Part shown: positions 1-33,025 of the stretch, piece by piece
How the letters are laid out: every line of letters starts with the position of its first letter
Numbering within the stretch: position 1 is the stretch's first letter
From: Candidatus Aminicenantota bacterium
GTDB taxonomy: Bacteria; Acidobacteriota; Aminicenantia; Aminicenantales; Aminicenantaceae
Reading direction: 5' to 3'
Assembly: GCA_021162615.1 (NCBI GenBank)
Contig: JAGGYH010000097.1
Span: 1 to 33,025 of the forward strand
DNA: 33,025 nt
Notes under the pieces: model-generated
Seen by the model: the letters and a program-made list of their open reading frames with translations, nothing else
Databases searched by the model: none
What the model was told of the DNA's origin: nothing
Translations under genes and position numbers: made by a program

Positions 1-87
1 GTTACAGGGTACTCGCGGTGAAGGACCACAGCTTCGCACCCTGTGCCTCGCATCTGCAGCAACCTCGACTTGTGAATAATCCAGGTG
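1..87. repeat. 87-bp direct repeat, copy 1
   Basis: Identical base for base to 267-353; the copy starts at the window edge and may extend upstream. Its 5' half can form a stem-loop: ACAGGGT (4-10) pairs with ACCCTGT (38-44), with a possible inner stem GAAG/CTTC (20-23, 32-35). No convincing protein is encoded; the ORFs across it lack ribosome binding sites. It is more G+C-rich than the spacer that follows. Function is unknown; a dispersed intergenic repeat or structured RNA element is the simplest reading. Confidence 0.9.
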
Positions 88-102
88 CACCTAAATTATT
101 CA
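73..102. repeat. Near-perfect palindrome at the end of repeat copy 1
   Basis: TGAATAAT (73-80) and ATTATTCA (95-102) are reverse complements, and the centre AGGTGCACCT (83-92) is itself palindromic; only CC/AA at the junctions fails to pair. The left half lies in the 87-bp repeat and the right half in the spacer, so copy 2, which continues into different sequence, cannot form it. It could be a hairpin, a protein site or the scar of a repeat junction. Confidence 0.7.
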
Positions 103-222
103 TAAAAAAATGGCGATGAGCAATTTTTTGTTTTGATATCAAGGAACTGCATACTTTTAAAAAAAATGACAACTGAAATATTTTTATTTGTTTTTACTTT
201 CATTTTAATCGCCATTTTTTTA
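103..222. repeat. AT-rich spacer bounded by 15-bp perfect inverted repeats
   Basis: TAAAAAAATGGCGAT (103-117) is the exact reverse complement of 208-222. The 90 bases between are strongly AT-rich with no credible gene. Just beyond lies a 9-bp tandem duplication, ATAGGCAAG at 227-235 and 236-244. The arms resemble the ends of a small non-autonomous element, but I see no target-site duplication, so a transposon origin is unproven. Confidence 0.6.
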
Positions 223-266
223 CCATATAGGCAAGATAGGCAAGCCGATCTCACTGCATCTGCTTT

Positions 267-353
267 GTTACAGGGTACTCGCGGTGAAGGACCACAGCTT
301 CGCACCCTGTGCCTCGCATCTGCAGCAACCTCGACTTGTGAATAATCCAGGTG
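267..353. repeat. 87-bp direct repeat, copy 2
   Basis: Second identical copy of 1-87, offset by 266 bases. It ends 24 bases before the ATG of the first gene (378), so if the run is transcribed from upstream this copy would lie in its 5' leader. It has the same predicted stem-loop (ACAGGGT/ACCCTGT). Perfect identity suggests recent duplication, gene conversion or selection on the sequence. Confidence 0.9.
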
Positions 354-377
354 GATGAAACAAGGACGGAGGGATTC

Positions 378-1199
378 ATGAAGAAAGCTAAAGGATCATT
401 AAAGGTCATTTTTATTATTTCCTTTATATTTTTATTGGTGTCATCAGTTTCTGCCCAGGGAAAAATAGAATTCGGTTTTCACTATTCAGGTTGGAGCATG
501 AATGTACTTCGCGGGCTTATTGAGGGCATGCTGGAAGACGGCCTGGAGTCGGCTTTAAAGGATGATTTTCTTTCGGATATCCAGGGTGACTATCCTTATT
601 TAGAAGAGGAAAGTTATGAACAGAATGTTTCTTTTGATTCGAGCGGTGACAACTATGGATTTGAATTGCGTTGGTACCCAGGCGGGCACGACGGCTCTTT
701 CAGTTTAGGCCTTTCCGTGGAGAAAACGACCATGAGGGTGGCGCTAACGGATATATCTGCACAAATGGACCTTAATCCGGATGCTTTTTTTGAGGCCGGG
801 GGAAGTGCGGAATTTCTTATCAAGCCTCTTTCCTTTCATTTGAGCTTCCGCTGGGATCTGTTCCCTTCCTCTAGGATCCGTCCGTATTTTACGTTTGGTT
901 TTGGCGCGGCCACAGCAGCGGCGTTGGAAAACGCTGAGCTCAGCTATTCCTATTCAGGTGAACTCAATATCCAGAACCAGATACATGAATCCTATTCTGA
1001 AAGCGAGACCAAAACCCTAGGGGAGATCGTTGAGGAAATAGAAGATGATGATGAGGAGTTCACTCTGCCCGGATTTTTTCCTTTTATCCAGTTGAATTTG
1101 GGACTTAAAGGAGAAATAACAAGGAATGTCTATCTGCTTTTTGATGCGGGTATCTGGAATGGATTTATGCTGAGAGGAGGACTGGCCGTAAGGATATAA
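378..1199 (+). CDS. Outer-membrane beta-barrel-like protein, 273 aa
   Basis: The ORF track starts at GTG 351, but ATG 378 follows a GGAGGG ribosome site by about five bases and opens directly into a signal peptide (MKKAKGSLKV... ending VSSVSAQ), so 378 is preferred. The mature protein alternates polar and aromatic/hydrophobic residues as expected of transmembrane beta strands (FGFELRWYPG, FHLSFRWDLF, YFTFGFGAAT) and finishes with a strand-like end, GGLAVRI. An acidic stretch, EEIEDDDEEF, probably sits in a loop. No specific family or substrate is recognised. It is the first gene of the long + strand run and lies 30 bases before the M28 peptidase; a second barrel protein occurs later in the same run. 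Envelope location is well supported; the role is unknown. Confidence 0.75.
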   Translation: MKKAKGSLKVIFIISFIFLLVSSVSAQGKIEFGFHYSGWSMNVLRGLIEGMLEDGLESALKDDFLSDIQGDYPYLEEESYEQNVSFDSSGDNYGFELRWYPGGHDGSFSLGLSVEKTTMRVALTDISAQMDLNPDAFFEAGGSAEFLIKPLSFHLSFRWDLFPSSRIRPYFTFGFGAATAAALENAELSYSYSGELNIQNQIHESYSESETKTLGEIVEEIEDDDEEFTLPGFFPFIQLNLGLKGEITRNVYLLFDAGIWNGFMLRGGLAVRI

Positions 1200-1229
1200 A
1201 AAAACATAAAATAAATTTAGGAGGTATTA

Positions 1230-2747
1230 ATGAATAAAAAGATTTTTGTGTCTGTTTTGTGTGTGTTTCTATTATCTGCATCTTTTCTTTCGGCTCAGCG
1301 GCAGCGGATGGAGCTGACCCAGGAGCAAAAACTGCTTCAGGTGATGCATTCCATTCACAGCCAGACGTTGTTTGATTATGTAAAAGAGCTGTCGTCTGAT
1401 AAGTACTGGGGCCGGCTCACAGGAACCGACGGTTATAATCAGAGTGCTCAATGGGTCATTTCCCATTTCAAAAAATGGGGGCTTCTCCCGGCCGGAGATG
1501 AAAATACTTATCTCCAGGCTTTTCCGAATCCTTATACACTTGTATTCAAAGACTGTTATGTCTCTATGAACATTCCGGTTGACGGAGAAACAGTTCAAAA
1601 ATACTACACGTATGAAGAAGAATTTATCCCCGGCTCTACATCCGGTTCCGGTGAAGTCACAGCTGAGGTGGTTTATGTGGGATACGGAATAACCGCTCCT
1701 GAACTGGATTTTGATGAATACAAAGGAATGGATGTCAAAGGGAAAATCGTTCTTGTGGAAAGGGAAGCTCCGGTGTCTCCGGATGCTGGTCCTGAAATCT
1801 TTAATAAATGGCGTCCCTATTCGTTTCATCAGTATAAGTTAAAAAATGCCGTAGCTCATGGCGCAAGGGGCATGCTGTACAACTACCACATAACAAATCC
1901 AAACAATGCTTATGATGAAAACTTCATTTACTCTCATGTGGGAGAGACGGTTGTAAATGATGTTTTTGCAGGCACCGGGAAAAAACATGCAGATTTGGTA
2001 GCCCGGATCAATAAAGAATTAAAACCGCAGTCCTTTGATACCGGAAAGGTCTTTACCATAAAAAACACGACAGAGCATCATCCTGACGGAATCGCCTATA
2101 ATGTCCTGGGCATGATCAAAGGCTCTGACCCTGTGCTCAAAGATGAGATAATCATTATCGGAGGTCATCTCGACCACCTGGGACGCTGTTACGAGATAAT
2201 ACCGGGGGCCAATGACAATGCCTCTGCGGTAGCTGTGATCATGGGGATTGCCGAAGCCATGGCAAAAAGTCCTGTTCAGCCCAGGCGTTCTGTTCTGTTT
2301 ATGTGCTTTGGCGCTGAAGAGCAGGGTGTTGTCGGGTCAAAATTTTATGTTGAAAATCCTGTCTTTCCCCTGGAAAAGACGGTTTGTCTGATAAACATGG
2401 ACGGAGTCGGAGCAGGGGATAAATTGAGTGCCTTGTGCGCAGAGGACTTTCCTGAACTATGGAGCTATTTTAAGAAAGCGAATGACAAATACACCCACAG
2501 GTTGGTTTTTCCCAGTTCTTTTGCGAACCTCGGCCGCCCCAGACTCGATGCAGCTCGCTTTTTATGGGCAGGGGTGCCTTCGCTGTCTTTTAGTGCCTTT
2601 GGAACACGCTCCTATTACCATGTGACTAAAGACAACATAGATACCATAACTCCTGAAATCATGGAGGACCTTGCACAGATGATATTCATGGCTGTGTTAG
2701 ACCTTGCCAATGAGGACAAAGCGGATTTCAGGAAAGCTGGAGATTAA
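1230..2747 (+). CDS. Secreted M28-family metallopeptidase with PA-like insert
   Basis: Probable zinc aminopeptidase that removes residues from peptides outside the cytoplasm. A signal peptide (MNKKIFVSVL... SFLSAQ) is followed by a helical region, a protease-associated-like segment around 130-280, then the M28 catalytic domain. Visible metal and catalytic residues are H313 and D315 in GGHLDHLG, D329 in GANDNAS, E363-E364 in GAEEQG, D391 in INMDGVG and H464 in YYHVTKD, a complete M28 set. Length (505 aa) is normal for the PA-containing subgroup. An AGGAGGT site precedes ATG 1230. The stop codon overlaps the start of the next gene by one base (TAATG), indicating translational coupling with the alcohol dehydrogenase. 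Exact specificity cannot be read from sequence. Confidence 0.92.
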   Translation: MNKKIFVSVLCVFLLSASFLSAQRQRMELTQEQKLLQVMHSIHSQTLFDYVKELSSDKYWGRLTGTDGYNQSAQWVISHFKKWGLLPAGDENTYLQAFPNPYTLVFKDCYVSMNIPVDGETVQKYYTYEEEFIPGSTSGSGEVTAEVVYVGYGITAPELDFDEYKGMDVKGKIVLVEREAPVSPDAGPEIFNKWRPYSFHQYKLKNAVAHGARGMLYNYHITNPNNAYDENFIYSHVGETVVNDVFAGTGKKHADLVARINKELKPQSFDTGKVFTIKNTTEHHPDGIAYNVLGMIKGSDPVLKDEIIIIGGHLDHLGRCYEIIPGANDNASAVAVIMGIAEAMAKSPVQPRRSVLFMCFGAEEQGVVGSKFYVENPVFPLEKTVCLINMDGVGAGDKLSALCAEDFPELWSYFKKANDKYTHRLVFPSSFANLGRPRLDAARFLWAGVPSLSFSAFGTRSYYHVTKDNIDTITPEIMEDLAQMIFMAVLDLANEDKADFRKAGD

Positions 2748-3883
2748 TGGTCCGCTTTTATCTGCCTACGAAAATTGTTTTTGGCGCTGGGTCTATCTCA
2801 AAGCTCGGAAAGATTGTTGAGGAGGAACTGAAAGCATCCCGAGTGTTTCTGGTTACAGATAAAGGAATAAGAGAGGCTGGAATTGACAAAGCCATTGTTT
2901 CCCAGTTTAAAAGCATAACCGTATTTGATGCTATAGAACCCAATCCCCGGCATACGACAGTTAACAGAGCCGGCAGCATTGCGAGAAAGATGAGACCTGA
3001 CCTCATCATCGGTCTGGGAGGCGGGAGTTCATTGGATGCCGCAAAAGCCGTGGCTCTTCTTGTGACGAATAAAGGCTCTATTGAAGACTACGAAGGAAAA
3101 CACAGGTATGTGTTTCCCCCGATTCCTGTTTTGGCTGTTCCTACTACTTGCGGGACCGGAAGCGAAGTCACATGGAGTTCCGTAATAACCCATACGGAAA
3201 GAAATTTTAAGATGTCCATTAAAGGGCCTCACACGTTTCCATCCGCGGCAGTCGTTGACCCGGATTTACTTATAACTCTTCCCCAAAGCCTTATTGCTTC
3301 CACTGGAATGGACGCTCTGGTCCACGCCGTTGAGGCCTTTTCTGTAAAGCCCTCCACTTTCATAACAGACCTTTTTGCCAAAGAGGCGGTCAGGCTGATC
3401 TTTCATCACCTGGAAAGAGCCTACAAAGACATAAAAGGGGATAAGGAAGCCAGGGAAAATTTGATGAAGGGAAGTATGCTGGCCGGAGTGGCGTTCGGGA
3501 ACAGTGATGTGGGGGCGGTCCACTGTATTGCTGAAGCAGTGGGGGCTTTGTATGACATCCCTCACGGGGTCGCTAATTCTATATTTCTTCCCTATGTGAT
3601 GGAGTTTAATCTTCCGGAAGCAGAGAGTTCATATGCTGATATCGCCGGTTTTATCGGTATTAATGGCAGGAGCAGGAGAGAAGCTGCGGAACGGTTGATA
3701 AAAGAGGTGAGGAACCTGTCCTCCGGATTGAATATTCCACGGTTTAAGGACATTGGGATAGAAGAAAGTCAATTTCCACTCATAGCGGAGAAGTCCTATC
3801 AAAATAATTCCAATCCGTCGAATCCGCGCAAAGCAAAAGTCAAAGACTACCTTCAGATCCTAAATACCGCGTTTTCAGACTGA
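2747..3883 (+). CDS. Iron-containing alcohol dehydrogenase (group III type)
   Basis: NAD(P)-dependent oxidoreductase of the Fe-ADH family, cytoplasmic (no signal peptide). It has the nucleotide-binding GGGSSLDAAKA near residue 90, PTTCGTGSEVT near 135, and the four expected metal ligands D189, H193, H259 and H273, with the last two inside AVHCIAEAVGALYDIPHG. At 378 aa it is full length. The start overlaps the M28 stop by one base, so the two are almost certainly co-translated, although one product is exported and the other is not. A plausible but unproven link is reduction of aldehydes or keto compounds from amino-acid catabolism. The substrate (alcohol, lactaldehyde, butanol type) cannot be assigned. 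Confidence 0.93.
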   Translation: MVRFYLPTKIVFGAGSISKLGKIVEEELKASRVFLVTDKGIREAGIDKAIVSQFKSITVFDAIEPNPRHTTVNRAGSIARKMRPDLIIGLGGGSSLDAAKAVALLVTNKGSIEDYEGKHRYVFPPIPVLAVPTTCGTGSEVTWSSVITHTERNFKMSIKGPHTFPSAAVVDPDLLITLPQSLIASTGMDALVHAVEAFSVKPSTFITDLFAKEAVRLIFHHLERAYKDIKGDKEARENLMKGSMLAGVAFGNSDVGAVHCIAEAVGALYDIPHGVANSIFLPYVMEFNLPEAESSYADIAGFIGINGRSRREAAERLIKEVRNLSSGLNIPRFKDIGIEESQFPLIAEKSYQNNSNPSNPRKAKVKDYLQILNTAFSD

Positions 3884-3936
3884 GCGGGTTTTTCTTTGAT
3901 GGGCCGGCAGTATTAACGAATTAAAAAGGAGATTTC

Positions 3937-4890
3937 ATGAAAAGCTCAAAACAGACCAAGGTTATCATATTTTTCAGTCTGTTCATTTTTTGTCTTTTTA
4001 TCTTTACTTCCTGTCAAGGCAAGGAAGAACGATTTACTTTTGCTTATTTGACTGATATTCATGTGCAGCCGGAACTGCATGCTGATAAAGGATTTCTGCA
4101 GGCTGTCAATGCGGTCAATGAGTTAAAGCCTGATTTCGTGCTGACCGGAGGCGATTTAGTGATGGATGCCATGGCGCAGCCGTATGAAAGGGCTTGTATG
4201 CTCTATGATATGTATAAGAATATTTCCGGAAATTTTGAAATGCCGGTTTACAACACCATAGGAAATCATGAGAATTTCGGGGTCAGCAAAAGAAGCGGTG
4301 CGGATCCGTCACACCCTGAATTCGGGAAGAAAATGTACCAACAACGGATTGGTGAACTCTATTATTCTTTTGACCACAAGGGCTGGCATTTCATGGTTCT
4401 GGATTCAATCGGCTTGCCTCCGGATTCCTCTTATGCGGGTCTGGTCGGTGAAGAGCAGATGGAGTGGATTGCACAGGACCTTCAGTCCGTTGCTCAAGAG
4501 ACTCCTATCGTCATAAGCACTCATATTCCTTTGGTTACCGCATACCCTCTGTTCAGCGGCAATCCTGTGGGGGATGAAATAAACAGCCTGGTCGTCAATG
4601 ATGCGCATGAAGTTCTGGAGCTTTTCAAAGAGCATAATCTGAAGCTTGTGCTTCAAGGCCACCTCCATATAATTGAAGATGTCTCTATCGGAGGCATACG
4701 CTTTATAACGGCCGGGGCTGTATGCGCGAACTGGTGGGAAGGGCCCCGTGACGGGATGGAAGAGGGCTTTGTTCTCGTCCATATTCAAGGAGAGGCTATC
4801 GAATGGGAATATATTGATTTTGGATGGGACCCCACTCAGTTCGAACAGCAAGAGGATGGAGATAATCCAAAGCAGTCAGAAAAAAAATAG
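3937..4890 (+). CDS. Calcineurin-like metallophosphoesterase lipoprotein
   Basis: The N-terminus is a lipoprotein signal with lipobox FTSC, making C26 the likely lipidated residue, so the protein is anchored outside the inner membrane. The dinuclear-metal phosphoesterase motifs appear in order: D40 and H42 in LTDIHVQ, GGDLV with D73, GNHE with N110-H111, then STHIP and GHLH near the C-terminus. Length is 317 aa. A strong AAAAAGGAG site precedes ATG 3937. It lies 53 bases after the dehydrogenase and 12 before the S9 peptidase, so it is part of the run. It may hydrolyse phosphomonoesters, phosphodiesters or nucleotides in the periplasm; the family does not decide between these. Confidence 0.9.
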   Translation: MKSSKQTKVIIFFSLFIFCLFIFTSCQGKEERFTFAYLTDIHVQPELHADKGFLQAVNAVNELKPDFVLTGGDLVMDAMAQPYERACMLYDMYKNISGNFEMPVYNTIGNHENFGVSKRSGADPSHPEFGKKMYQQRIGELYYSFDHKGWHFMVLDSIGLPPDSSYAGLVGEEQMEWIAQDLQSVAQETPIVISTHIPLVTAYPLFSGNPVGDEINSLVVNDAHEVLELFKEHNLKLVLQGHLHIIEDVSIGGIRFITAGAVCANWWEGPRDGMEEGFVLVHIQGEAIEWEYIDFGWDPTQFEQQEDGDNPKQSEKK

Positions 4891-4902
4891 GAGGATTTTG
4901 AC

Positions 4903-7689
4903 ATGTCTCAAAAAAGATCATATTCAATTTTTTTGGGAATTTTCCTGGTCATAATTTTAATCGGGACAAAGCCGCTGGGTTCTTTTGAGATAAAAAAACC
5001 CATGACGTTTCAGGACATCATGAAGTTTAAGGAGATCCATGATGCGGTTCTTTCAAACAACGGTCTCTGGGCAGCCTATTCAGCGGTACCGGATAGAGGC
5101 GACGGAGAAGCTGTGATCAAAGATTTAAAAAACGGAAAGGCCTATGTGCTAGAAAGAGGCACAAAGCCTGTTTTTACGAAAGATTCCTCATGGGTTGGAG
5201 TGGTTTTAAAACCGGAAGCTTTAAGGATTCTCGCAGAAGAAAAAGAGAAACCGAAAAACGGGATGGCTCTTTTGGAACTGGAAACAGGAAGTGTTTCGAA
5301 AGTTGAGAATGTCAAATCCTTTGCGTTTTCTGAAGATTCCTCATGGGTGGCTTATCATCTTTATAAAAAGGAAGAGAAAGAAAAAAAGGAAAAGAAAGAG
5401 GGGAAAAAAGAGGGAAGCAAGGAGACGGGTACTGATCTGGTCCTCATGAACCTCAACTCAAGAAAGGAGATTCACATTCCTTATGTGTCCGGTTATTGTT
5501 TTGATAAATCTTCCCGGTTTCTGGCCTACACGACCTTAAAGCCGGAAGGAAAAGACAACAGCCTGGGCGTCATTGACCTTGCCTCTAGCCTGGAAGGCCA
5601 CGAGGATATCATCAGGGAAGACGGAAAGAAATTTTCCGCACTCACCTGGACTGAGAAGGGAAGCAGACTTGCGTTTTCAGCTTCAGGAGATTCAGAGGGA
5701 AAAACGGGTAAAGTGTGTCTTTATATATGGGATGGGATTGAGAAAAATTTAATGCAGGTCCTTTCTTCGGATAAAGCTCCTGAAGGATGGGTTTTGCCTG
5801 AAAGGAATGATTTGTCCTGGAGTAAAGACAGCCGCCGTCTTTATTTCGGATTCCTTCCAAAAGAGATAGCCGAAGCCAGCCGTGTCAGAGAGGAGAAAGA
5901 GAAAGAAGACCCAGAGCAGGAAGACATTTATGATGTGAGCGCTATTCTTGAAAAAAGAGGAGTGGATGTATGGCACTGGGATGACCCTTTGATCAATCCT
6001 CACCAGAAAAATATGTGGCCCCGGATAAAGGAGCAGACTTATCTTGCTGTTTATCATACGGATACAGGCGGGTATATACAGCTTGCTGACAGGGATATGC
6101 CCAGGGTCCTCACAAATGAGAATGAGAATTATGCCCTGGGATTCCTGGACGCTCCTTATAGAAAAATGATTACATGGTATGGACAGATGAATGACCTCTA
6201 TCTCATAAACCTCAAGGACGGAAGCCGCACGCTCATTGTATCCCGCTTGGAGGACAGGGTTTCCCTTTCTCCAGAAGGCCGTTTCGTGGTCTATTACAAA
6301 GACAGGAACTGGTATATTTTCGACACCTCCTCAAGGGAAAGCCGGAACCTTACCGGGAATATTGGAATCCCTTTTTACAATGAAGACCATGATTATCCGA
6401 GTAAAGTGCCCGGATATGGAGCGGCAGGCTGGCTGGAGGGAGATGAAGCTGTATTGATCTATGATAAATATGATATCTGGAAATTTCCCGCTGTTGAGGG
6501 CCTGCCTGAGAATATAACCGGAGGTTTCGGCCGTCAAAACGACTATACTTTCCGCATCATCCGGCTTGATCCTGAAAAGGAATTTTTTAGCCTGAGAGAA
6601 CGCCTCCTTCTTTCCTCTTATCATAATCATAAAAAAAATTGGGGTTTTTACAAGGCGCAGCTCAATAAAACAGGTGTTGAAAAGCTTCTTGAAGAAAAGA
6701 AAAAGTTTAATTTTATAGCTAAGGCCAAGGAGGCAGATACCCTTCTCTATACAAGGGAAAGTTACACTGAATTTCCTGACCTCTGGGTCAGCGGACTCAG
6801 CTTAAGTTCTCCGGAAAAGATATCCGATGTGAATCCTCAAATAAAGGATTTTGCATGGGGGAGCGCGGAATTAGTGGAATGGGAAAGTGACGACGGGACT
6901 CCTCTTCAGGGAGTCCTTATCAAACCGGGAAATTATGAGCCGGGAAAGAGATATCCGGTCATTGTCTATTTTTACCGGTTTTTTTCTCAAAGACTTTATG
7001 AGTTCAATCAGGTGGTCATCAATCACAGGCCGTGCTTTCCTTATTATGCCAGCAACGGGTATGCTCTGTTTCTGCCTGATGTGAGATTTGATATCGGGAC
7101 TCCCGGGTTCTCAGCCACAAAGTGTCTTGTGCCCGGGATCCAAAAAATAATAGACATGGGTGTTGCAGATCCGGATGCTGTGGGCCTTCACGGCCATTCA
7201 TGGAGCGGTTATCAGACAGCTTTTGTGATCACCCAGACCGATATTTTCAAGTGTGCTGTTGCCGGAGCTCCGGTCTCTAATATGACGTCTTCTTACGGAG
7301 GCATACGCTGGGGGTCAGGCATGGCACGCCTTTTTCAGTATGAAAAGACACAGAGCCGCATAGGCGCAAGCCTTTGGGAGAGACGGGATCTGTATATTGA
7401 GAATTCTCCTCTGTTTTTTGCCGATCGAATCAATACGCCTCTTCTCATCATCTTCGGGGATGAAGACACGGCTGTTCCCTGGTATCAGGGGATAGAACTT
7501 TATCTTGCTATGAGAAGGCTTGAAAAAGACTGTGTGTTTCTTCAGTACCGGGGAGAGCCCCATCATCCTCAAAAGTATCCCAACAAGCTGGACTGGTTTA
7601 TGAGAATCAAAGAGTATTTTGACCACTATCTCAAAGGAGTGGAAGGGCCCGAGTGGATAACCAAAGGAGTCCCGTACAGAGGAAAGTGA
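4903..7689 (+). CDS. Secreted S9-family serine peptidase (prolyl oligopeptidase/DPP type)
   Basis: A signal sequence (residues 1 to about 28) precedes a long N-terminal region with WD/propeller-like repeats (SSWVAYHL, DNSLGVIDL, SRRLYFGF) and a C-terminal alpha/beta-hydrolase domain. The triad is visible: S766 in GLHGHSWSGY, D855 in FGDEDTAVPW and H887 in GEPHHPQ. At 928 aa it is longer than classic S9 enzymes because of two charged low-complexity insertions, one KE-rich (about 150-170) and one around KEKEDPEQED. It probably cleaves short peptides, which fits its neighbours M28 and M14. The ribosome site GGAGG begins at the last base of the previous stop codon (TAG GAGG), so coupling is likely. 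Confidence 0.93.
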   Translation: MSQKRSYSIFLGIFLVIILIGTKPLGSFEIKKPMTFQDIMKFKEIHDAVLSNNGLWAAYSAVPDRGDGEAVIKDLKNGKAYVLERGTKPVFTKDSSWVGVVLKPEALRILAEEKEKPKNGMALLELETGSVSKVENVKSFAFSEDSSWVAYHLYKKEEKEKKEKKEGKKEGSKETGTDLVLMNLNSRKEIHIPYVSGYCFDKSSRFLAYTTLKPEGKDNSLGVIDLASSLEGHEDIIREDGKKFSALTWTEKGSRLAFSASGDSEGKTGKVCLYIWDGIEKNLMQVLSSDKAPEGWVLPERNDLSWSKDSRRLYFGFLPKEIAEASRVREEKEKEDPEQEDIYDVSAILEKRGVDVWHWDDPLINPHQKNMWPRIKEQTYLAVYHTDTGGYIQLADRDMPRVLTNENENYALGFLDAPYRKMITWYGQMNDLYLINLKDGSRTLIVSRLEDRVSLSPEGRFVVYYKDRNWYIFDTSSRESRNLTGNIGIPFYNEDHDYPSKVPGYGAAGWLEGDEAVLIYDKYDIWKFPAVEGLPENITGGFGRQNDYTFRIIRLDPEKEFFSLRERLLLSSYHNHKKNWGFYKAQLNKTGVEKLLEEKKKFNFIAKAKEADTLLYTRESYTEFPDLWVSGLSLSSPEKISDVNPQIKDFAWGSAELVEWESDDGTPLQGVLIKPGNYEPGKRYPVIVYFYRFFSQRLYEFNQVVINHRPCFPYYASNGYALFLPDVRFDIGTPGFSATKCLVPGIQKIIDMGVADPDAVGLHGHSWSGYQTAFVITQTDIFKCAVAGAPVSNMTSSYGGIRWGSGMARLFQYEKTQSRIGASLWERRDLYIENSPLFFADRINTPLLIIFGDEDTAVPWYQGIELYLAMRRLEKDCVFLQYRGEPHHPQKYPNKLDWFMRIKEYFDHYLKGVEGPEWITKGVPYRGK

Positions 7690-7720
7690 ATATCACACAA
7701 AAAATATATCAATGAAATCA

Positions 7721-7735
7721 AAGGAGGAATCATTG
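7721..7735 (+). promoter_or_regulatory. Ribosome binding site that decides a TTG start
   Basis: AAGGAGG (7721-7727), five bases, then TTG (7733-7735). The in-frame ATG at 7712 lies upstream of this site and could not use it. Confidence 0.7.
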
Positions 7736-10264
7736 AGAAAAATAAAAGCATTTCTGGGCTTGATTATTGTTTTGTTTTTGTTTCAGAGCGCAGCGGCTGA
7801 GATCCGGTCACCGCAGGATTTTTTGGGATTTAAAGTCGGAGCAGACAGGAAACTGGCGGATATGAATCAGATTATTGATTATTTCATGATTCTCGGAGAG
7901 CAAAGCCCCCTGATTGAGGTGGAAGAAGTGGGCAAGACCTCGATGGGAAATCCCTTTATCGTGGCTGTGATCACTTCGGAGGACAATCATAAGCATCTTG
8001 AAAAATATAGGCAGATCCAGCAGAAACTTGCAGATCCGAGAAAGCTGAAATCCGGGGAAGCGGAAAAACTTATTTCAGAGGGAAAAGCAGTGGTCATGGT
8101 GAATTGTTCTATTCATGCCACTGAAATAGCAGCCTGTCAGATGTCCATGGAGCTGGCTTATGATATGGCTGCAAAGAGAGACAAAACGACAAAAGAGATT
8201 CTGGATAATGTCATATTGATTTTAACTCCCATGCATAATCCTGACGGGATTCAAATGGTGGTTGACTGGTATAAAAAGTATCTCGGCACCAAATATGAGG
8301 GAGGGCGGATGCCCTGGCTTTACAATAAATATGTTGGTCACGATAATAATCGCGACTGGTTTATGTTCACACAGAAAGAAACAAAATTAACCATAAAAGT
8401 CCACAACGCATGGCATCCTCATGTGATTGTGGATATGCATCAGATGGGGAGCACGGGTCCGAGATTGTTTGTTCCTCCGTATGTGGATCCTTATGAGCCG
8501 AATATCGATCCCATACTCAGGCAGGAAGTGGCTATGATGGGAACATTCATGGCTACGGAACTTACATCAGAGGGAAAAGGTGGGGTCATGCACAGTATGG
8601 GATTTGATGCATGGACTCCGGCAAGAGCCTATCACCATTATCACGGAGGAATCCGTATTCTCACTGAGGCGGCCAGTGTCAAGATTGCAACCCCCATCGA
8701 CGTTCCGTGGGAAAGACTGAGCCCTCAGGTCAAACAGGAATCCGTAAGCATGCCCCTTCCCTGGAAAGGCGGGAAATGGACCTTAAGGGATATTGTGGAT
8801 TATGACTATTCTGCTGTTAGGGCCGCACTGACAAATGCGGCCCGTCTCAGGGAAAACTGGGTAAGGAACTTTTACCTGATTTTTAGAAAAGCAGTGGAAC
8901 AGACCGAGCCTCCATATTCTTATATCATTCCGGAAAAACAGCGTGACCTTTCCACTGCATTGAAAATGCTTGACATTTTAAAGACAGGCGGAGTGGAGAT
9001 ACACCGAGCTAAAAAACCTTTCACAGCCGGAGGATTCGAATACCCTGAAGGGACCTTTATCGTGTATATGGCGCAGCCGTTCGGAGGATTTGCGAAAACC
9101 CTGCTCGAACCTCAAGTCTATCCGGAAATAAGAGAGTTTCAGGGCGGCCCTCTCAAAACACCTTATGATGTGGTGGGCCACACCCTTCCTTTTCTGATGG
9201 GAGTCGAAGCAGTAAAAGTGGATGAGCCGTTTGAGGCAGAGACGCGGCTGGTAAAAGGGATAACAAAGCCTGCTCCGGTGATAGAACTTAAGAAAGGGGC
9301 GCTCTTTTACGTATGGGGTCATGAATCAAATGATGATATCGTGGCAGCTAACAGGCTTTTGGATAAAGGATATACCATTTTTTGGGCTGCTGAGGAATTT
9401 TCTTCTGAAGGGATGCTCTATCCTGAAGGAACCATGCTCATAAGGTGTTCTGACCGTACAGAGGATGACCTGAAAGCGGTTTCAAAAAATCTTCTTATCC
9501 GTTTCAGAGGCATAGAAGAGGAACCCGGAATAAAAGCCTATGTCTTCCGGAAACCGAGAATCGGCCTTTATAAAAGCTGGACAGCTTCCATGGATGAAGG
9601 GTGGACCCGGTTTGTTCTTGAGCAGTTTGAATTTCAATATAAAAGCCTTTTTGACAAGGACATAAGGGCGGGGAATCTTGCGGAAGATTTCGATGTCATT
9701 ATTTTTCCGGATCTCAGCGACAGGGCCATTTTCCAGGGAGTGCCGGAAGAATCTTTTCCTCCTGAATATGCCGGAGGAATAGGGGAGATCGGAGTAAAAA
9801 ACATGGAAGATTTCATTCAAAGCGGGGGAACGCTTGTGACTATGAATTCTTCTTCCGAATTCGGGATTAAACGCCTGCACATTGGCGTAGAGGACCGTGC
9901 TTCAGGGCTCAGGCGGGATGAATTTTTCATCCCCGGTTCTTTGCTCGCTGTTATCAATGATCGTGACCATCCCATAACTTATGGTTACGGAAGAGATGCG
10001 GTTGTTTTTTTTAGAAGAAGCCCGGTTTTTAAGGTATTTGAGGGAAGAAGTGTTGTGAAGTATGCTCCGGAGGCCCTTTTGAGCGGCTGGATCAGCGGAG
10101 AGGAGCATTTGACCGGCCATAGCGCCCTGGCGGATGTTCCGTTTGGAAAAGGAAGGGTTATCTTAATTGGATTTCCCGCTCAGTACAGGGCTCAGTCTCA
10201 CGGGTCCTTTAAATACTTTTTTAATTCCCTGTTTTATGGAGCAAGCACATTAAAGGATATGTGA
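7733..10264 (+). CDS. Secreted M14-family zinc carboxypeptidase-like protein
   Basis: The track starts at ATG 7712, which has no ribosome site. TTG 7733 sits five bases after AAGGAGG and gives a clean signal peptide (LRKIKAFLGLIIVLFLFQ... SAAAE), so TTG 7733 is preferred (843 aa). The M14 zinc site is intact: H128 and E131 in IHATE and H236 in VDMHQMG; the likely catalytic Glu is E312 in LTEAAS, and NNRDW matches the substrate-binding Asn-Arg region. Beyond the peptidase domain, the C-terminal 300 residues look like a DJ-1/glutamine-amidotransferase-like fold (PRIGLYKSW, DFDVIIFPDLS), an arrangement common in large bacterial M14 proteins. It lies 43 bases after the S9 gene. It would trim C-terminal residues from peptides; specificity is unknown. 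Confidence 0.9.
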   Translation: MRKIKAFLGLIIVLFLFQSAAAEIRSPQDFLGFKVGADRKLADMNQIIDYFMILGEQSPLIEVEEVGKTSMGNPFIVAVITSEDNHKHLEKYRQIQQKLADPRKLKSGEAEKLISEGKAVVMVNCSIHATEIAACQMSMELAYDMAAKRDKTTKEILDNVILILTPMHNPDGIQMVVDWYKKYLGTKYEGGRMPWLYNKYVGHDNNRDWFMFTQKETKLTIKVHNAWHPHVIVDMHQMGSTGPRLFVPPYVDPYEPNIDPILRQEVAMMGTFMATELTSEGKGGVMHSMGFDAWTPARAYHHYHGGIRILTEAASVKIATPIDVPWERLSPQVKQESVSMPLPWKGGKWTLRDIVDYDYSAVRAALTNAARLRENWVRNFYLIFRKAVEQTEPPYSYIIPEKQRDLSTALKMLDILKTGGVEIHRAKKPFTAGGFEYPEGTFIVYMAQPFGGFAKTLLEPQVYPEIREFQGGPLKTPYDVVGHTLPFLMGVEAVKVDEPFEAETRLVKGITKPAPVIELKKGALFYVWGHESNDDIVAANRLLDKGYTIFWAAEEFSSEGMLYPEGTMLIRCSDRTEDDLKAVSKNLLIRFRGIEEEPGIKAYVFRKPRIGLYKSWTASMDEGWTRFVLEQFEFQYKSLFDKDIRAGNLAEDFDVIIFPDLSDRAIFQGVPEESFPPEYAGGIGEIGVKNMEDFIQSGGTLVTMNSSSEFGIKRLHIGVEDRASGLRRDEFFIPGSLLAVINDRDHPITYGYGRDAVVFFRRSPVFKVFEGRSVVKYAPEALLSGWISGEEHLTGHSALADVPFGKGRVILIGFPAQYRAQSHGSFKYFFNSLFYGASTLKDM

Positions 10265-10373
10265 TAGATTTTCTTTGACCGGGTGATTTTCTTATGATAT
10301 AAGCTTATTAAGATACACCCACCGTATCAGATTGTGATGAGTTAATAAATATGAAGAAAAAAGGGGATTTAAA

Positions 10374-11591
10374 ATGAAAGCATTAAGAAAAATTTTGGGA
10401 CTTTTTATTGTTTTGTTTATAGGACTTCCCATACTTTTTGCTGTCATATGGGCTGTAGGGCTCACCCGGTCTGCTGTGTCTCCTGAGTTTGTTTCTGACC
10501 TTCCCCAGGAGATAATCGAAGAAGTACCTTCGCTTGTTGAGGAAGTGTTTATAGAGGCCCAGGACGAAGAATTGATCAGTGATGAGGATACGAGAGCCTG
10601 GTTCAAGGCTGCTTCGGAGGTTGACATCTCTCCCCGTGAATTGATGAGGAATATGGGACTTGAAAGCTGGCTTGAGAACGAACTGTCAGGTTCTCTGGAA
10701 GAGATAGGGGACGTATTAAGAGGGAAAAGAAAAGCGGGGTCTATTGTCATTGACCTTCGTCCTTTAAAAAATGCGCTCCAAAGTGAAGATTTTAAGGATT
10801 ATATCACTCAGGTCATGGAACAGCTTCCTCCCTGTGATGAAGTGGATATTGAACGCTGGTACACGGTGATTGAAAGAGATTATGACCTGTTCGAGTTCCC
10901 CCCATGCACACCCGGTGTAGAGGTGTCAGATCAGGTTATACAGGATTACCTTGACGAATTAACCGATGACATATCGGACGAGATAGAAATTTTTTCGGGG
11001 ATGCGGTTTGTGCCGCTGAGCGTTACGCGGATTGTTAAACTGCTTTCCTACGGGATGTTTCTTTTACCGGCCTTGATCATTTTGCTGGGTTCGGTTATTG
11101 CGGCAACTTCAACAGCAGGCTTTTTCAGATGGAGCGGCTTGTCATTCCTGGCAGGAGGGCTTATCTCCTTGTTTACAGCGCTCTTTACCAAGCAATTGGC
11201 CTTTGCGGGGATCGGGCTTTCTCCATATTCATTCTCTAAAGATTGGTCGGCCGGGCTTCATGAACTGGTTCTGGAAAAGACAGCTTGGATACAGACCGCT
11301 GTTGTAGGCCACCTGTTCTCTCCAGTGATTGCTGTGGCCGGAGTGGTGAGTATCGTGGGATTTATTATTTTTGTGCTTTCTTTTATTGCAAGCGGCAAAC
11401 CCAAACCTGTTAAAGAAAAGCCCGCTGAAAAAAAGGAAGAAAAAAGGATCGAACAAAAAGAAGAAGAGAAAAAGGAAGAAGCTCCCCAGGAAAAAGCAGA
11501 ACCTGAAGAAGAGCCGGAAAGTGAGTCACAAAAAGAAAAGGAAGAAGAGAAAGAAGAACCTTCTGAAGAACCCGAAGAAAAGAAAGAATAA
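10374..11591 (+). CDS. Unrecognised four-helix membrane protein with Lys/Glu tail
   Basis: 405 aa, family not recognised. Predicted layout: one transmembrane helix at about 6-29, a roughly 190-residue acidic extracytoplasmic domain, three more helices at about 222-246, 254-274 and 315-339, then a cytoplasmic tail (341-405) made almost entirely of Lys, Glu, Pro and Ser. The outer domain has two spaced PPC motifs (PPCDEV, C154; PPCTPG, C178), the only cysteines I see in it, so a disulfide is plausible. An AGGGGAT site precedes ATG 10374. It lies 109 bases after the M14 gene and 18 bases before the second barrel protein. The position suggests an envelope accessory role, for example assembly or anchoring, but nothing in the sequence proves it. 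Confidence 0.8.
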   Translation: MKALRKILGLFIVLFIGLPILFAVIWAVGLTRSAVSPEFVSDLPQEIIEEVPSLVEEVFIEAQDEELISDEDTRAWFKAASEVDISPRELMRNMGLESWLENELSGSLEEIGDVLRGKRKAGSIVIDLRPLKNALQSEDFKDYITQVMEQLPPCDEVDIERWYTVIERDYDLFEFPPCTPGVEVSDQVIQDYLDELTDDISDEIEIFSGMRFVPLSVTRIVKLLSYGMFLLPALIILLGSVIAATSTAGFFRWSGLSFLAGGLISLFTALFTKQLAFAGIGLSPYSFSKDWSAGLHELVLEKTAWIQTAVVGHLFSPVIAVAGVVSIVGFIIFVLSFIASGKPKPVKEKPAEKKEEKRIEQKEEEKKEEAPQEKAEPEEEPESESQKEKEEEKEEPSEEPEEKKE

Positions 11592-11609
11592 GCTTTAAAA
11601 GGAGATGTG

Positions 11610-12428
11610 ATGAGAACGAGAACCATTTTAAAAATATTTTCTATGTGCTTGTTCATTGTTTTTCTGGTTCTTCCGGGATTTACAGGATCAAAAAATTCAG
11701 GCCAAAGGACCTATACGTCTAAATGGACACCCAGGAAGAATATAGCCAGCATTGATGTGGGAGGTTCGTTATCATTTATCCAAGCAGGATATAATTACGA
11801 ATACATGGATACGCTTTGGGGGGAAGATATGGCCATAAGTGATTATGTCGAAAATGCAGATGCTCTTGGATTCAGTGCCGGAGCAGGATTTTATATTGTG
11901 GAAAGCCTGGAGATTGCGGCCAGTTTGAACATATTCTCCAAATCGCTGGACGGAACCTACGGATTCAGCCTTCCGAATATATATTTATGGAATGATATTG
12001 CATCTGACGAGGCAGAAGCCAATCCGTTTTTTAAGGAAACAGTCTTTAGCCTTATGGTCAATTTTCATCCTGTTACTTCTGGAAGCCTCCGGCCGTTTGT
12101 TGGGGCCGGTATCAGCTATATTTCAGGCAAGATGGATTTGCTTTATGATATTATCTACGAAGAGACTTTTTACTGGGATTGGACGCATGATATAGATATC
12201 GCAGAGATTGAATTCGAAAAAACAAATGTCAATAAGCTTGGGTTTAATGTTTCCGGAGGCATGGATTTTTACATCACAAACAGAGTGGCTTTTTATGCTT
12301 CAGGAAGATACATCATTGCAAAACGGGAGGTAGAGCATCCTCTGACCACTCAATGGGAAGAGGGGGAAACACTTGAGCTGGATTTAGGGGGATTGTCAGC
12401 TAATTTAGGGATCAAGGTCTTCTTTTAA
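11610..12428 (+). CDS. Outer-membrane beta-barrel-like protein, 272 aa
   Basis: ATG 11610 is chosen over the GTG at 11607 because AAGGAG ends five bases before it. The signal peptide runs MRTRTILKIF... PGFTGS. The mature part has alternating-residue strands (DVGGSLSFIQAGYNYEY, SAGAGFYIVESLEIAASLN, RPFVGAGISYISG, GGMDFYITNRVAFYASGRY) and ends in SANLGIKVFF, a terminal Phe typical of outer-membrane barrels. It resembles the OmpA/OmpW-like small-barrel class in general form, but I cannot name a family. It follows the KE-tail membrane protein closely and precedes the DUF4097 gene by about 100 bases. Confidence 0.78.
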   Translation: MRTRTILKIFSMCLFIVFLVLPGFTGSKNSGQRTYTSKWTPRKNIASIDVGGSLSFIQAGYNYEYMDTLWGEDMAISDYVENADALGFSAGAGFYIVESLEIAASLNIFSKSLDGTYGFSLPNIYLWNDIASDEAEANPFFKETVFSLMVNFHPVTSGSLRPFVGAGISYISGKMDLLYDIIYEETFYWDWTHDIDIAEIEFEKTNVNKLGFNVSGGMDFYITNRVAFYASGRYIIAKREVEHPLTTQWEEGETLELDLGGLSANLGIKVFF

Positions 12429-12529
12429 ACAGAAGAGTCATTACGAAATCTTATTTTTTCAAAAAAAGGAACTTTTTATCCAGTGTTTTCGTTTAATCTA
12501 TTAAAGGATAAGTTTATTAGGAGGTTGAC

Positions 12530-13525
12530 ATGAAAAAGTTCATACTGTTTGTTTTGTTTCTCGTTATTCTGACTTTATTCATAGGGTCTGCACCGGCAAA
12601 GGAAGTCAACAAGCATTTTCATCAAACCTTTGATGTCAAACAAGGAGATGTGCTTCATCTTACGTACGGAGACGGTGATGTGACAATCATTCCATGGAAT
12701 GAGGACAGGATCGATGTGGAAGTGAATTACAGGGCTGAAATTGACAGGGTAGGAATCGGGCAGGAGCATGATTTTGATGTCGAATTCAGCCAGAGAGGGA
12801 GTTCCGTATACGTGACTGAAAAAAGAAGATACGGTTTTACTATAGGTTACATCAATGTGAGAAGATATGAATATATTTACGAGATCAAGGCTCCGAATTA
12901 TATTCGGTTGGATTTAAAAGGGGATGATGGAGATGTGAACATCGAAGGATGGAGAGAGGAAATCGAATGCAGGCTGGATGATGGTGATTTGTTACTCAAA
13001 GATATTGATGCAGGCAGGACAAGGATCTGGGGGGAGGATGGGACCACTGAAATAGAGGAATTCAAGGGAGAATTATCCATTTCCGTTGATGACGGGGATA
13101 TACGTCTTTCAGCATGTGAGGTTCCTGAATGCAGGCTGGATATGGAAGACGGGGATATTCAAGTAAAAAATTCCAGCGGCTCTTTTGACATCACTTCGGA
13201 TGATGGTGATGTGATTATGGATCAGACAGCGGCAGAAAAACTGTATATAAGGGCTGATGATGGGGATATTGATCTTAACCTTCTGGCATCAGACACCTTA
13301 AATGCCGACATAAAAACGGACGACGGTCCGGTTCGGGTCAATCTTGAAAGAGGATTTTCAACTTCTTTTTACACTTATTCTGATGATGGACGGATACGTA
13401 TTGAGCTGGAAAATATAGAGAATTTTGAAGATGAACGTCATTCTAAGTCCGGTGAGATAAACGGAGGGAAAGGGAAAATCCGTATCCGCACATCTGACGG
13501 GAACATCACTATTGGTGAGAGGTGA
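12530..13525 (+). CDS. Exported DUF4097-type beta-repeat protein
   Basis: 331 aa with a signal peptide (MKKFILFVLF... SAPAKE). The rest is a ladder of about eleven short units, each centred on an acidic turn such as YGDGDV, DDGDVN, DDGDLL, DDGDIR, EDGDIQ, DDGDVI, DDGDID, DDGPVR, DDGRIR and SDGNIT, followed by a hydrophobic strand. This is the pattern of DUF4097/DUF4098 proteins, predicted to form a beta-solenoid and usually found at the envelope. The repeated Asp-Gly turns could bind divalent cations, which is inference. A TAGGAGG site precedes ATG 12530. It is the last gene of the + strand run and ends seven bases from the convergent MEMO-family gene. Confidence 0.85.
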   Translation: MKKFILFVLFLVILTLFIGSAPAKEVNKHFHQTFDVKQGDVLHLTYGDGDVTIIPWNEDRIDVEVNYRAEIDRVGIGQEHDFDVEFSQRGSSVYVTEKRRYGFTIGYINVRRYEYIYEIKAPNYIRLDLKGDDGDVNIEGWREEIECRLDDGDLLLKDIDAGRTRIWGEDGTTEIEEFKGELSISVDDGDIRLSACEVPECRLDMEDGDIQVKNSSGSFDITSDDGDVIMDQTAAEKLYIRADDGDIDLNLLASDTLNADIKTDDGPVRVNLERGFSTSFYTYSDDGRIRIELENIENFEDERHSKSGEINGGKGKIRIRTSDGNITIGER

Positions 13526-13532
13526 GATTGTT

Positions 13533-14585
13533 TTACTCTAAATAATATCCGATAGAGAAAAAACTGACCCAGTGGCGGAGCGAGAAAGGAGCTGTTGTCC
13601 CCATTCCTGATTTTTTGAGAGGCAGTACGCCTTCGCTGTAAGTGTCGGAAAAGCGAAAGAGTGTGCCGTTTATCTTTTTTTTCAGGGAATATGCCAGAAT
13701 TTTTTCTGTGGCGAGGAGGCCGAAAGGAATAGAGTATTTCCCGCACCAGTAGGTATTCCGGTAATCCAGATAAGTTTCTCCCCAGAGTTCTTTGGTCAAT
13801 CCTTTGATTTTGCGGCTGTCTACAGTCCCGGTGAGATAGGTCCTTATAAGGCGCTGGTCAAACTCTAAGGCTTTTTTCCAGGCTTTTTCCCCTTCTCCGA
13901 AAGGCGAATTGTTGAAGTCTTCTCCATAATGGTTTCCGTCAGAGGAAATGAGAAAAAAAATATCCTTTCCAGCTTCAAGGTCTTTTTCGTTCATATAATC
14001 CGCGATCACTTTGGCCAGCTTTTCTGAGACCTCATCCATTCGGGCAAAAGGCATGGGAGTGACCATGATGGGAGTGATCTTGACCTCAGGGTTAAAATAC
14101 TGAAGGAAGGGAAGAAGAGCTTCGATGGAGTGTTCGATCTCATGGGCCCTGTTATCTGTGATAAAAAACGCTTGGTCGAGCCGCTCTTTGATATATTCCC
14201 TCAGACCGGATACAGAGATAGGCTTCTTCAGGCCGGGCCAGTATTCGAAGCCGTCCAGGATCAGGATATTCTGGAGGCCGGGGATCTCGCTGCGGACCGT
14301 GCCGTGGGTGACGCCGAAGATGACCACTTCTTTAGTCTTAAGGATTTTGAAAAGAGGGTAGTAGATTCTTCCGGCATAGAGATAATCATCATGAGGAGAT
14401 ATGGCAGCCACAAGCTTCTGGTCTTCAAAAGACCTGTTTTCCTGACTTTCAAGATAATTCACAAGCTTGCGCATGCTTTCCGTGTTCCAACAGAAACCTA
14501 CGTCATCCCGGATGGGCCGCTTTTTCTGGGCGGCCAGGGATAAAACGCACACTCCGACAACAAAAAGAATAATGAGTCTTCGCAT
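13533..14585 (-). CDS. Exported MEMO-family protein (AmmeMemoRadiSam system B-like)
   Basis: 350 aa. The MEMO fold is recognisable from SPHDDYLYAG, VVIFGVTHGT, HEIEHSIEALLPFLQ and FLISSDGNHYG. H65 and H94 match the two His metal ligands of human MEMO1, whereas the position of its Cys ligand is N218. Unlike usual cytoplasmic members it begins with a hydrophobic signal-like segment (MRRLIILFVVGVCVLSLAAQ), so it is probably periplasmic. An AGAAAGGA site precedes the ATG. No AmmeMemoRadiSam A or radical-SAM partner is present in the window. It lies 73 bases downstream of a decayed permease on the same strand. Activity is uncertain: members have been linked to aromatic dioxygenase-like and redox functions. 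Confidence 0.85.
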   Translation of the reverse strand: MRRLIILFVVGVCVLSLAAQKKRPIRDDVGFCWNTESMRKLVNYLESQENRSFEDQKLVAAISPHDDYLYAGRIYYPLFKILKTKEVVIFGVTHGTVRSEIPGLQNILILDGFEYWPGLKKPISVSGLREYIKERLDQAFFITDNRAHEIEHSIEALLPFLQYFNPEVKITPIMVTPMPFARMDEVSEKLAKVIADYMNEKDLEAGKDIFFLISSDGNHYGEDFNNSPFGEGEKAWKKALEFDQRLIRTYLTGTVDSRKIKGLTKELWGETYLDYRNTYWCGKYSIPFGLLATEKILAYSLKKKINGTLFRFSDTYSEGVLPLKKSGMGTTAPFSLRHWVSFFSIGYYLE

Positions 14586-14658
14586 GATTTTCCTTTCTCT
14601 TTTAAAAAACGGCTGCTTTTATGTTATCAAATGTTTTGGCTCTAGACGGACTTATCGA

Positions 14659-15309
14659 TTATAGTACACATAAAGAACCGTTTGAGTCAATTATTTGTTG
14701 ACGCTTCACGATTTGAGAGGACGTAGAGCCAAGAGCTTTGCGGATGCCGATCTCTTTGGTCCTCTGTTCTGCCATATATGCAGACAGGCCGAAAAGCCCT
14801 ATGCAGGCGATGATGATGACAAAAACCGCAATAGCGATCATGATGTAGACATACAGGATGTTTCCGTTGGGTTTTATCTCACTAGATAGGTGTGATTTGA
14901 GATGGATATCTTGGATAGGCTGGAGAAAATAATTGTAACCATTCCCCGCCCGAGTGTAATCTTCAAAAGATATTCCTGTTTCAGCTTGTATTTGACCGGC
15001 TGCGTATTGTTCCACAAGAGCCGGCATTTTTTGTTCAATGACCTCCGGCGAAACACCTTCTTTTAAAAGCACATAGGTGTGGACAGAAAAGCTCACATAA
15101 TTGGGCTGGCGGTCAAAGCCAATGGGCTCTAATGCACCTAAAAAGTCAAATCCGCATTTTTAACACTCTGGTCATGTCTTCGATTTCTGGAAAATCTGTT
15201 TTCATGGCGGGGCCTATGCCTGAGGGAATTAAAGCATGACATTTATTAAAGAAGAGGATTTATCTTTCCAGAAATTTCTGAATGCGACCTTGATGAGGTT
15301 TTTAATCAT
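14659..15309 (-). pseudogene. Decayed FtsX/MacB-type ABC permease
   Basis: Reading the minus strand from ATG 15309, with an AAGGAG site just upstream, gives MIKNLIKVAFRNFWKDKSSS, the classic N-terminus of large FtsX-family permeases. The frame then breaks and mid-protein segments follow in other frames: IPSGIGPAMKTDFPEIEDMT, then FLGALEPIGFDRQPNYVSFS and the 145-aa track ORF ending YMAEQRTKEIGIRKALGSTS. The first transmembrane helix, most of the periplasmic domain and the last two helices are gone. There are at least two frame breaks plus 5' and 3' deletions, so this is a relic, not a gene. It starts 18 bases after the DUF5916 stop. The complete form would have exported a substrate with a separate ATPase. 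Confidence 0.85.
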
Positions 15310-15327
15310 GCCAAGGGCTCCTTTTTT

Positions 15328-17691
15328 TTAATGGGTCCAGGCATATCCGATTTTAACAAAAAATGTTCGGTCTGTCTGGGTTATATCAAGGCTTGTCATC
15401 CCCAGATAATTGTCCGAATAGCCGATAAAAACAACAGTCTGGGGGTTGAGTTTATAAGAAAAGAGAAACTGTGTGAATACGGTCTGAGTTTTAGGAGAGA
15501 CCGGAAAAACATAAAGTTCAGGATTTCGAGTCACATCAAGATATTGAACAATCGCCCGTAAAAATGTGCGAACACTGAAGTTGTATACGAATTTTATTTG
15601 TGACAGATTGGCTGTAAAAATCTTATTCTGATCACAGGTGAGCCGCTGGAATGTATGCTGGAGATTTAGATTGACATGTTGACCTAAGCTGAATTCAACA
15701 AAAGGAAGAAGATTCAGTCCCATTGCCTGCCGGGCATTATTGTAATCTATTGAGTCCCCATACAGAGCGGTCATGTTTAAGCGCACTCCTCCAAACGGCT
15801 TTATTTCAGTGACAATTACTGCCTGGTTCAGGTCATAATATTCAGATAAATAGAGCTGCCTTGTGTTTTTATACTGCAAGAGCACGGTGGACTGTAAGGG
15901 GCCATTGTACTGTGTCTGAATGCCAATTTCCCTGTCCGTCATATCTCCCTCATGATTATAGATGACATTTCCCCGCATACTCAATAGTATGTTCGTAAAC
16001 CAGTCTCTGCCTTTTCCCCAAAATCTGTAGCCAAGAAATCCGGACCCGCCTCTTAGGTCCACTCTGGGGACATATCCGTAATCGGCCCGAAAATTTGGAT
16101 TAAGGTCATTATAGTTAAAAAAGTACAGCCAGTTTCTTCCAATACTTTGGAATTCAGCTGTGATGGCATCTCCGGATAAAGGAGCTTTTTTTTGGCTGAA
16201 TATGTTTGAGGTTTGTTCTGAGTAGTCGGTTTCGGAATGAAGGTACTGAAAGCTGATGCTTTTGGTCTGGGAAAGCCGGAAAAATCCGTCAAATCCCGCC
16301 ACATGATTGTAGTAGTCATCAGAAACGCGGCCAGTGTAAAGAACTCCGATATGAGATGTCTGTCCTACATCCCTGCGGAATCGAAAAACCCCGCTGGCTA
16401 CCTCCTGATCGATGGAAGCAGATGAAGAGCCTTGGTTAGAGGGAAAAAGGAGATTATTGACTCTATCAAAGGTTCCAAAAACACCGAAGGCATTTTTCCC
16501 GATTTTACCGGTCAGTTTGAGTCCCCCCATAGGGTCAGCTACAGTCCGCGTAAAAACAGCCTCAATGGGAGTCAGGAAAAAATCAGCTCCCTCCAGAAAA
16601 AAGGGCCTTTTTTCCGGATACCGGATGGCAAACCGCGTGTTGACTTCGAGTTCTCTGATATCCGCTTCTATTTGTGAAAAATCAGGATTGACAGCGGCGT
16701 TGAGCATCAAATTAGGGGTAATGCCCCACCTGGCTGTGATCCCCGGATTAGGATCGATGTCCCCGTTTCCCATAGGGCTTTCAGGATTTGCAGGAAAATC
16801 GTCTCTTTTGTCTGTCCGGATTGTGGTCAGGGTCGGGTCAAGTTCGATGTTGGCTCCCGGGGATATTCCCTGCATTCCTGTTATCTTATTGAACTGGCAG
16901 ATGATACAGGTGATGTCTCTTTCTCTGGGGTGGGATGTCATGCGGTGGCGGACACTTCTTGGGTAGGACCGCTCAATGCTGAATCCCCATGTCTGGACTT
17001 CTGAGGTCTTTGGGAAACGGAGCTGGTTGAATGGGATCGCTATCTCAACGGCCCATCCCCAATCTGTGATTTTGCATGCTGAGGCCCAAATAGCATCCCA
17101 GGAAAAATCTTCATATCCCTCTGATTCACTGAAGTTAGCATCAGCTTGGACTCCCAGCGGATTGGCGCGGAACTGAAAGCCCCGTCGTTCGTCATTAAAC
17201 GTGTCGATCATAAAGCTGATGTGGTCATCCTGGATAAACGTGTCCATGGAATCGCGGTCCATAAGATGGGCCCGAATTTTTGAAGGATCCGGGTCATAGC
17301 AGCGCACAGCTACATAGAAGTAATGATTGTCATAAGTTACCAGACAATCGGTATCCACTGGTGCGGGAATGTTGTCACCGGGAAGCCATTCATAGGGAAG
17401 CTTGATGACAACCGCATTCTTCCATGCGTTTTCATCCAAGCTGCCATCTATTTTTATCTCAGAAGCGGCTTTGGTTACCAAATAATCTCTGGTCTCCCTT
17501 TGTTTTTGGGGGTTTGTTTCGCCGGGGGAAGTTAGATTGAATGGGAAAATTTTGTTTGAATCCGCATATGAATGAGCAAAAACAAGAAAACAGCATGATA
17601 ATATTAAAGAGAACCTGGTTATTATTTTAATGATGAAACAGTTGTGTTTCCAAAATATTTTCGGATCATATTTGCTGTTATTGATAATCAT
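15328..17691 (-). CDS. DUF5916 protein with CBM9-like N-terminal domain
   Basis: 787 aa. A signal peptide (ending about AHSYADS) is followed by a carbohydrate-binding-family-9-like domain (KIDGSLDENAWKNAV, TYDNHYFYVAVRCYD, RGFQFRANPLGVQAD, WAVEIAIPFNQLRF) and then the long DUF5916 region (PDFSQIEADIRELEVNTRF, YPEKRPFFLEGADFF), which ends in many strand-like segments typical of an outer-membrane barrel. The ATG at 17691 has AGAAGGA nine bases upstream. A paralogue sits at 24439-26676. Members are abundant in Bacteroidota and Acidobacteriota; substrate is unknown, possibly a glycan or other polymer. It heads a minus-strand run with the decayed permease and the MEMO gene. Confidence 0.9.
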   Translation of the reverse strand: MIINNSKYDPKIFWKHNCFIIKIITRFSLILSCCFLVFAHSYADSNKIFPFNLTSPGETNPQKQRETRDYLVTKAASEIKIDGSLDENAWKNAVVIKLPYEWLPGDNIPAPVDTDCLVTYDNHYFYVAVRCYDPDPSKIRAHLMDRDSMDTFIQDDHISFMIDTFNDERRGFQFRANPLGVQADANFSESEGYEDFSWDAIWASACKITDWGWAVEIAIPFNQLRFPKTSEVQTWGFSIERSYPRSVRHRMTSHPRERDITCIICQFNKITGMQGISPGANIELDPTLTTIRTDKRDDFPANPESPMGNGDIDPNPGITARWGITPNLMLNAAVNPDFSQIEADIRELEVNTRFAIRYPEKRPFFLEGADFFLTPIEAVFTRTVADPMGGLKLTGKIGKNAFGVFGTFDRVNNLLFPSNQGSSSASIDQEVASGVFRFRRDVGQTSHIGVLYTGRVSDDYYNHVAGFDGFFRLSQTKSISFQYLHSETDYSEQTSNIFSQKKAPLSGDAITAEFQSIGRNWLYFFNYNDLNPNFRADYGYVPRVDLRGGSGFLGYRFWGKGRDWFTNILLSMRGNVIYNHEGDMTDREIGIQTQYNGPLQSTVLLQYKNTRQLYLSEYYDLNQAVIVTEIKPFGGVRLNMTALYGDSIDYNNARQAMGLNLLPFVEFSLGQHVNLNLQHTFQRLTCDQNKIFTANLSQIKFVYNFSVRTFLRAIVQYLDVTRNPELYVFPVSPKTQTVFTQFLFSYKLNPQTVVFIGYSDNYLGMTSLDITQTDRTFFVKIGYAWTH

Positions 17692-17987
17692 ATTATAAGT
17701 TCCTTCTTTTGATTGATTTGAATAATTGATTTATTAAAGCAAGGCATGATGAATTAGTTTTTGATTTGAAATATTATTATTCATCTTTTCGAAAAATAAC
17801 AAGCAAGAAGTGTGCCATGTTTTGGGTTATGGGCATTCATTGCTTTTCCGGGGGATTGAATCAGGAAATCTGTATCATTCCGAACATCAATTGTCCGATA
17901 ATGAACATTTTTGGTTCGGAATCCCTGCCGGGGGAAGAAGGCTTGCATTTTCTTGTTTCCTAAGGATAAAATAGTCAGGAACAACGT
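17692..17987. other. Intergenic region between DUF5916 gene and tRNA-Arg
   Basis: No convincing gene. The 65-codon + strand ORF at 17766 has no ribosome site or recognisable domain. A 9-bp perfect inverted repeat, ATTCCGAAC (17877-17885) and GTTCGGAAT (17914-17922), encloses 28 bases and is not followed by a T tract, so it may be an operator or chance. A tRNA promoter candidate lies at the right end. Confidence 0.5.
17943..17972 (+). promoter_or_regulatory. Possible promoter of tRNA-Arg
   Basis: TTGCAT (17943-17948), 18-base spacer, TAAAAT (17967-17972). The -10 box is good (5 of 6) and the -35 weak. The expected start would fall about nine bases before the tRNA. Confidence 0.4.
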
Positions 17988-18060
17988 GCGCCCGTAGCTC
18001 AGCGGATAGAGCGGTGGACTTCGAATCCAAAGGTCGGGGGTTCAAATCCCTCCGGGCGTG
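17988..18060 (+). tRNA. tRNA-Arg (anticodon UCG)
   Basis: The cloverleaf can be drawn by hand: acceptor GCGCCCG with CGGGCGT, D arm GCTC/GAGC, anticodon loop CTTCGAA giving UCG, variable AGGTC, T arm GGGGG-TTCAAAT-CCCTC, discriminator G. The 3' CCA is not encoded. Two weaknesses are a G1-U72 wobble and a G27-A43 mismatch at the top of the anticodon stem. It reads CGN arginine codons. No duplicate of its 3' end was noticed nearby, so there is no evidence for an integrated element here. Confidence 0.93.
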
Positions 18061-18066
18061 CTTTCT

Positions 18067-18093
18067 CTAACTTCTTATAAATAGGGGAGTTAG
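18067..18093 (+). terminator. Possible terminator after tRNA-Arg
   Basis: CTAACTTC (18067-18074) can pair with GGAGTTAG (18086-18093) through eight pairs including one G-U, with an 11-base loop. The downstream TGATATTTT is only a weak T tract. Confidence 0.35.
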
Positions 18094-18333
18094 TGATATT
18101 TTGGGGAAGATGTCTTTTTCCTCTTTCTTCTCTCATTGTATCAGCCAGTATAGAGTTTAACACATGCAAATATGTCACAAAATTCACTCATTTTAGTAGC
18201 TTTTTGCTTGGTCTGCTGATAAGAGGTCAACTGATTTTCTTTTCAATGTTTCTGTCAAGTGAAGATATCTTTGAGTTATTGCGATTGAGTTATGACCCAT
18301 TTAAGGACAGGAATATCAATCGCTTCTGTCGAA

Positions 18334-18603
18334 GTGAAACGGGCCGAGGTCGAGCCTGGGCATCCGATGATTCTGATCGTTCGGCAGTGTGAACTTCTGA
18401 ATTTACCGCGGTCATCGTTTTATTGCGGTTCTTGCGGCGGGGACGGATACAACCTGCTGCCCATGCGTTTGATCGATGAAGACTTCACGAGACATCCGTT
18501 CTGCGGGGAAGGCCTGGATCACGGCTTCGTATTCCTGACCGTGGTCATGGACCGGCTTTCTCGCTATGTTCTCTCTTTGAGGTTGTGGTTTAACATGGAC
18601 CGC
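18334..18603 (+). mobile_element. Internally deleted IS3-family transposase (OrfB) remnant
   Basis: The + strand ORF 18292-18624 reads VEPGHPMILIVRQCELLNLP-RSSFY then LLPMRLIDEDFTRHPF, the familiar start of IS3-group OrfB (RQCELLGLxRSSYYY ... RLIDEQYTRHPFYG). Straight after CGE it jumps to HGFVFLTVVMDRLSRYVLSL and FNMD, which in intact transposases lies deep in the rve/DDE domain (GFVYLTAVMDWxSRYVLSWRLSNTMD). Roughly the middle third is missing, as are everything after NMD and the D-D-E residues. No terminal inverted repeats were found. The remnant is antisense to, and overlaps, the 3' end of the serine hydrolase gene. Confidence 0.8.
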
Positions 18604-19752
18604 CGGCAGTATATATCCGTATAGGAACTCAAAAATTCTTCTCTTTTGTTCTTCCGACTGTGTGTCCGCGTTGACCGCCACGACCATGTCATGTTCAGGC
18701 ACGATAAAGATATATTGACCCTTTGCTCCCCTGGCTGCATAGATATATTGTTGTTCGTCTCCCTGCGGATCCGGCCTTTGAATCCACCAGAGATATCCGT
18801 ATCCCACGATATCCTGACCTGTGTTTCCAAAATCGACGTGCATTTCAAAGGATTCTCGAATCCAGTCTTCCGGCACAACCTGTTCCCCTTCCCACTTTCC
18901 TTTATTCAGATAGAGTAATCCGAAACGCGCCATATCCCGTGTTCTGAGAGCCAGGCCGCCGCCTGTATGGGGGTGTCCTTCCTGATTTTTAACCCAGAAT
19001 TTCTTTTCAATTCCTAGAGATTTAAAGAGAGTTTGTTCCGCGTATACATCTGCGTGCATTCCGGTGCGGCTTTTCAAGATTGCGGAAAGCAGAATCACTC
19101 CGCCGCTGTCATAGTTGAAATTCTTTCCCGGTTCGCCGGCCATAGGACGATTCAGATAGAATTTGTCCCAGCCCGTGGGTGTCCGGTTCAATCGATGATG
19201 AGGGGAATCCTGCCCATTTTCATGATAATCGACTCCGCTCCTCATGGTCAGGAGATCTTTCAAGCGTATGGAGGCTTTGCGTTCATCCATGTGAGCAATA
19301 TCTTTCATGTCGGGAAAAAAATCGAGGATTTTCTCGTCCACACCCTTGATGTCTCCTCGGGCAATAGCTATTCCGATCAAGGCGGAAGTAAAGCTCTTGG
19401 TCACAGACTGTAGGATATGAAGGCGCTCTCCATTCCAATTGTTGAAATACTCCTCTACGACCAAACAGCCATGGCGGACAACCAGGAGGCTTTGAATCCG
19501 GGGATAGCGTTGTCCCTTACGTATCAGGTCGACCAGTTCAGCCAACTTCCCCGAATCAAGTCCCTGCTCCGCCGGAGAAGATATTTTCCATTGGAACGAG
19601 GATGAGTTAGGTCGCGCGGGAGAGCTTGTCGCTAATTCCCGGCCGCCTATGAAGCAGGCCATGGCGACGGACAGACCGAGGACGTGGAGCAAGGAATAAA
19701 CGGACTGCTTTCGCAGATGACGAAAAGCCATTCTGACGTGGGTTTTAAACAT
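18412..19752 (-). CDS. Chimeric serine hydrolase (beta-lactamase family) with permease-derived N-terminus
   Basis: 446 aa in three parts. Residues 1-36 (MFKTHVRMAFRHLRKQSVYS, LGLSVAMACFIGG) are the N-terminus and first helix of an FtsX-type permease. Residues about 55-385 form a class C beta-lactamase/6-aminohexanoate-hydrolase-like domain with S116-V-T-K119, Y214 in NYDSGG, a later GAKGQYIF motif and the typical end IFEFLYGYILPAV. Residues 386-446 are read from the antisense strand of the IS3 remnant and match nothing in the family. GGAGGC lies five bases before the ATG, so the frame is translatable. The permease helix could act as a signal anchor, leaving the hydrolase in the periplasm. Likely an esterase or amidase; antibiotic hydrolysis should not be assumed. 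The region appears richer in G+C than its neighbours. Confidence 0.85.
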   Translation of the reverse strand: MFKTHVRMAFRHLRKQSVYSLLHVLGLSVAMACFIGGRELATSSPARPNSSSFQWKISSPAEQGLDSGKLAELVDLIRKGQRYPRIQSLLVVRHGCLVVEEYFNNWNGERLHILQSVTKSFTSALIGIAIARGDIKGVDEKILDFFPDMKDIAHMDERKASIRLKDLLTMRSGVDYHENGQDSPHHRLNRTPTGWDKFYLNRPMAGEPGKNFNYDSGGVILLSAILKSRTGMHADVYAEQTLFKSLGIEKKFWVKNQEGHPHTGGGLALRTRDMARFGLLYLNKGKWEGEQVVPEDWIRESFEMHVDFGNTGQDIVGYGYLWWIQRPDPQGDEQQYIYAARGAKGQYIFIVPEHDMVVAVNADTQSEEQKRRIFEFLYGYILPAVHVKPQPQRENIARKPVHDHGQEYEAVIQAFPAERMSREVFIDQTHGQQVVSVPAARTAIKR

Positions 19753-20214
19753 GATTAGCCTCCGGAGCGAAGCTGAATGACACGCCTTGTCCGCGCCGTG
19801 CAGCTTTTTATTGTAATGATGGGATATTCGTTTTTCTGTTGGTGTTTATTTTTACTTGATTTAATCAAATTCACATCCTTTAAGTAACTTTACCACCCAT
19901 CATACATATGAGACTTGGGTCAAGTCAACAAGTGATCCACAGAAAAGAGAGAATATCAGAAAATCAGCAGGCTGAATATCCCTGAAGACGATAAAAAAAA
20001 TATAAAAAGAAAAATAAAAACCAGATTTTTGTTCTCTTTATTGTTGTCTTTCATAAAAATCGGATCCGTATATCATCAACGAGAAATTTATGAGTTGTTT
20101 AATATCAAAATCATGAAAAGCGGGACTTCTGAAAAAAGAAATTGAAATAAAAAAAGATAAGGAATAACATAAACAGCATGAAAACATTCAAACAGTTATA
20201 GAAAAAGAGGAAAA
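19753..20214. other. Intergenic region, about 460 bases
   Basis: AT-rich, especially to the right, with no credible ORF or RNA gene. It contains a perfect palindrome TTGATTTAATCAA at 19856-19868, upstream of the chimeric hydrolase gene, and a promoter candidate for the lipoprotein at 20142-20170. Nothing else stands out. Confidence 0.6.
20142..20170 (+). promoter_or_regulatory. Sigma70-like promoter for the FxLYD lipoprotein
   Basis: TTGAAA (20142-20147), 17-base spacer, TAACAT (20165-20170). The start codon is at 20215. Confidence 0.45.
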
Positions 20215-20583
20215 ATGAAAAAAACAGCTCTAGTATTGATTTGTCTCATAATACTCAGTGGCAGCTGCAATATCTTTAACAAAGAAGCCCACTGTCTCAT
20301 TGTAGGAGAAATCACTATGCAGCAAGATACTTCTGGAAATGCTGAATTTCTTGGAGAAATAAAAAATGATGGGGATGAAAAAGCATTAAATGTAAAGATT
20401 ACATTCACAATCAAAGATTCTGGGGAGAACGTCCTTGATACGGCCTTCACTTATATCGATTCTAATGATTTGGATCCTGGACAAACAAGCAGCTTTGATT
20501 GTTTATCGAATGCTCCGTATTCTCAAGTTTCTTCGTATGAATATGAAATTAAATGGAATGAGTCAGCTACGGCTCTTTTTTAA
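20215..20583 (+). CDS. Small FxLYD-like lipoprotein
   Basis: 122 aa. Lipoprotein signal with lipobox SGSC (C18). The mature part, VGEITMQQDTSGNAEFLGEI then NDGDEKALNVKITFTIKDSG and DPGQTSSFDC, matches the general layout of FxLYD domains, a single immunoglobulin-like beta sandwich usually displayed on the envelope. AGAGGA precedes the ATG. Its last 17 bases overlap the 3' end of the convergent erythromycin-esterase-family gene, so the two cannot be transcribed fully without antisense overlap. No enzymatic role expected. Confidence 0.75.
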   Translation: MKKTALVLICLIILSGSCNIFNKEAHCLIVGEITMQQDTSGNAEFLGEIKNDGDEKALNVKITFTIKDSGENVLDTAFTYIDSNDLDPGQTSSFDCLSNAPYSQVSSYEYEIKWNESATALF

Positions 20584-21943
20584 TTAGGGTTATGGGTCGA
20601 GTGTCAGAGAAGTAAAATATCATGTCGTAAGCTGTGGCTAAATTAATGATCCTGTCCTCTGCAAAATGTATTTCCGGATAAGTGGCGCTGTAAAAATCTC
20701 CCACTCCAAAAAAAGGCCTTTCTTTATTTATATACGTATATAAATTTCCTGTTCTTGATATTCCTTTGATGTCGAGGATAAAATTCTTATAATCAGCCTG
20801 ACAGAAAAGATAGTTTACAGAGTTTTCAGGGGAAAAGATATTTAATTTCCATATAATGGGATTGGTGTCTTCACCAAAATAATCCTCTGTGACGGCAACA
20901 AACTGGCCTTCTGTGAATCCCGTTCCGATGACCAGATATTTATCTCCCAGCTTTTCTCTGAGATATCTTCCCATAGCAGGGCTTCCGTCTCTTGCATAGT
21001 GGGGATCATTGGCCACATGGGCGTTATGGGCCCAGACAGCTACTTTGGCTTCGTTCCCAACGATTTCTTTAAGCCATAAGACATGTTTAGCCATATGACT
21101 GTCTCTTAAGGATTTATTCTTATACATCCAGTAACGGTTTTCATGGGAGAGAATATGAGATTCGATGTTGTGCAGTAAAAGGTCTCTCTCCATCTTATCT
21201 TCCCCTGAATTGGAATGGTTAGAGAAAAACACCAGGGTCTTGTCTTTTAATGAAATCAGTAAATTTTCTATTTGCTGGAATTCTTCTTGTTTTAATTTTT
21301 GGTGATCTATCTTTCCCCATTTGGACAACGTATCCAGAATTTCAGAAACAAATTCATATAAATCTTTGTCATATTGAAAAAAGTGCTGGCTGAGTTCGTC
21401 GAGATACCAGATATCGATTTGGCTGTCTATTCCTATGAAATGAATCATATCTTCCTTTTGAAGGCTTGAGTTGTATTCCCGCATCCATTCGATCAATCCT
21501 CTGAATTCCTTATTTCGATGGATCCAGTGCAGACCGGAAAGGATGGAATCCAAGTCTCCCTTCCTTGAAGTAATATAGTTCTCAATCTCTAAAGATCTTT
21601 GAAACCGAAATCCGTATTCAAAACCAAGAGCTCTGCAGTTATGATTTTCTACGAGGTATTTGAAGATCCGCTGCTTTAGCTCGAAGAATTCTTTGACTCC
21701 ATGAGAGTCTTCGCCGAGACCTATGATTTGGGCGTTTTCAAAATAACTATCAAACTTGCGAAAGACCTCATCCTTGTATTGCAATGGAGAGACACTCGGA
21801 AGTTGGGTAATATTTTTATTTAATTCCTGAAGTGCCGTGATGTCTTTGTCCTGGGAATGATCACAGGAGGAAAAGAGAAAAACCAAAGTGATTACAGGCA
21901 GAATAGATAAAAAGAGGACCGGTTTTCTTGTGTTCTTAAGCAT
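20567..21943 (-). CDS. Erythromycin-esterase-family lipoprotein
   Basis: 458 aa, with lipobox FSSC giving C27 as the lipid site. The family signature is present: IIGLGEDSHGVKEFFELK with E78, H81 and E85-region acidic residues, then GFEYGF, FIGIDSQ and VAVWAHNAHVAND, corresponding to the His/Glu active-site residues of Ere-type hydrolases. Most environmental members are not macrolide esterases, and the lipoprotein signal argues against classic cytoplasmic EreA/EreB. A hydrolase acting on an unknown ester in the periplasm is the safest reading. It is convergent with, and overlaps by 17 bases, the FxLYD lipoprotein gene. Confidence 0.85.
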   Translation of the reverse strand: MLKNTRKPVLFLSILPVITLVFLFSSCDHSQDKDITALQELNKNITQLPSVSPLQYKDEVFRKFDSYFENAQIIGLGEDSHGVKEFFELKQRIFKYLVENHNCRALGFEYGFRFQRSLEIENYITSRKGDLDSILSGLHWIHRNKEFRGLIEWMREYNSSLQKEDMIHFIGIDSQIDIWYLDELSQHFFQYDKDLYEFVSEILDTLSKWGKIDHQKLKQEEFQQIENLLISLKDKTLVFFSNHSNSGEDKMERDLLLHNIESHILSHENRYWMYKNKSLRDSHMAKHVLWLKEIVGNEAKVAVWAHNAHVANDPHYARDGSPAMGRYLREKLGDKYLVIGTGFTEGQFVAVTEDYFGEDTNPIIWKLNIFSPENSVNYLFCQADYKNFILDIKGISRTGNLYTYINKERPFFGVGDFYSATYPEIHFAEDRIINLATAYDMIFYFSDTRPITLIKKEP

Positions 21944-21985
21944 TCTATCATGACCTTTCTTTTTCGTATTATGGTTTTATGGACA

Positions 21986-22014
21986 TTTATAAAGAGAATT
22001 TATTTAAAAACCAA
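21986..22014 (-). promoter_or_regulatory. Possible promoter for the erythromycin-esterase-family gene
   Basis: On the minus strand, TTGGTT (22009-22014), 17-base spacer, TATAAA (21986-21991). The -10 box is good and the -35 partial. Confidence 0.35.
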
Positions 22015-22092
22015 CGAGCATTTGGGAATAATACTTTTTTGAAAAGACCCAGTCAATAAAAAGAAGAAGAAATAAGCGAATCGAACTATATC

Positions 22093-22121
22093 TTGACCTT
22101 TAAAACACGTGGAATTAATAT
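22093..22121 (+). promoter_or_regulatory. Sigma70-like promoter for the ferritin-like gene
   Basis: TTGACC (22093-22098), 17-base spacer, TAATAT (22116-22121), 39 bases before the TTG start at 22161. Confidence 0.5.
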
Positions 22122-22160
22122 GAAAAATGCGAGAAAAATAAATAACGGGGAGGGAAAGAA

Positions 22161-23009
22161 TTGAAAAATAAAGAATTAATCACAATGTTGAATAGGGACC
22201 TGCGGGATGAACATGCCGCAGTGGTACGCTACCTTATCCACAGTTATCTGGAAGGGGAGGATACGGCTTTAGGTGCCAAGCTTCTATCAAGGACCAGGGA
22301 AGAGATGTGGCACATGCATTGGCTGGGAATGATCATCGCTCAGAAGGGAGGAGAGCCGGATATGACACCAGCTGCGTATCCTCATGACCCGACAAGCCGG
22401 GCTGCCATATTTAAATCTTATGTGGCCTATGAGAAAAAGCTGATTCCTCACTACAACCGGGAAGCGGATAAAGTGAATGATCCCCATATCAAAAGAGTTC
22501 TGCGAAGAGAGGCATGGGAATCAGGCATGCATGCTGCTAAGTTCCAGAAGATTCTGGATAAACTTTCTCCAGAAGAGGCTGAAGGACTGCCAGGGGGAGA
22601 GAATGAACTTCCGGGGGAATTTGTGAACAAGCTTCAAAAGGCTGTGGCTGGAAAATACACCCAGATGCTCCAGCACATAAGGGATTCCTGGGTTTTTCAG
22701 AAAGAGGCAGCAAAAGCATGGCAGATCATGGATTTTTCAATGACACAGATGAAACAGCTGGCCCATTTGGCAGAAGACGTGGCTGAAAATGGGATGCCCC
22801 CCAGATTTGAACTGGGAGAGATAGAAAAGAATACTTCCATTGGCCTGGCTCTGGAAAGAGCTGTTCAGCAGTTGAGAAAATCCAGGGAAAGACATATTGA
22901 GCTCACCAAGGATCCGGAAGCTCAAAAGCATAAAGGTTTCATGGCCAACCTGGATCTGACATTAAAGCAGGAACAGTATGAACAGGAAGAGATAGAGGAT
23001 TTGAAGTGA
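22161..23009 (+). CDS. Ferritin-like domain protein with two helical halves
   Basis: 282 aa, starting at TTG after GGGGAGGGA, with no nearby ATG in frame. The first half (about 5-135) has ferritin-like helices with likely ligands E17 in LRDEHAA, E48 and H51 in REEMWHMHW, then REAWESGMHAAKF. The second half (about 155-240) repeats the helical style (VAGKYTQMLQHIRDSW, MTQMKQLAHLAEDVAENG) but has fewer obvious acidic ligands, so it may be structural. A Lys/Glu-rich helix ends the protein. No signal peptide, so cytoplasmic. Iron or other diiron chemistry is likely, but storage cage, oxidase or stress function cannot be told apart. It is convergent with the VWFA-related gene, 39 bases away. Confidence 0.8.
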   Translation: MKNKELITMLNRDLRDEHAAVVRYLIHSYLEGEDTALGAKLLSRTREEMWHMHWLGMIIAQKGGEPDMTPAAYPHDPTSRAAIFKSYVAYEKKLIPHYNREADKVNDPHIKRVLRREAWESGMHAAKFQKILDKLSPEEAEGLPGGENELPGEFVNKLQKAVAGKYTQMLQHIRDSWVFQKEAAKAWQIMDFSMTQMKQLAHLAEDVAENGMPPRFELGEIEKNTSIGLALERAVQQLRKSRERHIELTKDPEAQKHKGFMANLDLTLKQEQYEQEEIEDLK

Positions 23010-23048
23010 TTTGGGAAGCCTGATTTTTTCTTTTTTGATTAAGGTGTG

Positions 23049-24278
23049 TTATCTTATTTCAAGCTGGAAATAGCCCTGTCTGTGGAGAATCCTGTATTTG
23101 GCACCTTTGACAACGACTTTAATGTTCTTGAATCTGCTTTGAATATCAGATAAAGGAGAGTTATAATACAGAAGGTAGCATTTATCGGCAGTGTCAGAAA
23201 CCATTTTAAGTGCTGTAGCCGGATTTTGGGCGCTGTTCACAATGCCTCCTGTGGATTGTGCCAGTTCAGAGAAAATTTGATACAGGTCTTCAGACTGCTC
23301 TCTCATATAAACTCCCGGTATTTGCTCGGGTGTTTTATTGAAGAACAAAAGGTTCATCATCACAGAAGAGTCGGCAAAGACTTGCTTCATGCGGTCCACA
23401 TTCATGTCCACATCGCGGTAGTATACCTGGAAGAGGTCTTGAATCTGGTTTAATAATGATTGGTTACCTTGGTAGTTGCTGACCAGACGGTTCATGGTAG
23501 TAGAATCCAGTTCCGGACGGAATTCTCTCTGGTAGAAAAGGAATGCGATCTTTTGACCGGGAAGAGATTTGAAATGGGATGCAAAAGCCAGGAAACTTTC
23601 TTCATTGACTATTCTCATATTTTCCAATTTTTCTAATGTTTCCCGGTAATTAGGGAGCAGCTGCTCCAAGGGAGAAACTTGACTGTCTGAAATGGTGGTA
23701 TCAATACTTGTCTGATACATGGTCTGCTGCCCGCCGGAAGCAGAGGATATGGAACTGACAATCCGCCTGAGGTCAACGATTGCGGAATTGTATTCTGCGG
23801 AGCCGGAAAGAGTATCCCTCCGGATGACCTGGATAATATCTTTAACGAGGTCCTCGCGGGATTTTATTTCCAGAGCTTTGGCGGAAAGGGAATACTGTTT
23901 TAATGGCGTAATGAGCATGACGCTGTCGCCTGATTGGAAGATGTTGTTGAAAAAATAAGCCATCCCTTCACTTAATCTGGGATTAAAATCGGTTATCTGA
24001 AAAAGAAAGCAGAAATGACGGCTCAAATCGGGTTTGACCGGCTGTTTTGACTCTTGTCTTATGACATGAGCTTTTTCCGTCAGATACAAAGCATTTATGT
24101 CTTGGCGGATGCTGTTTTCATATATTTCAAAGTCATCTATATTGAGATTATCTACAAATTGCTTTCCGTCAAACACTCTGACTGGAATTTCAATGTTACG
24201 GGCAGCAGGCTCCTGAGTTAAGGAGAAGCCTGAGGCTAGCAGTACAGCCATCAGACATCCAAAGATTTTTTTTATCAT
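23049..24278 (-). CDS. VWFA-related domain exported protein
   Basis: 409 aa with a signal peptide (MIKKIFGCLMAVLLASGFSL). The opening RNIEIPVRVFDGKQFVDNLN then IDDFEIYEN is the characteristic lead-in of the VWFA-related family first named from Acidobacteria, followed by a Rossmann-like VWA region (FCFLFQITDF, GDSVMLITPL). The usual DxSxS metal site is not intact here (ITDFNPRLS), so metal-dependent adhesion is doubtful. A C-terminal segment, AQSTGGIVNS ... CYLLYYNSPLS, is also typical. AGGAGG lies just before the ATG, and a near-ideal promoter implies an mRNA leader of only about 12 bases. Probably a periplasmic or surface protein-interaction module. Confidence 0.85.
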   Translation of the reverse strand: MIKKIFGCLMAVLLASGFSLTQEPAARNIEIPVRVFDGKQFVDNLNIDDFEIYENSIRQDINALYLTEKAHVIRQESKQPVKPDLSRHFCFLFQITDFNPRLSEGMAYFFNNIFQSGDSVMLITPLKQYSLSAKALEIKSREDLVKDIIQVIRRDTLSGSAEYNSAIVDLRRIVSSISSASGGQQTMYQTSIDTTISDSQVSPLEQLLPNYRETLEKLENMRIVNEESFLAFASHFKSLPGQKIAFLFYQREFRPELDSTTMNRLVSNYQGNQSLLNQIQDLFQVYYRDVDMNVDRMKQVFADSSVMMNLLFFNKTPEQIPGVYMREQSEDLYQIFSELAQSTGGIVNSAQNPATALKMVSDTADKCYLLYYNSPLSDIQSRFKNIKVVVKGAKYRILHRQGYFQLEIR

Positions 24279-24296
24279 GAAATTCCTCCTGTTTTC

Positions 24297-24324
24297 ATTA
24301 TATTATAATGTTTTATCCTGTCAA
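24297..24324 (-). promoter_or_regulatory. Consensus sigma70-like promoter for the VWFA gene
   Basis: On the minus strand, TTGACA (24319-24324), 16-base spacer, TATAAT (24297-24302). Both boxes are perfect matches. It lies just upstream of AGGAGG and the ATG at 24278, and also just downstream of the DUF5916 stop, so the VWFA gene need not depend on the upstream gene. Confidence 0.7.
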
Positions 24325-24438
24325 TCTCTTGTTGTTGGCAGCGTCCATCTTTTGATATCGATCAGAATGTGATTATTATGCCAGTTGATTTTCAAGCCTT
24401 ATGCAGTAAAGGGAAGCTGCCTTGGTGGTTAATAAAGA

Positions 24439-26676
24439 TCAGAAGGAATAGGAAAATTTTGTGTAAATTGCCTGGTCATTGGATCCTTCCTCTCCGATGC
24501 CGGCAAGACCTCTCTGATAAACAAGATTCAGCACTCCGCCGGATCGGGTGATTTTCCAGTTATAATTCACATAGAGATTAAATTTATGAAGAGTCGTGTT
24601 GTGCTGGAAATAGATTCGAAGATTCCTACGGCTGTCTATGTTATAGGTTCCTTCCAGAATGTATATCCTTGTGCTCATGTATGCGGGAGGAACATCAAAT
24701 CTGTATTTGATCCAGTTCGCCCTGATTACCATGTAGAAATTATTCGAGACAATAAAGTCCTTAAAGGCTTCATAGTAAGTAAAACCATGAGAAAAAAACT
24801 TCCCCCATCCAATAGAAAGGGAGAATGAGTCTCCCTTTGCTTTATAATAGCTGGAACTCAATTTAGTGAATCTGTTTTTGTATTCTCTTTCCCCGGTGTA
24901 TATTTTATATATGCCCCCTGTAGTTGGATTTAAAAGGTTAAAAACATAGTTCGGATCAAAATACGGAAGGGTGCCCAGCGAGAGGTAGTAAGCATCCCAT
25001 TCCTGAAGTTGGATTCTGTCCCCGTGTTCGACAATCCCTTCGGGGAAAAGAAAATTGAATTTATAATCCCAGGACTGAAGGACGGAAAACTTCCAGAACG
25101 TGTGAAAAGGAAAGGATAGTGTTTGATCGATTTGCCAGCTTTTGAGAAGGCCTTCAGTGTTCCAGTAAATATCATAGTGAGAGTCATAATCAACGGAGCT
25201 GATTCCTAAAGGAGTAAGGGGAAATGACTTCCCTAAGGAGGCTTCTATTTCCTGTCTATCATCATCTACAATATATCCGACCTGGTTTGCATTTTCCCAA
25301 TAATTCTTTTCAATCCTTTTAAGATCCAGATGGAAATAAAAGGAGGAAAGGTCAAAATGAAGTCTTAAAAAAGAGGCAGACCTGTCTTTTGAGAAATCCC
25401 CGTAGCTCAAAGAGAACTGGCCTGCAAGAGTGGTTGTTTGAGCTGGTTTCCATTCCATGCTTACAGCCGCCGCCCCATTGCTTTGTTTCTCCAGAATCTT
25501 ATTAGAAGCAGTGAGAGAAATACGGAATGATTTTATTAGTCCTGCAGTTATTTGAAGAAAAGAAAAGTTGGCGCTCTGGACTTCTTCGTCTTTTTTTGTT
25601 TGTGTGCTGATTCCTGAAAGCTCCAGCGTTCCAGTCTTTCCTTGAAATTTCAATCCGCCGTAAAGGTCTCCAATCCGAAGCGGATAAAACAAACTAAAGT
25701 TTTTGTCGAATGATTTTATATCTTTAAAAAAGAAAGGTCTTTTATCAGTCAGTTTAAGTTCGAACATGGTGAGGTTAACCTTTTCGTCAATCGGTTCTAC
25801 AGTGGCAAAGTCAGGATTTAAGGTTACTGAGCCTAGAAGATTTTTATTTGGAGAATAAGAAACATCGAATCCCGCTTCCTTCAATCCTGTCTTTTCTCCG
25901 GATGTAAATCCCGGAAGAATATAGGGATTGAAGCTGAAAGCTTTCCATTTTGCAAGAAGAAGTAAGCTTTTTATGAGATGGGGTTCATCCAGATTGAAAA
26001 TGGGATCGAGCGGACCGGACCAGAGCACGGTATCCAAACGGGGAACCACCCGGGACAAACTGATTCCCAAATTTATGTCAGTGTCCTCTTTATATCCTAA
26101 ATCAGCCAAATTGACAGAAATCTCTACACACCACCTGTTATCTTCTAAAGCTGCTGCTGAATTCCAGGAACCATCCCAACCGGTATCTATCTCTGTGCCG
26201 GTTTTAGAGATTTTTGCGTCCAACAGTGCTCCCATTAAATTGGTACCGAAAAAATAATAGTATTTCTTATCACTCACAGTCTCAATAAGAACATAGACCG
26301 AGTCATCGGTTCTTAAGTCAGCATCTTTTATGGTCATCTCACCTCTTAAAAAATTTGGATTTGAATCAAAGCATGAAAATCCGATATAAATATGTGAAGT
26401 ATCGTAGAGGATTTTAACGGATGTTTTGACCTCGGAGGCATTAGCCCTGTCAGGATGTACATAAAGAAGGCTGTTGGCTTCAGGAGCGTTCTTCCATATA
26501 TTCTCTTCGAGCTTGCCGTCTAAAAGGATGGGTTCTGTGATCTTTAAAGCAGGAATTTCCTCTTCCTCTTGAGAGTCACTAATCTGGCAAAAGATGGGAA
26601 GAGAGAGAAAAAGCCCTAAGAAGATGGAAATCCCTAATTTTATCAAAGGATAAGTTGAGTTTGATTTATCAGTCAT
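24439..26676 (-). CDS. Second DUF5916 protein with CBM9-like domain
   Basis: 745 aa, paralogous to 15328-17691. Signal peptide (IKLGISIFLGLFLSLPIF), then a CBM9-like domain (ITEPILLDGKLEENIWKNAP, YDTSHIYIGFSCFD, RWCVEISVNLADLGY), then a DUF5916 region with the matching landmarks PNKNLLGSVTLNPDFATVEP and LKLTDKRPFFFKDIKSF, and a long strand-rich C-terminus ending YTKFSYSF, a terminal Phe typical of outer-membrane barrels. There is no ribosome site before ATG 26676, and the promoter predicted just upstream leaves only a few leader bases, so leaderless translation is possible. Substrate unknown. Confidence 0.88.
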   Translation of the reverse strand: MTDKSNSTYPLIKLGISIFLGLFLSLPIFCQISDSQEEEEIPALKITEPILLDGKLEENIWKNAPEANSLLYVHPDRANASEVKTSVKILYDTSHIYIGFSCFDSNPNFLRGEMTIKDADLRTDDSVYVLIETVSDKKYYYFFGTNLMGALLDAKISKTGTEIDTGWDGSWNSAAALEDNRWCVEISVNLADLGYKEDTDINLGISLSRVVPRLDTVLWSGPLDPIFNLDEPHLIKSLLLLAKWKAFSFNPYILPGFTSGEKTGLKEAGFDVSYSPNKNLLGSVTLNPDFATVEPIDEKVNLTMFELKLTDKRPFFFKDIKSFDKNFSLFYPLRIGDLYGGLKFQGKTGTLELSGISTQTKKDEEVQSANFSFLQITAGLIKSFRISLTASNKILEKQSNGAAAVSMEWKPAQTTTLAGQFSLSYGDFSKDRSASFLRLHFDLSSFYFHLDLKRIEKNYWENANQVGYIVDDDRQEIEASLGKSFPLTPLGISSVDYDSHYDIYWNTEGLLKSWQIDQTLSFPFHTFWKFSVLQSWDYKFNFLFPEGIVEHGDRIQLQEWDAYYLSLGTLPYFDPNYVFNLLNPTTGGIYKIYTGEREYKNRFTKLSSSYYKAKGDSFSLSIGWGKFFSHGFTYYEAFKDFIVSNNFYMVIRANWIKYRFDVPPAYMSTRIYILEGTYNIDSRRNLRIYFQHNTTLHKFNLYVNYNWKITRSGGVLNLVYQRGLAGIGEEGSNDQAIYTKFSYSF

Positions 26677-26686
26677 AGGATTCAGA

Positions 26687-26715
26687 ATTATTTTTCTTTT
26701 TTTATGTTATGTCAA
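26687..26715 (-). promoter_or_regulatory. Sigma70-like promoter almost abutting the DUF5916 start
   Basis: On the minus strand, TTGACA (26710-26715, perfect), 17-base spacer, AATAAT (26687-26692, 5 of 6). A start seven bases below the -10 box would be near 26680, only about four bases from ATG 26676. Confidence 0.6.
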
Positions 26716-26983
26716 CAAAAATGTGCACAAAAGGAAAAATAATTTCCTTATTATTCCAAGCGCGTTGGTCGATAATTTGTGTTGACGGCATAATTTTCAT
26801 ATGATAATAATCTTTCATAAAAAAATCAGTCTTAAGTATACAGGTTTGAGAGGATATGGATTAAGTGAGGGAGAATTTAGTTCTGGTTAATGCGTTTTAC
26901 ACAAACAGCCTTCCTTAAATGTTCAAATTAACATTTTTTTCGTGATACTGCAGATGACATCATTCCATCAACCATTGATTTGA
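26716..26983. other. Intergenic region between divergent genes
   Basis: With the promoter at 26687-26715 this makes a gap of about 307 bases. AT-rich, no ORF. A weak + strand promoter candidate, TTGACG (26782-26787) and GATAAT (26803-26808), has a short 15-base spacer. No ribosome site is visible before the flippase-like gene at 26984. Confidence 0.45.
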
Positions 26984-27973
26984 ATGAAAAGCAGAAAAAT
27001 TATTTTTAAATCCGCTTTCGTTATTGGTGTCGGCCTGTTTGTTTTTCTTATTATTAAGGTCGGCCCCATGAATATCTTAGAAAACATCAGTAAACTGACC
27101 TGGAAGAGCCTGGGCATACTTTTTGTCCTGAGATTAATCTACTGGGTGATTCGGACTTATATTTGGAGAAGGGTATGTCAGTGCTATGGGGACTCTTATT
27201 CTTTCTCAAACTTTTTCGCTGCCCGGATGGCAGGACACGCAGTGAGTTATTTAACTCCAGCCACTTATATTGGAGGAGCAGCATTCCGGACCATGTCTGT
27301 ATCAAGCCTGAATAAAACCAAAGTGCTTGCTTCTGTCATTGTCGAAAAAACAGTAGAGATTATAACGGCACTGCTGTTGACGGTCATAGGAGTATTGATG
27401 GCTGTCTTTCGGATTTCAATTCCTGAAGGATTTAAATATATTTCGATAATAGGGATTCTATTCGCTGTTCTTCTTATTCTTTTTGTTTTTTTAAAGCAGA
27501 GAAAGGGACTTATAACATGGTTTGTTCAAAGTTTGCAGAGAGTAAGGATCAAGCTGTCTTTTTTTGAGGAAAAAAGAGAGAAAATCAGAGAAACCGATGA
27601 CTATATTTCTGGTTTTTATAATAAAAACAAAAAAGAATTTTTAAGAATTTTCATATATTACTTGTTTCTCCATATATACTGGGTTTTTGAAATCTATTTG
27701 ACCATGTTTTTTTTAAGTGGAGAAAAAGTGGACTTTATATCATGTTTCCTCATTGTGACGCTTGGGACAGTTGTTTTTTTTATTCCCAATGTTCCTGCTT
27801 CATTGGGGACTTATGAAGCTGCGTATGTAGGCCTTTTTGTCTTGATGGGATTCAGTGCTGATTTAGGTATGTCTGTAACCATTTTCAGAAGGATATTAGC
27901 CTTATTCTGGGCAGGATTCGGGCTTTGTGTCATAGGAACCAGGAGGCTGCGGCAGTATGTAAGTCATTCTTGA
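26984..27973 (+). CDS. Flippase-like integral membrane protein (LPG_synthase_TM / UPF0104)
   Basis: 329 aa with about eight hydrophobic helices. It matches the transmembrane half of lysylphosphatidylglycerol synthases: the N-terminal KSAFVIGVGLFVFLIIK, conserved AARMAGHAVSYLTPATYIGG then AAFR, SVIVEKTVEIITALL, and the C-terminal NVPASLGTYEAAYVGLFVLM. The catalytic aminoacyl-transferase half of MprF is absent, as in the many stand-alone members thought to move lipids or lipid-linked sugars. ATG 26984 has no clear ribosome site. Downstream lie a 56-aa membrane protein and a PAP2 phosphatase, so a lipid-handling module is likely; the exact lipid is unknown. Confidence 0.88.
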   Translation: MKSRKIIFKSAFVIGVGLFVFLIIKVGPMNILENISKLTWKSLGILFVLRLIYWVIRTYIWRRVCQCYGDSYSFSNFFAARMAGHAVSYLTPATYIGGAAFRTMSVSSLNKTKVLASVIVEKTVEIITALLLTVIGVLMAVFRISIPEGFKYISIIGILFAVLLILFVFLKQRKGLITWFVQSLQRVRIKLSFFEEKREKIRETDDYISGFYNKNKKEFLRIFIYYLFLHIYWVFEIYLTMFFLSGEKVDFISCFLIVTLGTVVFFIPNVPASLGTYEAAYVGLFVLMGFSADLGMSVTIFRRILALFWAGFGLCVIGTRRLRQYVSHS

Positions 27974-28046
27974 ATTAATCTATGAATTGATTATTATGGA
28001 TGTGGCAGGAGATACGTGATTTACAAAAAAAAACAAGGAGTTTAAT

Positions 28047-28217
28047 ATGAAAGAAGGAGACAAAGAAAAACGAGGAAATATGAGTGGAAAAGCCAGTTTG
28101 ATAGGCCCTCTCTGGTTTATAGGCTGGCTGTTTACCATAGGACTTGCTGATCTGACCTTCTGGAAGGCTGTTTTAGCTTTGATCATATGGCCTTTTTATC
28201 TGGGAAATGCTTTGTGA
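28047..28217 (+). CDS. Small membrane protein, 56 aa
   Basis: Too short for the ORF track. ATG 28047 follows CAAGGAG at a good distance. The product is a charged N-terminus (MKEGDKEKRGNMSGK) followed by a hydrophobic, Trp-rich stretch (GPLWFIGWLFTIGLADLTFW, then KAVLALIIWPFYLGNAL), probably two short helices or a hairpin. It lies between the flippase-like gene and the PAP2 gene in the same direction, 73 and 31 bases away. Family not recognised. A helper or regulator of a neighbouring membrane protein is a guess from position only. Confidence 0.7.
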   Translation: MKEGDKEKRGNMSGKASLIGPLWFIGWLFTIGLADLTFWKAVLALIIWPFYLGNAL

Positions 28218-28248
28218 ATATTTTCAGATAAGTATTTTTTCCGATTAA

Positions 28249-29076
28249 ATGCCTACTGAATCCCGGGTTTCCAAATACCTAACTGCCCGCTCTATATGGG
28301 TGTGGCTTCCTCCCTGTGTGTTTCTTATACTGGCAGGAGTGGTCTTAGTAACGGGATTAAATAAAGATCTGTTTTTTCTCATCAACCAGACATCCCAAAT
28401 AACAGGGGATATGTTCTGGGCTTTTCTCACTTTTCTTTCAGATGGATTGGTGGTATTCGTTATTCTCTTTCCGCTGATTTACCGGAAGCCGCGGCTGATT
28501 TGGACTGTCTTGGTCGCTGCGGTTCTCTTAACATTATTCGGACAGGCGGTAAAGCATATTTCCCGAATTCCCCGGCCTCCGCGGGTTCTTTCTTCCGAGA
28601 GCTTCCATTTAATAGGTCCGGACTGGGGATATAATTCTTTTCCCTCAGGACATGCTTCCATGATATTCAGTTTAGCGGGAGTTTTTTCTCTGACAGTAAA
28701 AAGGAACTGGCTTCGGCTGCTGCTTATTGGATTGGCCTCTGTAATAGCGGCTGCCCGCATAGTGGTCGGAGTGCACTGGCCGGTTGATGTCTTAGCCGGT
28801 GCTGCCCTGGGATGGTTTTCTATCTGGATAGGGCTTGAGATTTCAGAAAGAACGGCCTGGGCTTGGAAAGGGATTGGACAAAAGATTTTAGGGGCTGTTT
28901 TTCTCGTCTTATGTGTTGCTCTCTTTTTTGCGGATCACACGGGTTATGAAGATATTATGGGATTTCAGCGGACAATAGCTGTCCTCTCTCTCGTTATAGG
29001 GGGACATGAGTATGCTAGGGTATACGGATGGAAGGGTCTGTTTGTCAAAGCCCCACCCACTTCTGTAAATGATTGA
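28249..29076 (+). CDS. PAP2-family membrane phosphatase
   Basis: 275 aa with several transmembrane helices. The three acid-phosphatase signatures are present: KHISRIPRPPR (KX6RP), FPSGHASM (PSGH) and ARIVVGVHWPVDV (the SRX5HX3D motif with Ala for Ser). Such enzymes dephosphorylate lipid phosphates such as phosphatidate, undecaprenyl pyrophosphate or lipid A at the outer face of the inner membrane. The ribosome site is weak. It closes the flippase/small-protein/PAP2 group and ends 14 bases from the convergent DUF1846 gene. Substrate cannot be fixed from sequence. Confidence 0.92.
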   Translation: MPTESRVSKYLTARSIWVWLPPCVFLILAGVVLVTGLNKDLFFLINQTSQITGDMFWAFLTFLSDGLVVFVILFPLIYRKPRLIWTVLVAAVLLTLFGQAVKHISRIPRPPRVLSSESFHLIGPDWGYNSFPSGHASMIFSLAGVFSLTVKRNWLRLLLIGLASVIAAARIVVGVHWPVDVLAGAALGWFSIWIGLEISERTAWAWKGIGQKILGAVFLVLCVALFFADHTGYEDIMGFQRTIAVLSLVIGGHEYARVYGWKGLFVKAPPTSVND

Positions 29077-29090
29077 AGAGGTCAGGTAAA

Positions 29091-30608
29091 TCAAGTAATA
29101 AAAAGATTTTTACTGGGAAAGTTTGGCTCGCTCGTCACATTTATTCCGAGTCTTTTCAAACCGGCTTCATCGCCGGGTGTGGGGATATGAGTGATGTGCA
29201 TTTCTGTATTGTTGAGCTTGCTGAGCTGTTCCACGGCAAGTGCGGCAGCAGAGTTCACTGTGGAGCTTACACTGAGGGCAATAAGTGTTTCCGCTAGGTC
29301 CAGGTTAGGGCTTTTTATATTGAGGATTTTTCCTTTCAAGCTGCCTATGGAATCCATTACATGGTTAGTCAGCAGGTGAACCTGGTCTGGGATTCCCGCA
29401 CATTTCTTTATAGCATTCAGTATCATGCTTGATGAGGCATGCATTAAGGGTGAGTTATATCCTCTAATGATTGTCCCATCGTTCAGCTCTATAGCAGCTC
29501 CGCAGAAAATACCGTCGCTTCCTTTTTGTTTGATTCTGGCTTCCTCAGCGGCTTCCTTGGCAGGTTTGACAACCTTTCTGTCCTCAGACTTCACTCCGGC
29601 TTCCTTCATGAGAGATTCAATTCTGGTCACCGTGTCTTTTTCAATAAATCCCATTGCATATTCGCATTGATACCGGAAATTTCTTCTTATGATTTCCTGT
29701 TTGGCCGCCTCTCTGACCACAGCATCGTCAGTAATGGCAAATCCTGCTCTGTTCACTCCCATGTCTGTGGGCGACATATACACTGAATTGGCCCCTGTAA
29801 TGTGTTTTAAAATTCTTTTGAGCACCGGGAAAGCCTCCACATCCCGGTTGTAGCTGACAGCTTTTTTTCCGTAGGCTTTGAGATGGAAAGAGTCAATCAT
29901 ATTGAAATCGCCGATGTCCGCTGTGGCCGCTTCATAGGCTATGTTCACTGGGTGTTTGATGTCTAAATTCCAGATGGGGAATGTTTCAAATTTAGCATAA
30001 GAGGATCGAATAGCTTTTTTGTAATCATGATAAAGCTGGGACAGGCATATCGCCATTTTCCCGCTGCCCGGACCAGGTGCCGTGACTACGACAATGGGTT
30101 TTGAGGTCTCAATATAGGGATTGGCTCCATATCCTTTATCACTCGTAATGATATCAATATCAGAAGGATATCCAGGTATTGAATGGTGTGTGTATGTTTT
30201 TATGTCACGGCGTTCAAGCCTGTTGCGAAACTGCTGGACAACAGGCTGGTTGTTAAATCTGGTTATAACCACAGCCAGCACATCCAATCCCCAGCTGCGG
30301 AGGTCATCGATCAGCCTTAAAGTGTCCACATCATAGGTTATCCCAAAATCAGCCCTGATTTTTTTCTGTTCGATATCCCTGGAATTCACGCACAGAATAA
30401 TATCTGCTTTGTTTTTGAGTTTTTGAAGGAGACGGATTTTGGCGTTCGGATCAAATCCGGGAAGAACCCGGGCAGCGTGATAGTCAAACACGAGTTTTCC
30501 CCCAAATTCCAGATAGAGTTTCCCTCCGGAATTCTCAGCTCTTTTGATGATATGTTCGCTTTGTTCGGCCAAATATTTGTCTTTATCAAATCCTATTTTT
30601 TTTATCAT
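29091..30608 (-). CDS. DUF1846 family protein
   Basis: 505 aa, full length, cytoplasmic. Strong family features: IGFDKDKYLAEQSEHI, LYLEFGGKL, FDYHAARVLPGFDPNAKI, VVITRFNNQP, and VVVTAPGPGSGKMAICLSQL near 173-192, which resembles but does not exactly match a P-loop. Also HPVNIAYEAATADIGDFNMI and YMSPTDMGVNRAG. Structures are known for the family but I am not aware of a firmly assigned reaction; nucleotide binding is plausible. A good promoter is seen upstream. It is convergent with the PAP2 gene. Confidence 0.9.
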   Translation of the reverse strand: MIKKIGFDKDKYLAEQSEHIIKRAENSGGKLYLEFGGKLVFDYHAARVLPGFDPNAKIRLLQKLKNKADIILCVNSRDIEQKKIRADFGITYDVDTLRLIDDLRSWGLDVLAVVITRFNNQPVVQQFRNRLERRDIKTYTHHSIPGYPSDIDIITSDKGYGANPYIETSKPIVVVTAPGPGSGKMAICLSQLYHDYKKAIRSSYAKFETFPIWNLDIKHPVNIAYEAATADIGDFNMIDSFHLKAYGKKAVSYNRDVEAFPVLKRILKHITGANSVYMSPTDMGVNRAGFAITDDAVVREAAKQEIIRRNFRYQCEYAMGFIEKDTVTRIESLMKEAGVKSEDRKVVKPAKEAAEEARIKQKGSDGIFCGAAIELNDGTIIRGYNSPLMHASSSMILNAIKKCAGIPDQVHLLTNHVMDSIGSLKGKILNIKSPNLDLAETLIALSVSSTVNSAAALAVEQLSKLNNTEMHITHIPTPGDEAGLKRLGINVTSEPNFPSKNLFIT

Positions 30609-30628
30609 GGTTGTTTTCTTTTGAGCAT

Positions 30629-30656
30629 ATTATATATAGGAAGGCTTTGAGGTCAA
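30629..30656 (-). promoter_or_regulatory. Sigma70-like promoter for the DUF1846 gene
   Basis: On the minus strand, TTGACC (30651-30656), 16-base spacer, TATAAT (30629-30634, perfect), about 20 bases before the ATG at 30608. Confidence 0.6.
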
Positions 30657-30708
30657 CAAAAAACAATTATATCATCCGGATTGTGAAAGCTTCAAGCCGC
30701 TCAAAGAG

Positions 30709-31949
30709 TCATGAACAGGCCTTTTTTTTTATTTTTACTATGATATCTTTGTATAGCGGGGATTCTCTCATCCCTTCAAAATAAGGGTTTTTTTGGACAG
30801 CCGGCAGGTCGCTGAATCCGTTTTCTACTGCAGTGTCTAGATATCTCAGAGCTGATTTTTCATCCTTGTTTAAGGCATAAGCCTGAGCCAAGTCAAACAA
30901 AATATACTTATGCATGTCCTTATTTTCTTCGCTTGCCTTAACAGCTATCTCATACAAAATCACGGCCTTGATAGGGTGGTTGTTTTTTAAATGTTGATTT
31001 CCTGTTTGGGCCGCTCTTGAACCGATCGAGTTAAGGAGGCGTATGGCCATGCTTTTATCCTCCAGACTGTCTTGTTTCTGATATTCATTCAAAAGAAAAT
31101 AGAGACTCATTTGAGCGAACAGCTTTTCTAAATCTTTATAGTCTTCTGGGGATTTTTCTATGTTGTCGAGAATTTTTCTACATGTGCGAATGATATTTGA
31201 TTCTCTTTGATTGCGTTTTGTTCCATTTTGAAGAAATTGTTTATAGGCCTCACTTTGTTCAAGGCGCGTTAAACTTTCTTTTATTTCAGAGATGTCTTTG
31301 AGGCTGCTGATAAAGGGAGAGCAGGCTATTTTATTCTGGTCTTTTGGAATCACATTCTTCTTCATCCTCATGATTTCCATCCACTCCAGTGCAGAGGCAA
31401 ACACATCAGAAGGAGGCCAGTTATGAGTTCCCTCGAAAAAATGAATTCTGTGTGGGATACCAGCCACCGGGTGGTTTATTACCTTGGAAAAAGCAGCGGC
31501 AGCCCGGGCTCCGCCTGAAAAACCGGTGGTATACACGCTTTTTTTATCTATACTGAGGCGTGAGTTCGTGTCATCCCACAGGGCGTGCATGGCGCTGAAA
31601 ACATCTTCCCATGGACCATTTCGTGAGTTATGAGAACCGGCTATGATGTAATTGAATTTTTCTGCAGCTTCTTTAAATCGCTCTACAGGGACTTTTCCCC
31701 TGGCAGATGGATCAAAAGCATAAAGGATCGGCCATGATTTTCCGGAGTATATTCCTGTGGAAGATAGAGCGCATAACTTTGAAAAGGGGAGTTCTGGCAT
31801 ATGACTCTGCCTATAATATTTCCTTTTTCAAGGCCGGAGTCGGATTGTATGGGAATTCCCCATGCAGCCAGAAGGCTCAAAAAGATATTGACTGCAAAAA
31901 AAATCACGTTGCATTTAAAGCTTTTTAATCTCCTCGTATATAATTTCAA
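30709..31949 (-). pseudogene. Frameshifted alpha/beta hydrolase (esterase-like) with C-terminal TPR
   Basis: Two overlapping minus-strand ORFs are parts of one gene. The upstream one (31949-31683) has a signal-like segment and reads SYALYLPQEYTPEN before going out of frame; the downstream one (to 30709) resumes with SGKSWPILYAFDPSARGKVP. The natural joint TPE-KSWPILYAFDP needs one extra A in the GGAAAATC run (TTTT at 31738-31741 on the + strand), so a one-base loss is the likely lesion. The hydrolase part has GFSGGARAAAAF (GxSxG) and EGTHNWPP (His), but the segment between them, which normally carries the catalytic Asp, is very short. The C-terminus is TPR-like. The N-terminal start (TTG 31949, or a GTG nearer the hydrophobic segment) is uncertain. 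Sequencing error cannot be excluded for the frameshift. Confidence 0.75.
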
Positions 31950-32769
31950 CGATGCTGGGCCACCGACTCTGGCTTTCTTCTATCCCGAATTCCTTTTTCA
32001 CTTCTTCTAAAGATTTTCCTTGTTGTATCAGATTCTTTATTCTTTCCTGTTTTTTCTCAAGGGAGTCTACGAGGCTCTGGATTTCCTTTTTATGGGCTAT
32101 TTCGCCGTGTCCGTGGATAAAGGTATCTGCTTCCAGTTCCAGAATTCCTTTTAATGTCTTGACCAGTCCGAAGGAATTTCCGTTTTTGTGTTTGTGTATC
32201 AGGGGATCCCTGTCCAGGAAAATAAGGTCTCCGAGAAACGCAACTTTCTGTTCTGGGAAAAAAACAACAATATCGCCGTCTGTATGGGCCGGGTAAAAGT
32301 AAATGAGTCTTATATTCTCTTCTCCGATGTAGAGGTCCAGCTCATTGCTGAATGTGATGTTTGGCAGATGTTCTCTCAATTCTTGATCTTCAAATGCTTT
32401 ATCCATATGTTGAAGGGTATTGCTGTGAGCTATGATGTCAATTCCTTTGGGAAAGCCTGAAAGACCGTTTACATGGTCTCCATCGCTGTGAGTGAGGATT
32501 ACATATTTGACAGGATTTGGAGTGAGCTTTTTGATCTCTCCTATCATTTGAACAGCTGATTCCCTGGTCATTTTTGCGTCAATGACAACGACTTGATTTT
32601 CTCCGATAAAAAACCCGGTGTTAGCACCGCTGCCCCCTGTAACCTCATAAATACTTTCTGTGACTTTTGTAATTTCAAGGGGAGGTGTTTCTCTCTGTGC
32701 CTGTGTATACAGGGGAAAAAGTGAAGCGGCAGCAAAGAGAATAATAAAAAGCCTTCTGTATTTTTTCAT
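31915..32769 (-). CDS. Exported metallo-beta-lactamase-fold hydrolase
   Basis: 284 aa with a signal peptide (MKKYRRLFIILFAAASLFPL). MBL motifs: THSDGDHVNG (H94, D98, H99; the usual second His is D96), H162 in AHTDGD, D181 in LGDLIF and H221 in HGHGE. The C-terminal tail is helical and charged. AGGAGG precedes the ATG. It is closer to general periplasmic MBL hydrolases than to clinical beta-lactamases; antibiotic hydrolysis is not implied. The frameshifted hydrolase gene overlaps its 3' end on the same strand, so the two probably formed an operon. Confidence 0.88.
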   Translation of the reverse strand: MKKYRRLFIILFAAASLFPLYTQAQRETPPLEITKVTESIYEVTGGSGANTGFFIGENQVVVIDAKMTRESAVQMIGEIKKLTPNPVKYVILTHSDGDHVNGLSGFPKGIDIIAHSNTLQHMDKAFEDQELREHLPNITFSNELDLYIGEENIRLIYFYPAHTDGDIVVFFPEQKVAFLGDLIFLDRDPLIHKHKNGNSFGLVKTLKGILELEADTFIHGHGEIAHKKEIQSLVDSLEKKQERIKNLIQQGKSLEEVKKEFGIEESQSRWPSIVEIIYEEIKKL

Positions 32770-32808
32770 TTTATCCTCCTAAAATTCAGATATGGATTAA
32801 ACTCCCTT

Positions 32809-32872
32809 TATGTCATCATAGAATATGGCTCTTTTTCATTCAACCATAATTTTATGGATTATTGATGACATA
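32809..32872. promoter_or_regulatory. Inverted-repeat pair around the MBL promoter
   Basis: TATGTCATCA (32809-32818) and TGATGACATA (32863-32872) are exact reverse complements. The first overlaps the -10 box of the minus-strand promoter, the second lies upstream of the -35 box. A third palindrome, CCATAA-TT-TTATGG (32844-32857), sits immediately upstream of the -35. The arrangement suits repression by a dimeric regulator, possibly with looping. Confidence 0.45.
32815..32843 (-). promoter_or_regulatory. Sigma70-like promoter for the MBL gene
   Basis: On the minus strand, TTGAAT (32838-32843), 17-base spacer, TATGAT (32815-32820), about 45 bases before the ATG at 32769. Confidence 0.55.
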
Positions 32873-32875
32873 TCT

Positions 32876-33025
32876 TTATAAGGATGAAGCTGAAAGAGAA
32901 AATTTGTGAATAATTATTTCCTCAGTGCTTTTTATTTCCAGTTGGTTCCCTCTGGCTTTTAATGTCTTTTTATCCGGCACCGCGATTGCGAGCTGTTTTT
33001 CTCCTTGTTCAATACGGTCTTCATA
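32876..33025 (-). CDS. 3' end of an unidentified gene (partial)
   Basis: The minus strand is open from the window edge for 49 codons to a TAA at 32876: YEDRIEQGEKQLAIAVPDKK then TLKARGNQLEIKSTEEIIIH. Charged, no motif recognised, and below the ORF-track cutoff because it is cut by the window. It could be the C-terminus of a real gene upstream of the MBL gene, or chance. Confidence 0.45.
   Translation of the reverse strand, partial: YEDRIEQGEKQLAIAVPDKKTLKARGNQLEIKSTEEIIIHKFSLSASSL

Follow-up and report, generated by a model that had tools for sequence, protein, structure and literature searches.

Small nonautonomous transposons are usually viewed as decaying passengers in which the ends alone matter. 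The element reported here resembles the bacterial MITEs NEMIS, RUP, ERIC, and Nezha (reviewed in PMC3733652), which likewise have terminal repeats, target duplications, no coding capacity, and many copies and are structured when transcribed; it differs from them in carrying a 98-nt hairpin that is kept by compensatory change phylum-wide, in elements with unrelated terminal repeats. REP and REPIN sequences with their RAYTs also share several of its properties, namely, high-copy hairpins, strand-asymmetric GT pairs, and occasional inverted pairs, whereas the present hairpin is longer, is accompanied by target duplications, and does not lie beside Y1 genes. Structured RNAs of the same phylum, Acido-1 and Acido-Lenti-1, are represented in Rfam (PMC2864571), in contrast to the present hairpin, which matches no Rfam family. 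With the IS1380 family the element has in common terminal repeats nearly identical to those of IS1380 copies in relatives, YTAR-like targets, and CTAG duplications, the difference being that the element has no transposase gene and the insertion sequence (IS) copies have no hairpin. On balance, and with moderate confidence, we read the repeat described below as the end of a Candidatus Aminicenantes MITE moved by an IS1380-type transposase in trans and equipped with an accessory hairpin conserved across the phylum.

The repeat pair and its contig

The window, that is, the whole 33,025-nt stretch of DNA that was analyzed, is the entire contig C45, one of 146 contigs in the MAG, and the contig and the window begin at the same base. 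An exact 87-nt direct-repeat family of two copies (1 to 87 and 267 to 353) was confirmed in it; as the sequence-only reading had stated, all 87 positions agree (100% identity) at a spacing of 266 nt, and a chance origin of the match is excluded. Because the contig start cuts copy 1, 87 nt is a lower bound on the length of the repeat, and the identity may continue past the contig start. Contig ends elsewhere in the assembly overlap exactly by 127 bases, which gives an assembler k of 127, not 87, and a k-mer artifact was therefore rejected as the source of the repeat length. The 87-mer is the right end of a longer element and not a natural unit, and the window holds a tandem pair made up of the right end of copy 1, TGCA, copy 2, and TGGA, with the following features:

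1-85, no strand: right end of element copy 1, identical to 267-351; the remainder lies beyond the contig start
1-72, minus strand: truncated covariance-model match within the right end of copy 1
86-89, no strand: TGCA, which separates the two copies; as the left flank of copy 2 it differs at one base from the TGGA on the right and is a candidate 4-bp target duplication
90-351, plus strand: element copy 2, MITE-like, 262 bp; boundaries defined by aligning the copies, whose usual length is 253 bp
90-105, plus strand: left terminal inverted repeat of copy 2, CCTAAATTATTCATAA
227-244, plus strand: 9-bp tandem duplication, ATAGGCAAG twice; opens a 9-base gap in alignments with nearly all other copies
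241-338, minus strand: conserved 98-nt hairpin of four helix blocks (113.9 bits, -52.0 kcal/mol, z -6.7)
336-351, minus strand: right terminal inverted repeat of copy 2, CCTGGATTATTCACAA in the minus-strand reading
352-355, no strand: TGGA flanking copy 2, candidate right target duplication
378-1199, plus strand: first downstream gene, likely an outer-membrane barrel protein; ATG 26 bp past the element end

Copy 2 exceeds the usual length because the 9-bp unit ATAGGCAAG is doubled in it, other copies having one unit, and the ORF list contains no ORF of at least 100 amino acids within it. The sequence between the two repeats had been considered unrelated to them; this did not hold, as the left half of copy 2 makes up most of it. 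The identity of the two copies had also been taken to imply recent copying or strong constraint. The identity is exact, but it requires no special constraint, because two other copies, on contigs C118 and C103, are identical to the window across the 111-bp right end and ten more are 99% identical over it.

The gene at 378 to 1199 has a ribosome-binding site, GGACGGAGGG, and its start is placed at 351 by the ORF finder. The run of genes that follows copy 2 had been described as one of peptidases and proved to be mixed: M28, S9, and M14 peptidases are present, but so are a dehydrogenase and a phosphoesterase (gene names were read off the translations, not from a domain search). Farther along the window, on the minus strand (14659 to 15096, 15328 to 17691, and 18412 to 19752), the translations show an ORF with an FtsX/MacB permease-like start and a beta-lactamase-like hydrolase continuation; a putative permease C-terminal fragment lies beyond the gene at 15328 to 17691, and a permease gene seems to have been interrupted or fused here.

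The element, its copies, and its probable transposase

It is well supported that the repeat is part of a nonautonomous transposable element (MITE) of approximately 253 bp with 16-bp terminal inverted repeats and target duplications of 4 to 5 bp. Aligned copies define a unit of 251 to 254 bp, uniform in length in other genera too, which starts with CCTGAMYTATTCATAAAAAAATGG and ends with CTCGACTTGTGAATAATCCAGG; the two ends are therefore inverted repeats. When 18 distinct elements were examined for target duplications, exact 4-bp duplications flanked 8 of them (shuffled mean, 3.3) and exact 5-bp duplications a further 2 (shuffled mean, 0.1), giving 10 exact at either length; in most of the remaining elements the flanks were one base apart. 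The exact pairs include CTAG, CTAA, ATAA, TGAA, TTATA, TAAAA, and CCAG, and CTAG/CTAG and CCAG/CCAG duplications were found in other genera; the duplication of copy 2 in the window (TGCA/TGGA) is imperfect. The family thus has the terminal inverted repeats, the target site duplication, and the short, noncoding, high-copy character of bacterial MITEs, and an autonomous parent with the same ends was found in the relatives G034 and, more distantly, G266, not in this MAG.

The suggestion that the repeat might be dispersed in the genome was borne out. When positions 1 to 353 were used as the query against the same genome, at least 41 matches were returned, of which the best 40 were scored, nearly all of them over window positions 89 to 352 at 82 to 97% identity. 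The right-end 22-mer occurs 90 times with up to three mismatches in this genome (control, 0), and the terminal repeat has 166 matches in it (reversed control, 0). From these pattern counts and searches listing best matches, the genome is estimated to carry about 90 to a hundred copies. Related genomes were searched as well, as had been proposed, and 37 of 60 contained matches, nearly all belonging to the same family; many of the 37 had at least a dozen matches, and relatives of the element were found in most genomes of the family. The exact module pattern was identified in 86 stretches of GTDB genomes, all from Candidatus Aminicenantes, and plasmid and viral collections gave no match. Elements at four loci (L040, L042, L044, and L046) have the usual left half and another right half after ATAGGCAAGCCGAT and are mosaics with one end in common.

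Relatives contain IS1380 transposases (PF13701). A full-length IS1380 transposase of G034 (522 bits; L104) stands between CCTGAATAATTCATAAAAAAA and CCTGATTTATTCATAA, ends that are identical at 19 of 21 bases to the left ends of the miniature elements. The same ends enclose a piece of the transposase at L117, a deletion remnant of 361 bp. The IS1380 copy of G034 lacks an exact target duplication; two IS1380 copies in the distant G266 are each flanked by a CTAG duplication (CTAG-CCCGGATTATGCATAA...CCGGG-CTAG). Neither the element nor this MAG encodes a PF13701 transposase, the search of the MAG having given no hit, which could be due to the loss of repeats in MAGs; likewise, no IS1380 transposase was found in most of the hairpin-bearing genomes tested. 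Judging from the shared ends, which are good though indirect evidence, the IS1380 family is the likely mover of the element.

A conserved hairpin inside the element

The 98-nt module adjoining the right terminal repeat forms one long hairpin on the minus strand, where the predicted folding energy of positions 241 to 338 is -52.0 kcal/mol (z -6.7), compared with -32.8 kcal/mol on the plus strand. The stem ACAGGGT/ACCCTGT noted in the sequence-only reading is real; it forms just the middle helix of this hairpin, which starts outside the 87-mer, and it had been read on the wrong strand. The alignment of the hairpin comprises 67 copies from about 20 genera, with 31 pairs and 2,075 cells, and the designated structure is paired in 96.5% of the cells, compared with 89.3% in shuffles and 25 to 42% in slid controls. 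Compensatory double changes occur at 19 of the 31 pairs, in 156 cells, a result reached in 0 of 500 shuffles. Individual pairs illustrate the changes: one is GC in 34 copies, CG in 19, and AU in 4, a second is AU in 40 and GC in 21, and a third is UA in 31 and CG in 21. Covariation had been named beforehand as a check on the fold, and compensatory changes beyond controls, as looked for in a structured RNA, were obtained. The conserved structure of the hairpin is therefore well supported, pairing rather than sequence being kept across genera. A fold of the plus strand as given was rejected, being weaker in energy and paired in 89.5% of cells, as was RNAalifold used alone, which recovered only nine pairs, on the plus strand.

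Each of the 62 model sequences has its better fold on the minus strand, and with DNA energy parameters the same strand is favored in 60 of 62. Among non-Watson-Crick cells, G-U in the minus-strand reading outnumbers C-A by 96 to 23, an asymmetry expected of a folded single strand and not of double-stranded DNA. Most likely, the hairpin acts as RNA from the minus strand of the window, as the pattern of tolerated mismatches suggests; a role as single-stranded DNA may also be considered, given that the favored strand is the same under DNA parameters. The conserved core, GCAGATGCRAGGC ... AACGMAGCAGATGC, contains two internal loops of mirrored sequence, in which tandem G.A would be present. No Rfam match was found on the hairpin at about 25 loci, and a literature search for the motif sequence returned nothing relevant. 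Two hairpins, at L254 and L277 (G008), share an apical-loop insertion of approximately 30 bases that is itself an inverted repeat (GGGGTCAG...CTGACCC).

A covariance model (R1) gave hits in 24 of 297 genomes of the phylum, many of them multicopy, with repeated copies in G312, G286, G306, G239, and G177. In this pan-phylum set, 94.0% of cells are paired and all 31 pairs have double changes, values that lean toward the model because the alignment was fitted to it. The carriers are unlike: elements of G306 are 238 bp, with ends GGGTTCGCGCAA and TTA or TAA duplications, and those of G286 are 176 bp, with ends CCTGG(A/C)TTTCTCACC (CCTGGATTTCTCACC) and exact CTAG duplications in two copies, yet both contain the same hairpin. 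In G157, the terminal sequence of the hairpin element was found with the hairpin at L279 and without it beside an IS1380 gene at L304. These unlike carriers and the G157 case suggest that the hairpin is a separable module whose gain or loss does not depend on the ends. At L304 the terminal sequence lies about 150 to 260 bases downstream of the IS1380 gene, an arrangement suggestive of a module that was precisely gained or lost. Hairpins also occur as three tandem copies on one strand (L252, in G312:C5) and as close inverted pairs (L258, L267, L271, and L278).

Alternative readings and a proposed mechanism

We consider it unlikely that this is a REP-like system, in which the hairpin would be recognized as single-stranded DNA and moved by a Y1 (HUH, RAYT/TIRYT) transposase, with the terminal repeats being secondary. 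Of 17 genomes that bear the hairpin, 15 have Y1_Tnp genes, the present genome among them, but G251 and G157 gave no Y1 hit. RAYT relatives with flanking inverted repeats have been described in Acidobacteria (PMC3733652), and the four loci with close inverted hairpin pairs recall REP dimers; at 98 nt, however, the hairpin is larger than the 20 to 40 bp of REPs. The favored strand, being the same under DNA parameters, would suit a single-stranded DNA substrate, whereas target duplications of 4 to 5 bp are, to our knowledge, made by no HUH enzyme. A hairpin lies near only 1 of 24 Y1 loci with flanks (some of these loci share a gene region), and its identification as a RAYT-flanking repeat was rejected. 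Two Y1 genes of the REP-associated type in this genome are at G000:C84:50614-50955 and G000:C102:7820-8149, and a remnant of the hairpin element lies approximately 1.3 kb from the first.

That the tandem pair is an assembly artifact, a misjoin of two high-copy repeat copies at a contig end, is quite unlikely. Copy 1 does lie at a contig start, and at least 16 of the 41 matches listed in the same-genome search are at contig ends, but with overlaps of 127 and not 87 bases the junction within positions 1 to 127 should consist of real k-mers, and tandem hairpins occur elsewhere, as in the three of L252. The element family is real with or without an artifactual tandem pair.

The reading first proposed, a host family of cis-regulatory or small RNAs at many genes and not mainly a transposable element, is very unlikely. 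It would accommodate the strong covariation and the mostly intergenic position of the copies (six modules are inside an ORF), but not the terminal repeats, the target duplications, or the presence of about 90 copies. No constant neighbor gene was found among the ten nearest genes, the neighbors in distant genomes are unrelated (CTP synthase, M24 peptidase, SIS, and aminotransferase), and gene orientation around the copies (28/26/20/12) has no strong bias; together with the small number of copies in ORFs, this argues against a dedicated single-pathway regulator. That pairing is kept merely as a DNA inverted repeat, either a cruciform or a terminator of neighboring genes, would agree with the length of the repeat and its frequent position between genes but is highly improbable, as a double-stranded requirement would not yield the G-U excess over C-A on one strand and no T run follows the hairpin.

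For the reading that we prefer, a MITE with an accessory hairpin, the following mechanism is proposed. Copies would move as DNA when a transposase supplied in trans, most probably an IS1380-family enzyme, acts on the 16-bp terminal repeats (CCTGRATTATTCAY...), and insertion would occur at YTAR-like sites with duplication of 4 to 5 bp. The tolerance of G-U on one strand suggests that the hairpin is transcribed as minus-strand RNA. In the weakest steps of the scheme, which make the hairpin a protein-binding RNA fold that may benefit the element, a protein would bind the conserved internal loops (GCGAGG/ACGAAGC, tandem G.A), and this binding would aid the spread or tolerance of the element. A broader view is possible and is offered only tentatively: the hairpin would represent a previously undescribed class of structured RNA, a portable transposon accessory read by a transposase or host factor and swapped among families with unrelated ends throughout Acidobacteriota.

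The element accounts for many of the contig breaks in this Aminicenantes assembly. That it is a mobile element of an ordinary kind with an unusual, conserved fold is well supported, and here the interior of such an element is kept as a base-paired fold across a phylum, within elements of differing ends. Such conservation implies that the hairpin has some role to play, for the element or for the host, and its 98-nt sequence provides a defined handle for seeking a protein that may bind it.
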